Shown here in pieces: positions 1 through 64,000 of a stretch of 64,000 bases of DNA. Source of the stretch: SAR92 clade bacterium H231 (GTDB lineage Bacteria; Pseudomonadota; Gammaproteobacteria; Pseudomonadales; Porticoccaceae); contig JAOALC010000003.1 in the NCBI GenBank assembly GCA_025153775.1, positions 310,001-374,000 on the forward strand. The letters run 5' to 3'. The notes under the pieces are model-generated. The model worked only from the letters and a program-made list of their open reading frames with translations. It had not been told where the DNA came from and did no database searches. Each line of letters opens with the position of its first letter. Within the stretch, counting starts at the first letter, position 1. Made by a program: the position numbers and the translations under genes.

Positions 1-1
1 C

Positions 2-916
2 TGGGCCGGCTACCATTTTATTGGCTACTTTGACGATCGCCGCACCAATGGCAACCGCCGCTTTATTTCAGATCCAACTCTTATAAAAGGTAGCTCTCAG
101 GATCTGATTGAGCAGGCCCGCAAAGGGGAAATAAACACTATTTTTATTACTCTGCCCCTGGCCGCCGAAGCTCGCATCAAAAGCCTGTTAAACCAATTGT
201 CAGATACCACAGTATCCGCCTATATGATGCTGGACCTATTTAGCTTTGACCTACTCAACGCCAGTTGGTTGGATATTCAGGGCATGCCTGCGGTGAGTAT
301 TTTTGAGTCACCCCACAGAGGGCTGGATAGCATCAGCAAACGCATATTCGATGTGGTTTGCAGTATATTAATTCTTATATTAATCGCTGTGCCTATGCTG
401 ATGATTGCCACTGGTATCAAGCTTACCTCTAAGGGCCCGGTAATCTTCCGCCAGCAGCGCTATGGCATAGGCGGCGAGCCTATCAGTGTCTGGAAATTTC
501 GCACCATGATATGCACAGGCTCTGAGAATGGCGAGGTGATTCAAGCCAGCAAAACCGACCAAAGAATTACCCCCTTTGGGCGCTTCTTGCGCAGAACCTC
601 ACTGGATGAGTTGCCACAGTTTTTTAATGTGATCGCTGGCACCATGTCCATAGTGGGCCCCAGGCCCCATGCAGTGACCCACAATGAATTTTATCGCACC
701 GCTATTCACGGCTATATGCTCAGGCATAAAGTCAAACCGGGCATCACTGGGCTGGCCCAGGTAAAAGGTTACCGCGGCCAGACCGAAGAGCTGGAAAAAA
801 TGGAAGGGCGCATAAAATACGACCTGGAATATATACGCAACTGGTCCCTCTGGTTAGACCTCAAGCTTATTGTGGTCACAGTGTTTGTGGGCTTTACCAA
901 CAAGAACGCCTACTGA
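2..916 (+). CDS. Undecaprenyl-phosphate sugar phosphotransferase (WcaJ/EpsB type), 5' partial
   Basis: This is the C-terminal part of the membrane enzyme that starts an exopolysaccharide repeat unit by moving a sugar-1-phosphate from a UDP-sugar to undecaprenyl phosphate. The reading frame is open from base 2, so the gene begins outside the window; the internal ATG at 197 is not the real start. Seen: a CoA-binding-like stretch at the left edge, then the single membrane hairpin after SKRIFDVV, then the bacterial sugar transferase core with FRQQRYG, WKFRTM, TSLDELPQ and SIVGPRPH. Its place in front of Wza- and Wzz-like genes fits the first gene of an XrtA-type exopolysaccharide operon. The sugar (glucose or galactose) cannot be told from sequence alone. 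Confidence 0.93.
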   Translation, partial: WAGYHFIGYFDDRRTNGNRRFISDPTLIKGSSQDLIEQARKGEINTIFITLPLAAEARIKSLLNQLSDTTVSAYMMLDLFSFDLLNASWLDIQGMPAVSIFESPHRGLDSISKRIFDVVCSILILILIAVPMLMIATGIKLTSKGPVIFRQQRYGIGGEPISVWKFRTMICTGSENGEVIQASKTDQRITPFGRFLRRTSLDELPQFFNVIAGTMSIVGPRPHAVTHNEFYRTAIHGYMLRHKVKPGITGLAQVKGYRGQTEELEKMEGRIKYDLEYIRNWSLWLDLKLIVVTVFVGFTNKNAY

Positions 917-1010
917 AAACCAAACTGGAGGGCAGTTAAGCGTCGCAACATGAAATTCAGGTCTACAATTAACTGGAATGGATATAACTAATACCACAGG
1001 AACGGTAATC

Positions 1011-1583
1011 ATGAACAGCAAATGGCAAAGCAGCAGACTGTGCACTTTAATCGCATTGGCAGGGATATTATTGGCGGGATTGGCCAATGCTGCGAAAGCA
1101 GACACCTATTTATTAAACCCCGGAGATCAGCTCGATATCTCTGTTTGGAATGAAGAAGCACTACAAAAAACCATTATTGTGCTGCCCGATGGCATGATCT
1201 CATTTCCACTGGTAGGCCATCTTAGGGCTGCCGGGCGCAGCGCCGCAGCAGTGGAAAAAGCCATCTCTGACAAGCTCGACTCCTTTATAGCTGAACCCGA
1301 GGTCAATGTCACAGTCACCAGCACCAGGGGCAATGTGACCTATGTGGTGGGCAAGGTGCTTAAGCCCGGCCCCATTGTGATGGTGCAGAACACCAATGTG
1401 ATGCAGGCGTTGGCTATTGCTGGGGGTATCAATGAATTTGCCTCAGGTAACGCCATTAAAATAATCCGCAGCAATGGAGAGGAGCCAATTATTCTCAAGG
1501 TGCGTTATTCAGATTTAGAGAAGGGCAGCGACCTATCTAGCAATCACAGACTACAGGCCGGAGACGTGATAGTCGTACCCTAG
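1011..1583 (+). CDS. XrtA-type polysaccharide export protein (short Wza)
   Basis: A 190-residue periplasmic or outer-membrane export protein of the Poly_export/SLBB family, the short Wza form found in exosortase A loci. A signal peptide covers about residues 1-31 (hydrophobic run ending LANAAKA). The Poly_export domain follows (LNPGDQLDISVW, LPDGMISFPLVG), then one SLBB-like repeat (YVVGKVLKPGPI, MQALAIAGG). The start at 1011 is preferred over an upstream in-frame ATG at 978 because AGGAA lies 8 bases before it and it puts the signal peptide at the N-terminus. It is far shorter than E. coli Wza, so it probably relies on the barrel encoded next to it for passage through the outer membrane (inference). 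Confidence 0.9.
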   Translation: MNSKWQSSRLCTLIALAGILLAGLANAAKADTYLLNPGDQLDISVWNEEALQKTIIVLPDGMISFPLVGHLRAAGRSAAAVEKAISDKLDSFIAEPEVNVTVTSTRGNVTYVVGKVLKPGPIVMVQNTNVMQALAIAGGINEFASGNAIKIIRSNGEEPIILKVRYSDLEKGSDLSSNHRLQAGDVIVVP

Positions 1584-1598
1584 TCCATGGAGGGCAAT

Positions 1599-2735
1599 AT
1601 GAAAAAAACAGCAAAATATGCAGCGGTGGTGGCCGCATCAATATTGGTTCCCGCAGTTGCCTCTTATGCGGGCACCTGGGTTCCCGACTGGGGTCTGGAC
1701 ACCAGTGCCAGCTATGACGACAACTTTTTTATGGATGACACAGAGCAGGATACCTGGCGCTATAGCATCAAGCCTGAACTCTCGTTGCGCTACCTGACAC
1801 CGGCGGTTGAATCCTCTTTAAATGCCAGTCTGGCGGCGCGCCGTTATTCTGAGTTTGAGGAGTTTGATACCACAGATCCCTCGATTCAATGGGACAACAG
1901 TATTTCTGGCCAGCGCTCTGTCTGGACCTTAAATTTTGGCTATCAGGAAAATTCTCAGCGAGACTTTGCTGAGCTCGACACCGGTCAGTTTAATTCCAAC
2001 ACAGTAGTAGAGACGCTCAATGTGGAGCCGGGCCTGTCTTATCAGCTTAGTGAAAAAGATACGGTTGCCCTGAGTTTGTCCTATATAGAGCGCAACTATG
2101 ATCAGCCCGATTTTGCTGATAACGAAAACAGAAGCGCAACCCTGGCCTGGCAGCATCAGATCAACCAGCGCTGGAGCACAGATATCAGCGGCACCGCCTC
2201 TCAGTATGAAGCAATGCGACCAGGCATTAACCTTACCGAAACCGACTATGAAAACCTGACCGCAGGTGTGGTTTACCAGGCCACAGAGTCATTGGTTATC
2301 AATTTCAGTGTGGGTTATTTCAACAGCGACCAGCACAGGGTTCAATTGCTGGGACCCATAATCACTGATGAGGAAAACTCTGGCACCTTGGCTAATTTGG
2401 GCATAAGCAGCGATGAGCAAATTAACGACTGGTCAATCAGTTTCTCCCGGGGCCTGTATCCCTCCAGTCAAGGGGAGGTCGAGGAGCGGGACTCAGTGAA
2501 TCTGTCCTATGAGCGCCAGTTATCCGAGCGCAGTTCCGCTGGTTTGAGAGCCGAGTGGGCCGACACTGAGTCTGATATTAACCCCAGAGAAAATACCAGC
2601 CTGTCCCCCTATTATCACTACCGCCTGACACCAAAGCTAAAACTTGAGACCTCATATCACTTCCGCAACTTTGACCGAGCTACCGGAGATGTAGAGTCAA
2701 ATAGAATAAAAGCTGGCCTAAGGTATAGCTTCTAG
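1599..2735 (+). CDS. XrtA-associated outer-membrane beta-barrel protein
   Basis: A 378-residue protein with a clear signal peptide (MKKTAKYAAVVAASILV, cut after SYA) followed by alternating polar/aromatic strands, ending in the C-terminal phenylalanine typical of outer-membrane barrels (GLRYSF). It matches the PEP-CTERM/XrtA-system outer-membrane protein family (TIGR03016-like) by length, position and style. It likely forms the outer-membrane pore or scaffold for the secreted polysaccharide. The start at 1599 is chosen over 1587 because GGAGG at 1589-1593 sits 5 bases before it. It lies 15 bases after the Wza-like gene and about 40 before the chain-length gene, so co-transcription is likely. 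Confidence 0.85.
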   Translation: MKKTAKYAAVVAASILVPAVASYAGTWVPDWGLDTSASYDDNFFMDDTEQDTWRYSIKPELSLRYLTPAVESSLNASLAARRYSEFEEFDTTDPSIQWDNSISGQRSVWTLNFGYQENSQRDFAELDTGQFNSNTVVETLNVEPGLSYQLSEKDTVALSLSYIERNYDQPDFADNENRSATLAWQHQINQRWSTDISGTASQYEAMRPGINLTETDYENLTAGVVYQATESLVINFSVGYFNSDQHRVQLLGPIITDEENSGTLANLGISSDEQINDWSISFSRGLYPSSQGEVEERDSVNLSYERQLSERSSAGLRAEWADTESDINPRENTSLSPYYHYRLTPKLKLETSYHFRNFDRATGDVESNRIKAGLRYSF

Positions 2736-2778
2736 CCTCAGGCAGGGCACAGCTCACTAAAGAATTGGGTTAGATAAT

Positions 2779-4383
2779 ATGACAGTTATGGATGACGGAG
2801 AAAAGTCGCTGCTGGATTACCTGGAAATTCTGCGCAGGCGCAAGCTCTACATCATAGTTACCTTTCCTTTATTGCTTGCGCTGAGCGCAGCCATAACCTT
2901 TGTACTGCCGCCCATTTATCAGTCTGAGGGGGTGATTCTGATCGAGAGCCAGGAGATACCCCGCGACCTGGTGCGCTCAACTGTCACTAGCTATGCAGAG
3001 CAACAGATTCAGGTAATTAAGCAGCGCATACTGACCACCTCGAGAATCTTTGAAACCTTAGATAAATTTGATGTCTATGCCGACGAGCGCGACTCCAGTA
3101 CGGTCTCACTGCTGGTAGAGAAATTTCGCAGCAATGTGCAGGTGGATATGATCAATGCCAATGTCATAGATCCAACTAGGGGTAGGGCACAGCGAGCCAG
3201 TATTGCCTTTAAGGTCTCATTTATGGATGAGAACCCAGGCATAGCCCAGCAGGTGGCCAATGAGCTAGTCACCATGTTCCTCGATGAAAACGTTAAAACC
3301 AGAACCAACAAGGCGGCTGAAACTCTATCATTTCTCACCGATGAGGCCGATAAAATCCAAAAAACTGTGCAGGTGCTAGAAGAGAAAATTGCCGGCTTTA
3401 AACTGGAGTACGGCGATAGTTTGCCTGAGCTGTTGCAGTTTAATCTGTCAATGATAGAAAACCTCGAGGAAAAAATTCGCGCCCACCAGACCGAGTCAGT
3501 GCGCCTCAGTGACCAGATACATTATTTGAGCCTAGAGTTGGCCAGCATGGACCCCTATGTGGCCAGTAATGAAGGGGTTAATACGCTCAGTGCCCCAGTG
3601 CGACTGGCGCAGCTTAAAAACGAACTGAGCTCCATGCGCAACAAATACTCTGAGAGCCACCCAGATATAAAACGTATGACTAGAGAAATACAGGCTCTGG
3701 AAAAAGAAGTGGCTACAGACGCCCTATTTCAAACTGAACAGGACCTAGATGAAATTTCCAACCCCCTGTATCGACAAATCAAAATCAAAATTGACCTCTC
3801 TGAAAAAGAATTAGCCCGCCTAGTCAAAGAGCGCAAAGCAATGCAGCGGGAGGTAGACGAATACCATGCCCGTGTACTGCGCACCCATGAGGTAAAACGC
3901 AGCTACGACGACTTAACCCGAGACTATGAAAACAAGAAAAGGAAATATCAGGAACTGCGCGCCAAACAGCTAGAGGCCGATGTGGCACAGAACCTAGAGT
4001 CTGAGAACAAGGCTGAGAGCTTTACGCTGATTGAGCCACCGCTCAAACCCACCGAAGCAGTCAAGCCCAACCGCCCCAAGTTAATGATGATGGGCCTATT
4101 TTTATCGGCAGCAGCCAGTATAGGCCTTGCCATGTTGGTAGATATGCTAGATCCCAAGGTACGAAGTATCAAAGATATTACCCGCATTATCGGCTTTGAG
4201 CCACTGGCCGTAGTACCTCTTATGCTGACCGACGAAGACCATAAAAAGCGCAACAAGGCTCGCAAGAGTTTTATTAGTGCCACGGTGGTGCTCTGCATTA
4301 TCGCGATCTTTATAGTCCATTATTTTTTTATGAGCCTAGACATTCTGTGGTTCAAGCTGCTGACCAAGATCAATATGCTGTAG
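2779..4383 (+). CDS. XrtA-type polysaccharide chain-length determinant (Wzz/GNVR)
   Basis: A 534-residue inner-membrane co-polymerase. Transmembrane segment 1 is at about residues 24-46, followed by the Wzz domain (YQSEGVILIES), a long coiled-coil stretch (about 170-400), a GNVR-type segment (SENKAESFTLIEPPLKPTEAVKPNRPK), transmembrane segment 2 just after it, and then a further C-terminal membrane segment near residue 510. That extra C-terminal membrane segment is typical of the XrtA chain-length family (TIGR03007). It has no kinase domain; the kinase is the separate next gene, 9 bases downstream. It should set polymer length together with that kinase and the Wzy-like protein. Confidence 0.9.
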   Translation: MTVMDDGEKSLLDYLEILRRRKLYIIVTFPLLLALSAAITFVLPPIYQSEGVILIESQEIPRDLVRSTVTSYAEQQIQVIKQRILTTSRIFETLDKFDVYADERDSSTVSLLVEKFRSNVQVDMINANVIDPTRGRAQRASIAFKVSFMDENPGIAQQVANELVTMFLDENVKTRTNKAAETLSFLTDEADKIQKTVQVLEEKIAGFKLEYGDSLPELLQFNLSMIENLEEKIRAHQTESVRLSDQIHYLSLELASMDPYVASNEGVNTLSAPVRLAQLKNELSSMRNKYSESHPDIKRMTREIQALEKEVATDALFQTEQDLDEISNPLYRQIKIKIDLSEKELARLVKERKAMQREVDEYHARVLRTHEVKRSYDDLTRDYENKKRKYQELRAKQLEADVAQNLESENKAESFTLIEPPLKPTEAVKPNRPKLMMMGLFLSAAASIGLAMLVDMLDPKVRSIKDITRIIGFEPLAVVPLMLTDEDHKKRNKARKSFISATVVLCIIAIFIVHYFFMSLDILWFKLLTKINML

Positions 4384-4392
4384 GTAAAATTC

Positions 4393-5193
4393 ATGTCAAG
4401 AATACATAAAGCACTACAAAAAGCCCGGGAGAAACGGCAGGAGCAACAGGTCTCTGACGGCAACAGCTCGCCTTTAGAAAAAATCGTTTATTCCATCAGC
4501 AAGGTGACACCCATAAAAACCGAAGATCTAGAGCGCAACCATGTGGTCTCTAGGTCGGCCAGTGATCCCAGATCGCAGATTTTCAGAACATTGCGCACCG
4601 ATGTGGTAAAAAAAATGCGCGCTAACAAATGGCGCAGCATAGGTATTACATCGCCGTCCTATGGCGAAGGCAAATCACTGATAGCCAGTAATCTGGCGGC
4701 GGCCATTGCCATGGAGGTAAACCATACTGCACTGCTTATAGATATGGACCTACGCGCGCCTCGGGTCAAAGATTTCTTCTCCATTCAGCCAGAGCAGGGC
4801 CTGCTGGATTATTTAAAAGGCGAAGCCGAGATTAGCGATCTACTGGTTAACCCAGGTGTGGAGCGCCTGATGCTACTGCCTGGGGTTGGCGAGGCACAGA
4901 ATTCGGCAGAATGGTTATCCACACCCAAAATGGTATCTCTGTTTAAAGAAGTTACCCAGAGATACAAGTCGCGGATAGTGATCTACGACCTTCCGCCTAT
5001 ATTACCAAGAGATGATGTGATGACCTGCGCCAATCATGTCGACTGTTTTCTAATGGTTATAGAAGAGGGTAAAAACTCAGAGGTGCAAATTAGAAAGGCT
5101 ATGCAGGCAATGGAAAACTCTAACCTGGTGGGAACAGTTATCAACAAATCTATGGCCGACGAACTGGCACTGAAAGCGCCAGTTTTTGCCTAA
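4393..5193 (+). CDS. XrtA-associated BY-kinase (CpsD/CapB-like ATPase)
   Basis: A 266-residue cytoplasmic P-loop kinase of the bacterial tyrosine kinase family, partner of the chain-length protein encoded just upstream. Seen: the RSQIFRTLRTDV helix for oligomer contact, a Walker A variant (SYGEGKS) at about residues 94-100, Walker A' (LLIDMDLRAPR) and Walker B-like IVIYDLPP. The C-terminus (ELALKAPVFA) has no tyrosine cluster, so either autophosphorylation sites lie elsewhere or the protein works mainly as an ATPase switch. The family (TIGR03018-like) regularly occurs next to the AAA ATPase that follows here. Confidence 0.9.
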   Translation: MSRIHKALQKAREKRQEQQVSDGNSSPLEKIVYSISKVTPIKTEDLERNHVVSRSASDPRSQIFRTLRTDVVKKMRANKWRSIGITSPSYGEGKSLIASNLAAAIAMEVNHTALLIDMDLRAPRVKDFFSIQPEQGLLDYLKGEAEISDLLVNPGVERLMLLPGVGEAQNSAEWLSTPKMVSLFKEVTQRYKSRIVIYDLPPILPRDDVMTCANHVDCFLMVIEEGKNSEVQIRKAMQAMENSNLVGTVINKSMADELALKAPVFA

Positions 5194-5215
5194 CCTATAA
5201 AGAGATTAATCCGCT

Positions 5216-6130
5216 ATGTACAAAGAGTTTTTTGGGCTTAAGGAAAAGCCATTTAGTCTAAACCCAGACCCGGAGTTTTTATACCTGAGTAAAAATCATA
5301 TAAGGGCCCAGACTATGCTGGAATATGGCTTTCACAGCCAGGCTGGCTTTACGGTGATTACTGGCGACATAGGTGCAGGCAAGACAACTCTGGTTAACTA
5401 TCTGCTCAGCCAAGAGGGAGACGATGTGGTGGTAGGTGTGATTAACAACACCCATGCCTCTTTCGGCAACCTGATGACCTGGGTGCTCGATGCCTTTGAT
5501 CTCGACGATCCAAGCTCAGAGAACGCCAAGAGGCTCCGCACCTTCTCCGAATTTGTGATGGACCAGTACTCCGAGGGCAAGCGGGTACTATTAGTGATTG
5601 ACGAGGCGCAGAACCTCTCCGAGGATACCCTGGAAGAGCTGCGGCTAATCTCCAACATTAATATCACCACAGATATCTTTTTACAGCTCATATTAGTAGG
5701 CCAGCCAGAGCTTATTGAAAAACTTAACGACCCGCGCCTCACCCAGTTTGCCCAGCGCATAGGCGTGGACTTCAACCTGCGCCCGATGGACTATGTGGAC
5801 ACAGGAAAATATATACTCCATCGCCTAAAGACCGCAGGCTCCAGCAAATCTATTTTCACCACCGATGCCATAGCCGCAGTGTTTTGCTTCTCAGAGGGAG
5901 TACCACGCCGCATTAATACCCTCTGCGATATGGCCATGGTCTATGCCTTCGCCGATGAGCGCAAAAGTGTTAACGCGAATCTGATTATCTCGCTGGTTAA
6001 AGACCGAAACACCTCTGCTGTTATCCGGCCAACTGCCACCCATGCCAAAGAAGTAAAGGAGGTAGCGAAGTGGCTTAAGCAAGCTAAGGGGATTGATATT
6101 ATGGATATGATTCCGGAGATGGATAATTAA
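5216..6130 (+). CDS. XrtA-associated AAA ATPase (GspA/ExeA-like)
   Basis: A 304-residue ATPase. It opens with the MYKEFFGLKEKPFSLNPDP signature of ExeA/GspA-type AAA proteins. Walker A is GDIGAGKTTL (about residues 49-58), Walker B is VLLVIDEAQNL (about 123-133), and an arginine-finger region follows (LTQFAQRIGV). In XrtA loci this gene (TIGR03015-like) accompanies the chain-length and BY-kinase genes. Its exact role in polymer secretion is not known. It is the last gene with the composition of the left backbone; the next gene starts 5 bases later and is visibly more AT-rich, so I place the left edge of the variable cassette here. Confidence 0.88.
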   Translation: MYKEFFGLKEKPFSLNPDPEFLYLSKNHIRAQTMLEYGFHSQAGFTVITGDIGAGKTTLVNYLLSQEGDDVVVGVINNTHASFGNLMTWVLDAFDLDDPSSENAKRLRTFSEFVMDQYSEGKRVLLVIDEAQNLSEDTLEELRLISNINITTDIFLQLILVGQPELIEKLNDPRLTQFAQRIGVDFNLRPMDYVDTGKYILHRLKTAGSSKSIFTTDAIAAVFCFSEGVPRRINTLCDMAMVYAFADERKSVNANLIISLVKDRNTSAVIRPTATHAKEVKEVAKWLKQAKGIDIMDMIPEMDN

Positions 6131-6134
6131 TCCC

Positions 6135-7178
6135 ATGGAGACAATCAAGGTCGCGATAGGGTTGTTCGCACACAATGAACAGGACAACATATTAAACACT
6201 CTAGAGAGCCTAGCCACTCAAAATATCTTTGAGGATACAAGCCACTCCGGGCTATCGATAGCTTTAACCGTCGTGGCGAACGGCTGCACTGATAACACTG
6301 TAGCCATAGCTAGGGAGTATCTGGGTAATAGTCACATTTTTGATGGGCAGGTTGTTGATATTGCAGAGTCAGGAAAAAGCAATGCTTGGAATAAATTTAT
6401 CCATGATGATATTAATTCCAATGCGGATTATTTTTTTTGTATGGACTCCGATATTAGATTCGGATCTAACACTGTACTCTCATCTCTTCTTGTTTCATTA
6501 GCTAATTCTCCAACCGCCTATCTAGCTGTTGATCTAGCTCTCAAAGACACCTATCTCAAAAAGCAAAAAAGTCCCTATGAATACCTATCTTTATTTTTTT
6601 CACAGCTAATGAAACAGGGTAGCACTGCAGTGGCTGGCTCACTGTACTGCGCCAAAGCTGCACGCCTACGGAAGGTAACGATGCCCAAGGGCCTACCTGT
6701 GGAGGATGGGTTTCTTCGTGCCATGCTAGTGACCGATTTATTTACTAAGCAAGACAATAATCAACGAGTCCTTGTCGTTGATGATGTGTGCCATTACTTT
6801 ACGCCAGAAGCTACATTAAAGGGCCTTCTGCGTCACGAAGAGAGATTGTTAATAGGCACATTTATCAACTCTGTGATTTATAAATACCTATGGGCTGAAG
6901 TGAATCGAACTGACAAAGATGCTGGCCAGTTGATTGTAGAAAATAACGACCAAAATCCGAATTGGGTTGAGAACCTAATTAAACAACACCGCGAGGATAA
7001 TAAACACCTAATACCACGTCATTTTTACTTCAAATACTGGGTGCAGTGGAAGTCTCTATCTGGGTTTAATCGAGTTACTGCATTGCCTGTCCTTAGCATA
7101 GCATCCGTGGTCAAGTACTTCTTGCTTAAAAAAATAGAACGTCGGCTTGCTACAGAATCTGGCCTGGGGTATTGGTAA
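6135..7178 (+). CDS. Glycosyltransferase family 2
   Basis: A 347-residue GT-A fold transferase that adds a sugar to the growing repeat unit. Seen: VAIGLFAHNEQDNI at the start, a nucleotide-sugar loop (VVANGCTDNT), the metal-binding DxD-like FCMDSDIRF at about residues 99-107, and an acceptor region with LPVEDGFL. A hydrophobic stretch near residue 325 (LPVLSIASVVKYFLL) may attach it to the membrane. Codons and base composition are more AT-rich than in the preceding ATPase gene. The sugar donor cannot be predicted. Confidence 0.82.
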   Translation: METIKVAIGLFAHNEQDNILNTLESLATQNIFEDTSHSGLSIALTVVANGCTDNTVAIAREYLGNSHIFDGQVVDIAESGKSNAWNKFIHDDINSNADYFFCMDSDIRFGSNTVLSSLLVSLANSPTAYLAVDLALKDTYLKKQKSPYEYLSLFFSQLMKQGSTAVAGSLYCAKAARLRKVTMPKGLPVEDGFLRAMLVTDLFTKQDNNQRVLVVDDVCHYFTPEATLKGLLRHEERLLIGTFINSVIYKYLWAEVNRTDKDAGQLIVENNDQNPNWVENLIKQHREDNKHLIPRHFYFKYWVQWKSLSGFNRVTALPVLSIASVVKYFLLKKIERRLATESGLGYW

Positions 7179-7214
7179 ATCCCATGCGGAATCCCCACTA
7201 TTTACGAGAACGTA

Positions 7215-8591
7215 ATGGCAAATAGCTTTGCTTATCTAACACTTATATTGTGGCCCTTTGTCGCGTGGTGGCTGTATCGAAGAATGGATATTATTCCGGC
7301 TACATTCTGGACTATTGCTGGTGGGTACCTAATGTTGCCTGTAGGCGTATCTTTCGATTTTCCGCTTGTGCCGGCTTTAAACAAAGAGACGATTCCAGCA
7401 ATTATGGCTTTTATTGGTTGCAAATATATTGCTCGCGAGGATATAAAGTTACTGCCAAGCAAAAGTCTTGATCGAACTCTTATCCTGATCTTTTTCTTTG
7501 GATCTATTATCACTGTCCTTAGCAATAGTGAACCTATAACTGAGATAGACAGGTTTCTTCCTGGGTTAAGTTTTAAAGATATTTTTTCTATTGCCGCGGG
7601 CAAGTATCTTCTTTTATTGCCATTCATCTTGACACTGCAGTTAGTTAAGACTTACGAAGATCAAATTCAGCTGCTAAAGCTTTTAGTAGTTGCCGGGCTG
7701 TTATATTCGGTTTTGATTATGTTTGAGATTCGAATGAGTCCTCAGCTGCACAAATGGCTATATGGATTTTTCCCTCACAGCTGGGGGCAGCAGGTTAGAT
7801 ATGGTGGGTTTAGGCCTGTTGTATTTCTAGGTCACGGGTTATGGGTTTCAATATTTTTGGTTATGGTTATTGGTTCCTCTGTCGCATTATCCAAAATAAA
7901 AATTAAACTCACTAGATTCCCAGATGCCTTAGTGATTGGTTATCTAGTCTTACTACTGGTGCTCTCTAAAGGGTTTGGGTCACTTATCTTAGGAATGGTA
8001 ACGCTGTCGACGATTTATTTCTTGCAAGTGCGCGCCGTTTATATGGCTGCATTGGGCATTGGCCTGCTGGCCATTACCTATCCATTTCTTTGTATATTAG
8101 AAATTTTCCCCCACCGATATATTATTGAGCAGATTGAGCTCATCAATGCGGCACAGGCAGGCTCCCTGCAGTTCCGGTTTAATCATGAGTTAATATTGTT
8201 GGAGCGAGCATCTGAAAAAATACTATTCGGCTGGGGTGCTTGGAGCCGAAATCGTTTAGTTGACTCGATAGTCGATGGATATTGGATAGGACTGCTCGGA
8301 AGCTATGGTGTTGTAGGTTTTACTACAATTTTTGGTCTGATGTTTACGACGATATGGAAGGCTGGTTCGGGTCTGAAGCTACTAGTTGATGAGAACGAAA
8401 AAATATTGCTTTCTGGTCATTGTCTAATGGTTGCTTTGATAATGATTGACCAGATACCTAATCATTCTGAGAACCCTTTATTCTGGGTGCTTATTGGAGC
8501 CCTATCTGGTCGGCAGGGTCATATTAGGCGGGAACTAAATAAAGCCCCGCAAGCATCTGATAAGCAGTCTAATGTAGCCGGGGCCCCATAG
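7215..8591 (+). CDS. Polysaccharide polymerase / O-antigen ligase-like membrane protein (Wzy/WaaL type)
   Basis: A 458-residue integral membrane protein with about 10-12 hydrophobic helices and one large outward loop (about residues 290-355). The loop holds QFRFNHELILLERASEKILFG followed by YWIGLLGSYGVVGF. This loop-plus-Gly pattern is typical of the Wzy_C/O-antigen ligase superfamily. Its place between a glycosyltransferase and a flippase makes a repeat-unit polymerase most likely. The family has very low sequence conservation, so the polymerase/ligase choice rests on context. The gene is AT-rich, as is common for wzy genes. Confidence 0.75.
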   Translation: MANSFAYLTLILWPFVAWWLYRRMDIIPATFWTIAGGYLMLPVGVSFDFPLVPALNKETIPAIMAFIGCKYIAREDIKLLPSKSLDRTLILIFFFGSIITVLSNSEPITEIDRFLPGLSFKDIFSIAAGKYLLLLPFILTLQLVKTYEDQIQLLKLLVVAGLLYSVLIMFEIRMSPQLHKWLYGFFPHSWGQQVRYGGFRPVVFLGHGLWVSIFLVMVIGSSVALSKIKIKLTRFPDALVIGYLVLLLVLSKGFGSLILGMVTLSTIYFLQVRAVYMAALGIGLLAITYPFLCILEIFPHRYIIEQIELINAAQAGSLQFRFNHELILLERASEKILFGWGAWSRNRLVDSIVDGYWIGLLGSYGVVGFTTIFGLMFTTIWKAGSGLKLLVDENEKILLSGHCLMVALIMIDQIPNHSENPLFWVLIGALSGRQGHIRRELNKAPQASDKQSNVAGAP

Positions 8592-8627
8592 AGCATGACT
8601 AGCGCGAAGCTTTGGGGAGCAGGTTAA

Positions 8628-9956
8628 TTGATCAAAAAATACCTACAGATTGCAGCTCTAGGTGAAAGCATAGCGGTTAGGGGGTCATTTTGGTCGACCG
8701 TTGGATTTGGTGGCAGCCAGTTTATTCGCTTGGCTAGTAACCTTTTAATCACACGATTACTGGCCCCAGAAATTTTCGGTGTAATGGCGCTTGTGCAGGT
8801 GGCGCTCCAAGGACTCAAAATGATGTCAGACGTTGGTATTTCCACGGCAGTAATGGTTGGCCAACGAGGTGATGATCCCGAGTACCTTAATTCAGCATGG
8901 ACTATCCAGGTCATAAGGGGTGTTCTGATCTGGGGCCTCAGTTGCATCGTGGCCTATCCGATGGCGATGATTTACGACGCCCCTGATTTATTACTATTAA
9001 TTCCTGTGGTAGGTTTTTCTGCAATATTTCAGGGTTTTACATCACCAGCCGTGTTGACTCTCAAGCGAAAAATAGAGATTAAAAAATTATTGTCTTGGCA
9101 AATATCTACCCAGTTTTTAACAACGGTAATCACTTTATTTGCTGCTTGGCACCTTCGATCTATATGGGGTATCGCATTAGGAGGACTCTTGGGTGCGGCT
9201 ATGACCTGTGTATTGTCATATCGGCTAGGTACAAGGACTAGGATGTCTTTAAAACTTGATTTGGCGGCAGTAGCGGAAATAATCAATTTCGGAAAGTGGA
9301 TTTTTGTTAGCTCTTTTATTTCGTTCATTATCAGTAAAGGGGATATTTTTATTTTAGGCGTCTTCTTAAGTAAAGCCGATTTAGGCGTCTTCAGCATCGC
9401 AGCTATCTGGTCGAGATTAGTTTTAGAGTTACTAGTTAAAGTGAATCAGGAGGTGATGACACCCCTCTACGCAGCATCGTTTAGAGAAAGTCGATATAGT
9501 GCCAAAGCTAAAATCAAAAAGACACGAGCTATCTTGCTATTCATGACCCTACCAGCAATTTGGTTAGTGATAATAATTGCCCCTGGGCTTATAGAGTTTC
9601 TTTACGACCATAGGTATGTGCAGGCAGGGTGGATGTTACAAGTTCTTGCAGTAGGCTCGATAGGCGCGGCCATCACATTAACATCTGGAAATGCTCTACT
9701 GTCATTTAGCGACTCTTTTGGCTACATGGTATTCCAGACTTCTGCCGGACTAATATTGGTCGCCTGCATGTTAGTTGGCGGAGCTACGTTCGGTGTGGTT
9801 GGTATTATTGGTGGAGTAGCGGTTGCAAAGTTTGCATCTTATCCGGTGATGGCTCTGTTAATGCGTCGGCATAACATATGGTTTCCTCAGCTAGATAGCC
9901 TAGCCTTTACTAGCTCCTTATTGGTCCTTGGTGGGTGGTGGTATCTTACGTTTTAG
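8628..9956 (+). CDS. Oligosaccharide flippase (Wzx, MATE/MVF superfamily)
   Basis: A 442-residue protein with about 12 transmembrane helices and the N-terminal GSFWSTVGFGGSQFIRLASN pattern of lipopolysaccharide/teichoic acid flippases. It should move the undecaprenyl-linked repeat unit to the periplasmic face for the polymerase encoded just upstream. The start is a TTG at 8628, supported by GGGGAG at 8614-8619, eight bases before it. No ATG lies near. The stop overlaps by 4 bases the stop of the convergent GMC oxidoreductase gene, so no terminator fits between the two. Confidence 0.88.
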   Translation: MIKKYLQIAALGESIAVRGSFWSTVGFGGSQFIRLASNLLITRLLAPEIFGVMALVQVALQGLKMMSDVGISTAVMVGQRGDDPEYLNSAWTIQVIRGVLIWGLSCIVAYPMAMIYDAPDLLLLIPVVGFSAIFQGFTSPAVLTLKRKIEIKKLLSWQISTQFLTTVITLFAAWHLRSIWGIALGGLLGAAMTCVLSYRLGTRTRMSLKLDLAAVAEIINFGKWIFVSSFISFIISKGDIFILGVFLSKADLGVFSIAAIWSRLVLELLVKVNQEVMTPLYAASFRESRYSAKAKIKKTRAILLFMTLPAIWLVIIIAPGLIEFLYDHRYVQAGWMLQVLAVGSIGAAITLTSGNALLSFSDSFGYMVFQTSAGLILVACMLVGGATFGVVGIIGGVAVAKFASYPVMALLMRRHNIWFPQLDSLAFTSSLLVLGGWWYLTF

Positions 9957-11392
9957 TGTTTGGCTAGATGCTCTGCAAGGCGCAGGCTTAACTGAATAAT
10001 TGGCATGGTTGGGTTACAGGCGCCGCCAGTGGAAAACACACTACTACCAGCTATATAGAGATTATCAATACCAAATACCTTACAGTTACTATCAACTACG
10101 CCATAGTTTGGCGAATCAGACATGCGAGTCGTCCCCATGTGGTGACTGTGATGCCCAAATGGTATATCCAGGTTTGGATCCAGAATAAAATCAGCTAGTC
10201 GAACAGTTCCGAGACCTGCATCATTAAAGCTTTTGGCCATACCCAAGGCGGCTTCTCGTATCGTTTTTTTATCATAGTCATTGATTTGCCAGTCAAATTT
10301 AGCTCTTTTAATACCCATACCATCAACTCTATTGCTGAGACTAATTCTGCTTTTTAAATAGGGAGACTGCTCAATTAAGGTGCCAATAGATCCCATGCCA
10401 GGACATTTAAAATCAGAAATAAACTGTACTTTATCTTCTATATCCATATGGCAGGCAATGGTCTTAAAAAAATTTTTAATCTGTTTTGTTCGACCGTAAG
10501 AGCGAATCTGGTTCACGATACTGAGGGTAATATTAGATTTACCCACATTTTTTGTATTGCAGAAATCGTCTGTGGTGTAAAACTGTAGTTTCCTAGGTTG
10601 TGTTAAATCTTTATAGATAAAGGAGCCCATGGGTACGTTTAGATGCTCCATAAAACAGCGCCCCACCATATCATTGATATTACCGATACCAGTTTTCATC
10701 TGGTTATTACAATTAAGGAGAAATCTAGGGTTTTCTATGCCACCTAAACAAAGAATGAAGCGATCGGCAGAAATTTTGGAGTATTGATTTTTGTAGTTAC
10801 CAATAGCCATGCTCACGATATTCTGATGACCTGAGTCTAACTGCATATCAACTGCAGTAGCGTTGTAAAAGCAGTCTATATTTTTGTTAGCAGTTATTTG
10901 GTGCAGGTACTTATCTTTAAAACGTGTAGGTGGGCTATGAGCAAAGGCATCTGCCTGAAAATCCTTCGATATCAAGTTACCATGCAGGGTTTGGAAGCCT
11001 TTGGTAAAATCTAAATCAATAATCTCCATGGCTTCTTTAAGAAACGGCTCGATATCATCGTAATCTATTGGCCAGCCCGGTAAATCGTAAACCGATGAGG
11101 CGGAGAAATCTGATTTATCAAAGGGTCGACATCGCCCTGACCAATGATTGGAGGTGCCCCCAAAGTATCGCAGCCTCGTGAACTGCGGCCAACCGTTATG
11201 TCCCACAGATTCACACTCATAAAATCCCTGAGATTGGTCTGAATATTCCAACCCTCCGGCTTCTAGTAGGATTACGGATTGGCCTGAGGACGCAAGCTTT
11301 CTTGCCAGCGTTATGCCCGCCGGGCCAGTCCCGGCAATACAGGTATCATATTTTTTATCTATAGTTGTATGTATGCTGAAGTCCCGAAGCAT
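9953..11392 (-). CDS. GMC-family FAD-dependent oxidoreductase
   Basis: A 479-residue flavoenzyme that probably oxidises an alcohol or sugar hydroxyl. The Rossmann FAD motif GTGPAG is at residues 21-26, with LLEAGG about 20 residues later. The C-terminal GMC domain shows FGHHSHHMGTTRMS and then NPTMPIIQLSLRLAEHL. It is transcribed against the exopolysaccharide genes, 1 base downstream of a small Tat-signal protein gene. That pairing (large FAD subunit plus small Tat partner) recalls gluconate/sorbitol/fructose dehydrogenases, which feed electrons to the respiratory chain. No signal peptide is seen on this subunit, so export would depend on the partner (inference). Substrate unknown; a sugar or alcohol tied to the polymer is a guess. 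Confidence 0.82.
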   Translation of the reverse strand: MLRDFSIHTTIDKKYDTCIAGTGPAGITLARKLASSGQSVILLEAGGLEYSDQSQGFYECESVGHNGWPQFTRLRYFGGTSNHWSGRCRPFDKSDFSASSVYDLPGWPIDYDDIEPFLKEAMEIIDLDFTKGFQTLHGNLISKDFQADAFAHSPPTRFKDKYLHQITANKNIDCFYNATAVDMQLDSGHQNIVSMAIGNYKNQYSKISADRFILCLGGIENPRFLLNCNNQMKTGIGNINDMVGRCFMEHLNVPMGSFIYKDLTQPRKLQFYTTDDFCNTKNVGKSNITLSIVNQIRSYGRTKQIKNFFKTIACHMDIEDKVQFISDFKCPGMGSIGTLIEQSPYLKSRISLSNRVDGMGIKRAKFDWQINDYDKKTIREAALGMAKSFNDAGLGTVRLADFILDPNLDIPFGHHSHHMGTTRMSDSPNYGVVDSNCKVFGIDNLYIAGSSVFSTGGACNPTMPIIQLSLRLAEHLAKH

Positions 11393-11393
11393 A

Positions 11394-11627
11394 TCAAAGG
11401 TCGCAATGGGTCAGCTGTTTTTTAGATACTATCCAACCATCAACAGCTAGGTAATCATCATCGATGGGTTGGATCGATTTTCGAAGTAAACGGAATTTTT
11501 TAGATGCGGAAATAGCATGCTGAGGAAAGGTCTCGCACGATATTGCTAAAGGGCTTAGCGCAACAAAGGTCAAGGATCTTAGAAAAATCCTCCGTTTGAC
11601 AGATGGTGTCATAAAAAATATTTCCAT
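11394..11627 (-). CDS. Small Tat-signal protein, putative partner of the GMC oxidoreductase
   Basis: A protein of about 77 residues with a twin-arginine signal (KRRIFLRSLTFVAL), then LAISC, which may be a weak lipobox, and a short tail ending DGWIVSKKQLTHCDL. I do not recognise a named family. The position, 1 base before the GMC gene on the same strand, and the Tat signal suggest the small subunit that carries the folded flavoprotein across the membrane, as in gluconate 2-dehydrogenase-like enzymes (inference). The ATG at 11627 is chosen because AGG lies 8 bases upstream; ATG at 11612 or TTG at 11669 are possible. Confidence 0.6.
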   Translation of the reverse strand: MEIFFMTPSVKRRIFLRSLTFVALSPLAISCETFPQHAISASKKFRLLRKSIQPIDDDYLAVDGWIVSKKQLTHCDL

Positions 11628-11822
11628 ATATTGGTAACCTAAGAATAGCTTATGGAAAAAGTATGGCAAGTCCGTTTTATTCGTTGATCTGGAATTGGTA
11701 AATGTGAACTATGTCCGATACCAAAGGGATAATTAAACGCAGATCACGCATCTGGGCTGCTTCTGGAGACAGTTGATACACTTAAAGTTACTATTATTGT
11801 TTTCTGGTTCGGAGTGGTGAGG

Positions 11823-13730
11823 ATGCGGGTAGTTAAGAACTTGGTATTAACGTTTTTCTTATTGATTTTGACTGCTTGTAAGACTAGCCCGTCGGTAGAC
11901 GAAGATATCCCCAATATAACCGCTAGTGGCACTGGGGCATCCACTGGCAGTGAATTTGATACTGAGGTAATAAGTACTGCTGACACCGGCCCCTATTCAG
12001 ATATTGAGGTAAGTGAGTATAACGTTCAACCAGGTGAATTTAATTTCTATCCGCGAGAGACTAACGGCTGGGACGAAACAGGCTGGTCCATTCTTACTCC
12101 ATCTGAAGATTCAAGACTAATTTATGTAAGTTCCTCTCTTGGTGATGATGCAACTGCAGAGTTTTACGCTCCAAGAGATATAGGCGATATTGAAAATCCG
12201 GGTGCAATTAAGCCTTTTAGAAGTATTGAAGCAGCATATGCTAACAGTCGTGCAGGCTACCCAGATTGGATTCTTCTTCATGGTGGTGATACTTGGGAGG
12301 TCCATGAGAGTATCCAGCTAAATTCGGGCCGGTCAATAACTGAACGTTCCGTGATTACATCTTATGGGTCTGGTGAGCAGCGCCCTATAATCAAAAGCGA
12401 TGCCGGTGAAACCTTTAGAATTTGGTCTTATAAGAAATACATAGCAATCACTGATCTAGCTTTATATGGCTATAAGCGTGACCCGGAGTCCTCTGACTTT
12501 TCTGGGTGGGGGCTAGTAGATGAGTCAACAGCAATCAGAATATACTCCCCTAAGGGATCTGTTATGGGCACATTGTTGGTTGAAGGCAATGACTTTAATT
12601 TTTTTAGCAAGGGTATCAGTATTAATGGAGGGGGTGACGTTCTGGATGTAGTGGTCCGAAGGAACACCATTCGAAACTCATATAGTGAACGTGATCATTC
12701 TCAGGGAATTTATGCCACCCATACATCGGCTCTTTTGGAAGAAAATATATTTGACCACAATGGTTGGTATAAACAACAGGTGGATACGGGTAATGAGAAG
12801 GCCGAAGGTCAGGCAAATATGTTCAATCACAACACCTATTTTGCTAAGTCTTTTCATTCGAAGTTTATTCGAAATATATTCCTTCGTTCGTCTAGTATTC
12901 AAAATAAATGGACTGCAAGTTCTGATTCACATAGCAATGTTGACTCAATTAAATCGCATGACTTATGGATGGAAGATAATGTCTATGTAGGTGGAGAAAT
13001 TGGGATTAGTGCGGGGGGTAATACTGATCACGATACTGGCCCACGCTGGAAAAACATCACGATAATAAACAATGTTATGTTAGCTATTGGTCGTGACAGG
13101 CCAACAAACAGAACCCTGGGGTGGAACATTGATGCCACTGATTGGGAGGGTGGGCTAGTCTGTGGTAACTATATATTGCACACAGACAATCTTCTGGTAA
13201 AGAACCTTGTTGGTATTAGGCTCAATGGACATAGCAGTAATGTTATTATCGCTGAAAACACCATTCATGGGCTTATTGCGCCTAATCCAAGTTCCAAAAC
13301 CGGAGCAATAACTGTTAATTCAGGTCCTAAGGAGAATATTCGTGTTTCAGGCAATAATATACAACTCGTCGATAGCAACATGCGTGTTTTACTTACCGAG
13401 AACGTTGATTCGATTGTATTCGAGGAAAACCACTATTTTTCCGATTTAGATGGTGATGAATGGTTTCGTTCCCAAGATGTAAGCTACGGTATTGATCAAT
13501 GGCGATCCATTGCGAGCGATAATAATTCTATGGTGGGGCAGGCTTCATTTCTCGAGCCAAAGAGAACATTTGAGACTTATCTTGCATCTGTTGGGCTTTC
13601 ACAGTCCATCGATGAGTTTTCCCAGCTGGCAGCCCGCCAAACAAGGATAAATTGGAATAGGGATTTTACTGCGCAGGCCGTACTTGATTACATTAGGCAA
13701 GGTTATGGCAACATGACATGCACGCTATAA
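11823..13730 (+). CDS. Secreted lipoprotein with right-handed parallel beta-helix
   Basis: A 635-residue predicted lipoprotein. The signal peptide ends in a good lipobox (LILTAC, Cys at about residue 19), followed by an acidic linker. The body carries repeated short strands with Asn/Gly ladders (VEGNDFNFFSKGISINGGG, RRNTIRNSYSERDHSQGIY, ENIFDHNGW, AENTIHGL), the pattern of parallel beta-helix (PbH1) polysaccharide lyases and hydrolases. It may cut or bind the polymer made by the cluster, for release or remodelling (inference). The start at 11823 has GGAG eight bases upstream; the GTG at 11814 overlaps this site and is less likely. It is divergent from the Tat/GMC pair, so the roughly 190 bases between them hold both promoters. 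Confidence 0.75.
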   Translation: MRVVKNLVLTFFLLILTACKTSPSVDEDIPNITASGTGASTGSEFDTEVISTADTGPYSDIEVSEYNVQPGEFNFYPRETNGWDETGWSILTPSEDSRLIYVSSSLGDDATAEFYAPRDIGDIENPGAIKPFRSIEAAYANSRAGYPDWILLHGGDTWEVHESIQLNSGRSITERSVITSYGSGEQRPIIKSDAGETFRIWSYKKYIAITDLALYGYKRDPESSDFSGWGLVDESTAIRIYSPKGSVMGTLLVEGNDFNFFSKGISINGGGDVLDVVVRRNTIRNSYSERDHSQGIYATHTSALLEENIFDHNGWYKQQVDTGNEKAEGQANMFNHNTYFAKSFHSKFIRNIFLRSSSIQNKWTASSDSHSNVDSIKSHDLWMEDNVYVGGEIGISAGGNTDHDTGPRWKNITIINNVMLAIGRDRPTNRTLGWNIDATDWEGGLVCGNYILHTDNLLVKNLVGIRLNGHSSNVIIAENTIHGLIAPNPSSKTGAITVNSGPKENIRVSGNNIQLVDSNMRVLLTENVDSIVFEENHYFSDLDGDEWFRSQDVSYGIDQWRSIASDNNSMVGQASFLEPKRTFETYLASVGLSQSIDEFSQLAARQTRINWNRDFTAQAVLDYIRQGYGNMTCTL

Positions 13731-13773
13731 ATATGGCCATAAAATACAGACAGATCAGAGGGTTAGGAGGTTT

Positions 13774-13836
13774 ATGAGTCCAGGTAATGGGCTTTCTATA
13801 ACGTTAGTTCTTCGTATTTGCCAATGTATTTTCTAA
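13774..13836 (+). other. Truncated 20-codon reading frame behind a strong ribosome binding site
   Basis: TAGGAGG at 13764-13770 is followed 3 bases later by ATG (13774) and an open frame of 20 codons. The frame stops inside the 3' end of the opposite-strand glycosyltransferase gene. The Shine-Dalgarno match is one of the best in the window, yet it drives almost nothing. It may be the front of a gene whose body was lost when the neighbouring gene arrived. A chance match is possible. Confidence 0.25.
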
Positions 13837-15024
13837 TGCTTCTAAAACAGCATTTCCAAATGAATATTGACTACTGAACAACAGATGTCTTAGCTCTCGG
13901 GAATTTTTACAAAGTGAATCATAATAAAGTGGATTCCCGACTATTTTTTTAATGGTCCTAGCAATGCCATTCGGTGAGGCGGGCTCAAATATAAGTGCAG
14001 CATTGGCTACCACATCAGCAGCAGGAACAACGGAGCTCAGAAGTGCTGGAATACCCACGATAAGGGATTCTAGCGGTGCTTTTGCTAAGCCCTCAGGGAA
14101 TACCGCACGAGTTGGAGTAATAGTCGTATTTGCTTTGGCTAACTCCAATGTTAATTCAGATCGACAGAGCTGCCCCTTCAATTCAAAGTAGGGTGAAAGG
14201 CTACGTCGTTCAATTTCTACTTTTAATCGAGGTTCAGCGCTACCTGATCCAGCAATTATCCACTTCAGCTGCGAGTAGCCATCACGAATCAATATTTCCG
14301 CTGCATCTATTAGATCAAAGACGCCCTTTGCCTCTTCTATACGTCCGGAAAATAGAATTCTAAAATCTTCAGAAGGGGATACAGGCTTATTATTAATGTT
14401 AATATTTTGGAGGCTATTTGGGTATTGAGGAATATGCTCGAATATCGGCTTTCCTGTAATTAATCTATTTATCTGGCGCCCACATTCTGGTGATACAGCT
14501 ATCACGGCTGCTAAGCCCTCTTGCCCCCCTATGGCAATAGTTTTAAGTAATAAACGCTTAAAGAAATTAGGCTCGTTCCCCATAGGCCAAAGCGTATTGT
14601 GCATATCGAGAATTACCGGGATTTGGTATCTTTTAAAGGCCGCTAGAGATAAGAGGCCGTAATGAAGTGATACTATAGCTACGTCTGCTCTAAAATCTCG
14701 TGCTCTGCGGGCGACTAGCTCTGTATGCTTCTTCATATTGAGCCAGTATCTCCATCCACTCCCCATATCCTTGCGAACAAACGACTCTACTGTAATATTT
14801 TTACCTGAAAGCCTATAGCTATTCCGATTATCTGCAATCACCAGAAGTTCTGAATTTAACTGTTTGGCCAAGTCAAATATTTGCCCTGAGTAAGTATTGG
14901 CAATTATTGAATCATCTTCAATATTGAATGCCCATTTCTTTAAGGTACCTGCAGCATCACCTGGTCCATGTGCAAAAAATATTCTGGGAGCTGAGTCAGA
15001 TAAACACATATTCCTATAAACCAT
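13804..15024 (-). CDS. Glycosyltransferase family 4 (GT-B fold)
   Basis: A 406-residue retaining-type transferase. The C-terminal Glycos_transf_1 domain is clear: FRILFSGRIEEAKGVFDLI at about residues 225-243, WIIAGSGSAEPRL, then FELKGQL and the donor-binding EGLAKAPLESLIVGIP with the conserved glutamate. The N-terminal acceptor half is less conserved. It lies in the AT-rich cassette on the strand opposite to the main operon. Donor and acceptor sugars are unknown. Downstream it runs into a small truncated frame on the other strand. Confidence 0.85.
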   Translation of the reverse strand: MVYRNMCLSDSAPRIFFAHGPGDAAGTLKKWAFNIEDDSIIANTYSGQIFDLAKQLNSELLVIADNRNSYRLSGKNITVESFVRKDMGSGWRYWLNMKKHTELVARRARDFRADVAIVSLHYGLLSLAAFKRYQIPVILDMHNTLWPMGNEPNFFKRLLLKTIAIGGQEGLAAVIAVSPECGRQINRLITGKPIFEHIPQYPNSLQNININNKPVSPSEDFRILFSGRIEEAKGVFDLIDAAEILIRDGYSQLKWIIAGSGSAEPRLKVEIERRSLSPYFELKGQLCRSELTLELAKANTTITPTRAVFPEGLAKAPLESLIVGIPALLSSVVPAADVVANAALIFEPASPNGIARTIKKIVGNPLYYDSLCKNSRELRHLLFSSQYSFGNAVLEALENTLANTKN

Positions 15025-15402
15025 TCTAATTTATTTAAACTTGCAAAATATTAGTAAGCCCTTAGCGCAGCTCGCAAATATGATCAATCGCATACTTATA
15101 ATAGTAGGCAATAAATATGTATGAGGCTTAGCTTCATTAACTAAAGCCATAGATCGCCAAAAGGTAGTAGCTAGAGCCAGTAATTTTATAATAGTTAAAA
15201 TCCGGTACCAATGTTAAAAATAGGCTATCTTTTTATGACAAGCGTACAACTTTTAGAATACGATTTTTCAACCAAATAGAGGCTCACTCTATTTTTACTA
15301 AATTACGCTTATGAATATTTATATAGAACCATAATAGGGTTGATACTTTGTATATGTGGTGGTGCCCACTAGCGTTAAGAAAGAGAATATCTGGATCATT
15401 GT
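15025..15402. other. AT-rich gene-free stretch
   Basis: No supported gene. The only structure I see is one copy of a short motif (15216-15236) that recurs at 17463 and 19182. The base composition is very AT-rich, and the stretch leads into a decayed glycosyltransferase relic starting near 15403. Confidence 0.6.
15216..15236 (+). repeat. Copy 1 of a recurring CTATCTTTT(T)ATG motif
   Basis: The core reads AAATAGGCTATCTTTTTATG. Near-identical cores lie at 17463-17483 and 19182-19203. Each copy sits 70-190 bases before a family 2 glycosyltransferase start or its remnant. It may be a promoter (TATCTT as -10) or simply a duplicated leader. Confidence 0.55.
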
Positions 15403-15612
15403 TATATTGTTATTTCACCCTGTCGAAATGAATCTAGGTACATACGCAATAAGCTTGACTGTGTTCTTAACTAATCTGAAAAACCATATAAAAAAGATGA
15501 GTGCTTACTTGATGATAAATAATTCATACTCGATGCTGGCGGATATTATCATGAAGCACACAATGTCGTTATGGTCTAGTCAATTGGCTGCCTGAAAATT
15601 TTAATGAAATCT
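15403..15612 (+). pseudogene. Decayed family 2 glycosyltransferase remnant
   Basis: Translated from 15403, the frame reads YIVISPCRNESRY and then CVLN-stop-SEKPYK. This is the start of a GT2 domain: the intact gene at 19344 has LLISPCRNEAEF at the same place, and the usual continuation is SVLNQSEKPYK, so a CAA has become TAA. Further downstream the frame is broken by more stops and probable shifts; another frame near 15576 reads LVNWLPENFNEIW. No full-length product is possible. It sits directly before an intact GT2 gene. Confidence 0.55.
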
Positions 15613-15625
15613 GGTCTAACACGAA

Positions 15626-16585
15626 ATGAAGCTAGTATCGACAGTCATTGTTAATTACAGAACAGCTCAATTATGTATTGGTTCATTGGGCTCTTTAGAA
15701 ACTATCAATAACATAAGCCACGAAACTATAGTTATCGACAATGCTTCGAATGATGGGTCGGCAGAACATATAGAGCATGCAATTGCAGAAAACTCTTGGG
15801 ACAAAGTCAGAACGATATATTCGACAGATAATCTTGGGTTTTCTGCCGGCAACAATATAGGTATCAATGCCACTTCTAGCGAATTTGTTGTTCTACTAAA
15901 TAGCGACACCATAGTTCGCCCTGGGGCAATCGAAACATTGGTTAAAACCCTGCAGGATAACCCCCAGATGGGTATGGCCAGCCCTAGGCTGGAGTGGCCT
16001 GACGGCAAGCCTCAAGAGAGCTGCTTCCGGTTCCATCGGCCTATTAATGAGCTTATTCGCTCAGCCTGTACTGGTCCAATCACTAAGCTTTTCAAAGGCT
16101 ATGAGGTGCCTCTGGCGGTCTGTGATGAAATTTCCTATCCGGAGTGGACTAGCTTTGCCTGTGTATTGATCCGCCGCCAGGTATTTGAGCAGGTGGGCTT
16201 ATTGGATGATAAATTCTTTATGTACTTTGAAGACGTAGACTTTTGCCGGCGGGCCCGCAGTGCCGGTTGGCCTATCATCAATAATCCTCAGGCCCGGGTG
16301 GTGCATCTGCGCGGTGGTAGTTCGCCGGTAAAGAGCCAAGCTGCTAAAAAGAAGCGCTTGCCGCGGTATTTTTATGAGTCCCGCACTAGGTATTACTACA
16401 AGCACTTTGGCAGGTCTGGGTTATTGATGGCAAATCTGTGCTGGCACCTTGGGGCTGTTGTTGGCAGGGTGCGGAAGCTTGTTAATGGGAGTTATCAGCC
16501 CAATATTTGCGAGGCCCAGTGGCGGGATATCTGGACTAATTTTGTTCATCCCGATGCACCCTATATTCATCCGGACGACTATTAG
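15626..16585 (+). CDS. Glycosyltransferase family 2 (rhamnosyltransferase-like)
   Basis: A 319-residue GT2 of the WbbL/rhamnosyltransferase type. It shows STVIVNYRTAQL, VIDNASNDGSAEHI, TDNLGFSAGNNIGIN and the metal-binding VVLLNSDT within the first 100 residues, then FMYFEDVDFCRRARSAGW at about 195-212. Base composition changes inside the gene: by hand count about 38% G+C over 15661-15900 against about 54% over 15961-16140. The 5' third therefore looks like the AT-rich cassette and the rest like the backbone, consistent with a recombination joint inside the coding region. The gene is open throughout and should be active. The sulfotransferase gene follows 2 bases later. Confidence 0.88.
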   Translation: MKLVSTVIVNYRTAQLCIGSLGSLETINNISHETIVIDNASNDGSAEHIEHAIAENSWDKVRTIYSTDNLGFSAGNNIGINATSSEFVVLLNSDTIVRPGAIETLVKTLQDNPQMGMASPRLEWPDGKPQESCFRFHRPINELIRSACTGPITKLFKGYEVPLAVCDEISYPEWTSFACVLIRRQVFEQVGLLDDKFFMYFEDVDFCRRARSAGWPIINNPQARVVHLRGGSSPVKSQAAKKKRLPRYFYESRTRYYYKHFGRSGLLMANLCWHLGAVVGRVRKLVNGSYQPNICEAQWRDIWTNFVHPDAPYIHPDDY

Positions 16586-16587
16586 CT

Positions 16588-17463
16588 ATGGCGCCTAGAT
16601 TACCCAGTTTCTTTATTATCGGCGCCATGAAAAGCGCCACCAGCACATTGCACAACCAGCTGGCGGTGCAGCCCAATATTTTTATGTCTACGCCTAAGGA
16701 GCCCAATTTCTTTAGTGACGACGCCATGTATGCCCAGGGCATAGATTGGTACCAGGCGCTTTTTGGTACGGCCAAAGCGACTGATATCTGCGGCGAATCT
16801 AGCACCCATTATAGTAAGTTGCCCGACTACCCCAAGACCATTGCCCGGCTAAAGCTGCTAATTCCTCAGCCAAAGTTTATCTATGTAATGCGCCATCCCA
16901 TTGAGCGTCTGGTGTCCCACTATATTCATCTCTGGTCTGAATCTGTGGTTTCCTGTGATATCAACCAGGCCATTGATAGCAATCCAGAGCTGATTAACTA
17001 CAGTTGTTACGGGCGACAGCTGGCTCCCTACCTAGAGACCTTTGGTGCGGCCTCAGTGCTACCGGTTTTTTTTCAGGCATTAAAGTATCAGCCGGCCCAA
17101 ACCCTTGAGCGTGTGGGTGAGTTTATTGGGGCTCCGGTTCCACTAATCTGGGACGATCGCCTGTTGGCAGATAATGTGTCCCAAGCGCGAATTCGCAAGT
17201 TTCCGGGGTACAGGCTGTTAGTAGAATCCGCTCTAATGACGCGCCTGCGCCGACGGCTGGTGCCACAAAATTGGCGCGATGGGGTGAAGGGCAGGTTGCG
17301 TATGCAGGAGCGGCCACTGATCGACTGTCATCAGCGGCAAAAATTGGAGGAAATTTTTGATCAGGATTTGGCAGCACTGGGCAGTTGGTTAGGCTTTGCT
17401 CCTACCTGCAAGCAATTTTATCCGCCCCCAGCTGAGGGCCTTGAAAATCAGTCTGCACCTTAA
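16588..17463 (+). CDS. PAPS-dependent sulfotransferase
   Basis: A 291-residue cytosolic sulfotransferase (Sulfotransfer_1 family). The 5'-phosphosulfate loop is GAMKSATSTL (residues 12-21) and the 3'-phosphate motif is RHPIERLVSHY (102-112), with SSTHY between them. It would transfer sulfate from PAPS to a hydroxyl of the polysaccharide or its lipid-linked precursor. Sulfated polysaccharides are common in marine bacteria, which fits but does not prove an aquatic host. It is tightly spaced after a GT2 gene (2 bases), so the two are probably translated together. The stop codon falls at the start of a repeated motif at 17463. Confidence 0.9.
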   Translation: MAPRLPSFFIIGAMKSATSTLHNQLAVQPNIFMSTPKEPNFFSDDAMYAQGIDWYQALFGTAKATDICGESSTHYSKLPDYPKTIARLKLLIPQPKFIYVMRHPIERLVSHYIHLWSESVVSCDINQAIDSNPELINYSCYGRQLAPYLETFGAASVLPVFFQALKYQPAQTLERVGEFIGAPVPLIWDDRLLADNVSQARIRKFPGYRLLVESALMTRLRRRLVPQNWRDGVKGRLRMQERPLIDCHQRQKLEEIFDQDLAALGSWLGFAPTCKQFYPPPAEGLENQSAP

Positions 17464-17483
17464 AAAATACGCTATCTTTTATG
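17463..17483 (+). repeat. Copy 2 of the CTATCTTTT(T)ATG motif
   Basis: The sequence AATACGCTATCTTTTATG is followed by TATGGGGG. It shares the longer form with copy 3 at 19182-19203, including the ATGTATGGGGG tail. It overlaps the sulfotransferase stop codon. Confidence 0.55.
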
Positions 17484-17507
17484 TATGGGGGTAAAGCTGC
17501 TTACTTT

Positions 17508-17634
17508 TTTTGGGAATTCTAGCCTGGAAATCTGTGTGAGCATTACGGCCAGAGATTATATGAACAGTTCTTATCTACTTATTTCGCCCTGTCGCAACGA
17601 AGCTGAATTTATGCGTATCACCATAGATTCGGTT
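17508..17634 (+). repeat. 127-bp direct repeat, left copy
   Basis: Identical to 19316-19442 except for two adjacent-region mismatches (CCT versus CTC near 17524). It covers the leader and the first 33 codons of the GT2 gene at 19344. The two copies flank the FkbM methyltransferase gene and a second decayed GT2 remnant, as left by a duplication or recombination event that brought the intervening DNA in. Confidence 0.9.
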
Positions 17635-17646
17635 ATCCGTCAGTGA
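17536..17646 (+). pseudogene. Truncated 5' copy of the GT2 gene at 19344
   Basis: A GTG start and 36 codons, the first 33 matching the downstream intact GT2 gene (SITARDYMNSSY, LLISPCRNEAEF, RITIDSV). The frame then reads IRQ and stops at TGA (17644-17646), where similarity to the intact gene is lost. It is a fragment from a partial duplication. The homology end at about 17640 marks one joint of the inserted segment that carries the FkbM gene. Confidence 0.8.
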
Positions 17647-17700
17647 AGGATTCTAATAGATTTTTACGCTGCCTAGATTTCTTTATGTATTTTCAATGAC

Positions 17701-18627
17701 TCATTTGAGCATCGGTTGAAATATCCTTTTATTAGCAATCACTTTCTGAGACACAAGCGCATAGTCTGTTATATTCTCAGCAACTGATTTTACTGGCATA
17801 AGCTTTGTTGTAAAAATAGTCTTTGAAATGCCAAATAAGGAATACCCACGATCTTTGGAGATATCTTTTATGATGTTAAGATTTTCAATCTCATGAAAAT
17901 GATTTTCAAAAACAATTACATCACAGTGATGATCTTTAAGTGCTGGAAGTAGTGAGCGTATTACATGAGGCTCATGCCCTTCAACATCAATCTTTACAAG
18001 AGTTGGCCAGCCGAAGTCACTTTGCGCCACTATGGTTTGTGGGGTCACTATCTGGATATCTTCGGTAATACTATCTTCGGTGATAGTTGAGCAGTGTAAT
18101 GTTGCTTTGCCTTTGTTTTTCTCTGGAATTACAAGTGACAATATTTCATTTGTAAGCCCTATCGCTAATTGATAGTATTCAAATCGATCAGGGCAAATTC
18201 TTTTTAAATTTACTTCATTTAACTCCTTGAGCTCAGCTTGAGGTTCAATGGCAACAATTTTCGAATTTGGCATTGCCTTAGCGATAGCAAAAGAGCATAC
18301 ACCCTTATTAAACCCTATATCCCAATATACATGTTCTGTATCAGGACTGGCCAATTTAGTAAGTACGTCCACGACCTCAGGGTCAAAAGATCTCAGTATT
18401 GAAAAGTGCCATCCCACCAGATCATCGATATTTATAACTAAGTCAGTATTTTTGTATCGAAACTCGACATTGGGACATGTTGACAGTCCCCAAGGCACAT
18501 TGCGAATATAATCTAAAATGCGGTGCTTCCCGTTTTTAATTGGTAGTGCCCTTAAAAATAAGGATAAAGCTTTCTCTCTATACGTCAGCTTCCTAGTATT
18601 TCTATTAAGAGTAATGTTTTTTTCCAT
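17701..18627 (-). CDS. FkbM family SAM-dependent methyltransferase
   Basis: A protein of about 308 residues with the Methyltransf_21/FkbM pattern. The SAM-binding motif is VYWDIGFNKGVCSFAIA, followed by IVAIEPQAELKELNEVNL, then LVKIDVEGHEPHVIRSLLP, the family's hallmark DVEGHE segment. Such enzymes O-methylate sugars in surface polysaccharides. The gene is AT-rich and reversed relative to the operon. It lies between the two copies of a 127-bp repeat, so it was probably gained recently as part of that event. Start: the ATG at 18627 is preferred over GTG at 18672; neither has a strong Shine-Dalgarno. Confidence 0.85.
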   Translation of the reverse strand: MEKNITLNRNTRKLTYREKALSLFLRALPIKNGKHRILDYIRNVPWGLSTCPNVEFRYKNTDLVINIDDLVGWHFSILRSFDPEVVDVLTKLASPDTEHVYWDIGFNKGVCSFAIAKAMPNSKIVAIEPQAELKELNEVNLKRICPDRFEYYQLAIGLTNEILSLVIPEKNKGKATLHCSTITEDSITEDIQIVTPQTIVAQSDFGWPTLVKIDVEGHEPHVIRSLLPALKDHHCDVIVFENHFHEIENLNIIKDISKDRGYSLFGISKTIFTTKLMPVKSVAENITDYALVSQKVIANKRIFQPMLK

Positions 18628-18788
18628 ATCTAGGATTTTCCCTATATTTATAAGATGCGGGCTAACACGCACTATCCGTTAATTTAACTATCTCTTAATG
18701 CCGCCTGCGTGCCTCTATCCTTTAACGTTTCATCAATTCTACATGCCGCGACTTCCATGATAATGGCGCTTTTTCGATTGCATAAGTA

Positions 18789-18986
18789 AACGTGGTGATC
18801 ATGTGAGAAGAATGCCTTTACTTTTGTCCAGAGGGTCATGAATTAGATGTATTTATAATAGACAATAATTCGATTGTTGTTGCTTCTCTATATGTAATCA
18901 GTATTTGAAAATAAACTTCGGGAGTACAAATTCTTTTCATGATTATAGTTAACTGCACTGGTAATGGTTTTGGTCCGTTAGAAATG
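18789..18986 (+). pseudogene. Decayed family 2 glycosyltransferase remnant (second)
   Basis: One reading frame over 198 bases keeps GT2 landmarks in the right order: NVVIM, then HELDVFIIDNNS (compare the usual VFVIDNNSTDG), then IIVNCTGNGFGPLEM (compare the usual NxGFGxxNN). Stop codons TGA (18804), TGA (18906) and TAA (18912) interrupt the same frame. Landmarks that survive in a single frame between stops indicate a real gene that has decayed rather than chance. The rest of the gene is gone. Confidence 0.5.
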
Positions 18987-19181
18987 TGACGGCCAATAAA
19001 TCCATTTGCAATTATCTAAACTTAGTTGATATCTATCTTAAATGATCATATTTAGCATTAGAAATTAAGGAAAATATTTAATCATCACGTGGCCACTGTT
19101 TGTGCTTGGCTTTAGTTGGATTCCATCTACGATTAGTTTAGTTAGCCTATGGTTACCAGCCTTAAAGTCAGGCGAGACAAG

Positions 19182-19203
19182 AAGAAATAGACTATCTTTT
19201 ATG
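19182..19203 (+). repeat. Copy 3 of the CTATCTTTT(T)ATG motif
   Basis: AAATAGACTATCTTTTATG followed by TATGGGGGT, about 160 bases before the intact GT2 start. It matches copy 2 (17463) over roughly 35 bases with a few differences. Sequence between this motif and the 127-bp repeat is about 90 bases longer here than in the left copy. Confidence 0.55.
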
Positions 19204-19315
19204 TATGGGGGTCAAACTGTGAACCAGTTGGCTTTTTGGAATAAAAGAGGGTCTCAATTTGGTTTCAATATTTCATTATCTCGGACCCTTAAGTAAGGTT
19301 AGAGCTACTGATTCC

Positions 19316-19442
19316 TTTTGGGAATTCTAGCTCGGAAATCTGTGTGAGCATTACGGCCAGAGATTATATGAACAGTTCTTATCTACTTATTTCGCCCTGT
19401 CGCAACGAAGCTGAATTTATGCGTATCACCATAGATTCGGTT
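19316..19442 (+). repeat. 127-bp direct repeat, right copy
   Basis: Right partner of 17508-17634, offset by 1808 bases. This copy continues into the complete GT2 gene, so it is the parental or functional version, and the left copy is the truncated one. Confidence 0.9.
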
Positions 19443-20315
19443 GTCAGTCAGTCTGTGAAGCCGGCCAAATGGATTATTGTCAACGATGGTTCCACTGACG
19501 CTAGCGCCAGCATTATCAAACAGTACGCCAATCTATTCGATTTTATTGAGGTTGTGAATGTGCCAGATCGCGGTCACCGGAGCGTGGGGCCCGGCGTGGT
19601 TGAGGCCTTTAATCAGGGTCTGAGTCGAGTTAATCTTGATGACTATAGGTTTATATGCAAATTGGACCTAGACCTGGATTTACCTCAACATTATTTTGAA
19701 ACCCTGATGCAGAAAATGCACCAAAACCCGCGTATTGGTACCTGCAGTGGCAAGCCTTACAGCAGGTCTGGCAGATGGTTGCGCAGCGAAAAGCGCGGTG
19801 ACGAAATGTCCGTGGGCATGACTAAGTTTTATCGCGTTAGCTGTTTTAAGCAGATAGGTGGCTTTGTCTCTGAAGTTATGTGGGATGCCATTGATTGCCA
19901 TCGCTGTCGCCAGCTTGGCTGGATTGCCTGCAGCTGGGACGAGCCGGAGTTGCGCTTCGTGCACCTGCGTGCCATGGGATCCAGCCAGAATGGCATCTAT
20001 CAGGGCAAGATGCGCCATGGCTATGGCCAGTACTTTATGGGTACCGGGTTGATCTACATGCTGGCTACCTCAGTGTATCGCATGCTCGAGGCTCCCTATG
20101 TGCTGGGTGGAGCCGCAATGTTCTGGGGCTACCTGCGCAGTATGATTGCCAATGCTCCCCAGTACCAAGATGCTGAGTTAAGTCAATTTGTGCGCTCCTA
20201 CCAGTGGAGATGTCTGTTTCTTGGCAAACGCCAGGCAACCAGACAACTGGACGAACAGCAGCAGCCCATATGGAAAAAATATCGACATAGGAAGAGGGCC
20301 GCACCCACAGCCTAA
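19344..20315 (+). CDS. Glycosyltransferase family 2
   Basis: A 323-residue GT-A transferase. Seen: LLISPCRNEAEFMRITIDSVVSQS, then KWIIVNDGSTDASASI, the DxD-type KLDLDLDLP at about residues 108-116, and a central acceptor region (MWDAIDCHRCRQLGW). The GTG at 19344 gives a 24-base longer product than the ATG at 19368 (MNSSYLL); the ATG has AGAGA just upstream and is equally plausible. Its leader and first 33 codons are duplicated at 17508-17634. From here rightward composition returns to that of the backbone, and the gene leads into the heptose genes. Confidence 0.85.
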   Translation: MSITARDYMNSSYLLISPCRNEAEFMRITIDSVVSQSVKPAKWIIVNDGSTDASASIIKQYANLFDFIEVVNVPDRGHRSVGPGVVEAFNQGLSRVNLDDYRFICKLDLDLDLPQHYFETLMQKMHQNPRIGTCSGKPYSRSGRWLRSEKRGDEMSVGMTKFYRVSCFKQIGGFVSEVMWDAIDCHRCRQLGWIACSWDEPELRFVHLRAMGSSQNGIYQGKMRHGYGQYFMGTGLIYMLATSVYRMLEAPYVLGGAAMFWGYLRSMIANAPQYQDAELSQFVRSYQWRCLFLGKRQATRQLDEQQQPIWKKYRHRKRAAPTA

Positions 20316-20372
20316 ACTGGTTGAGATACCAGTGACCTGGCTCTAAAAGGATTAGGGAACCAAGGATACCAA

Positions 20373-20978
20373 ATGGATTTTGCAGACTTTGTAGAAGATT
20401 ACTATCAGCGATATATTCAGGTTATTAAAGACTTTGATAAGTCTAGCCTGGAGCCTGTACTGGAGGTGTTTTTAGCGGTGGCGAAAAACCAGGGTACGCT
20501 CTGGGTGGCTGGCAATGGCGGCAGTGCTGCCATTGGTGATCATACTGTCTGCGATGTGACCAAGGGCACTTACCAACCCGACCAGCCCAGTATTAAATCC
20601 ATATCTCTATCATCCAATACCGCCATGCTGACGGCTCTGGGCAATGATATTGCCTATGAGGCGGTGTTTAGTGAGCAGTTAAAGTATTATCTGGGGCACC
20701 ATGATGCGCTGCTGTTGGTGAGCTCCAGCGGTAACTCCCCCAATGTGGTTGCAGCCTGTGAGTATGCCAACCAGAGAGGCGTACCTACCATTGCCTTTGT
20801 TGGCTTTAAGGGGGGCAAGCTTAAAGAGATTGCCCGCCACTGTGTCTGGATTCCGGTAGAGAACTACGGCATGGCTGAAGATGCTCACCAGAGTCTGATG
20901 CATGTGACTACTCAGTATATTGCTAGCTGCGTCGGTCATCGGCTGCACAGCGCAATAGCCTCCGAGATTTCTTGCTAA
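20373..20978 (+). CDS. gmhA: Sedoheptulose-7-phosphate isomerase (phosphoheptose isomerase)
   Basis: A 201-residue SIS-domain isomerase that turns sedoheptulose 7-phosphate into D-glycero-D-manno-heptose 7-phosphate, the first step to activated heptose. The phosphosugar loop is GNGGSAAIGDHT and the second is LLVSSSGNSPNVV, with a C-terminal EDAHQSLMHV helix corresponding to the GmhA active-site region. AAGGA lies 7 bases before the ATG. The stop overlaps the next gene's start (TAATG). With hddA and hddC in the same locus, the likely end product is GDP-heptose for the exopolysaccharide, separate from the ADP-heptose of LPS core. Confidence 0.85.
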   Translation: MDFADFVEDYYQRYIQVIKDFDKSSLEPVLEVFLAVAKNQGTLWVAGNGGSAAIGDHTVCDVTKGTYQPDQPSIKSISLSSNTAMLTALGNDIAYEAVFSEQLKYYLGHHDALLLVSSSGNSPNVVAACEYANQRGVPTIAFVGFKGGKLKEIARHCVWIPVENYGMAEDAHQSLMHVTTQYIASCVGHRLHSAIASEISC

Positions 20979-22030
20979 TGACAGACAACCATCAAGTTGC
21001 TGTAGTGGTGATTGGTCGCAACGAGGGCGAGCGGCTTAAGCGCTGTTTCGCGTCTCTGCAGGCTCAGCACTCAGGGCCAATTATCTATGTGGATTCTGGC
21101 TCTACCGATGGCAGCACAGCCCATGCCCTGCAGATTGGGGTGCAGCTGATTGAGTTGCCTATGGATCAACCATTCACCATGGCGCGAGCCAGAAATGCTG
21201 GCCTTATATATCTGTCGGACCATTATCCAGACTGCAGCCTGGTGCAATTTGTGGATGGCGACTGTGAGGTTGCCCAGGGCTGGCTAATCACCGCCAGCGA
21301 ATACCTGGCTCAGCATCCACAGGTGGTCGCAGTCTGCGGTAATCGGGTGGAGCGCTTTCCGGGGGCCACGGTTTATAACCAGCTTATAGATATGGAATGG
21401 CAGGCATTGGCCGGAGAGGTTGAGGCCTGCGGTGGTGATGCCATGTACCGCATCGATCCCCTACTGATGGTGGACGGCTTTAACAGCTCCATGATCGCTG
21501 GAGAAGAGGCAGAGCTGGGGCGGCGTTTAACCGCCACCGGGCTGTCCATTATGCGTCTCGATGAGCCCATGACTACCCATGATGCCAATATGCAGCGGCT
21601 GTCCCAATGGTGGTTGCGCTCAATCCGCTGCGGCCATGCCTATGCCCAGGGCTATGATCTGCAGCGCCGCAATCGAATTGCGGGCAGAGCTTGCTACAGG
21701 CGTCGTCAGGTGCTCAGTAGCCTGTTTTATGGCATTGGCGTACCTGCGTTGTTTTTGCTCTGTAGCCTTATGCTGATAACTCTTAACCTGCCTGCCACAT
21801 CTATTATCTTTGTCTACTCGGCGATGCTGTTTTTACTGTCTCTCTATGTCCGGGTAATTCAAAAAACTGCCTGCGGAAAGATGCCCCTGGGCAACTCGGC
21901 AAAACAGTGTTTCCTCTATGCCTATTTTGTGGCTCTGGCCAAATTTCCTGAGGCCCAGGGCATTTTAAAATATTATAAAAATAAATTATTTGGCAAGACT
22001 GCTCAAATTATTGAGTACAGGCAGAGTTAA
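20978..22030 (+). CDS. Membrane-anchored glycosyltransferase family 2
   Basis: A protein of 350 residues. The GT2 domain shows VAVVVIGRNEGERLKRCFASL, IYVDSGSTDGS, then VQFVDGDCEV with the metal-binding DGDC at about residues 87-90, and IAGEEAELGRRL near residue 170. Two or three hydrophobic helices at about 245-310 (GIGVPALFLLCSLMLITL and following) anchor it in the membrane. It overlaps the gmhA stop by 1 base, indicating translational coupling. It may be the transferase that uses the heptose made by this block, but no donor can be read from sequence. Confidence 0.85.
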   Translation: MTDNHQVAVVVIGRNEGERLKRCFASLQAQHSGPIIYVDSGSTDGSTAHALQIGVQLIELPMDQPFTMARARNAGLIYLSDHYPDCSLVQFVDGDCEVAQGWLITASEYLAQHPQVVAVCGNRVERFPGATVYNQLIDMEWQALAGEVEACGGDAMYRIDPLLMVDGFNSSMIAGEEAELGRRLTATGLSIMRLDEPMTTHDANMQRLSQWWLRSIRCGHAYAQGYDLQRRNRIAGRACYRRRQVLSSLFYGIGVPALFLLCSLMLITLNLPATSIIFVYSAMLFLLSLYVRVIQKTACGKMPLGNSAKQCFLYAYFVALAKFPEAQGILKYYKNKLFGKTAQIIEYRQS

Positions 22031-22055
22031 CAGATGCAATGGCTAAAGGATTAGC

Positions 22056-23276
22056 ATGATTCACTACATTACCAGTAACGGTGTCGGCAATGCCTGGGTG
22101 GGCAATGAGCTGAGCCAACTATCTCAGCGCAATATTCCATTTGTTCTGCATTCACTGCATGGGCCCCAGCAAACCTATTTTAAGTCGCCTGCAGTAAATG
22201 AGATTAATCAAAAAACCAAATTTATTTATCCAATCTCGCCAGTGAAGTTAATGGCCGCTGTTTGCTCTGGCCCCTTTGTGTTTGGCCAGCATTTTTGGTT
22301 TGCACTGCTGAACAGTTTTTTTGGTCGCAAAGAATCCTTCTCTGTGCGCCTTAAGTCCATTTTGCATTTTGCGGTGGCCTGCGTCTGGGCCAAGTCACTA
22401 AAAGGCAAGCCTGTGTCTCTTATCCATTCCCAGTGGGTTAATTCCTGTGGCACCGTGGCAATGTATGGGGCCTGGTTATTAGATAAGCCATTTAGCTTTA
22501 CTGGTCATGCCGCAGATCTTTTTCGTGAGCGCTGCGCCCTTAAAGATAAAATAGTCCGCGCTGATTTTATTGTCTGTATCTCAAGTTTTCACCGCGACTT
22601 TTATATTGAAGAGGGGGCCGACCCGGACAAATTAATTATCGCCTACTGCGGCATAGATACCTCGCTATTTAAGCCTCCAACTTCAGAGACTAGCGAGGGC
22701 CCAGTGCGGATAATTTCATCGGCTCGGCTGGTTGAAAAAAAAGGGCTCGGCTATTTAATCGATGCCTGCCAACAGCTGGTTGGCCATGAAACATTTACCT
22801 GCACCATTGCAGGCAGTGGCCCGTTGCTGTCTGAGTTGCGCGAGCATATAGATAAACTGGGGCTCTCGGAGCTGGTGTTTCTGACCGGCAAACCTATTCT
22901 GCAGGAAGAGATTCCGGAGTTTATGGCCTCTGGCGATATCTATTGCCTGCCCTGTGTCTGGGCCGATGATGGCGATGTTGACGGTGTACCCCAGATGCTT
23001 ATGGAGGCTATGGCCTGTGGTGTTCCTGTTATCTCCACCCAGCTGGCGGGCATTCCCGATCTTATTGAACATGAGCGCAGCGGGTTATTGGTAGAACCCA
23101 GTAATGCCACGTCTCTGGCCCAAGCCATTACGCGCCTAGCTGACGACAGGGGGCTGCGCGAGCAGCTGGCGGCCCAGGGTAGAGAGAAGGTGTTAAACAG
23201 CTTTGATATTGCCCATTGTCTGGAGCCCCTTTTCGAGAAATACAGGCAAGCTATAGCCCGGGGGTCGGCTCAATGA
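22056..23276 (+). CDS. Glycosyltransferase family 4
   Basis: A 406-residue GT-B transferase. The C-terminal donor domain shows VRIISSARLVEKKGLGYLID at about residues 215-235, CTIAGSGPLLSEL, LTGKPILQEEIPEFMA and the conserved DGVPQMLMEAMACGVPVIST, where the glutamates contact the sugar nucleotide. The N-terminal domain carries the acceptor site. Its last 4 bases overlap the start of the heptose kinase gene (ATGA), so the two are coupled. Many GT4 enzymes in such loci use GDP-sugars, but this one's donor is unknown. Confidence 0.9.
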   Translation: MIHYITSNGVGNAWVGNELSQLSQRNIPFVLHSLHGPQQTYFKSPAVNEINQKTKFIYPISPVKLMAAVCSGPFVFGQHFWFALLNSFFGRKESFSVRLKSILHFAVACVWAKSLKGKPVSLIHSQWVNSCGTVAMYGAWLLDKPFSFTGHAADLFRERCALKDKIVRADFIVCISSFHRDFYIEEGADPDKLIIAYCGIDTSLFKPPTSETSEGPVRIISSARLVEKKGLGYLIDACQQLVGHETFTCTIAGSGPLLSELREHIDKLGLSELVFLTGKPILQEEIPEFMASGDIYCLPCVWADDGDVDGVPQMLMEAMACGVPVISTQLAGIPDLIEHERSGLLVEPSNATSLAQAITRLADDRGLREQLAAQGREKVLNSFDIAHCLEPLFEKYRQAIARGSAQ

Positions 23277-24268
23277 TTATTTCCCAGACCCCCTACAGAG
23301 TCAGTTTTGCTGGCGGCGGCACCGACCTGCCATCCTTCTATGAGAGAGAGGCTGGCGCCGTATTGTCTGTGGGCCTGAATCAGCATATGTATGTCACTGT
23401 CAGTCCACGCTTTAAAGCCTCGACTCGAATTGCCTATACCAAAACTGAGATTGCCGATTCTATAGATGATATTCAGCATACTATTGCTCGAGAAGTGCTG
23501 CGCATCACCGAACTGGGTAAGCACCTGGAGATTACTACCATTGGCGATGTGCCCTCTGGCACCGGCCTTGGTTCCAGTAGCAGCCTGGCAGTTGGTATGC
23601 TCAATGCCCTATATGCCTACAGGGGGCAGATCACCAGCCCACAGCAGCTAGCCGAACAGGCCTGTGAAGTTGAGATAGACAGGCTAAAAAAACCTATAGG
23701 CAAGCAGGATCAATACGCCGCGGCCTATGGCTCCCTAAACTTTATAGTCTTCAATCCAGATGGCTCAGTGCATGTTGAGCCGGTGCCTTACAAGCCAGAA
23801 ACTCTTCGGGAATTAGAATCTCGCACATTGCTGCTTTATACAGCGCAGCAGCGCAGCGCCGATGATATTTTGATCAAACAGAGCGCCGGTACCCAGCAGA
23901 GAGACAAATTTAATATTCTGTGTCAGATGCGCGATCTTGCCACTGAGATGAAATCAGTAATTTCCAGTGCCAGCGGATCCAGTATCGATGAGTTTGCTGA
24001 TCTTTTGCACCAGGGCTGGCTGTTAAAGAAGAGTCTTGGCTTTGGCATCTCCAATAGCAGAATTGACCAATGGTACCAGGCAGCCATTGCTGCGGGGGCT
24101 CAGGGTGGCAAGTTATTGGGTGCTGGGGGCGGTGGCTTTTTATTGCTGGTGGCGCCGCCGGAAAAACATCAGGCAATTCGCAATGCTCTGGGTAACCCCA
24201 GGGAATTGCCTTTCGAAATAGATTGTCGTGGCAGCAGAATTATTTTTATTAGTGACAGGTATAAATAA
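23273..24268 (+). CDS. hddA: D-glycero-D-manno-heptose 7-phosphate kinase
   Basis: A 331-residue GHMP-family kinase. The N-terminus reads IISQTPYRVSFAGGGTDLP, the ATP loop is VPSGTGLGSSSSLAVG, and the C-terminal motif is GGKLLGAGGGGFLLL. These fit HddA, which phosphorylates C1 of D-glycero-D-manno-heptose 7-phosphate in the GDP-heptose branch; fucokinase-type GHMP kinases look similar. The start is the ATG at 23273, overlapping the preceding stop; a longer frame with TTG at 23216 would run deep into the glycosyltransferase gene and has no support. Confidence 0.85.
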   Translation: MIISQTPYRVSFAGGGTDLPSFYEREAGAVLSVGLNQHMYVTVSPRFKASTRIAYTKTEIADSIDDIQHTIAREVLRITELGKHLEITTIGDVPSGTGLGSSSSLAVGMLNALYAYRGQITSPQQLAEQACEVEIDRLKKPIGKQDQYAAAYGSLNFIVFNPDGSVHVEPVPYKPETLRELESRTLLLYTAQQRSADDILIKQSAGTQQRDKFNILCQMRDLATEMKSVISSASGSSIDEFADLLHQGWLLKKSLGFGISNSRIDQWYQAAIAAGAQGGKLLGAGGGGFLLLVAPPEKHQAIRNALGNPRELPFEIDCRGSRIIFISDRYK

Positions 24269-24325
24269 TGGCCCGCAACAGACACTGGAACCAACAACAG
24301 GATTAAAAGTGACAAGGAGCGTTGT

Positions 24326-25315
24326 GTGAAAATTCTATTTACAGGTGGGGCAGGCTATGTGGGCAGCGCCTGTTTGCGACATGTTATGGCCAGTGGTCAT
24401 CAGGTTGTTGCCTATGACAATCTGGTAGAGGGTCATCCTGAAGCTGTAAATGGGGCCCCATTAGTGATTGGTGATATACGCAATGCAGATTTACTAGAGC
24501 GGACATTATCTGATCACCAGATTGATGCGGTAATGCATTTTGCTGCAGCCACCAACGTAGGTGAGTCGGTGAGCAATCCGGGCTATCACTACGACAATAA
24601 TATTGGGGGCACTCTGTCGCTACTCAATGCCATGGTGAGTACCGGGGTCAACAAATTACTCTTTTCCAGTACCTGTGCCACCTATGGCTTAAACCCTGTT
24701 AGCCCCATGGCCGAGAATGCAGAGCAGGATCCCTGCAGCCCCTATGCGCGAACCAAGCTGGCAGTGGAATGGATGATTAGAGACTTTGCCGAAACCTACA
24801 ATATAGGCTTTACCCTGCTGCGTTACTTTAATGCAGCCGGGGCCTCTGAAGATGGTGCATTTGGTGAATACCACCATCCCGAGACCCATCTTATTCCTCT
24901 GGTGCTGGAAAATATTTTGCAGGGAGAGGCTCAGCTTAAGGTGTTCGGTAGCGACTACGACACCAGAGATGGCACCTGTATTCGTGACTATGTGCATATT
25001 GATGACCTGGCCAGTGCCCATTTGCTCGCTATGGAGGCCATCGAGGACAGCAGCCAGGCAGTATTCAATATAGGTACAGGCCATGGCCAGTCGGTACTGG
25101 ATATTATTGCTGCCTGTGAGACGGTTTCGGGGCACCGGGTGAACTATAAAATAGTCGGGCGTCGCCCAGGCGATGCTCCAGAGTTAGTTGCAAACCCCCA
25201 GAAACTGCGGACTGAGCTAGGCTGGCAGCCCAAATATACTCATATCAACGATATTGTGCGCACCTCATGGACCTGGCATAAATTAAAGCCCCAGGGATAT
25301 GGCGAGCGACCATAG
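24326..25315 (+). CDS. galE: UDP-glucose 4-epimerase
   Basis: A 329-residue extended SDR enzyme that interconverts UDP-glucose and UDP-galactose (or the N-acetyl forms). Seen: NAD motif FTGGAGYVGS, DNLVEGH, HFAAATNVGESV, the catalytic serine region FSSTCATYG and YARTK with catalytic Tyr/Lys. Then comes a GalE-type substrate loop (RYFNAAGAS, HLIPLVLENI) and GTCIRDYVHIDDLASAH, a GalE signature. The GTG start at 24326 has AAGGAG about 7 bases upstream. It supplies a galactose-type donor for the locus. Confidence 0.9.
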   Translation: MKILFTGGAGYVGSACLRHVMASGHQVVAYDNLVEGHPEAVNGAPLVIGDIRNADLLERTLSDHQIDAVMHFAAATNVGESVSNPGYHYDNNIGGTLSLLNAMVSTGVNKLLFSSTCATYGLNPVSPMAENAEQDPCSPYARTKLAVEWMIRDFAETYNIGFTLLRYFNAAGASEDGAFGEYHHPETHLIPLVLENILQGEAQLKVFGSDYDTRDGTCIRDYVHIDDLASAHLLAMEAIEDSSQAVFNIGTGHGQSVLDIIAACETVSGHRVNYKIVGRRPGDAPELVANPQKLRTELGWQPKYTHINDIVRTSWTWHKLKPQGYGERP

Positions 25316-25331
25316 GAAATAGGGAGCAGGG

Positions 25332-26459
25332 ATGAAAATACTGGTCACAGGTGGCGCCGGATTTATAGGCTCTCACACAGTGGATCGTCTTGTTGCAGAC
25401 GGCCACCAGGTGCGTATTCTGGACTGCTTAAAAAAGCCCGTGCATCTAAAGGGCATGCCTCCCTGGGTCAATCCCCAGGCCGAATTTATTTTGGGGGATG
25501 TGCGCAACAAGGCTGATCTGCAGAAGGCTATGACAGCTGTAGATGTCGTCTATCATCTTGCGGCTTACCAAGATTACCTTCCCGATCTGTCAAACTTTAT
25601 ACATACCAATGGGGTGAGCACTGCACTGATTTACGAAATTATTCTCGAGCAGAATCTGGATATTAAAAAAGTGGTTGTCGCCAGCAGCCAGTTTGTCCAG
25701 GGCGAAGGTCTCTATAGCTGCGCACCATGCAGTTCTGCAGTTACCCCTGTAATGCGAGCAGAGGAGGATTTGCTCAATCGCCGCTGGCAGCACCGCTGTC
25801 CAGACTGTGGCCATACCATGGATTGGTTGTGGACCGGGGAGGACCACAGTGCGCCGCCCAATGCCTATGCACTGTCCAAAAAATCTCAGGAGCAGCAGGC
25901 TATGATCTTTGGTCAGCGCTATCAGATTCCCTCTGTGGCTCTGCGCTACTCGATAGTTCAGGGTGCCAGACAGTCTTTTTACAATGCCTACAGTGGGGCC
26001 TGCCGTATTTTCTGCCTCAACTACTATTTTGCCAAAGCGCCAACTCTGTATGAAGACGGTGGCCAGTGTCGTGACTTTGTCAATATTCATGATGTAGTAG
26101 AGGCTAATATTCTCGCCCTAAATACCCCGGCTATGGATTACCAGACGTTTAATGTGGGTGGAGGCAGGGCCTACACCATTGCTGAATTTGCCGAGACGGT
26201 TCGCGCTGAGGTACAGAGGCACCATCAGCAGCCTCTGCCAGAGCCGGTAATACCTGGCGCCTACAGATTTGGTGATACGCGCAATGCCTGCTCCAAAATC
26301 GACAGATTAAAATCTATGGGCTGGACACCAAAATATTCTGCATCAGACTCAGTGGCAGAGTACGTTGACTGGCTCTATGCCCAGGACAATGTGGAAGATA
26401 TTCTTAATTACGCAGAGCAGACAATGAAAAAACTCAATGTGGTAAGGCAGACGGCCTAA
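25332..26459 (+). CDS. Extended SDR sugar-nucleotide epimerase with CxxC...CxxC insertion (dTDP-rhamnose 4-epimerase-like)
   Basis: A 375-residue NAD-dependent epimerase/dehydratase. NAD loop VTGGAGFIGSH, YHLAAYQDYLPD, the serine region VVASSQFVQGEG and catalytic YALSKK are present. Between the serine and tyrosine motifs are two Cys pairs (CAPC and CPDC, about 30 residues apart), a zinc-ribbon-like insertion. To my knowledge this is shared with a subfamily that includes WbiB-like dTDP-L-rhamnose 4-epimerases, so it is a family trait rather than unique. The real substrate here is uncertain. It lies 16 bases after galE and before the phosphatase gene. Confidence 0.75.
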   Translation: MKILVTGGAGFIGSHTVDRLVADGHQVRILDCLKKPVHLKGMPPWVNPQAEFILGDVRNKADLQKAMTAVDVVYHLAAYQDYLPDLSNFIHTNGVSTALIYEIILEQNLDIKKVVVASSQFVQGEGLYSCAPCSSAVTPVMRAEEDLLNRRWQHRCPDCGHTMDWLWTGEDHSAPPNAYALSKKSQEQQAMIFGQRYQIPSVALRYSIVQGARQSFYNAYSGACRIFCLNYYFAKAPTLYEDGGQCRDFVNIHDVVEANILALNTPAMDYQTFNVGGGRAYTIAEFAETVRAEVQRHHQQPLPEPVIPGAYRFGDTRNACSKIDRLKSMGWTPKYSASDSVAEYVDWLYAQDNVEDILNYAEQTMKKLNVVRQTA

Positions 26460-26488
26460 CTTAATTCAGTCAACGAGGGAATGTTGAA

Positions 26489-27070
26489 ATGAACTGGTAC
26501 TTTATGCGTCACGGGCAGATTAACTCTAATCTTAATCATGTCTATTCCGGTCGCAGCGATGAGGCACTCAACTCATGCGGTTTAGCGCAGGCTCACGAGG
26601 CTGCCGAGCAGCTAGGTTCTGTGCAGATTGACCATATTATATGTAGCCCGCTGGTGAGGACAACCCAGACCGCAAATATTATTGCTATTGCCAATAATCT
26701 GCATTATCAGACCGACAACGCCTTTATAGAAATGGCCTTTGGCCCCTGGGAGGGAAAGTCTGAATTTTGGATTAAGCAGCACTACCCGATTGAGTGGGCG
26801 CTGTGGAATCGCGCCCCTCACCAGTTGCAGCTTCCCCGCCGCGAAACCCTTCTCGAATTACAAAATCGTGTACTCAGGCGCATGCACAAAATCGCCGCAA
26901 AAGAGCCGGAAAAGACTGTTTTGGTGATAACCCATGTATCCATTATCAGAGTGGTATTACTTCAGGCTCAGAACCGACCTCTGTCTGATTACAAAACTGT
27001 GGCTGTGGATAATTGCGAATTATTTCCTGTCACTCTGCAATCTCAACCCTACTGGGAACCCTGCCTGTGA
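26489..27070 (+). CDS. Histidine phosphatase (phosphoglycerate-mutase-like), candidate heptose bisphosphate phosphatase
   Basis: A 193-residue branch-1 histidine phosphatase. The catalytic FMRHGQ motif is at residues 5-10, with the second-site HVS (VLVITHVS) near residue 147 and MAFGPWEGK between them, as in CobC/GpmB-like enzymes. The GDP-heptose route needs a phosphatase to remove the 7-phosphate between HddA and HddC. The usual enzyme, GmhB, is a HAD protein, and none is visible here. This gene is coupled to hddC by a 4-base overlap, so I infer it may do that job. It could also act on another phosphosugar. Confidence 0.75.
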   Translation: MNWYFMRHGQINSNLNHVYSGRSDEALNSCGLAQAHEAAEQLGSVQIDHIICSPLVRTTQTANIIAIANNLHYQTDNAFIEMAFGPWEGKSEFWIKQHYPIEWALWNRAPHQLQLPRRETLLELQNRVLRRMHKIAAKEPEKTVLVITHVSIIRVVLLQAQNRPLSDYKTVAVDNCELFPVTLQSQPYWEPCL

Positions 27071-27789
27071 AAGCCGCTCTTTTAGTTGCCGGGTTGGGGA
27101 CCAGATTGCGTCCTATCACAGAGCATACGCCCAAGTGCCTGGTGCCCATTAATGGCAGGCCCCTATTAGCAATCTGGCTGGAGAAGCTGGTGAATGCTGG
27201 TGTTACCCAGGTATTAATCAATACCCACTGGCTGGCTGAGACTGTAATGGACTATTTGGAGACCAATACTCCCCGGGGATTAAAGGTCCATTTATTCCAT
27301 GAACCACGGCTGCTGGGCAGTGCCGGGACATTACTAGCCAACCGGGAGTTTTTTGCCGATGGGCCTTTTTTTATTATCTATGGTGACAATCTGTCCGATG
27401 TTAATTTAGCCCAGATGTATCAGTGCCACAGAAGGTACCAGCCCCTGTTAACTCTGGGCACCTTTGCCAGCGACTGCCCGCAAAAATGTGGTATTGCCGA
27501 GATTGATTCCGAAGGTATTGTAAAGGGCTTTATGGAAAAGCCAGATAGTCCAGTATCCAACTGTGCTGCCGCCGGTATTTACATTGCAGAGCCCAGTATT
27601 TTTGATTATTTCCCCAACCCTGAAAAACAGGCTTCGTTAGATATTGGCTTCGATATTATTCCGCACCTGATTGGCAAAATGCGCAATTATCCGATCGATT
27701 TACTAATTGATATTGGCACCCATCAGAATTTAATAAAAGCTCAGAGCTATGAGCCCCAGTTATCTGAAACATTTAAGGATTATCAGTAA
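27067..27789 (+). CDS. hddC: Heptose-1-phosphate guanylyltransferase-like nucleotidyltransferase
   Basis: A 240-residue NTP_transferase protein. The N-terminal signature is AGLGTRLRP followed by TPKCLVPINGRPLL, with FIIYGDNLSD for metal binding and GFMEKP. It matches HddC/RmlA-type enzymes; with gmhA and hddA in the locus, D-glycero-alpha-D-manno-heptose 1-phosphate guanylyltransferase is the best assignment. The start is the GTG at 27067, overlapping the preceding TGA; a longer frame from 27013 would begin inside the phosphatase gene. It makes GDP-heptose, the donor for a transferase in this cluster. Confidence 0.78.
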   Translation: MKAALLVAGLGTRLRPITEHTPKCLVPINGRPLLAIWLEKLVNAGVTQVLINTHWLAETVMDYLETNTPRGLKVHLFHEPRLLGSAGTLLANREFFADGPFFIIYGDNLSDVNLAQMYQCHRRYQPLLTLGTFASDCPQKCGIAEIDSEGIVKGFMEKPDSPVSNCAAAGIYIAEPSIFDYFPNPEKQASLDIGFDIIPHLIGKMRNYPIDLLIDIGTHQNLIKAQSYEPQLSETFKDYQ

Positions 27790-27813
27790 TTCAAATAATA
27801 GAAGGAAACTATT

Positions 27814-28944
27814 ATGCAAGGGAATCTGCTAACAGATAATCGCAATCTATGTACAGTTTTAGGCTTGCCCTTTGATAGCGTCAATCTTACAAAGGCAGTG
27901 TCGCTGGTGGAGTCCTGTATTGAAAATCATCGGCGTTGCTTTCTGTCCACGCCCAATCTAAATTTTATTGTGCAGTCACATTTAAACAGAGCTTTCTATG
28001 AATCAGTGCTAGAGAGTGACTTGGTGATAGCCGATGGCATGCCAATTATTCTTGTAGCGCGACTGCTCAATTTGCCATTGCCCGAGAGAGTAGCTGGCTC
28101 AAGCTTATTTGAGGCCCTGGCCAATAAACCTAGAACACGGCCTATCCGTGTTTTTTTCTTTGGTGGTCAAGGAGATGCCGCTCAAAAAGCGGCGGCTAAT
28201 CTGGGGGATCTATCTCCAGGCATGGAGTCCTGCGGCTATCTGAATCCGGGCATGGGCTCGGTTGAGTCTATGAGTGATATTGAGACCATAGAACAAATTA
28301 ATACCGCAGAGCCAGATTTTCTGGTTGTTGCTCTGGGCGCAGAAAAGGGCCAGCGTTGGATTATGCATAACAGGCACAGGCTGCACGTGCCTGTGCTAAG
28401 TCATCTGGGTGCAGTAATTAATTTTGTTGCCGGTGGTGTGCGCCGTGCCCCAACAAAATGGCAGAGTTTAGGTCTGGAGTGGCTGTGGCGCATCTATCAG
28501 GAACCCCAGCTATTGAGGCGATATTTTTATGATGGCCTGCAGCTGTGCCATCTGCTGTTTGCCAAGATACTGCCCCTCACCATCTACCAGCAGTTGCTGC
28601 GTATAGGGTCTGCAGCCAACCGTCCATTAAAGATTACCACAGAGAAAATAGACAACTGTCTGGAGGTGCATCTCTCTGGCGCTGCTACAGCTGCCAACTG
28701 CTGGTCCACCAAAGATTGCTGCGACAGGGCACTTCAGCAACCATGTACTATACTCAAGCATGTGCGAGTGGATTGTGCAGAGCTGAGTTATATCGACAGT
28801 GCTTCGCTGGCTTTGCTGCTGGTATTTAAAATCAGCCTGTCTCACCGAGGACAGAGTCTGAGTTTTTTTAATCTGAGTCCACGTATTGTGACATTGATGA
28901 ATCTGCACGGTGTTGCGCACTACCTGCTGGATAACAGGTCGTAG
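27814..28944 (+). CDS. GT26 glycosyltransferase (WecG/TagA/CpsF) fused to a STAS domain
   Basis: A 376-residue two-domain protein. Residues about 14-245 are a GT26 transferase: LGLPFDSVNL, LSTPNLNFIV, ADGMPIILVARLL, RVAGSSLFE, VALGAEKGQRWI and SHLGAVINFVAGGVRRAP. Residues about 272-374 form a STAS domain with a typical VDCAELSYIDSASLALLL, where the serine of DSAS is the usual phosphorylation site in anti-sigma-factor antagonists. GT26 enzymes add a sugar to the lipid-linked primer. The STAS part suggests control by phosphorylation or binding to a partner, which is unusual for a glycosyltransferase. The ORF is continuous, so this is not two overlapping genes. It lies between hddC and exosortase A. 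Confidence 0.85.
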   Translation: MQGNLLTDNRNLCTVLGLPFDSVNLTKAVSLVESCIENHRRCFLSTPNLNFIVQSHLNRAFYESVLESDLVIADGMPIILVARLLNLPLPERVAGSSLFEALANKPRTRPIRVFFFGGQGDAAQKAAANLGDLSPGMESCGYLNPGMGSVESMSDIETIEQINTAEPDFLVVALGAEKGQRWIMHNRHRLHVPVLSHLGAVINFVAGGVRRAPTKWQSLGLEWLWRIYQEPQLLRRYFYDGLQLCHLLFAKILPLTIYQQLLRIGSAANRPLKITTEKIDNCLEVHLSGAATAANCWSTKDCCDRALQQPCTILKHVRVDCAELSYIDSASLALLLVFKISLSHRGQSLSFFNLSPRIVTLMNLHGVAHYLLDNRS

Positions 28945-28970
28945 TGTCGAAAAGGGAGCTGTAGTAGTAA

Positions 28971-30587
28971 ATGGATTTAAAAGGTAAATGGATTGCCAAA
29001 AAACCAAAGGCAAATGCTGCCTATGGGTCGAGCAACCTGATGACAGTTCAAGGGGCACTGCTGTTTCTGTGCACCCTAGCATTGGGGCTGTGGCTGTACT
29101 GGGATGGCTTGACGGAAGCCGTGCTGCGCTGGGAGCTGCAAGCTGAATACAGCCATGGCTACCTTATCCCGCTGGTATCACTGTTTATTCTCTGGGAAAA
29201 GCGGTTCCAGATTATAAACGACTATCAGCAGGGTAGCTGGTGGGGTCTACCGGTTATTGTGGTAGCTCTGGTGGTATTGGTGATTGGCGAAATCAGTGCC
29301 CTGTATATGCTGATCCACTATTCTTTTATTGCGCTGCTTTTTGGGCTTTCTCTCGCACTGCTGGGTTCAGCCGCCAGACATACCTGGGTGGCTATTCTGT
29401 TGCTGGGGTTTGCTGTTCCCCTGCCGTATTTTCTGGAAGTCATACTTACCGCCAAGCTGCAGCTGGTTTCCTCGCAACTGGGTGTTGAGATGATTCGTCT
29501 CTGTCGCATTCCTGTGTTTCTGAGCGGCAACATTATTGACCTTGGAAATTATCAGTTGCAGGTGGTCGAAGCTTGCAGTGGTCTGCGCTATCTTTTTCCG
29601 CTGATGAGTCTCGGCTTTATTGCCGCCTATTTGTATCAGGCCGCCTGGTGGAAACGGGGTATTCTTTTTTTCTCGACCATCCCTATTACCATTTTGATGA
29701 ATAGTTTTCGCATTGCAGTGACTGGCCTTTTGGTCGATAACTGGGGTGCTCAGATGGCAGAGGGGTTTTTGCATGACTTTGAGGGCTGGCTGATTTTTAT
29801 GGCCTGTGGCTTTTTAATGCTTCTGGAGATTCTGCTTATGGAACGCTTTACCAGTCGCCAAAAGCTGAGCCAGGTTTTTGCTGTTCCGGTGCAGATGTCG
29901 GAGCCGCCAGCGGCTGGCGAACAACAGGCTAAACCTCAGTGGTCCAAGCCATTATTAGCCGTAATACCGGTTTTGATACTGTCGATTGTATTTTTACAGT
30001 CCATTAAAACCAGGCAGGAAATCACCCTGTCGACCAAAGCCTCTCTGGTCGACTACCCCACTCAATTAGGGGGCTGGTCAGGGGTGCATGACCGCATTGA
30101 TGAGTTGGTGGCCGAGAAGCTGGGTTTCACCGAATATGTAATGCTTAACTATCTGAATAGCGACAAACTACCAATTAACTTTTACGTGGCCTATTACGCC
30201 TCCCAGCGCAAAGGGGTGTCACCCCATTCGCCCAAGGTTTGTATACCGGGCGGCGGTTGGGAAATAGCCGACTTTAGTCGTACCCATATAGATTCTATAC
30301 CTGTTAACAGGGCGCTAATTCGCAAAGGCACTCAGGACCAGATTGTCTATTATTGGTTTGAAGAGCGGGGACTGGCAGTGGCCAATGAATATTTGAAAAA
30401 GTGGATGCTATTTAAAGACGCGCTTTTGTTAAATCGCACCGACGGGTCACTGGTGCGCGTTACCACGCCTGTACTGGGTGGCGAGTCAATGGAACAGGCT
30501 GACCAGCGAGCCCGCAGTTTTATTCTTATTGCTCGCCAGCAATTATCGCAATTTTTACCAAGTCATCACTTGGAGGATTTAAAATGA
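28971..30587 (+). CDS. xrtA: Exosortase A fused to EpsI domain
   Basis: A 538-residue membrane protein. The N-terminal half has about eight helices with the exosortase triad: Cys202 in VVEACSGLRYLFPL, Arg247 in MNSFRIAVTG and His268 in FLHDFEGW. After a linker near residue 310 comes an EpsI domain in the periplasm (about 325-535), with GGWSG, SPKVCIPGGGWEI and VYYWFEERG. Exosortase A cleaves PEP-CTERM sorting signals; EpsI is tied to exopolysaccharide secretion. Fused XrtA-EpsI proteins are known in proteobacteria. No PEP-CTERM substrate is encoded in this window. The last 4 bases overlap the prsT start. Confidence 0.93.
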   Translation: MDLKGKWIAKKPKANAAYGSSNLMTVQGALLFLCTLALGLWLYWDGLTEAVLRWELQAEYSHGYLIPLVSLFILWEKRFQIINDYQQGSWWGLPVIVVALVVLVIGEISALYMLIHYSFIALLFGLSLALLGSAARHTWVAILLLGFAVPLPYFLEVILTAKLQLVSSQLGVEMIRLCRIPVFLSGNIIDLGNYQLQVVEACSGLRYLFPLMSLGFIAAYLYQAAWWKRGILFFSTIPITILMNSFRIAVTGLLVDNWGAQMAEGFLHDFEGWLIFMACGFLMLLEILLMERFTSRQKLSQVFAVPVQMSEPPAAGEQQAKPQWSKPLLAVIPVLILSIVFLQSIKTRQEITLSTKASLVDYPTQLGGWSGVHDRIDELVAEKLGFTEYVMLNYLNSDKLPINFYVAYYASQRKGVSPHSPKVCIPGGGWEIADFSRTHIDSIPVNRALIRKGTQDQIVYYWFEERGLAVANEYLKKWMLFKDALLLNRTDGSLVRVTTPVLGGESMEQADQRARSFILIARQQLSQFLPSHHLEDLK

Positions 30588-32980
30588 ACGGAAGCAGATT
30601 ACTGACATTGTTTAAAACCCTCACACTTGTTCTCTGTCTATTTGCGGTATCCGCCTGTAGCGGTTCCAAGGAAGAGGCCGCTAACAAGTATCTCAACAAT
30701 GGTATTGCCCTGTATGAAGAGGAAAAGCTCGCCAAGGCCAGTGTCGAATTGCGCAATGCCTTACAGATTGATCCGAAACTGGCCTCAGCCTATTTTTATC
30801 TGGCGCTGATCGCTGAGCAGGAGCAGAATTGGAAATCGCTTTTTAAACATCTCTCTAAGGTAGAGCAGTTGGATAACACCAGAGTTGATGCCAAGGTTAA
30901 GTTGGGTTATCTATTGCTGCTGGCTAAGCAATTTGATGCCGCGATTGAAAAGGCAGACGCTGTACTGTTGCTTGAGAAAGATAGTGCGGACGCCTATTTG
31001 ATCAAGGCCTCTGCATTTTTGGGTAAAGAGCTTTTCGATGTGGCTGAGGGCTATGTCGCCAAGGCTTTTAAGTTTGGCGCAGACCAGGTTGAGGCGACCT
31101 CTCTCCAGGCCTCTATATTACACAAGCAGGGCCAATCAGATCAGGCTCTGGATATTCTCGGTAGGATAATTGATGAGCAGGAGGATAATCTGCACCTGCT
31201 GCTTCTGCGCACAGAAATCAATGAAGAGCGCAATGATCTCAAAGCCATGGAGGCGGATTACCGCACCCTTATCAAGGATTTTCCCGAGGAGCGGGCGTTT
31301 TATTTTAAGCTGGTAAGTCTATTGCGCGACAGCGGCAGAGTTGTTGAAGCCCAGGCCAATTTGGAGACCTATTTACGCCGCTATCCGGAGGACTCTGAGG
31401 TGCGTATGGCCCTGGTTCAGTTGGTATCAACTAATAATCAACAGCGTGCCGATAAATTACTAGACAGCTATATTGCCGAGCAGCCAGACAGTGCTGAGCT
31501 GCGTTTTTTCCGTATCAATAGGCTGCTGTCTCGGGGGTCAGAGCAGCAGGCAATGGAAGAGCTGCAGTCAATCAGCGAATCAGATTTCGAGAGTCAGCAG
31601 GTTTTTCGTGCCCTGTCCATGCAGGCTGAAATTAAGTTATCAGCAGGGCAGGCGGAAGAAGCTCTTGCTATGGCCAATCAGGTATTGGAGAAGGACGGTC
31701 ATTTTGAAGATGCCCTATTATGCCGAGCGCGCTATTACCTGATCAGCGAAGATGTCGATGCTGCGGTTACAGATCTGCGGGTGATACTGCGCAATAACCC
31801 AGGTTCCGAGCGAGCCCTGGTTATGCTGGCCAATGCCTATGTGACCTCCGGTTCTCAACAGTTGGCCGATGATACTTTCCGCCAGGTGTTAGATATAAAC
31901 CCAGGTAATATCCAGGCAGCTGTGCCGGTAATAAAAGGACTGCTGGAAAAGCAGGATTCTGACCGATCCGAGCAAGTGATTGAAAATGCCCTGGCCTATT
32001 CCCCCGACAATGAGATTCTACTGTCTATTCTGGCGCAGATAAAACTCTCCAACCAGGATATTGAGGGTGGGCAGAAGGTCATCTCCAAAATCCAAGCTAC
32101 TGGCCAAAACCCCGCCTTTGGGCTCTATCTGTCTGGTCGGGCACTGCAGTCCCAGGGCAAGTATAGGCAGGCGATTGATAGCTATAAGCAGGCACTGGAG
32201 ATAAATCCGGGCCTGACCCGAGCCCTTGAAAATCTGGCCCATTGCTATGGTCGCCTAGATCAGCAGGTTAGTCTTTTAGATTATCTGCAGGCCTTCAGTG
32301 ATGGTCACCCCGACAATTTGTCGGCCTTCTCAATTAGGGCGGCAATCCAGCGGCAGCTTAAAAACTACACAGCGGCCATTGCCGCTTTAGAGCAGGGACT
32401 GCAGCGGCAGGATAAGTGGGTGGGCGGCTACAGCGCACTGGCGGTCAATCAGCTGTCAATGGGCCACAGGGAGGCCGCTATTGACACCTATAAGCGGGGT
32501 TTAGCTGCGGTTCCCAACAGCAATGTCTTAAAAATGCTGCTGGCGTCTCTGTATGAGAGAACTCAGGCATTTGCAGAGGCCAAAAGCCTGTATGAGTCTG
32601 TATTGGCATCAAACCCTGATCACCATGCGGTGATTAACAATCTAGCCAGTCTGCTGACTGATCAATTTGAATCCAAGGAAAATATCAGTCGAGCTGTTAG
32701 CCTGACTGAGCGATTTGCCGACTCTGACCAACCATTTTTTATAGATACCTACGCCTGGGCACTGGTGAAATCTGGTCTGCCACAGGTGGCCGAGCCACTG
32801 TTTGCCAAGGCCACCAAGCTGGCCCCAAATATAGCGGTTTTCCACTATCATCGAGCCATTGGTTTTAAGCGCTTAGGGCGGCTTGAGGAGGCCAGGCAGG
32901 CATTAATTTTGGCCCAGAGTAAGGTTTCTGAGCAAGACCCATTGAGACAGGTTATTGAGTCTGAGCTCACCAGCCTCTAA
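30584..32980 (+). CDS. prsT: PEP-CTERM system TPR-repeat lipoprotein PrsT
   Basis: A 798-residue lipoprotein. The signal peptide ends in the lipobox AVSAC (Cys25). The remainder is a long array of about 18-20 TPR units, for example ALQIDPKLASAYFYLALI, VLDINPGNIQAAVPVI, ALEINPGLTRALENLAHC and ESVLASNPDHHAVINNLASL. Length and layout match the PrsT family (TIGR02917), which travels with exosortase A. It probably scaffolds the export or assembly complex on the periplasmic side. It overlaps xrtA by 4 bases and is the last gene of the exopolysaccharide operon. Confidence 0.92.
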   Translation: MNGSRLLTLFKTLTLVLCLFAVSACSGSKEEAANKYLNNGIALYEEEKLAKASVELRNALQIDPKLASAYFYLALIAEQEQNWKSLFKHLSKVEQLDNTRVDAKVKLGYLLLLAKQFDAAIEKADAVLLLEKDSADAYLIKASAFLGKELFDVAEGYVAKAFKFGADQVEATSLQASILHKQGQSDQALDILGRIIDEQEDNLHLLLLRTEINEERNDLKAMEADYRTLIKDFPEERAFYFKLVSLLRDSGRVVEAQANLETYLRRYPEDSEVRMALVQLVSTNNQQRADKLLDSYIAEQPDSAELRFFRINRLLSRGSEQQAMEELQSISESDFESQQVFRALSMQAEIKLSAGQAEEALAMANQVLEKDGHFEDALLCRARYYLISEDVDAAVTDLRVILRNNPGSERALVMLANAYVTSGSQQLADDTFRQVLDINPGNIQAAVPVIKGLLEKQDSDRSEQVIENALAYSPDNEILLSILAQIKLSNQDIEGGQKVISKIQATGQNPAFGLYLSGRALQSQGKYRQAIDSYKQALEINPGLTRALENLAHCYGRLDQQVSLLDYLQAFSDGHPDNLSAFSIRAAIQRQLKNYTAAIAALEQGLQRQDKWVGGYSALAVNQLSMGHREAAIDTYKRGLAAVPNSNVLKMLLASLYERTQAFAEAKSLYESVLASNPDHHAVINNLASLLTDQFESKENISRAVSLTERFADSDQPFFIDTYAWALVKSGLPQVAEPLFAKATKLAPNIAVFHYHRAIGFKRLGRLEEARQALILAQSKVSEQDPLRQVIESELTSL

Positions 32981-33001
32981 ACAGCCCGATCAGCAGACTA
33001 G

Positions 33002-33021
33002 CCAGCCCGTCATAGGGCTGG
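33002..33021 (+). terminator. Hairpin after prsT, possible terminator
   Basis: A perfect 7-bp stem CCAGCCC/GGGCTGG with a 6-base loop (GTCATA), 21 bases after the prsT stop. Flanking ACAGC and GCTGT (outside the stem) could extend it. There is no proper T-run after it (only TTT following GCTG), so intrinsic termination is uncertain. Confidence 0.4.
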
Positions 33022-33084
33022 GATAGCTGTTTAAAGCAGCCCCTAAATACTTCGACCAAATCCGCTTATTTTTTGCTATGCTGA

Positions 33085-33137
33085 GGCGCATTGCGCCATT
33101 TCAGCCTATTGTGTGTTGTTTTATAAAAGCGCACAAT
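33085..33137 (+). promoter_or_regulatory. Control region before the response regulator gene
   Basis: Two inverted repeats are seen. GGCGC-ATT-GCGCC lies at 33085-33097. ATTGTGTG (33108-33115) and CGCACAAT (33130-33137) form an 8-bp repeat with one mismatch and a 14-base AT-rich spacer that contains TATAAA (33122-33127), a good -10. The arms could bind a dimeric regulator next to or over the promoter. There is no convincing -35. Confidence 0.35.
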
Positions 33138-33198
33138 AATTTGGGATTGGATGGCTGGGTCGAACCGCACAACGGAAGTGAAATCAAGGAATGAAATT

Positions 33199-33876
33199 AT
33201 GCACGTTCTTATTGTTGATGATCATGCTTTCGTCTGTGTTGGCCTCAAGGCGACTTTAAGCGAAGAATTTGATGATATACAGGTAACCACCACAGATCAT
33301 GGTGATACTGCTCTAACGATTCTGGCGAAAGAAAGCATTGATCTGGCGATAGTAGACCTATTTATGCCCGGCGGTGCCGGTGGGTTTAACTTTATTGAAA
33401 TGCTCTGTGAGAGTTATCCCAAGCTCCCACTGATTGTGTTGTCCGCCTCTGAAAATCCAACTCATATCCGCAAATGTCTCGATTTTGGTGCCGCCGGCTT
33501 TGTTACTAAATCTGCACCTAAAGATGCGCTTTTTGAAGCTATAGCTAAGGCATTATCTGGTGAGCGCTATGTGCCTGACTCATTAATTGAATCTATGCCG
33601 GAAGTGGCTCGAGTAATTGACGAGGTGGATTCAGGTGCCGATATAGACATAATTTCAGCGCTGGTGACCGACCGACAAATGGATATTCTGCTGCGGATTA
33701 CTCAGGGCCGCTCAAATAAGCAGATTGCCCGAGAACTGGACCTGTCAGAAAACACTGTTAAGGTGCATGTCAGCGCTATGCTCAGGGCTCTGGGGCTTAG
33801 CAATAGAACCCAGGCAGGGATACTGGGCCAGAAACTTGGCCTCGCCGAGCCTTCAGATACCAACAAATATCCTTAA
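33199..33876 (+). CDS. NarL/FixJ-family response regulator
   Basis: A 225-residue DNA-binding regulator. The receiver has the acidic pair in LIVDDHAF, the phospho-acceptor Asp53 (AIVDLFMPGG), and the lysine in FVTKSAP. The LuxR-type helix-turn-helix is at about residues 155-210 (LTDRQMDILLRITQGRSNKQIAREL, then SENTVKVHV). The ATG at 33199 follows CAAGGA; an upstream in-frame ATG at 33151 would add 16 poorly conserved residues. It resembles NarL-like more than GacA. It precedes the receptor and kinase genes and is likely their output, with the hybrid kinase's HPt domain as phosphate donor (inference). Confidence 0.9.
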   Translation: MHVLIVDDHAFVCVGLKATLSEEFDDIQVTTTDHGDTALTILAKESIDLAIVDLFMPGGAGGFNFIEMLCESYPKLPLIVLSASENPTHIRKCLDFGAAGFVTKSAPKDALFEAIAKALSGERYVPDSLIESMPEVARVIDEVDSGADIDIISALVTDRQMDILLRITQGRSNKQIARELDLSENTVKVHVSAMLRALGLSNRTQAGILGQKLGLAEPSDTNKYP

Positions 33877-33905
33877 AAACAGTAAAAAATATTAAGAGGT
33901 TATTA

Positions 33906-35954
33906 ATGACTTATAATCCTGCCGCAAATTTGATGTTGCTATGCTGCTGCATTCTTTTTGTGTTCTCGTCTGCCCGGGCAGATATGGTAACTGAGGATGA
34001 TCTCCTCGCCGACATTCATCTGGTGTCCAGCGTTACCCATATGAATCAAACTCTGGATCAAACCCCTGCGGCAGTTACTATTATTGATCGCAGAACCATC
34101 AAAGCTTCGGCAGCTGTGGATGTGCTGGATTTATTTCGGCTAGTTCCAGGGTTTCGCGCCTATTATGTCAATGCCAATTTCCCGGGAGTGACCTACCACG
34201 CCCTGGGTGACGACAACCCTCGCCGACTGGAAGTAAAAATAGATGGCCGCTCTGTTTATGAGTCCATTTTCTCCTCAGTGGAATGGACCACTCTGGGCGT
34301 TGAGTTGGATGATATTGACTATATTGAAGTAGTGCGAGGGGGCAACGCCCCGGCAGATGGCAGCAATGCATTTTTAGCCTCTATTAATATAGTGACGCGG
34401 TCACCGCTGCAGGAAGCGGGCTGGAAAGTTCACAGTCAGATTGGCAATCACAATATTCGTAATAATGCGATCAGTTACTCAGGACAGCTGGGGGCTGTAC
34501 AGCACCGCACAGTGCTACGTCATAGCAGTAATGATGGTTTTGAGGATTTTGCTGGCAACTATGCTGGTCAGTTTACGCAAATCGCTCTGGATGACGGCGC
34601 GGATACCACCACCTTTGGTTTTAGGGGTCTCTGGACCCCTAGCGCCAAAGACAGTATCGAGTTGCAATTCGGTTTTAACGATAGTGAGGTGGGGATAGGC
34701 GAGAGAAACTACATTCTCAGGCAAATTGATTATCAGTATCAGCATCTTAACTGGTCGAGAATTAACAGTGACGGAAGTACTTTTGAATTTACCTCCTATC
34801 ACAATAAATTTGATATTTCTGATCAACAAGATGCCCTCACATTTTACCAGGCACTTAATTTTTTCCCAGAAGGCCCCCTCAAAGAGTCGCTGGCACAGCT
34901 GCCGGATAAGCTAATTATTGAACCATCCCACAAAGCTATTTCGGAGCGCTGGGATTCTGAGTTTAGAGCTACCTTTGATCATAGGCACAATGTTCGTGCT
35001 GCCTATGGCGCTGCCTTAAGGCGTGATAAAGTAAAAAGTAATATGCTATTTGATATGTCTGATGTATCAGCTGAGAACTCCTCTCGAGTCTTTGCTCATT
35101 TTGAATGGCAGATGAGTGATAAATTAATCGCCAATACTGGTTTTATGTCCGAATCAAAGGATGGTGGGTTGCGGGTTGGCTCTTATCGAATGGCGTTCAA
35201 TTACCAGCTGGCCAATAACCATACTCTTAGACTGGCATTCAATCGTGGTCATCGCGCTCCCACACTTCTCGAGAGTAATCAGTCTACTTTTGTTCGCTAT
35301 GATGAAAATCTGATTCTGGATGGCGTTGTTGTCTCTGACTCAGATATTCATGCGGAAAAACTGATTAGCTCAGAGCTGGGCTATGCAGGTTCTCTGTTCA
35401 ATGATCACCTTCATTTGGATATGCGCCTGTTCTCAGAAAAAATGTCAGATGTTATTGCAGAGCGCCGAGAACAGTACCCCGATTTTGATGGGCAGCTCAA
35501 TATTCGTGATAACACAGATTCTGTAACGGCTCGAGGTCTGGAATGGCAGGCTCAGTATCGGCCTAGCTCTCAGTTCTTGATTCATGCTAACTATAGTTTT
35601 GTTGATCTAACTCACAGTGCTTTTTATCGATCTACACCAGTAGAGGAAATTCGTGATTTAAGCGGAGTCAACCCAAAACATCTAGGTTCCCTATTGGTTA
35701 ACTATTTAACCAAACGAGAGTTAAGCCTGAGTGCCATGCTGAGTCACCAGTCAAGGATCAGACATTTTTCAGGAAACGATGATGAGGGCTTTACTCGTCT
35801 TGATGTAAAGGCCGCTAAGAGCTGGCAGTTAGCTGGCAAGGATGCTGAAGTCGCGCTAACCATTCAAAATCTTGGCAGTGATTATCGTGAAAATTATTTC
35901 TATAACCAGTTTTCCACTCGTTATGTGCTGAGTTTAAAAATTGGCTTACTTTAA
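33906..35954 (+). CDS. TonB-dependent outer-membrane receptor
   Basis: A 682-residue outer-membrane receptor. The signal peptide ends at about residue 25 (FSSARA). The plug domain follows: QTPAAVTIIDRRTI, VLDLFRLVPGFRA, DDIDYIEVVRGGNAPADGSNAF and INIVTRSP. A 22-strand-type barrel runs to a C-terminal hydrophobic end (YVLSLKIGLL). No clear TonB box is visible before the plug, as in receptors of the type seen next to signalling genes. It lies between a response regulator and a periplasmic binding protein/hybrid kinase pair, so it may take up the ligand these proteins sense (inference). Ligand unknown. Confidence 0.88.
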   Translation: MTYNPAANLMLLCCCILFVFSSARADMVTEDDLLADIHLVSSVTHMNQTLDQTPAAVTIIDRRTIKASAAVDVLDLFRLVPGFRAYYVNANFPGVTYHALGDDNPRRLEVKIDGRSVYESIFSSVEWTTLGVELDDIDYIEVVRGGNAPADGSNAFLASINIVTRSPLQEAGWKVHSQIGNHNIRNNAISYSGQLGAVQHRTVLRHSSNDGFEDFAGNYAGQFTQIALDDGADTTTFGFRGLWTPSAKDSIELQFGFNDSEVGIGERNYILRQIDYQYQHLNWSRINSDGSTFEFTSYHNKFDISDQQDALTFYQALNFFPEGPLKESLAQLPDKLIIEPSHKAISERWDSEFRATFDHRHNVRAAYGAALRRDKVKSNMLFDMSDVSAENSSRVFAHFEWQMSDKLIANTGFMSESKDGGLRVGSYRMAFNYQLANNHTLRLAFNRGHRAPTLLESNQSTFVRYDENLILDGVVVSDSDIHAEKLISSELGYAGSLFNDHLHLDMRLFSEKMSDVIAERREQYPDFDGQLNIRDNTDSVTARGLEWQAQYRPSSQFLIHANYSFVDLTHSAFYRSTPVEEIRDLSGVNPKHLGSLLVNYLTKRELSLSAMLSHQSRIRHFSGNDDEGFTRLDVKAAKSWQLAGKDAEVALTIQNLGSDYRENYFYNQFSTRYVLSLKIGLL

Positions 35955-35998
35955 GTATCTATTCGACTATTTGATGAGATGAGATATACCCAAAAGCA

Positions 35999-36979
35999 AT
36001 GAATATTTTTTATAAATGGCCATTCCGCTTTATCTCAACTAGGTATCTAGGTGCCTGGGTTCTGCTGTGTATTATATTTAGTAATCCGCTGTTGGCAGCC
36101 AGCTCTGAAACACCTAGAAAAATAGCATTTGTTATCAGTAAAGCGTCCCCAGCTTATCAGCAGGTGGTTACTGGTGCTGAAGAAAAATTATTGGGACAGT
36201 CTAGTGTCTATTCCTTTGACGGCATGCTGCAAGGAGCTGACAGAAAAATTGATCAGGCTATAGAGACTGCCGATATTATTGTGACTGTGGGTGCTGGTGC
36301 AACAGAAGCTGTAGTCAGCAAAGGTCCCTCACAGCCTGTTATTGCAGCGTTAATTACCGATAGCGCTTTCTCGGCAATAGCTGAAAAATATTATGCTTCC
36401 AGACAGCAGGCGCTGGATTCTGGTTTGTCAGTTATCTGTCTAGATCAGCCAGTAAAACGCAGTATTGAACTATCCAAGATGCTTATGCCTTCAGCATCAA
36501 ATGTGGGTCTGATGCTTGGCCCTGCGTCACTGCCTAGACTCGAGGAGTTTGGCAGCCATGTTAGCAATGCGGGTATGAATCCTATTCTGGTCGCGGTTAA
36601 TGCCAGAGATAACCCTATTAAAGTACTAGAGCCGGCCATCAAACGCGCTGATGTGTTTATTCCAGTGCCAGACAGTCGACTGATAAATATATCTACGGCC
36701 AAGTGGATACTTCAGCTGAGTTACAGATACAAGGTACCAGTAGTTGCCTATTCTCGGGCCTACCTTAAAGCAGGTGCGTTGGCCGCTGTTTACACCTCAC
36801 CTGAGAATGTGGCTCAGCAGGTATCTGAGCTGGTGGCCGAGGTGGTCAATTCCGAAGAAGGTATAGGTTTGGCTCATATGCCAGCCTATTTTTCCGTTGA
36901 GTTTAATACCAATGTGGCTGAGCATCTGGGTATTGATCTAAAGGATACAGAGTTTTATCTCGAACGGTTGAATGACTAA
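35999..36979 (+). CDS. Periplasmic ABC_sub_bind family protein (sensor-associated)
   Basis: A 326-residue exported protein. The signal peptide covers about residues 10-34 (LLCIIFSNPLLAAS). The fold matches the ABC transporter substrate-binding family PF04392: VTVGAGATEAV, SVICLDQPVKRSIELSKMLMP, VGLMLGP, and ALAAVYTSPENVAQQVSEL near the end. No ABC permease or ATPase gene is nearby. The stop overlaps the kinase start by 8 bases, so it most likely hands a ligand signal to that kinase rather than to a transporter (inference). Confidence 0.85.
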   Translation: MNIFYKWPFRFISTRYLGAWVLLCIIFSNPLLAASSETPRKIAFVISKASPAYQQVVTGAEEKLLGQSSVYSFDGMLQGADRKIDQAIETADIIVTVGAGATEAVVSKGPSQPVIAALITDSAFSAIAEKYYASRQQALDSGLSVICLDQPVKRSIELSKMLMPSASNVGLMLGPASLPRLEEFGSHVSNAGMNPILVAVNARDNPIKVLEPAIKRADVFIPVPDSRLINISTAKWILQLSYRYKVPVVAYSRAYLKAGALAAVYTSPENVAQQVSELVAEVVNSEEGIGLAHMPAYFSVEFNTNVAEHLGIDLKDTEFYLERLND

Positions 36980-39242
36980 GATGGGATTCCAGAACCGACT
37001 TAATAGTATCCATGCTCGACTGTTGATCACAGGCTTGATTCCATTGGCTATGTTAAGTCTGGTGCTGGGTTGGTACATGATTTCTTCCCAGAGCAAGGAA
37101 CTGCTCTCCAATATGCATGACACCGGCCGTGTGGCATCCAATCAGATGGCATCGAGCGCTGAATTTGCGCTCTATTCGGGCAATCAGGAAATGCTCAGAA
37201 CACTGGGTGATTCTGTTCTCGATATTCCGTCGGTTTCGGGCATGCTATTTTACAATTCGGCCGATCGACAAACAGTAAGGATTGGCGATATAGATATTTC
37301 CATCGAGCAAATGCCAGCCGATTTTGACTCGGGGAAACCTTTTTTTATAGATGATCGCTGGTATTTTTATTCGACAATCACACTGCAACATAGATCAGTG
37401 GAAGATTATGATGAATTGGGAGAGCCGGTCTCCGAAAAGCTTGGCTGGGTACTGGTGTCTCTCACTAACGAAATTCTACTGTACAAACAGCGCCGCGCTA
37501 TCTTTGGCGCACTTATAGTTATTACCCTTGGGCTTCTGGTTGCAGCTTGGATATCTATGAGAATCGGGCGCAGTATTTCACGGCCTCTAGAGGGTCTTAC
37601 CCAGGTGGTTGAGGTTATGGAGGCCGGTGGCCTCGAATCCCTGGCCAGTGAAGAGGGGCCCCTTGAGCTGCGCAAACTGTCCTATGGCATCAATCAGTTG
37701 GCGACCAGTGTAAAACAGTCCAATGTGCGTATGCAGAGCGAAATTGCCCGGGCTACGGCCCAGTTGCAGATCACTCTTATCGAACTCGAGGACGCGATGG
37801 AAGCCCAGGATCAGTTTCTTGCGCGCATGAGTCATGAACTGAGAACGCCATTGACTGCAGTGATTGGGTTTTCAAAATTACTGTCGACGGAGCTGGATGA
37901 TCGCAAGCGCGATGAACACCTGAGGGTTATTGAGCGCTCATCGACTATGTTGCTGACCATGATTGATGATATTTTAGAATTCTCCAAGGCCCATCTGGGA
38001 GGGTTTACCCTTGAAGAGATCAACTTTGATATAAACCAGTGGCTGCGGGATACCATGGCAATCCACCAACAGCGCGCCGATGAAAAGGGGCTAGAGTTCA
38101 CCCTGGATCTAGGCGAGGATGTGCCCTCACAGCTGTGCGGCGACCCAGTGCGATTGACCCAAATATTAGCCAACCTGATCAACAATGCGATTAAGTTTAC
38201 CGACAAGGGTTTTGTGGCCCTCAAGCTGCGCTGCCAATCCATTGAGGATGATATTGTCACCCTTGAATGTACCGTTGCTGATTCGGGTAAAGGTATAGCT
38301 GCAGAAAAGATTCCCAGTCTGTTCGACCCATTTTCCCAGGAAGATACCTCGATTAATCGCCGGTTTGGCGGCACTGGTTTGGGGCTTTCGATCTGTCAGC
38401 GTTTGGCTCAGGCAATGGGTGGTGATGTGACCATAGAGAGCACCGTGGGCCAAGGTTCGAATATTAGCTTTAGCTGCCGCCTTTCTGTTGCTCGGTCAGA
38501 GAAATCTGAGTCCGATGCCGCGAGCACTCTAGCTCCAGCGGAACAGCTACTTAAAGGGGTGATAGTGCTGGTCGCCGAGGACAATCCCTTTAATCAAAAG
38601 CTAATTGTTAAGCTGTTAGAGGGCTATGGCGCTACCTGCATGGTGGCTAATAATGGGTTGGAAGCTGTGGAGCTGGCCGATGAGTTACATGCAGATATTA
38701 TTCTAATGGACCTGCATATGCCGGTGGTTGACGGTGTAGCTGCCTGCGAGAGTATTATGCAGCAATCTGGCGATAGCCCACCTATTATTGGCCTTACCGC
38801 AGATATCACCCAGGCTGAGCATCAGAGAATGCTCTCGGCGGGGGCTATCTGTGTGCAGTCCAAGCCACTGGATGAAGTAAAGTTAGTCAATGCCATGCTC
38901 AGCTCGCTCAGCGACCAGCGACAGGTATCCGAGGGCTTCGAAGGTGGGTTGCTGGCATCGGTGATGCCTGTAGATGAACTGAAAGCGGCCCTGTTCGATA
39001 ATTTAGATAAGCTTGAAACTCAACTAAGCGCTGGTGAGAAAAGCAGCCTGAGGCAAATTATTCACGATCTTATGGGGCTGTGTGGGCTCTATGGTATGTC
39101 TCAACTGCGTGAGCTGGTGCTTGAGTTTAGGGCCACCTATGGCACCCTGAACATGCCTGACAACCTAAGAAAAGTTCATGAGATACGCCAGCATATTGAA
39201 GATTTCTTATCCTCAAAAGCTAGCCAGCCACCTGCTGGTTAA
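36972..39242 (+). CDS. BarA/GacS-like hybrid histidine kinase (HAMP-HisKA-HATPase-REC-HPt)
   Basis: A 756-residue inner-membrane sensor. Transmembrane 1 is at about 17-36 and a periplasmic domain at 38-170 (SSAEFALYSGNQEM, as in BarA-type sensors). Transmembrane 2 is at about 176-196 with HAMP at 197-250. HisKA carries the phospho-His288 in MSHELRTPLTAV; HATPase spans about 390-505 (N-box LINNAIKF, G-boxes DSGKGIA and FGGTGLGLS). A receiver at about 530-645 has Asp580 (ILMDLHMP). A C-terminal HPt at about 665-750 has His698 in IIHDLMGLCG, lacking the usual lysine after the histidine. This is the BarA/GacS layout. A Csr-type small RNA candidate follows directly, which fits Gac signalling, but no GacA-like regulator is adjacent; the NarL-type one upstream is the nearest partner. 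Confidence 0.9.
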   Translation: MTKMGFQNRLNSIHARLLITGLIPLAMLSLVLGWYMISSQSKELLSNMHDTGRVASNQMASSAEFALYSGNQEMLRTLGDSVLDIPSVSGMLFYNSADRQTVRIGDIDISIEQMPADFDSGKPFFIDDRWYFYSTITLQHRSVEDYDELGEPVSEKLGWVLVSLTNEILLYKQRRAIFGALIVITLGLLVAAWISMRIGRSISRPLEGLTQVVEVMEAGGLESLASEEGPLELRKLSYGINQLATSVKQSNVRMQSEIARATAQLQITLIELEDAMEAQDQFLARMSHELRTPLTAVIGFSKLLSTELDDRKRDEHLRVIERSSTMLLTMIDDILEFSKAHLGGFTLEEINFDINQWLRDTMAIHQQRADEKGLEFTLDLGEDVPSQLCGDPVRLTQILANLINNAIKFTDKGFVALKLRCQSIEDDIVTLECTVADSGKGIAAEKIPSLFDPFSQEDTSINRRFGGTGLGLSICQRLAQAMGGDVTIESTVGQGSNISFSCRLSVARSEKSESDAASTLAPAEQLLKGVIVLVAEDNPFNQKLIVKLLEGYGATCMVANNGLEAVELADELHADIILMDLHMPVVDGVAACESIMQQSGDSPPIIGLTADITQAEHQRMLSAGAICVQSKPLDEVKLVNAMLSSLSDQRQVSEGFEGGLLASVMPVDELKAALFDNLDKLETQLSAGEKSSLRQIIHDLMGLCGLYGMSQLRELVLEFRATYGTLNMPDNLRKVHEIRQHIEDFLSSKASQPPAG

Positions 39243-39365
39243 CTAGTACTTTTGTATTAATCCGTCAGTGTAATTTTATTCCTTGTCTCAATCCGTTAAC
39301 TTAGTAGCTAGCATTGACTCCTTGGCATGAAGCTTTGACAGGGACTTTACTGGTAAAAATACACA

Positions 39366-39659
39366 GACCTACACTGCTGTAAGAAGGGTAACACTGTAAA
39401 CAGGACGTTTTAGAGCTAAGTTGACAGGGAGTTAACTTTAGGGACAGAAGCTCGCTCAGTTGTTAATTTTCGTTTGCTACCAGTTGTGCGGTATAGACGA
39501 CTAGGAAGTCGTGCGCCATGGAGTGGCGCGAGTCAATCTTTAAAGCAAAGCATGGTGGATACAGGTTTTCCCTTATTTATAACTAGTATTATTAGCATAG
39601 CTAGATTTTTTGGTACAAAAGCTACTTTGACCCCTAGGTTGCAAAACCCAGGGGTTTTT
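39366..39659 (+). ncRNA. Candidate CsrA/RsmA-sequestering small RNA (CsrB/RsmY/RsmZ type)
   Basis: A gene-free stretch with a string of hairpins whose loops carry ANGGA, the CsrA/RsmA recognition motif. These are: AAAC-AGGAC-GTTT (39398-39410); GTTGAC-AGGGA-GTTAAC (39420-39436, one wobble); CTTT-AGGGACA-GAAG (39436-39450, weak); ACGACT-AGGA-AGTCGT (39497-39512, perfect); and GCGCCA-TGGAG-TGGCGC (39513-39529, perfect). Further GGA motifs lie at 39341-39344 and 39557-39559. A strong intrinsic terminator ends it at 39659. No protein frame is plausible. The 5' end is not fixed: TTGACA at 39335-39340 with a weak -10 near 39358 would start it near 39366. A half GacA-like box (TGTAAG) at 39378-39383 would suggest a later start. 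Confidence 0.75.
39631..39659 (+). terminator. Intrinsic terminator of the small RNA
   Basis: A 10-bp stem (39631-39640 with 39645-39654, one A-C mismatch) with a GCAA tetraloop, followed at once by TTTTT (39655-39659). It is about 390 bases after the kinase stop and 105 before rnr, so it most likely ends an RNA made from the intergenic region. Confidence 0.88.
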
Positions 39660-39661
39660 CA

Positions 39662-39691
39662 TTGGCCTCGGACTGCACTGCTAATTATAAA
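39662..39691 (+). promoter_or_regulatory. Putative sigma-70 promoter for rnr
   Basis: TTGGCC (39662-39667) and TATAAA (39686-39691) are separated by 18 bases. It lies just after the terminator and about 75 bases before the rnr ATG. Four of six -35 bases and five of six -10 bases match consensus. Confidence 0.4.
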
Positions 39692-39763
39692 CCCTAGTAA
39701 TAATTACTTTTACTCCCAGAGCATTAGGCCATAGACTGTGACAAATCACCGGTCAGAGACCCT

Positions 39764-42253
39764 ATGCCTAAAAAAACCAAACAGCCAGATCCATTTGCGA
39801 CCAGAGAGGCGGCCAAATACGACCGACCCATTCCCAGTCGCGAGTTTGTTCTCGATTATCTCCGTGAAAGTATTGGCCCACTCACCCATGAGGAAATTTG
39901 CGCCGCCTTAACTCTTACTGAGGATGAACAGATTGAAGCCATGCGTCGGCGTCTGCGAGCAATGGAGCGAGATGGCCAGGTAGCGCGCAATCGACGGGGA
40001 GGCTACGGCACCCTGGATAAGCTTAATCTGGTGAAGGGCAGGGTGATTGGTCACCCGGAGGGCTATGGTTTTGTCTCGCCAGTGCAGGGCGATGGCCAGG
40101 ATATTTATCTTTCCAGTGCCCAGATGCGCCGAGTTTTTGATGGCGATATAGTGCTGGTGAGAATTGCTGGCTGGGATCGCCGCGGGCGGCCAGATGGCAG
40201 CCTGGTAGATGTGGTTGAGCGCAAAACTACCCAGCTGGTAGGTCGCTATTTTCGCGAGAGTGGCATCAGTTTTGTGCGCCCGGACAATCCCCGAATCAGC
40301 CAGGATATTCTTATTCCCGGCGATAAATCTCTAAATGCAGATCCCGGTCAAATAGTGTTGGTCAATATAGTTGAGCCACCGTCCAGAAACAGCCTGCCGG
40401 TCGGCCATATTGGCGAAGTCCTGGGTGAGCACCTGGACCCTGGTCTGGAAATCGATATGTCGATTCGCAACTATGGTATCCCCTACCTTTGGAGTGACGA
40501 GCTGCTTGCAGAGACCGCGGCTATTCCAGATGAGGTACAGGATAAAGAGCTGCGGGTAGATTTAAGAAATACGCCGCTAATCACCATTGATGGGGAAGAC
40601 GCGCGAGATTTTGATGATGCAGTCTACTGTCAGCCCAAGGCTCGTGGTGGCTGGACCCTAATTGTGGCCATAGCAGACGTGTCTCATTATGTGACAGTGG
40701 GCTCTGCTCTGGACCGGGAGGCTTATGAGCGCGGCAACTCAGTGTACTTCCCCAATCATGTAGTACCCATGCTTCCTGAAAAGCTATCCAATGGCCTGTG
40801 CTCGCTAAATCCGGCGGAGGACCGCCTGTGTATGGTCTGTGAGATGCAGATAAGCGCAGAGGGTGAGGTTAGTCGCTACCAGTTTTATGAAGCCGTGATG
40901 CACTCCCATGCGCGTATGACCTACACCCAGGTGGCACATATTCTGGCCGAGAGAGATCAGGACAACAGCTCTGGCATACGCAAACAGTTTGCGGCTATTC
41001 TGCCCCAGGTTGACGCACTCCACGATCTGTACAAAGTACTTCATCGCCGTCGAGCAAAGCGCGGGGCCATCGACTTTGATAGCCAGGAAACCAGAATTCT
41101 CTTCGATAGCCAGCGCAAGATAAGCCAGATTATTCCCGTTGACCGCACAGAGGCTCACCGGCTAATTGAAGAGTGCATGCTGTGCGCCAATGTCTGTTCT
41201 GCACAGTTTTTGGATAAGGTTAAGATCCCCGCACTCTACAGGGTTCACGAGGGTCCCAGTGATGAGCGCCTGGCCTCGGTGCGAGATTTTCTCGGTGAAC
41301 TGGGTATTGGCCTAGGGGGCGGCGATGACCCCCAGCCGGAAGACTACCAGCGGGTACTCAGATCGGTGAAAGGCAGAGATGATGCCGCTGTTATACAGTC
41401 GGTCATGTTGCGATCAATGAGTCAGGCCATGTATCAGCCAGAGAATTTTGGTCATTTTGGTCTTGCCTTTGATGCCTATACCCACTTCACTTCGCCGATT
41501 CGTCGCTACGCTGACCTGCTGGTGCACAGGGCTATTCGCAGCCTGATTCGCAGCAAGAAAAAACTCTCTGCTGTGCAGCGCGTACCAGGTGCATCCGTAC
41601 TAGACCAGCAAAGCATCTATCCCTACGAGCTTGGCCGCTTAGCTGAGACTGGCGAGCATCTGTCCGTGACCGAACGGCGCGCCGATGAGGCGACCAGAGA
41701 TGTGGTTAACTGGCTTAAGTGCGAATATCTCATGGACCATGTGGGCGAGCAGTATGCTGGTGTCGTCAGTGCAGTAACTGGTTTTGGACTGTTTGTGATG
41801 CTCGATGACCTCTATGTCGAGGGTCTGATCCATGTCACCGGGTTACCCAAGGACTACTACTATCATGAGGCGTCTCATCATCGCATGGTGGGTGAGCGCA
41901 CCGGGCGGATTTTCCGCCTGGGACAGAAACTTCAGGTCAGATTAACACGAGTTAATCTGGAGGAGCGCAAAATTGATTTCGAGTTAGTAGACCCCGCCAG
42001 TGCAGGGACCAGTGGGCGAGGCGCCGGAGAAAAACCAGATCAAACATCTGGTAAAAAGACCAGATTGTCGTCAAAAGCGGCAGCTATGGCGGATGAATAC
42101 GAGAAGAAACGCAAAAGCCGCGGCAAAAAGAAAACCGGTGCTGCGGCGAAAAAGAAAACCGGCGCCAAACGCCGCAAATCTACTGTGGCAAAGGGGCCGG
42201 GCGGCAAGCCTGGGGCAACAAAAGCCAGGGGCAAGAAAAAGCCCCGCAGCTAA
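39764..42253 (+). CDS. rnr: Ribonuclease R
   Basis: An 829-residue 3'-to-5' exoribonuclease that degrades structured RNA. Seen in order: N-terminal helix-turn-helix (about 20-85, ILDYLRES-like start), cold-shock domains (GRVIGHPEGYGFVSP), the RNB catalytic domain (DGEDARDFDDAVY with the metal-binding aspartates, ADVSHYV, HFTSPIRRYADL), an S1 domain (YAGVVSAVTGFGLFVML), then a long Lys/Arg-rich tail of about 80 residues. Length and order are standard. The 23S rRNA methyltransferase gene rlmB, often next, is not downstream; the convergent DUF484 gene is. The stop lies within the loop of a hairpin. Confidence 0.96.
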   Translation: MPKKTKQPDPFATREAAKYDRPIPSREFVLDYLRESIGPLTHEEICAALTLTEDEQIEAMRRRLRAMERDGQVARNRRGGYGTLDKLNLVKGRVIGHPEGYGFVSPVQGDGQDIYLSSAQMRRVFDGDIVLVRIAGWDRRGRPDGSLVDVVERKTTQLVGRYFRESGISFVRPDNPRISQDILIPGDKSLNADPGQIVLVNIVEPPSRNSLPVGHIGEVLGEHLDPGLEIDMSIRNYGIPYLWSDELLAETAAIPDEVQDKELRVDLRNTPLITIDGEDARDFDDAVYCQPKARGGWTLIVAIADVSHYVTVGSALDREAYERGNSVYFPNHVVPMLPEKLSNGLCSLNPAEDRLCMVCEMQISAEGEVSRYQFYEAVMHSHARMTYTQVAHILAERDQDNSSGIRKQFAAILPQVDALHDLYKVLHRRRAKRGAIDFDSQETRILFDSQRKISQIIPVDRTEAHRLIEECMLCANVCSAQFLDKVKIPALYRVHEGPSDERLASVRDFLGELGIGLGGGDDPQPEDYQRVLRSVKGRDDAAVIQSVMLRSMSQAMYQPENFGHFGLAFDAYTHFTSPIRRYADLLVHRAIRSLIRSKKKLSAVQRVPGASVLDQQSIYPYELGRLAETGEHLSVTERRADEATRDVVNWLKCEYLMDHVGEQYAGVVSAVTGFGLFVMLDDLYVEGLIHVTGLPKDYYYHEASHHRMVGERTGRIFRLGQKLQVRLTRVNLEERKIDFELVDPASAGTSGRGAGEKPDQTSGKKTRLSSKAAAMADEYEKKRKSRGKKKTGAAAKKKTGAKRRKSTVAKGPGGKPGATKARGKKKPRS

Positions 42254-42260
42254 CGGGGCT
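42236..42260 (-). terminator. Intrinsic terminator for the lptM-lysA-dapF-DUF484 operon
   Basis: On the minus strand AGCCCCG (42260-42254), a 7-base loop and CGGGGCT (42246-42240) are followed by TTTT (42239-42236); the last stem T pairs with A. It lies 38 bases after the DUF484 stop. The loop contains the rnr stop codon, so it also forms in rnr mRNA, where no T-run follows. Confidence 0.8.
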
Positions 42261-42297
42261 CATGGAGCAGGGCTGGCGCTTGGCTCTAGCCCCAGTT

Positions 42298-42978
42298 CTA
42301 GCTCAGATGCTTGGGCAGAATGCGGTTTAACACCTCTGCTATATAGCTGAGAAACAATGTTCCCATACTGCTTTTATAGAAGTTGGGGTCAGCATTGCCT
42401 ATAGCCAAAATCCCATAGAGGTTGTTGTAGCGCAGGGGTACTGCGGCTACAGAGCCCACTTGCAGGCCTTTTTCTCCAAACAGGAAGGTCATTTCTTCCT
42501 CGCGCAACACACCACAGACCGCACGGTTAGAGCCAATTAATGTGCCCACCTGCTCGCCGGCCTTTTCAACGCTGGCAACTCGGGCCATGGTGCGCGGCAA
42601 TGATTTTTCATCACCCAGCAGGGTCAGGCTGTAGAAATCAATTTCAAAATCTTTGCCCAGGCTGTCATAAATGGTTTCCACCATGGCCGGTAGATTTTTG
42701 GCGTCTAGCAGGTTGAGAACCAGGCGTTTGGTCTTCTCAAATAACAGGTCATTGTCATGGGCTGTCGCCAGCATATTGTCCAGACGGTTGCGCATCTCTT
42801 TGTTGCGATCGCGCATAACGCCCACCTGGCGCTCCACAAGAGACACCGCTTTACCACTATTGTGGGGCAGGCTGAGGCTTTCGAGAATATCAGGGTTATC
42901 GTCCAAAAAAGCCGGATTATCGCGCAGAAACTGCCGCACTATGTCCTCTGTAGAATCGATCTGTTGTTCTTCGCTCAT
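42298..42978 (-). CDS. DUF484 family protein
   Basis: A 226-residue cytoplasmic protein of the DUF484 family. The N-terminus has IVRQFLRDNPAFLDDNPDILESL, the family's hallmark, followed by a coiled-coil (SLVERQVGVMRDRNKEMRNRL) and a GAF-like domain (VEKAGEQVGTLIGSNRAVCG, AAVPLRYNNLYGILAIG). Its job is not known. In pseudomonads it sits between dapF and xerC; here it overlaps dapF by 4 bases but xerC does not follow, and the operon ends with a terminator instead. Confidence 0.92.
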   Translation of the reverse strand: MSEEQQIDSTEDIVRQFLRDNPAFLDDNPDILESLSLPHNSGKAVSLVERQVGVMRDRNKEMRNRLDNMLATAHDNDLLFEKTKRLVLNLLDAKNLPAMVETIYDSLGKDFEIDFYSLTLLGDEKSLPRTMARVASVEKAGEQVGTLIGSNRAVCGVLREEEMTFLFGEKGLQVGSVAAVPLRYNNLYGILAIGNADPNFYKSSMGTLFLSYIAEVLNRILPKHLS

Positions 42979-43805
42979 ATTCGTATTCGTCCGTGGAAAA
43001 CACTGGCAGCAGCGCCAGTCATTAATAGAGGCTCGGTTTCACCCTGCCAATCAATTGTTAGATCACCGCCATTGAGATGCACGGTTACCGGAGAGTCTAC
43101 CAGTCCCTGCTGCAGGGCCGCCACTGCAGCGGCACAGGCACCAGAGCCACAGGCCTGGGTTTCACCAACGCCACGCTCAAAAACGCGCAGGTTAATCTGG
43201 TTTCGGTCTACGATCTGCATAAAGCCCACATTTACCCGGTTGGGAAACCTACTGTGGGTCTCCAACTGGGCTCCAAGGTTGGCCACCGGAGCGGTTTCAA
43301 CCTCATCTACCCTGAGTACGGCATGGGGGTTACCCATTGAGACTGCGGCTATATCGTACTGGACGCCATCCACCTCGATTGGATAGAGATTTGCTCTCTG
43401 CTCTGCGACAAAGGGTATTTTTGCCGGCTCTAACTCCGGAACCCCCATATCTACCCTGACCAGATTATTCTCTGTCAGCTCCAGATCCATGACTCGATTC
43501 ATGGTCTTAACCCGAATAGGGTTTTTGCCTGTCAGCTGCCGATCAGAGACATAGCGAGCCAGGCAGCGCGCGCCATTGCCGCACTGTTCGACCTCATCGC
43601 CGCTTTGATTAAAAATGCGGTAATTAAAGTCTATATTGGGCTCTGAGGGTGGCTCTATCACCAGCACCTGATCGCAGCCGATACCCAGAGTGCGATTGGA
43701 TAGCCGCCTGACCATAGAGGCAGATATCCGGACATTTTGAGTCACGGCATCAATCACTACAAAGTCATTGCCCAGGCCCTGCATTTTAGTGAATTTCATC
43801 TGCAT
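42975..43805 (-). CDS. dapF: Diaminopimelate epimerase
   Basis: A 276-residue PLP-independent racemase that turns LL- into meso-diaminopimelate for peptidoglycan and lysine. The two catalytic cysteines are visible in GNGARCLARY and ACGSGACAAA. The N-terminus MKFTKMQGLGNDFVVID is typical. I start it at ATG 43805, where AGGG lies 8 bases upstream (MQMKFT); the upstream in-frame ATG at 43877 lies well inside lysA and would add about 24 unrelated residues. It lies 4 bases after lysA. Confidence 0.95.
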   Translation of the reverse strand: MQMKFTKMQGLGNDFVVIDAVTQNVRISASMVRRLSNRTLGIGCDQVLVIEPPSEPNIDFNYRIFNQSGDEVEQCGNGARCLARYVSDRQLTGKNPIRVKTMNRVMDLELTENNLVRVDMGVPELEPAKIPFVAEQRANLYPIEVDGVQYDIAAVSMGNPHAVLRVDEVETAPVANLGAQLETHSRFPNRVNVGFMQIVDRNQINLRVFERGVGETQACGSGACAAAVAALQQGLVDSPVTVHLNGGDLTIDWQGETEPLLMTGAAASVFHGRIRI

Positions 43806-43809
43806 GCTA

Positions 43810-45075
43810 TTAACCCTGATCTGTCTCTGGCAACAGCTGCTCGCCGCGCACCAGATCGGCGATAGTTTCACGGGCACGCACCAGATAGGCCAGGTTATTA
43901 TCTACTATAACCTCTGCCACTCTAGGTCTGCTGTTGTAATTGGAGCTCATTACAAATCCGTAGGCGCCAGCGGAAAACAGGCACAGATTGTCCCCCTGGC
44001 TAATCGCCAGAGAGCGGTCTTTGCCCAAAAAGTCGCCAGTCTCACAGACTGGGCCCACAACATCGTAGAGGCCGGCTGTTGCAGAGCTATTGAGGCTGGT
44101 TGGCTGAATATCCATCCAGGCCTCATAGAGTGCGGGGCGCAACATATCATTCATAGCTGCATCCACAATGGCAAAATTTTTCTCACCATTGCTTTTAATA
44201 AATTCCACTTTCATCAACAGCACGCCAGCATTGGCTGTTATGGAACGGCCGGGCTCCATAACCAGAGTCTGAGGACGTCCCGCCAGTTTCGGCAGAAGCT
44301 CAGACATATAATCTGCCACCGAGGGGGTGCTCTCATTCTGATAGGGGACTCCCAGGCCGCCACCTATATCTATGTGCTTCAAACTGATGCCCAGGGCTTC
44401 CAGCTGATCTACCAGAGCCAACAGGCGATCCATTGCGTCGATAAATGGTTTGATCTCAGTAATCTGTGAGCCTATGTGACAGTCCACACCAACCACAGCT
44501 ATATTGTCCATCGCTGCGGCGCGCTGGTATATCTGAGGAGCCAGATTAATATCGATACCAAATTTATTCTCTTTTAAACCGGTAGAAATATAGGGGTGGG
44601 TCTTGGCATCCACATCGGGATTCACGCGCAGGGAGACTGCAGCAATTTTGTTTTGCTCAGCAGCAGTTGTATTGAGCAACTCTAGCTCGGCTTCAGACTC
44701 AACGTTAAAGCAGTGAATACCCACTTCCAGTGCACGCTGCATCTCTGCTGCATTCTTGGCAACCCCGGAAAATACAATTTTGTTGGGGTCGCCGCCAGCC
44801 AGCAGCACTCGCTCTAGTTCTCCCAGGGATACTATATCGAAACCAGCACCTAGATTGGCTAGGGTCTGCAGCACGGCGAGATTGGAATTGGACTTAACTG
44901 CATAGCAGATCAGGTGGCTGCGATCACCCAGGGCATTTTTATAGGCCAGAAAACTCTGCTCCAGAGCATTTTTGCTATAGACAAAGCAGGGCGTACCAAA
45001 GTGCGCGGCAATATCGTCCAGAGCAACGTTTTCAAGCTGGAGTCTCTGGTTTTGATAGTAAGCTGTATTGTGCAT
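43810..45075 (-). CDS. lysA: Diaminopimelate decarboxylase
   Basis: A 421-residue PLP enzyme that makes lysine from meso-diaminopimelate. PLP lysine Lys61 is in CYAVKSNSNL; HIGSQ and HIDIGGGLGVPY bind phosphate and substrate; the C-terminal half shows EPGRSI and GAYGFVMSSNYNSRPR. Length is normal. The order lptM-lysA-dapF-DUF484 is the pseudomonad arrangement. The lptM stop lies 6 bases upstream. Confidence 0.96.
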   Translation of the reverse strand: MHNTAYYQNQRLQLENVALDDIAAHFGTPCFVYSKNALEQSFLAYKNALGDRSHLICYAVKSNSNLAVLQTLANLGAGFDIVSLGELERVLLAGGDPNKIVFSGVAKNAAEMQRALEVGIHCFNVESEAELELLNTTAAEQNKIAAVSLRVNPDVDAKTHPYISTGLKENKFGIDINLAPQIYQRAAAMDNIAVVGVDCHIGSQITEIKPFIDAMDRLLALVDQLEALGISLKHIDIGGGLGVPYQNESTPSVADYMSELLPKLAGRPQTLVMEPGRSITANAGVLLMKVEFIKSNGEKNFAIVDAAMNDMLRPALYEAWMDIQPTSLNSSATAGLYDVVGPVCETGDFLGKDRSLAISQGDNLCLFSAGAYGFVMSSNYNSRPRVAEVIVDNNLAYLVRARETIADLVRGEQLLPETDQG

Positions 45076-45081
45076 AGCGCC

Positions 45082-45216
45082 CTAGGATTCTGTGGTTTCT
45101 GGGTTGGGGTTAGTACCTGCATCCTCAGGAAGATACAGGGCTCCAGTATTACCGCAACCAGTCGGGCCACTGAGCAACAGCAGGGTTAACAAAAGCGCAG
45201 AAATTCGGTGAAGCAT
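45082..45216 (-). CDS. lptM: Small LptM-like lipoprotein
   Basis: A 44-residue lipoprotein, too short for most gene callers. The signal peptide is LLLTLLLLSG with Cys21 in GPTGCG, although -3 is Pro rather than the usual Leu. After the cysteine comes NTGALYLPED, matching the conserved CGxxGPLYLPxD core of YifL/LptM, which helps LptD form its disulfides during assembly of the LPS translocon. It sits first in the lysA-dapF operon, the usual neighbourhood. The ATG at 45216 is the only start. The gene is divergent from cyaY, 92 bases apart. Confidence 0.82.
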   Translation of the reverse strand: MLHRISALLLTLLLLSGPTGCGNTGALYLPEDAGTNPNPETTES

Positions 45217-45308
45217 TGGGACCACCAGAGCAAAACGTTAATTATAGCGGTACTGGCAGATCACAACCAAACAATTATACTGCACAGCTACTATTGAGAA
45301 GCCTGACC

Positions 45309-45641
45309 ATGAACGAAGCCGAATTTAACCAAATTGTCGATGATCTTATGTTTTCTATCGAAGAGAGCATTGATAACAGCGGTGCTGATATTGATTATGA
45401 AAATAGTGCCGGCATGCTAACCATCACCTGTGAGGCTAATGGTTCACAGATTATCCTCTCCCGCCAGCCGGCCATGGGAGAAATCTGGCTCGCCGCTCGC
45501 TCAGGCGGATTTCACTTTAAATTGCTGGGCGAGGGCGCAGAGCAACGCTGGCGCAACACCCAGACCGACGAGCTGTTGTCAGCTATGCTCGGTGATGCCT
45601 GCCTTGCCCAGTCCGGGGAAGCTATTAGTTTCTTGTTTTAA
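45309..45641 (+). CDS. cyaY: Frataxin-like iron-binding protein CyaY
   Basis: A 110-residue bacterial frataxin, involved in iron-sulfur cluster assembly with IscS. The N-terminal helix has the acidic ridge ([21 protein letters not shown]), and the sheet shows [36 protein letters not shown] with the family Gln/Trp pattern. The ATG at 45309 is chosen because it gives the normal length; an in-frame ATG at 45216 lies in the divergent promoter region. The 3' end overlaps argH by 17 bases, convergent. Confidence 0.93.
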
Positions 45642-47055
45642 GTAGGGCCAGAGCGCGCTGCGCCGCGGCTCTTACCTGTTGCGGAGCTGTGCCGCCAATA
45701 TGATTGCGCGCGGCAACAGAGCCCTCCAGGCTAAGTATCTCAAACACATCCTCTTCAATCTGGTCAGAGAACTGCTGTAACTCTGCAAGGCTCATTTCCG
45801 AGAGGTCTTTGCCTTGGTCAACACCATAGGCGACAGACTTGCCGACGATTTCATGGGAATCACGGAATGGAATACCTTTGCCCACCAGATAATCTGCCAG
45901 ATCTGTAGCTGTGGAAAAGCCTCTGCGAGCTGCTTCAAACATGGATTCGCTGTTAGCTCGAATGGCGGGGATCATATCTCCAAAGGCTCTGAGGCAGTCG
46001 GCTACGGTATCCACTGCATCAAATAGAGGTTCTTTATCTTCTTGATTGTCCTTGTTGTAGGCGAGCGGCTGAGACTTCATTAGAGTCAGCAGTGCTATTA
46101 AATGGCCGTTGACACGCCCGGTTTTGCCGCGCACCAGCTCGGGCACATCAGGGTTTTTCTTTTGGGGCATAATTGAGGACCCAGTGCAGAAGCGATCGGG
46201 CAGATCGATAAACTGAAACTGAGCAGATGTCCACAGCACTAGCTCTTCAGACATACGCGACATATGGGTCATCAGCATGCTGGCGAAGGCGCAAAACTCT
46301 ATGGCGAAGTCGCGATCGCTGACCGAGTCCAGAGAATTCTCTGTGGGCTTATCAAAGTTCAGCTGTGCAGCTGTAAACTCGCGATTGATTGGATAGGTGG
46401 TGCCCGCTAGCGCAGCAGCACCCAGTGGGCTCTGATTTAAGCGTTTGCGACAATCCAAAAGACGACCGAAATCTCGTTCCAGCATCTCGTTCCAGGCCAG
46501 AAGGTGATGGCCAAAGGTCACCGGCTGAGCAGTCTGCAAGTGGGTAAAGCCAGGCATAATGGTCTCAGCTTCAGAGGCCGCCAGTTCAATGATTCCCTGT
46601 TGCAGTTTGGTTAAAAGGGGCTGGATCGAGTCGATCTGATCCCTTAGCCAGAGACGGATATCAGTGGCTACCTGGTCATTTCTCGAGCGCCCGGTATGCA
46701 ACTTTTTGCCGACAACGCCGATGCGATCGGTCAGCGCTGCTTCAATATTCATATGCACATCTTCAAGTGCAACAGACCAGTCAAAACTGCCTCCGGCAAT
46801 TTCCGCAGCTATCTGTTGCAGGCCATCACAGATTGCAGCCAGCTCGCTGCTGGATAGCACGCCAGCCTGTTCAAGCATTTTGGCATGGGCAATGGAGCCC
46901 TGAATATCCTGTTGAGCTAGTCGCTGGTCGAAAAGGACCGAGGCCGTAAAGCGGGCGACAAATGCATCGACCGGCTCGTTAAAGCGGCCACCCCAGGATT
47001 GATTGGTTGTTGGGTTGTCGTCCTTTTCAGACTCTGGGATATCAGACTTGCTCAT
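45625..47055 (-). CDS. argH: Argininosuccinate lyase
   Basis: A 476-residue fumarase/aspartase-superfamily enzyme, last step of arginine synthesis. The signature [12 protein letters not shown] is present with the catalytic serine, and WGGRFNEP at the start and [13 protein letters not shown] near residue 120 are typical. Residues 1-20 ([18 protein letters not shown]) are a polar extension. In pseudomonads argH faces algZ-algR across an intergenic region; here the algZ kinase gene is missing from that gap. Confidence 0.97.
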
Positions 47056-47180
47056 TGACCTGCATGCTCTATAGTTAAATGCGACAGGAATTATAGCGAA
47101 TCGCAGCGCTTAAATGGCAATAATTCTTGTCCAAAACAGATATCAAATGAACGCTCGGTTCATTCCCAGGGAGGGAAGCT

Positions 47181-47903
47181 ATGATCAAGGTGTTGATCGT
47201 TGATGATGAGTTATTAATGGGTGGCGGAGCCCAAAGTTTGCTAGCGCAAATGAAAAACATTCAAATAGTAGGGGTTGCGGACAATGGCCCTGCAGCATTG
47301 CAGCTGGCGGATAAGCACAATCCGGACATCCTGTTGATAAAATTACCAATGGCTGTCAGTGCAGAGATTCCTACAGATAAGTTGCTACAGCAGCTTGATC
47401 TGTTGCCAGCGGTTATATATTTTCCCTCCTGTGTCGATTTTAATCCCATCCCAACTGCTATTGAGCCAGCAGCAGCTTGCAGTGCGCCACAGCTGAGCCA
47501 AGATGATTTGGTCGCCGCAGTGTCAAAAGCCAGCAAGCAGATTCTTGAGCGGCAGAGAGAAAACAGAGCCGAGCCCAGAACTCATCTATATGTCTATAGC
47601 TATCTGGGCATTGATAAGATTCCGGTAAATAAAGTTTTGTTACTGCAGGCGGACCAAAAATATGTCAAAGCCCATATGGCAGATTCTGTAGTGACTATCA
47701 ATGACAGTCTTGTAGCTCTGGAAGTGGAGTTTAAAGAGCTGTTTGTCAGAATCCACCGCAATGCACTGGTTGCCATGGACGCCATAGAGGGGCTGATAAA
47801 AATTGATAATCGTGTAGTTATTAAGATTAAAAATCTGTCTGAGCGGCCAACGGTAAGTCGTCGCAGAGCATCTTATCTGCGTCAATTATTGCCTCTTCTC
47901 TGA
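47181..47903 (+). CDS. AlgR-like LytTR regulator with degenerate receiver
   Basis: A 240-residue regulator. The N-terminus (MIKVLIVDDELLMG) keeps the acidic pair, but the phospho-acceptor position is Lys54 (DILLIKLPM; AlgR has DIVLLDIRMP). The downstream Thr and Lys of the switch are also lost (FPSCVDF and ACSAPQ where AlgR has FCTAHDEF and YLVKPV). The C-terminal LytTR DNA-binding domain (about 140-240) is intact: VLLLQADQKYVKAHM, FKELFVRIHRNALVAMDAIEGL, TVSRRRASYLRQL. GGGAGG precedes the ATG. Gene order argH/algR/hemC matches Pseudomonas, where algZ(fimS) precedes algR; it is absent here. It likely binds DNA without phosphorylation control (inference). Confidence 0.88.
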   Translation: MIKVLIVDDELLMGGGAQSLLAQMKNIQIVGVADNGPAALQLADKHNPDILLIKLPMAVSAEIPTDKLLQQLDLLPAVIYFPSCVDFNPIPTAIEPAAACSAPQLSQDDLVAAVSKASKQILERQRENRAEPRTHLYVYSYLGIDKIPVNKVLLLQADQKYVKAHMADSVVTINDSLVALEVEFKELFVRIHRNALVAMDAIEGLIKIDNRVVIKIKNLSERPTVSRRRASYLRQLLPLL

Positions 47904-47958
47904 CAACGGCCTGTAAATCGTCGATAATGGGGCATTAATTATCAAGCAGGTTTGTAAC

Positions 47959-48891
47959 TTGACTAAGACAGTGCGCATTGCGACAAGAAAAAGCCCTCTG
48001 GCCCTCTGGCAGGCCGAGTATGTAAAAGCTCGGCTGCAGCACCATAATCCGGGCCTGCAGGTGGAGTTGGTGGCTATGAGTACCAGAGGCGACAAGCTTT
48101 TGGACACTCCTCTGGCAAAAGTGGGGGGCAAAGGGTTGTTTGTCAAAGAGCTGGAGTTGGCCATGCTTGAGGGCAGGGCGGATATTGCTGTTCACTCCAT
48201 GAAAGATGTGCCTATGGAATTTCCTGAGGGCCTTGAACTGGCAGTGATCTGCGAGCGTGAGGACCCCCTTGATGCCTTTGTTTCCAATCATTATCAAAAT
48301 CTGGACCAGCTACCTGATGGGTCTGTGGTGGGTACCTCCAGCCTGCGCCGTCAATGCCAGGTGCGGGCAAATTTTCCCAATCTGCAAATCAAGGAATTGC
48401 GTGGCAACGTCAATACCAGGCTGGGCAAGTTGGACAGCGGCGAATATGACGCAATTATTTTGGCCAGCGCCGGGCTTATCCGCCTGGAGATGGCCCATCG
48501 AATTACCAGCAAACTAGATTCTCAGCAGTCACTGCCTGCGGGTGGGCAGGGTGCCGTAGGCATTGAATGCCGCGTTGATGACCAGGCTATTCAGAGTCTG
48601 CTGGCACAGTTACACCATCGGGACACAGCTAGCTGTGTGTTGGCTGAGCGAGCAGTCAATCGCCATCTGCAAGGCGGCTGTCAGGTACCTATTGCCTGCT
48701 TTGCTGAGCTTGATAGCCATGGGCAAACCATAGCTCTGCGCGGCCTGGTTGGCAGTGTTGATGGCGCCACTATACTGCGCGCCAATATTGAGGGTGCCCG
48801 GGAAAATGCAGAGGCGCTGGGCGTGCAGTTGGCCGAGCAATTGCTCGCCGCTGGCGCTGGAGATATTCTGGCCGAGGTCTATGAGCTCTAG
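47959..48891 (+). CDS. hemC: Porphobilinogen deaminase (hydroxymethylbilane synthase)
   Basis: A 310-residue haem-synthesis enzyme that joins four porphobilinogens. [49 protein letters not shown] and [10 protein letters not shown] are standard; the dipyrromethane-binding cysteine is in LQGGCQVPI. The start is a TTG at 47959, with CAGG 9 bases upstream; a GTG at 47971 (MRIATRKS) is an alternative. The 3' end overlaps hemD by 11 bases. Confidence 0.95.
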
Positions 48892-49645
48892 TTCAGCGGC
48901 TAGCAAGCCGGTGTTGGTGGTGCGCCCTCTGCGTCAGCAGGATGCCTTTTTACAGTTGCTGGAACAGGCAGCTGTAGACTACCAATACAAACCTATTATG
49001 CGCATCGAGGCCATTGCTGAATCTGAGCCTGAGGCTGAGTCAATTAAAAATTGCATCCTCGGGTTTGCCGAGTTTGACTGCGCTATATTTATCAGCGCCA
49101 ATGCGGCGGAGTTGGGGATCAAGTGGCTAGACCAATACTGGCCTATGCTGCCAACCGGCCAGCAACTATTTGCCGTGGGTCAGCAGACTGAGTCGATTCT
49201 CAGTGCCTACGGCTGCAGAGTTTCCTCGCCCCGCAAGCAGCAGAATACCGAGGGCCTGCTGGATGAGATGCCGTCACTACAACAGCTGCAAAATAAAGCG
49301 GTGATTATTTTCCGGGGCGGCGGTGGCCGCACCACATTGGGGGATAGATTGCAGAGTCGAGGGGCGACAGTGACCTACTGTGAATTGTATAGGCGCGTCC
49401 TGATGCCAGATAGCCTGGCTGAAGCCCAGACTCTATTGTCAGACTGCAGCTGTCTGGTTGCCCACAGTGGAGAACTTGTTCAGGCAATGGGCCCAGCGGC
49501 GGCCGAGACCAGCAATATCCCTGTGGTTGTGCCGAGCGAGCGAGTAGCTGAGATATCCCGCAAGCTGGGCTATAGTAATATCCTGGTGGCCAACAATGCC
49601 CTGCCAGACTCTATGTTTGAAATGGTAAAAGCGGCACTGAAATAG
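48881..49645 (+). CDS. hemD: Uroporphyrinogen-III synthase
   Basis: A 254-residue enzyme that closes the linear tetrapyrrole into uroporphyrinogen III. The family is poorly conserved. Seen: [17 protein letters not shown] near the start, [55 protein letters not shown], and [13 protein letters not shown]. Position between hemC and hemX supports the call. The ATG at 48881 overlaps the hemC stop by 11 bases; an upstream in-frame start at 48749 would lie deep in hemC. Confidence 0.9.
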
Positions 49646-49713
49646 CCTGTTTTTTAAGCCAGGATCATAATAAGCTAAGCAGCGGTGAGTAAAACAGTAA
49701 TAGAGGACATGCA

Positions 49714-50871
49714 GTGACTGAAGACAGCAAGCCGGCAACCGATAAAACCCCTGAAAAACAGCCTGAGCTTAGTAAACAGCCTGAGCCCAATAAACAGCCT
49801 GAGCCCAATAAACAGCCTGAGCCTAATAAACAGCCCAATGCCCTAGCAGCTAGCATTTTCCATGTGCTGAAAATCATACTGATCCTGGGTCTAATCGCCG
49901 CGGTTTTGGCCGGCAGCTGGCTGGGTTGGTCCCAGTGGCAACTATGGACCTTAGAGACCGACAGATCTGAGATACAGCTGACCAGCCTGCGCGATTCTAT
50001 GGATAGTATTGAGCAGCAATACAGACTGGATCAAGAGCGCCAAGCGATACAGTCTAAGCAGTTTCAGCAGGCTCTCACCGATCTGCAGCTGCGCTCCAAT
50101 TCCCAGGGCCGGCGCCTTGCCGAGCTGGGTTCGACCACTCGCAGCGACTGGTTGCTGGCCGAGGCGGTCTATCTGACCAGGCTGGCAGCTCAACGTCTGC
50201 AAACCGAGCGCCGTACCAAAAACTCCCTGGCTTTGCTCAGCAATGCAGATCAGATACTGCAGGAGCTGGATGACCCGGATCTCACCCCTGCCCGCAGTGC
50301 TATGGCCGCGGATATTACTGCATTGCGGCTAGCCGGAGAGGTGGATGTTGAGGGAATTTACCTAGAGCTCAACTCATTAGTCGACAGCATAGACCAGCTG
50401 AGCATACTCAGTGCACCAGCTCAGTCGGAGGCAGAGCAGCAGAGCGCCGCGGAGAGTATTGAGGAATCCCCCACCCCTGAATCTGTACTGGAGGGGTTTA
50501 GCCAACAACTGGCGCAGTTGATTAGAGTGAGGCAGCGCAGTCAGCCTATAGAACCTATGTTGCAGCCTGAGGAGGCGACCCTTGTCAGGCAAAATATCCG
50601 CCTAATGCTCGAGCAGGCGCAAAGTGCTCTGTTGCGCGAGCAGCAGGTGATTTTTAGCCGGAGTATTGGCAAGGCCCAGTCCTGGCTGGTGCAGTATTTC
50701 CAGCTCAACCCCAGTGCCCAGGTGCTATCCGATCGGCTGTCAGAGCTGGCCAAGGCGCAGGTAGTTCAGCAGTTACCAGAAATTAATACGTCCCTTGAAG
50801 CCATAGAGACCGCGATTGTTCTGCGTCATAGCCGCCTGATGGACAAAACTGAGCTGGAGAATCAAGAGTGA
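49714..50871 (+). CDS. hemX: HemX-like membrane protein
   Basis: A 385-residue inner-membrane protein with a short cytoplasmic N-terminus, one transmembrane helix (about 57-76, IILILGLIAAVLAGSWLGW) and a long periplasmic coiled-coil-rich domain (LRDSMDSIEQQYRLDQERQ, LAELGSTTRSDWLLAEAVYLTRLAAQRLQTER). The family is named for HemX of enterics but its enzyme activity is doubtful. Residues 15-40 are a PEPNKQ tandem repeat made by 18-bp units (see repeat). The GTG start at 49714 follows GAGGACATGCA. The last 4 bases overlap hemY. Confidence 0.88.
   Translation: MTEDSKPATDKTPEKQPELSKQPEPNKQPEPNKQPEPNKQPNALAASIFHVLKIILILGLIAAVLAGSWLGWSQWQLWTLETDRSEIQLTSLRDSMDSIEQQYRLDQERQAIQSKQFQQALTDLQLRSNSQGRRLAELGSTTRSDWLLAEAVYLTRLAAQRLQTERRTKNSLALLSNADQILQELDDPDLTPARSAMAADITALRLAGEVDVEGIYLELNSLVDSIDQLSILSAPAQSEAEQQSAAESIEESPTPESVLEGFSQQLAQLIRVRQRSQPIEPMLQPEEATLVRQNIRLMLEQAQSALLREQQVIFSRSIGKAQSWLVQYFQLNPSAQVLSDRLSELAKAQVVQQLPEINTSLEAIETAIVLRHSRLMDKTELENQE
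49756..49836 (+). repeat. 18-bp tandem repeat inside hemX
   Basis: Four full units (49756, 49774, 49792, 49810) plus half a unit. Unit AAACAGCCTGAGCCCAAT; units 2 and 3 are identical, unit 1 and unit 4 differ slightly. It encodes KQPEPN repeats in the cytoplasmic N-terminus of HemX. In-frame units mean that length changes would not break the gene. Confidence 0.95.
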
Positions 50872-52076
50872 GGAAGCTGCTGGTTATCTCTGTGCTGGCG
50901 CTTGTGGCTGGTGCCAGCATTATCTGGTTACTGCAGCAGGGCAGTGGCTATGTGCTAATTAGTCTGGGCGATACCAGCATTGAAATGAGCGCACTGGTTG
51001 CCGCTGCGCTCTATCTTGTGCTCACCGGATTTTTGCTGTGGTTGCTGCTGGCGATCAGATGGCTCACCTCGGCAGGAGGTATTCGTCTGTGGTGGAACTC
51101 TCGTCGCAGTGCCAAGCAGCGCAGCAAGACGGCTCAGGGTCTGTTGCTCTACGCAGATCAAGACTGGCAAAAGGCCAGCCTGCTGCTGTCACAGTCTGCA
51201 GACAGGTCGACAATGCCGGTGGTTAATTTACTGTTCGCCGCCCGAGCGGCGGCAGATAGCAATGAACCCAATAAAGCCCGTCAGCTATTGCAGCGACTAA
51301 AGATGACTCACCCCAAATCTCGCCTGTTAGCGGATAAATTACTGGCAGAATTATTGATACTGGACGAGAAGCTGGATGAGGCTGCGGCGGTGCTGGAATC
51401 ACTGCATAGGGAAAATCCCAGTGACAGAGGTATTTTGCGCCTTTTGGTGGACACCTATTTTCTGCTCGGTGACTGGCAGCAGGCTCAGAGACTGCTGGGG
51501 GATATTAAGCATTACGAGGCAATCAGCAAGGCTGCTATCCAGCTGCTGGAGCAAGATATTTACGGCAACCTGCTAGAGGAGTTTGTCGCTGATCCGGAAT
51601 TTACCGAGCAGGAGCAACAGGCCCAGTTGGATGAGCTCTGGGAGCTGCTGCCCAAGTGGTTGCGCAAGGAGTCCGAGATTATTGTGCAATATGCAGATGC
51701 TCTGGTTAGGGTGAATGCAAAAGACAGGCTGCAGCCCCTGTTAACCAAAGCCCTCAATAATCACTGGCACCCAGATATTGTTGATCGCTTGGGTACTGTG
51801 CAGACTGCAAAACCTGAAAAGCAATTGGCGACTGCAGAGAAGTGGTTATCCAGCCATGCTGACGACGGCAATCTATTGCTGGCGCTGGGGCGAATCTGTC
51901 GAAGACTGGATTTGCTGGGCAAGGCCAAAGATTATTTGACCAGTGCCTTGGCGGCCGAGCCCAGCCCCCAGTGCTACCTCGAATTAGCTGAGGTGCTCAC
52001 CGCTATGGGAGAGCATAAAGCCAGCGCTAAAATCTATCGCCAGGGCCTACAGGCCAGCTTTAAAACTGAGGATTAG
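50868..52076 (+). CDS. hemY: HemY-like TPR membrane protein
   Basis: A 402-residue protein with two N-terminal transmembrane helices (about 3-20 and 40-63), the family HemY_N pattern (DTSIEMSALVAAALYLVLTGFLL), then TPR-like helices (VNLLFAARAAADSNEPNKARQLLQRLKMTHP, LLLALGRICRRLDLLGKAKDYLTSAL). It pairs with HemX and may help haem-pathway enzymes at the membrane. It is unrelated to protoporphyrinogen oxidase HemY of Bacillus. GTG start, 4-base overlap with hemX. Confidence 0.9.
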   Translation: MRKLLVISVLALVAGASIIWLLQQGSGYVLISLGDTSIEMSALVAAALYLVLTGFLLWLLLAIRWLTSAGGIRLWWNSRRSAKQRSKTAQGLLLYADQDWQKASLLLSQSADRSTMPVVNLLFAARAAADSNEPNKARQLLQRLKMTHPKSRLLADKLLAELLILDEKLDEAAAVLESLHRENPSDRGILRLLVDTYFLLGDWQQAQRLLGDIKHYEAISKAAIQLLEQDIYGNLLEEFVADPEFTEQEQQAQLDELWELLPKWLRKESEIIVQYADALVRVNAKDRLQPLLTKALNNHWHPDIVDRLGTVQTAKPEKQLATAEKWLSSHADDGNLLLALGRICRRLDLLGKAKDYLTSALAAEPSPQCYLELAEVLTAMGEHKASAKIYRQGLQASFKTED

Positions 52077-52085
52077 GCGGCTTCT

Positions 52086-53396
52086 CTAAATACGTTTCTT
52101 TTTTAAATCCTGAATCAAAAACCTGGTGGGATGCAATGCTAGGCGCAACTCTGGTTCGATTAGCCTGTCTTCTCCGGCAATTTCCCCAGCTAGAATTTCA
52201 GCGGTCAGAGGCGCATAGCCCATACCTCTGGAACCCATTCCGCAATGGATAAACAGATTGGGCAGATAGCTGCCCGACTTGGAGATATCAGCCCGCGCAT
52301 CTGTGCGCAGTGGTCCATAATCCTCCAATAGCTGCGGCACATCGGGGACCGGGCCCACAATAGGCAGATAATCTCTGGTGGTGCAGCGATAGTTGGCGCG
52401 GCCAGACAGACTGCCGGGGTCTTGGGCCCCTATAGCCTCTGCCAGCCCCTGGTCGGTGGCGGCCATCTGCAGTAGGTTGGCCTGATGATCAGCCTCCCTC
52501 ACCTGGGTAGTAAACAGCCCTTTGTTATAGGTTGCGCCACAGCTGTGCGAGCCCTGATGTTGAGGCGTGATATAGCCCTCACCGCAAATCACTGTGTTAA
52601 GCGTGCCAATCTGCTGGTTGCTAGGTATATCGGTTATTTGCCCTCGCAGCTGGGTTACCGGCAGAAAGCTGGTCTGTTGCAGAGCCAGGCAATCATAGGC
52701 ATTGGCAATAATCAGGCTCTCGCTAGCTAGGCTGTTATTGGGCGGGTGCAAATTTTCATCACTGCAGGTCAAATGCCACTGACCCTCTGAGTGAGTAATC
52801 TTTTGTATATCTGCGCCTATCAGAGGTATCTGATATTGCGCCAACAGCTGTCGGCAAATAGCCTGCGGTTGCAACCAGCCCAGATTGGGGAAATACAGCC
52901 CCAGCTCCGCCTGCAGGTCCATGCCTGCAATAGCACTGAGTTTAGAGTTATTGCACAGCTGTACCAGATCTGGCTGGCTATTAAAGCGCTCAGCTATAAG
53001 CCTAAAGTCGGCCGCAACCTTAGTGCTTTCTGGCAGCACCAATACACCGCACTGCTTCCCCAGCCCCTGTTGCCAAAAAGGCTGATAGTACTGGCTGGCA
53101 AATATTATGGCGGCCAGATTAATTCGCGGCAGGGCCTCGTCTCGCGGTGATAGCTTGGGATAGATAATGGCTTGACTATTGCCGGAGCCACCGCGGCCGG
53201 CTGCCTGGTGGCGGTCAATAACTGTCACCTCAAATCCGCGCCTAGTCAGTGCTGCGGCGACAGTGCAGCCAGCAATGCCAGCGCCTAGTACTGTGACTTT
53301 TTTTGAAAGCCTTGGGGCTGCAGATTGATTCAGGTGCCAGGGTTGACTGGGTTGCCTTTTTCGGCCACTGCTGCTGTTCATGCTAGGCGAGTCCAA
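52086..53396 (-). CDS. mnmC: FAD-dependent MnmC oxidase domain (tRNA cmnm5U34 oxidoreductase), single-domain form
   Basis: A 436-residue flavoprotein. The FAD loop is VLGAGIAGCTVAAAL near residue 36; HCGMGSRGMGYAPLTAEILAGEIAGE and LHPTRFLIQDLKKKRI at the end are characteristic of the MnmC C-terminal domain, which removes the carboxymethyl group from cmnm5U34 in tRNA. In most gammaproteobacteria this is fused behind a methyltransferase domain of about 240 residues; here that part is absent, with only about 30 polar residues before the FAD loop. The methyltransferase may be encoded elsewhere or lost. It overlaps the flavodoxin gene by 14 bases. Confidence 0.78.
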   Translation of the reverse strand: MDSPSMNSSSGRKRQPSQPWHLNQSAAPRLSKKVTVLGAGIAGCTVAAALTRRGFEVTVIDRHQAAGRGGSGNSQAIIYPKLSPRDEALPRINLAAIIFASQYYQPFWQQGLGKQCGVLVLPESTKVAADFRLIAERFNSQPDLVQLCNNSKLSAIAGMDLQAELGLYFPNLGWLQPQAICRQLLAQYQIPLIGADIQKITHSEGQWHLTCSDENLHPPNNSLASESLIIANAYDCLALQQTSFLPVTQLRGQITDIPSNQQIGTLNTVICGEGYITPQHQGSHSCGATYNKGLFTTQVREADHQANLLQMAATDQGLAEAIGAQDPGSLSGRANYRCTTRDYLPIVGPVPDVPQLLEDYGPLRTDARADISKSGSYLPNLFIHCGMGSRGMGYAPLTAEILAGEIAGEDRLIEPELRLALHPTRFLIQDLKKKRI

Positions 53397-53916
53397 ACTC
53401 CGTCAGGATCTGCTGGGACCATTGGGCGATATAGTCATCGGTTAGCTCAAACTGGTTTTCATCGTCCAGGGGCAGGCCGACAAAAAACTGACCGTCCTCA
53501 GTTAAGGCCTTCGACTGCTCAAAACTGTAGCCCTGGTTGGGCCAGTTACCCACGGTGCTGGCACCTAGGTTGACCATTTTGACCCACAGGTAGCCCAGAG
53601 CATCCTGAAACCATTCCGGATAACCAATCTGGTCGCCTAGGCCATAGATAGCGACCTGCTTGCCAGTAAAATCTAGGCTGTCTATAGCATCCCAGTTGGA
53701 CTCCCAGTCCTCTTGCAGTTCGCCATAATCCCAGGTGGGGATACCCAGCACCAGATACTGGTACTCGGTCATCAGCTCTATGGGTTCCGAGGCTATATTG
53801 TGCAGGCTGATCAACTCTGTACCGCTGAGTCTGTTGATGGCTTCGACTATTTTTTCTGCTGCCATTTCGGTGTAGCAGGTCGAGCTGCCATAAAATAATC
53901 CAATCTTGGTGCTCAT
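53383..53916 (-). CDS. Flavodoxin
   Basis: A 177-residue long-chain flavodoxin. FMN phosphate loop IGLFYGSSTCYTEMAAEKI (T/S-rich P-loop at residues 10-16), aromatic stacking WDYGELQEDWE around residue 60, and YGLGDQIGYPEWFQDALG near 95. It carries electrons for reductive enzymes. Its 5' end overlaps trmL by 4 bases, so it is in one unit with trmL and mnmC. Whether it is FldA or FldB type cannot be decided here. Confidence 0.92.
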   Translation of the reverse strand: MSTKIGLFYGSSTCYTEMAAEKIVEAINRLSGTELISLHNIASEPIELMTEYQYLVLGIPTWDYGELQEDWESNWDAIDSLDFTGKQVAIYGLGDQIGYPEWFQDALGYLWVKMVNLGASTVGNWPNQGYSFEQSKALTEDGQFFVGLPLDDENQFELTDDYIAQWSQQILTEFGLA

Positions 53917-54395
53917 GGGTTGTCCTGTACTTGAAGGCTGCCTGCAAAGTCCAGTTGGCGCCAGGCTTCATAGGCAACAATAGACACTGTATTGGACAGA
54001 TTAAGACTGCGGCTATCAGCCTGCATAGGCAGGCGCAAAACATGTTCAACACCAATCTCCCGGCGCAAATCCTCGGGCAGGCCACGAGTTTCCGGGCCAA
54101 ATAGCAGGCTGTCGCCCACCTGGTACTGCACCTTGGAATAGCATTTTGAACCCTTGGTGCTCAGGGCATAAACCCGACTGGATTCAGTGGCTCGCAAATA
54201 ATCGGGCCAGCTGCGGTGCACCTGCAGCGACTGAAACTCGCGGTAGTCCAGGCCGGCGCGGCGCAATTTTTTATCATCCAGATCAAAACCCAGGGGCTCT
54301 ATCAAATGGAGTCGAAAGCCGGTATTGGCGCAGAGGCGAATAATATTGCCCGTATTGGGGGGGATTTCGGGCTGATAGAGCACTATGTTAAGCAT
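53913..54395 (-). CDS. trmL: tRNA (cytidine/uridine(34)-2'-O)-methyltransferase
   Basis: A 160-residue SPOUT methyltransferase that modifies the wobble base of tRNA-Leu. MLNIVLYQPEIPPNTGNIIRLCANTG and HLIEPLGF are the family start; the SAM knot region shows LLFGPETRGLP and LPMQADSRSLNLSNTVSIVAYEAWRQ. It heads a three-gene minus-strand unit with flavodoxin and MnmC, two of which act on tRNA position 34. Confidence 0.95.
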   Translation of the reverse strand: MLNIVLYQPEIPPNTGNIIRLCANTGFRLHLIEPLGFDLDDKKLRRAGLDYREFQSLQVHRSWPDYLRATESSRVYALSTKGSKCYSKVQYQVGDSLLFGPETRGLPEDLRREIGVEHVLRLPMQADSRSLNLSNTVSIVAYEAWRQLDFAGSLQVQDNP

Positions 54396-54521
54396 AATTT
54401 TTTGTTTGCACGTCGAGACCTGTATTATCGCATTAATTGGTAGCTCTTACACAGGTGGAACAGAGGTATTGTCCCATCGAGCTATTTTCTAATAATTACG
54501 GGATTTAATGGGGTAGAAGAG

Positions 54522-55295
54522 ATGAAGTCAGTGATCAAACTAGCAGTGCTTGTAGGTATGTTATTTGTCCAATCTGTACAGGTAAGCGCTGAGCGCAGCC
54601 CGGACAATATGGTGCGAGACCAGTATCGCCATCCGGCTGAAACTCTGGATTTTTTTACTATCACTGAGGATATGGCAGTGGTTGAGATAAGCCCAGGTGG
54701 CGGTTGGTATACAGAGGTTCTGGCAGGTCGGCTCAGTGGAACCCTGTATGCGGCCCATGCCAACCCGGAGAGCAAAAGCGCCTACTACCGAAAATCTCTC
54801 AGTAGATACAAAGACAAGCTGGCTGCCAGTCCAGAGTTCTACAACAATGTTGAATTGCATGTTTTTGATGTTGGGGCTCAGTTGCTGACTACAGCAGATA
54901 ACAGTGCAGATGCAGTTGTCACCTTTAGAAATGTCCATAACTGGATGAACTCAAACAATGAGAGGACAGCATTCGACTTGTTTTTCAAAACCCTAAAACC
55001 CGGGGGTGTACTGGGGGTGGTGGAGCATAGAGCCAAGCCGGGAACAGAGCGCAAAGCCATGATTGATAGTGGCTACGTGACCCAGGATTATGTGGTCGAG
55101 ATCGCCAGGCAAGCCGGCTTTGTATTGGAAGCCAGTTCGGAAATCAATGCTAACCCCGCTGACACCGCTGATCACCCCAAAGGTGTTTGGACACTGCTGC
55201 CTAATTTGGCCATGGGTGATGTGGATCGCGACAGGTACAGAGCTATTGGCGAGAGTGATCGCATGACTCTGCGCTTCAGGAAACCCGCCCAGTGA
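54522..55295 (+). CDS. Exported SAM-methyltransferase-like protein (COG4798 type)
   Basis: A 257-residue protein with a signal peptide (LAVLVGMLFVQSVQVSA, cut near residue 23) and a class I methyltransferase fold: VVEISPGGGWYTEVLAGRL as motif I, then VTFRNVHNWMNSNNERTAFDLFFKTLKPGGVLGVVEHRA. It belongs to a group of predicted methyltransferases that mostly carry signal peptides. SAM is not known to be available in the periplasm, so its true activity is unclear. The stop overlaps the YheU gene by 4 bases. Confidence 0.82.
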   Translation: MKSVIKLAVLVGMLFVQSVQVSAERSPDNMVRDQYRHPAETLDFFTITEDMAVVEISPGGGWYTEVLAGRLSGTLYAAHANPESKSAYYRKSLSRYKDKLAASPEFYNNVELHVFDVGAQLLTTADNSADAVVTFRNVHNWMNSNNERTAFDLFFKTLKPGGVLGVVEHRAKPGTERKAMIDSGYVTQDYVVEIARQAGFVLEASSEINANPADTADHPKGVWTLLPNLAMGDVDRDRYRAIGESDRMTLRFRKPAQ

Positions 55296-55630
55296 TTGAA
55301 ATTCCGGTCGACAGGCTCAGCACTGAGATTCTCACCGCTGTTATCGAAGAATTTATTCTTCGCGAAGGCACGGATTATGGGGCCCAGGAAGCCGGCATGG
55401 ACAATAAAATAGCTCAGGTACGCCGGCAGCTAGCGCGAGGCGATGTACTCATAACCTTTGATCCAGCCACAGAAAATTGCACCCTGCTGACCAGGCATCA
55501 ATTTAATCGCTTTAGCGCTGAGTCTGCCCAGCAGGACAATGGGGGCAATGGTTCTGAGGCTAGTGGCACTCAGGCTAATGCAGCTGCCTACGAAGACTAT
55601 TCTCAAGATGCAGGCCAGGGCGTTGACTAG
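55292..55630 (+). CDS. YheU family protein (UPF0270)
   Basis: A 112-residue protein. The first about 75 residues match the YheU family (IPVDRLSTEILTAVIEEFILREGTDYG, VRRQLARGDVLITFDPATENCTLL); the remainder is a polar, Gly/Ala/Asn-rich tail with no family. Function is unknown. The GTG start overlaps the preceding TGA; tilS starts 10 bases after the stop. Confidence 0.88.
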   Translation: MIEIPVDRLSTEILTAVIEEFILREGTDYGAQEAGMDNKIAQVRRQLARGDVLITFDPATENCTLLTRHQFNRFSAESAQQDNGGNGSEASGTQANAAAYEDYSQDAGQGVD

Positions 55631-55640
55631 ATCCCAGTCG

Positions 55641-56993
55641 ATGAAGCAAGAGCTTGAAGCCGCGGCAGTATTTGCACCCTGGCAACAGCAGTTGAGTGCA
55701 GCGCCCCAGATACTGGTGGCCATGAGCGGTGGCCTGGATTCAACGGCGCTGCTGCATCTATTGGCTACTGCAGTGCCTGCAGAGCGTCTCTGTGCAGTTC
55801 ATGTACATCACGGCCTATCGGCCAATGCGGATTGCTGGCAAGCCAGCGTTGAAGACTATTGCCAGTCTCTGGGGGTGAGGTTGCACAGTGCAGCCGTTGA
55901 GGTAACAGCCACAGGGGAGGGCGTTGAAGCTGCAGCCCGCAGCGCCAGATACCAGATATTCGAAGAGCTGCTGCAGCAAGGTGGCCTGTTAATGCTTGGC
56001 CATCATGCTGATGATCAGGTGGAAACTCTGCTCTATCAGTTACTGCGGGGTTCTGGTGCCAGGGGCCTTTCTGGTATGCCGGTGCAGAGACCCCTGGGTT
56101 GCGGACATCTGATTCGGCCACTGCTGTGGGCGGGTCGCGATCAGCTGGAGGTCTACGCCAGGGCGCAAAAGTTGGATTGGGTTGAGGATGAGAGCAATAC
56201 CCAGGATAAATTTGACCGCAACTATTTGCGCAAGCATGTGGTTCCAGCCATTGCCCAGCGCTGGCCGAATTATCGGCAGTCTTTGCAGCTTTCAGCAGAG
56301 CACAGCACTGAGGCCGATCAACTGGCCGAGGCTCTGGCTCTTGAAGATCTGGCCGGGCTGGATTTGCGCGAAGAGCGTGCCGGCTGGTCAATCTGTATTG
56401 AGCCGCTGCTCAGGCTCAATGATTTGCGGCAGCGCAATATTCAGCGACACTGGCCGACTCTCTACCAACTGCCCAGGCCCAATAAAAAAATTATTGCCGA
56501 GATCAACAGCTCAGTTATCTCTGTGCGAGAGGATGCAGAGCCATTGTTAGAGTGGCAGGGCATGCAGTGGCGACGCTTTCAGGGCCGCCTCTATCTGCTG
56601 GTGTGCAGTGGCGCTGATTTTGATAGTCAGCAGCAATATCAGTGGGCCTTGGATCATCAGACAGCAGATCAGGTATTGCCGCTAGCTGACGACAGCCAGA
56701 TTATTGCACAAGAGGCAGTTGGCGATGGCCTGGCGCTAGCTGCAGGTCAAAGCTTGACTCTGAGTTATAGGCAGGGGGGCGAGCGCTGTAAGCCAGTGGG
56801 TCGCAGGCACTCCAGCAGCCTTAAAAAACTGTTTCTTGAATATGGAGTTGAGCCCTGGTGGCGAGATCGAACGCCGTTGCTATATGTGGATAAAACTTTG
56901 GTCGCTGTGGCTGATTACTGGGTTTGTGAGGGCTGGCAGGCACAGCCGGGTGAGCCGGGTAAAAAAATCTTCTGGCGGCACAACTCTTTGTAG
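55641..56993 (+). CDS. tilS: tRNA(Ile)-lysidine synthase
   Basis: A 450-residue enzyme that converts C34 of tRNA-Ile(CAU) to lysidine so that it reads AUA. The PP-loop is MSGGLDSTALLHLL near residue 30, followed by HVHHGLS, and the tRNA-binding C-terminal domain shows LTLSYRQGGERCKPVGRRHSSSLKKLFLEYGVEPWWRDRTPLLY. The ATG at 55641 is chosen over the in-frame start at 55539, which lies inside the YheU gene. In many relatives accA is upstream and pyrG downstream; here pyrG follows but accA does not precede. Confidence 0.94.
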   Translation: MKQELEAAAVFAPWQQQLSAAPQILVAMSGGLDSTALLHLLATAVPAERLCAVHVHHGLSANADCWQASVEDYCQSLGVRLHSAAVEVTATGEGVEAAARSARYQIFEELLQQGGLLMLGHHADDQVETLLYQLLRGSGARGLSGMPVQRPLGCGHLIRPLLWAGRDQLEVYARAQKLDWVEDESNTQDKFDRNYLRKHVVPAIAQRWPNYRQSLQLSAEHSTEADQLAEALALEDLAGLDLREERAGWSICIEPLLRLNDLRQRNIQRHWPTLYQLPRPNKKIIAEINSSVISVREDAEPLLEWQGMQWRRFQGRLYLLVCSGADFDSQQQYQWALDHQTADQVLPLADDSQIIAQEAVGDGLALAAGQSLTLSYRQGGERCKPVGRRHSSSLKKLFLEYGVEPWWRDRTPLLYVDKTLVAVADYWVCEGWQAQPGEPGKKIFWRHNSL

Positions 56994-57105
56994 ATGTTTG
57001 TAGAATACCAACCTGCTTTCTGGTAATCTGCTACCCCATCTTGAGTGGGATGGCAGCCGGCCAAAATTAGACCAAAATATTGGCCAACACCTCTTTCAAA
57101 GATAA

Positions 57106-59631
<2,526 letters not shown>

Positions 59632-59706
59632 TTAGCCGGCGCGCGCAACAGAATATTCTTTTCCAATCCGAACTCAGTTCGCAAACACCTTTAAGGGAGC
59701 ACCTAA

Positions 59707-61002
<1,296 letters not shown>

Positions 61003-61052
61003 ACTGTCTGCCTGATTGGCAAAAACTTCGCCAAAGAGAATAGAATAACAGT

Positions 61053-61379
61053 ATGCGATGGTTGCTGATATTACTGGTTGTACTCTTGATAGGCCTGCAG
61101 AGTCGTCTGTGGGTCGGCGAGGGCAGTCTCGCCCACAGAGCGGAACTGGGACGGCAGCTTGAGCTCCAGACCGAAAAAAATAGCCAGCTTAAGCAGCGCA
61201 ATGATCTTATTGCCCAGGAAGTTGAAAGCTTAAAGAATAATCTCGACTCGATCGAAGAGAAAGCGCGCAAAGATCTCGGCATGATCAAGCAGGGTGAGAT
61301 TTTCTATCTGGTGATCGACAGGGACGACAAGGTGCTGGGCAGTCAGTCCGACGCCATTTCAGAGGCTGATGCCCAATGA
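61053..61379 (+). CDS. ftsB: Cell division protein FtsB
   Basis: A 108-residue bitopic divisome protein. One transmembrane helix (residues about 2-18), then a leucine-zipper-like coiled coil (ELGRQLELQTEKNSQLKQRNDLIAQEVESLKNNLDSIEEKARKDLGMIKQGEIFY) and the conserved end FYLVIDRDDK. It links FtsQ and FtsL at the septum. The 3' end overlaps ispD by 4 bases. The eno-ftsB-ispD-ispF order is widespread. Confidence 0.95.
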   Translation: MRWLLILLVVLLIGLQSRLWVGEGSLAHRAELGRQLELQTEKNSQLKQRNDLIAQEVESLKNNLDSIEEKARKDLGMIKQGEIFYLVIDRDDKVLGSQSDAISEADAQ

Positions 61380-62089
61380 CCGACAGAGCAGCTAAATACT
61401 GGGCTATTGTGCCTGCGGCTGGCGTGGGGCAGAGGTTTGCCGCTGATATTCCCAAACAGTTCCATCAGCTCAATGGTGCGCTGGTAGCCCAGCATACGCT
61501 GAGCCGACTGCTCAGTCTGTCTATTATTGAAACCATTGTGGCTCCCTGCGAAGTGGGCTCTGGCTACTGGTCTAAGGTGCCAGCCGCAGCTAACCCCCGA
61601 GTGCGACTGGTTGCTGGAGGCAAACAGCGCGCTGATTCGGTGATGAATGGCCTGGTGGCACTGCAGGAAACTGCTGCAGATAATGATTGGGTGCTGGTGC
61701 ATGATATGGCGCGGCCCTGTGTTACTCCAGCCAATATAGCCAGACTGATCTCCGAGTTGGACGGCCACAGTGTGGGCGGTATTCTGGCGGCACCAATTAA
61801 TGACACCTTAAAAATTGTGGCTGCAGATAGGCGCATTCTCAGCACAGTGAATCGAGCCGAGTACAGGGCGGCCCAGACGCCTCAGATGTTCCGTTTTGGG
61901 CTGCTAAAGTCCTCTATACAGGCTATGCTCGATCAACAAAAATTACCTACTGACGAAGCCTCTGCCATCGAATTTGCAGGTTTCTCTGCCCAGGTTGTCG
62001 AGGGTCGTCAGGACAATATTAAAATTACCAGGCGAGAAGATTTGGCGATTGCGGAGGCCATCATGAAAAATCAGGAGGCCGAGGCATGA
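61376..62089 (+). CDS. ispD: 2-C-methyl-D-erythritol 4-phosphate cytidylyltransferase
   Basis: A 237-residue enzyme of the non-mevalonate isoprenoid path. AIVPAAGVGQRFAADIPKQF is the nucleotide loop; ARPCVTPANI and TPQMFRFGLL are family motifs. It uses CTP made by PyrG. It overlaps ftsB by 4 bases; ispF starts 34 bases after. Confidence 0.96.
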   Translation: MTDRAAKYWAIVPAAGVGQRFAADIPKQFHQLNGALVAQHTLSRLLSLSIIETIVAPCEVGSGYWSKVPAAANPRVRLVAGGKQRADSVMNGLVALQETAADNDWVLVHDMARPCVTPANIARLISELDGHSVGGILAAPINDTLKIVAADRRILSTVNRAEYRAAQTPQMFRFGLLKSSIQAMLDQQKLPTDEASAIEFAGFSAQVVEGRQDNIKITRREDLAIAEAIMKNQEAEA

Positions 62090-62123
62090 TTTATTGTCAC
62101 AGACTGATAGCGGAGAATAATCA

Positions 62124-62615
62124 ATGCGCATAGGTCATGGTTACGATGTCCACGCTTTTGGCGAGGGCAGTGCTCTTATACTGGGGGGAGTCAGTATTCC
62201 CTATCAGCGGGCTTTTATTGCTCATTCCGATGGGGATGTACTTATTCACGCCCTGATTGATGGCCTGCTGGGTGCCCTTGCCCTGGGTGATATTGGTCAG
62301 CACTTTCCCGACACCGACCCGGCCTACAAAAATAGCAACAGTCGCAATTTGCTGGCCACTGTTGTGGCTATGATGACTGCAAAGGGCTATGCACTGGCTA
62401 ATGCAGATATAACCATTGTTGCCCAGAGCCCAAAAATGGCACCCCATCTGCATAATATGCGCCTCAATTTGGCCGCTGATCTCAGCTGTGCAGTCGACCA
62501 TATAAATATAAAAGCCACCACCACAGAAAAATTGGGTTTTACCGGCCGCGAGGAGGGTATCGCCTGTCATGCGGTGGTTCTGCTGCAGCCTGTCGCCTCT
62601 GCTCAGGGAGCCTAG
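62124..62615 (+). CDS. ispF: 2-C-methyl-D-erythritol 2,4-cyclodiphosphate synthase
   Basis: A 163-residue zinc enzyme, the step two after IspD in isoprenoid synthesis. [14 protein letters not shown] holds metal ligands Asp8/His10-type residues; [33 protein letters not shown] and [21 protein letters not shown] are the family blocks. Length is normal. An overlapping frame at 62569 belongs to truD's extended frame and is not a start. Confidence 0.97.
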
Positions 62616-62649
62616 GTCCATTAAATCAGACCATTTCGACTTCCATCAA

Positions 62650-63585
62650 ATGCCGCGTCTGCACGGTGCGCCCCTGGGGTCGGCATTATTTCGCAGCTGC
62701 CCAGAAGACTTTCAGGTTGATGAAATATCAGGCTGGCAGCCCAGTGGCCAGGGCGAGCATCTACTACTGCATGTTCGCAAACGTGACCAGAATAGCCAAT
62801 GGGTGGCGGGGCTTTTAGCCCAGCTTGCTGGTCTTAAGCGCAGTGATATTGGTTTCTGTGGGCTCAAAGATCGGTTTGCGGTCACCACCCAATGGTTTAG
62901 CCTGCATCTGCCCGGTCGCGAACTGCAGCTCTCAGAGTTGGCCCATAGTGATTTTGAGATTATTTCAGCCCATAGGCACCACAAGAAACTGCGCCGGGGT
63001 ATGCATTCGGGCAATCAGTTTAATATTGTGCTGCGCGACTTTAGCCCCTCCCCTGACTTACTGGAGGAGCGGCTTAGCCTTATCCAGCAACTGGGTGTGC
63101 CCAATTACTTTGCAGAACAGCGTTTTGGTCACAGCGGTAATAATCTGCATGAGGCACAGAGACTAATAGAGGCGGATCGACTCAAAGGTAATAGGCGTGG
63201 AACCGGTATCTATCTGTCCGCAGCCAGATCATGGCTGTTTAACCTTTTAGTGGAGCGGCGAATCGAAATAAACAACCTGTCTGCCTCTATTGAGGGGGAC
63301 GAGACTGCTGCTCTCTGGGGCCGTGGCCGCTCAAACACCAGTGCTGCGGTTGTTGAGATTGAAACAGCTGTTTTAGCCGACTGGCAGAGCTGGTGCTATG
63401 CCCTTGAGCACGCGGGTTTAAAACAGGAGCGCCGCAATCTGATACTCAGGCCGGAAAACTTACACTGGACATGGCTGCAGCAGGGCCAGTTGCAGCTTTC
63501 CTTCAGCCTGCCTGCCGGCGCCTATGCCACTGCATTACTCAGAGAAATAGCTGAATTATTCCGCCCCGAATTTAACGCCCTGTGA
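62650..63585 (+). CDS. truD: tRNA pseudouridine(13) synthase
   Basis: A protein of at least 311 residues that makes pseudouridine at position 13 in tRNA-Glu. RLHGAPLGSALFRSCPEDFQVDEI is the family start; FCGLKDRFAVTTQW carries the catalytic aspartate; GVPNYFAEQRFGHSGNNL and LSAARSWLFNLLVE follow. The start is uncertain. ATG at 62650 leaves only two residues before RLHG. An in-frame ATT at 62620 preceded by AGGGAG (62605-62610) would add 10 residues closer to the usual TruD N-terminus. ATG at 62569 overlaps ispF by 47 bases. Confidence 0.92.
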   Translation: MPRLHGAPLGSALFRSCPEDFQVDEISGWQPSGQGEHLLLHVRKRDQNSQWVAGLLAQLAGLKRSDIGFCGLKDRFAVTTQWFSLHLPGRELQLSELAHSDFEIISAHRHHKKLRRGMHSGNQFNIVLRDFSPSPDLLEERLSLIQQLGVPNYFAEQRFGHSGNNLHEAQRLIEADRLKGNRRGTGIYLSAARSWLFNLLVERRIEINNLSASIEGDETAALWGRGRSNTSAAVVEIETAVLADWQSWCYALEHAGLKQERRNLILRPENLHWTWLQQGQLQLSFSLPAGAYATALLREIAELFRPEFNAL

Positions 63586-63679
63586 TATATTATGGCAGTC
63601 TTGATGCAGTGGCTACAGGCCACTCCAGGGCGCTTAATTTCTCGGTCTTTACAGGCAGAACTCAACACAGGAGCATTGG

Positions 63680-64000
63680 GTGAACTCGATCGAACTGGCT
63701 GGTATTGGCATGACCTCCCAGCGAACCAGAGAGAGGCTGATTCAGCGTCTTGTGGATCAGGGCATCAGTAGTCAACCAGTGCTGGATGTTATTCGCATGA
63801 CCCCGCGTCATATTTTCCTCGATGAGGCTCTATCTCACCGCGCCTACGAGGACACCGCACTGCCCATAGGCTTCTCCCAAACTCTCTCCCAGCCCTATAT
63901 AGTAGCGCGCATGACTGAGATTCTACTCAGTGGTGGCCCCCTTAAAAAGGTGTTGGAAATAGGCACAGGCTCTGGATATCAGACCACTATTCTGTCGCAA
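63680..64000 (+). CDS. pcm: Protein-L-isoaspartate O-methyltransferase, 3' partial
   Basis: The first 107 codons of Pcm, a SAM enzyme that repairs isoaspartyl residues. [59 protein letters not shown] and motif [13 protein letters not shown] are plain. The GTG at 63680 has CAGGAG 6 bases upstream. The gene runs off the window. In many relatives surE lies between truD and pcm; here only 94 bases separate them and surE is absent. Confidence 0.94.

Follow-up and report, generated by a model that had tools for sequence, protein, structure and literature searches.

The gap between a hybrid histidine kinase gene and rnr in SAR92 clade bacterium H231 very probably encodes an undescribed, conserved small RNA of the Csr/Rsm type that sequesters CsrA, and this was the best explanation of the data as a whole. 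We found that the element is conserved among relatives, that its stems covary, that its GGA motifs stay constant, that it has a promoter and terminator context, and that csrA is present in the same genome. The presumed mechanism is ordinary; what is unusual is the modular copy number, the linkage to a two-component system that the curated models do not class as GacS/GacA, and a sister lineage that has the RNA nearly without CsrA motifs.

All positions refer to the window, which means the whole 64,000-nucleotide stretch of DNA that was analysed. The order in the window is regulator, TonB-dependent receptor, substrate-binding protein, kinase, RNA and rnr (Table 1). The substrate-binding protein matched NCBIfam TrpX weakly (39 bits, cut-off 390), and the closest named relatives of the kinase were found in Porticoccaceae, HTCC2207-like and SAR92-clade genomes. 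A protein-coding reading of the gap, the TTG-initiated open reading frame at 39474-39734, was rejected, since this frame reads across the terminator and the alignment of relatives shows indels of lengths other than multiples of three.

Table 1 Features of the RNA locus and its neighbours in the window
Feature	Position	Strand	Sequence or structure	Basis or remark
LuxR-type response regulator	33151..33876	+	REC and GerE domains	Pfam and GerE search; probable kinase partner
TonB-dependent receptor	33906..35954	+		Pfam; between regulator and kinase
ABC-type substrate-binding protein	35999..36979	+		Pfam; upstream of kinase
Hybrid histidine kinase	36972..39242	+	HAMP-HisKA-HATPase-REC-Hpt	Domain search; HAMP and Hpt just under Pfam cut-offs
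Inverted repeat, candidate activator site	39243..39274	+	CTAGTACTTTTGTATTA (39243-39259) / GTCAGTGTAAT (39264-39274)	About 130 nt upstream of likely start
Conserved promoter-proximal block	39313..39369	+	ATTGRCTCCY..GCATGAWGC..AGGGA..YTGGTRA	Alignment of 22 loci
-10-like element	39370..39375	+	TACACT	Alignment of 22 loci
Csr/Rsm-type RNA, about 278 nt	39382..39659	+		5' end placed from the -10-like element
Hairpin 1	39398..39410	+	AAAC-AGGAC-GTTT	Loop AGGAC
Hairpin 2	39418..39438	+	AAGTTGAC-AGGGA-GTTAACTT	Loop AGGGA; 16 different stems among modules
Site 3	39440..39444	+	AGGGA	Conserved, mostly unpaired
Hairpin 4	39497..39512	+	ACGACT-AGGA-AGTCGT	Loop AGGA
Hairpin 5	39512..39530	+	TGCGCCA-TGGAG-TGGCGCG	Loop ATGGA; followed by GAGTCAAT (39530-39537)
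Intrinsic terminator	39629..39659	+		Fold
Separate rnr promoter-like sequence	39708..39737	+	TTTTACTC..CATAGACT	By eye; similar in RNA-less relatives
rnr (ribonuclease R)	39764..42253	+		Pfam

The initial annotation had described five hairpins that present A(N)GGA, and all five were found where it had placed them. With a hairpin rule of a stem of at least 4 pairs, at most one GU pair and a loop of 4-8 nt, the interval contained 5 hairpins, and 0 of 1000 dinucleotide shuffles reached that number (mean 0.5, maximum 4). When stems of at least 5 were demanded, the interval held 3 hairpins, which was attained by 1 of 1000 shuffles. Among 1302 segments of 294 nt from both strands of the 64 kb, four or more hairpins were seen only in two that overlie the feature. 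The third hairpin as first described (CTTT-AGGGACA-GAAG, 39436-39450) was only half borne out: its GGA was present in 29/29 modules collected from relatives, but a stem of at least 4 pairs could form in only 4/29. The claim that extra GGA motifs flank the hairpins proved weak; the interval has five A(N)GGA in total, the AGGGA at 39340-39344 sits upstream of the likely start, and the GGTGGA near 39557 is not ANGGA.

The free energy of the interval was unremarkable (z of -1.2, with 20 of 200 shuffles equally stable), and single-sequence folding of the full RNA favoured hairpins 4 and 5 (pair probability 0.62-1.0) but not 1-3 (0.10-0.29). What stands out is where A(N)GGA falls, in the loops, and not the total folding energy; the case for hairpins 1 and 2 rests on covariation. 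Along the window RNA the GGA motifs are spaced by 25, 14, 62 and 16 nt; an excerpt of PMC7652899 states that one CsrA dimer can bridge sites separated by 10-63 nt, the best spacing being above 18.

To follow the element in relatives, the gap was used in a sequence search of 56 genomes, which gave 12 other genomes of the same genus at E<=1.1e-15. A match to rnr was obtained in 44 of the 50 genomes of the genus (none in G012 and G058), the gaps were read, and modules were cut out by means of a hairpin-2 anchor; 29 modules were aligned with MAFFT without fitting (alignment A1). One locus with unusual spacing (L048 of G065) was left out of A1, and its genome was still counted as a bearer by the covariance model R1. 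The arrays of G002 and G001 were broken or truncated, so their module counts are lower bounds, and G031, which ends inside the first module, lies outside the bearers. R1 found the module in 24/50 same-genus genomes at E<=9.7e-27, none of which had a further strong locus, and gave no strong match outside the genus across 293 genomes of the order (best E 7.7e-6). A candidate second copy in the own genome at C1:86885 (R1 E 0.026, 21 bits) was taken as part of a protein gene by its sequence.

The covariation structure formed pairs in 87.3% of alignment cells, against 26-42% when the partners were slid by 1-3 columns. Changes on both sides were seen in 14/35 pairs (shuffle mean 10.1, 4/500 as high) and in 91 double-change cells vs 33.6 in shuffles (0/500 as high); further pair types were not above shuffles (39 vs 40.5). 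RNAalifold independently recovered the inner closing stem and hairpins 1, 2 and 5, where 11/20 pairs differed on both sides in at least one sequence. For the closing stem, the outer pairs had no covariation support. In hairpin 2, 4/8 pairs were changed on both sides, and two nearly invariant pairs, U-G and G-U (23/29 and 28/29), fit a transcript of the + strand; the stem rule undercounts this hairpin because it allows one GU pair. Hairpin 5 was present in 24 of the 29 minimum-energy folds of single modules; the counts were 17, 16 and 15 for hairpins 1, 2 and 4, but 5 for the closing stem and 3 for the inner GRGC stem.

GGA was kept at sites 1-5 in 25, 29, 29, 28 and 29 of the 29 modules, and A(N)GGA in 24, 29, 29, 18 and 29, the 18 at site 4 being counted by loop letters and rising to 22 when stem letters before the loop are included; since the modules come from related genomes, these counts are not independent events. 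The initial annotation had named relatives that lose the GGA loops while the stems vary as evidence against its reading; in the 29 modules the loops were kept and the stems covaried, which strongly supports the Csr/Rsm-type class. csrA was present in the own genome, in 42/50 same-genus genomes and in 23/24 RNA bearers. The own CsrA has L4 and R44, residues that are highlighted in a figure legend of PMC7652899.

The 26/50 same-genus genomes without a strong R1 match, 19 of which have csrA, fell into several kinds. Eight had a gap of 117-133 nt before rnr and no RNA, with the kinase upstream in seven and a match of only 51 residues in G006. Seven had rplS directly before rnr (L19 was identified by Pfam for the G056 copy and by eye for the others), and six small genomes had a diverged RNA, which in one case followed rplS. 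The rest were a diverged locus (G060), the contig end in G031, and three genomes with no rnr match.

The sequences upstream of the RNA were strongly conserved in 22 loci aligned on TACACT; the constancy of TACACT itself in these loci is by construction because they were anchored on it. A promoter scan found no sigma-70 pair for the RNA. The terminator that had been reported to end at 39659 was seen in the fold, as a stem at 39629-39656 plus a T-run to 39659. The consensus terminator scan did not list it, perhaps owing to its mismatch. In relatives a terminator lies downstream of the last module with its sequence changed, and the terminator finder gave none for L033 and doubtful calls for some loci. 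The element sits in the gap between kinase and rnr, on the same strand as both, and its start site is deduced from the -10-like element, so it might be read as an untranslated part of its neighbours, either the 3' UTR of the regulator-kinase operon or the rnr leader. We regard this as very improbable: the terminator parts the RNA from rnr, rnr keeps its own promoter-like sequence in RNA-less relatives, and the RNA with its upstream blocks persists in three genomes (G004, G028 and G056) where the kinase is a C-terminal remnant.

The RNA is also modular. Four module copies were found in G070, three in G022, two in each of G057 and G033, and at least two in G001; the corresponding R1 counts were 4, 3, 2, 2 and 3, with one of the last being partial. 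Between modules, no run of five T was found in the five multi-copy genomes, and TACACT was repeated only in G033. Four of the five arrays therefore look like one transcript; in G001 the promoter lies beyond the contig end. A perfect 8-bp inverted repeat, ATTGACTC (39313-39320) and GAGTCAAT (39530-39537), flanks the unit of promoter and module in the window and could be chance. The duplicated unit of G033 (L047) has about the borders of this repeat by eye.

The initial annotation had called the kinase BarA/GacS-like. BarA was indeed its best NCBIfam match, but the score of 437 bits stayed below the BarA cut-off of 890. The regulator scored 85 bits against UvrY/SirA/GacA (cut-off 280), 121 against ErdR and 110 against NarL, all under the NCBIfam cut-offs. 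By sequence, the pair thus classifies as neither BarA nor UvrY/GacA at the curated NCBIfam cut-offs. The GacA box has the consensus TGTAAG-N6-CTTACA. With this consensus and up to 3 mismatches, no box was found between 35951 and 59689, hence none near the RNA, and the whole window had 9 matches vs 24.7 expected by chance. An inverted repeat directly after the kinase stop codon was found by pattern in 18/22 aligned loci and in 0/8 loci with the short kinase-rnr gap. The repeat is kept where the regulator is lost, in G028 and G056 by pattern and in G004 by eye, and because it persists in these regulator-less genomes, it is only a candidate site for regulator binding.

Control of the RNA by the adjacent kinase, as had been proposed, was supported in part. 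The regulator was commoner in RNA bearers, being present in 21/24 of them vs 13/26 other genomes (Fisher p=0.006 from presence lists compiled by hand, with relatedness ignored), but G004, G028 and G056 have no regulator orthologue and only a kinase remnant (from residues 385, 529 and 609 on, with rplS and other genes upstream), yet their RNA is intact; control by the linked kinase is therefore not obligatory. In the 8.5 kb read in these three genomes, the receptor and the binding protein were not found. Regulator and kinase are adjacent in the RNA-less G019. The pair thus appears to be a separate two-component system that in many genomes, but not in all, is coupled to the RNA. A competing explanation, to which we give nearly an even chance, accepts a Csr RNA but takes its control to be unlinked or constitutive everywhere and the kinase linkage to be inherited synteny. 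The three genomes that keep RNA and promoter blocks without the regulator and the front part of the kinase fit it, as do the seven in which the kinase adjoins rnr without the RNA. It accounts less well for the unequal distribution of the regulator, and for the finding that, among the 7 GerE matches in the own genome (E<=0.001), the gene at 33151-33876 alone reads as a response regulator. We still consider the linked regulator-kinase pair the most plausible activator of the RNA in the window genome; since the RNA persists where the pair is gone, other factors must also be able to transcribe it.

A second locus (G000:C4:381000-388500, L086) has a receptor-like open reading frame (TonB-type by eye), an ABC-type binding protein and a BarA-like hybrid kinase of 1539 aa to which GGDEF and EAL domains are fused. 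Its plan matches window positions 33906-39242.

Six small genomes of 1.2-1.7 Mb (G005, G008, G010, G014, G063 and G064; L070-L075) had an RNA of 183-187 nt, measured from the -10, at the same place. Promoter and terminator were kept, the RNA had 0-2 A(N)GGA, and the loops of the twin hairpins read by eye as AGGGTA and ATAGAT or ATAGAC. csrA was present in 5/6 of them. R1 gave nothing significant on these RNAs (best E 0.12), and Rfam gave no match up to E=1 on three of the loci. The homology of this transcript is argued from its place, promoter and terminator because R1 misses it. The constancy of GGA therefore holds for the 29 modules, but these six genomes, which keep the locus and nearly lose A(N)GGA, are a partial counter-example.

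Nine loci with weak R1 matches outside the genus were taken up; L127 yielded no sequence, L131 looks protein-coding, and seven belonged to a twin-hairpin element. The element, about 80 nt in length, carries AGGA and ANGGAY hairpins, with GAGTCAA as its tail. A model built from ten copies (R2) found this element in 91/293 genomes of the order (loci read: L126, L128-L130, L132-L134, L138 and L231-L260). At 16/30 sampled loci the element followed a tRNA or tmRNA of the same strand at a distance of up to about 310 nt, and 9/26 element-tRNA pairs shared 19-22 nt reaching the tRNA 3' end. An excerpt of PMC8144298 gives as the hallmark of tRNA-linked repeats that the 3' end of the element carries 18-19 nt repeated from the 3' end of the tRNA before it, and reports that one of them in E. 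coli, RrB (the others named being RrA and RrF), binds CsrA in vitro. The window RNA and the elements found here, which are like tRNA-linked repeats, have in common the hairpin GCRCC-ANGGAY-GGYGC followed by GAGTCAA. Of 45 distinct loops, GGA was in 43 and 44 for the two hairpins and A(N)GGA in 32 and 44, and the stems covaried in an alignment fitted to the model. It is possible that the elements act as a distributed CsrA sponge. They often occur several per genome and in tandem, with a spacing of 170-171 nt in G222 and G176. Seven SAR92 genomes have elements within about 1.2 kb downstream of csrA (G018:C1:1108081, G062:C9:187454, G056:C2:216711, G022:C1:2183822-2184668, G033:C20:8370, G011:C2:38899 and G017:C6:118321), with a tRNA-Ser near in 5/5 loci scanned; the csrA gene may thus have CsrA-binding elements beside it.

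By the R2 model, hairpin 5 of the window RNA is similar to the hairpin at the 3' side of the twin-hairpin element, and R2 matched the 3' half of the RNA in some relatives (7.5e-5 and 1.3e-4 in G033, 7.7e-6 in L057). Together with the tandem copies in several genomes, this could suggest that the RNA is itself a repetitive element akin to tRNA-linked repeats, moving and multiplying as DNA, with the GGA hairpins as a by-product. Such a reading is a long shot: the bearer genomes have a single strong locus each by R1, the resemblance is limited to the 3' hairpins and is weak for the window's own RNA (E 0.018, and absent from the four R2 matches of its genome), and covariation is seen independently in hairpins 1 and 2 and in the inner closing stem. 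Unlike tRNA-linked repeats as outlined in PMC8144298, the window RNA does not carry the 3' end of a tRNA, and a search of the window with ARAGORN gave no tRNA. A common origin of the twin-hairpin element and the 3' half of the window RNA is possible. A fuller history, which is speculative and in our judgement rather unlikely, would begin with a CsrA-binding tRNA-linked repeat whose 3' hairpin was captured in a promoter-driven sRNA gene. The gene would then have evolved through its number of sites: in some SAR92 species the modules would have risen to as many as four, whereas the sister lineage with small genomes would have removed GGA from the loops and retained promoter and terminator, leaving a CsrA-blind RNA at the locus.

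For the Csr/Rsm-type RNA itself, transcription, CsrA binding, sequestration and control are predicted from sequence as follows. The stand-alone RNA would start near 39382 and end at the terminator at 39659. In its module, a closing stem holding a pair of GGA hairpins and one free GGA would be followed by two more GGA hairpins placed back to back, and the five GGA sites should suffice for about two CsrA dimers. When made, the RNA would bind CsrA and so lift the CsrA control of mRNAs, and SAR92 relatives would change its capacity by multiplying the module in tandem, from one to four copies having been seen. SAR92 bacteria live as marine heterotrophs, and the RNA offers a handle on their post-transcriptional control. 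Some close relatives have 1, 2, 3 or 4 modules, some have none, and some have the RNA while lacking the regulator and most of the kinase; this natural series addresses how CsrA site number and sensor linkage set the Csr output. A new RNA family could be built from the module alignment.

CsrB/CsrC and RsmX/RsmY/RsmZ are CsrA-sequestering RNAs that depend on BarA/UvrY and GacS/GacA. The comparison with Rfam that the initial annotation had suggested gave no family at gathering score in the window, and at 38900-40100 only two unrelated families up to E=10, none of them among the Csr/Rsm families, which we take to be CsrB, CsrC, RsmX, RsmY, PrrB/RsmZ and TwoAYGGAY. Like the known RNAs, the window RNA has several A(N)GGA hairpin loops, an intergenic position, a terminator, and csrA in the genome; unlike them, it has no Rfam match, a conserved layout of its own, no GacA-box match near it, and linkage to a pair scoring under the BarA and UvrY/GacA cut-offs. 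A literature search found no paper naming both SAR92 and CsrA, and wider searches showed none that we recognised as the window RNA. The CsrA consensus RUACARGGAUGU, quoted in an excerpt of PMC7652899, has a core that the loops of the window RNA resemble. The window RNA can also be compared with CsrR2 of Alcanivorax dieselolei, which an excerpt of PMC9788540 presents as a putative CsrA-related sRNA; CsrR2 has a promoter of its own and six GGA in unpaired positions, is likewise conserved through a marine genus, and adjoins a gene for an Hpt-domain protein. In this comparison by description, CsrR2 differs in its synteny (ferredoxin and hpt) (PMC9788540). Tandem duplication as a means of amplifying a Csr RNA also has a counterpart in rsmX-1/rsmX-2 of Pseudomonas brassicacearum; there, according to an excerpt of PMC7911923, the pair consists of two sRNA genes, each with a GacA site, whereas the modules of the SAR92 RNA mostly form one apparent transcript.
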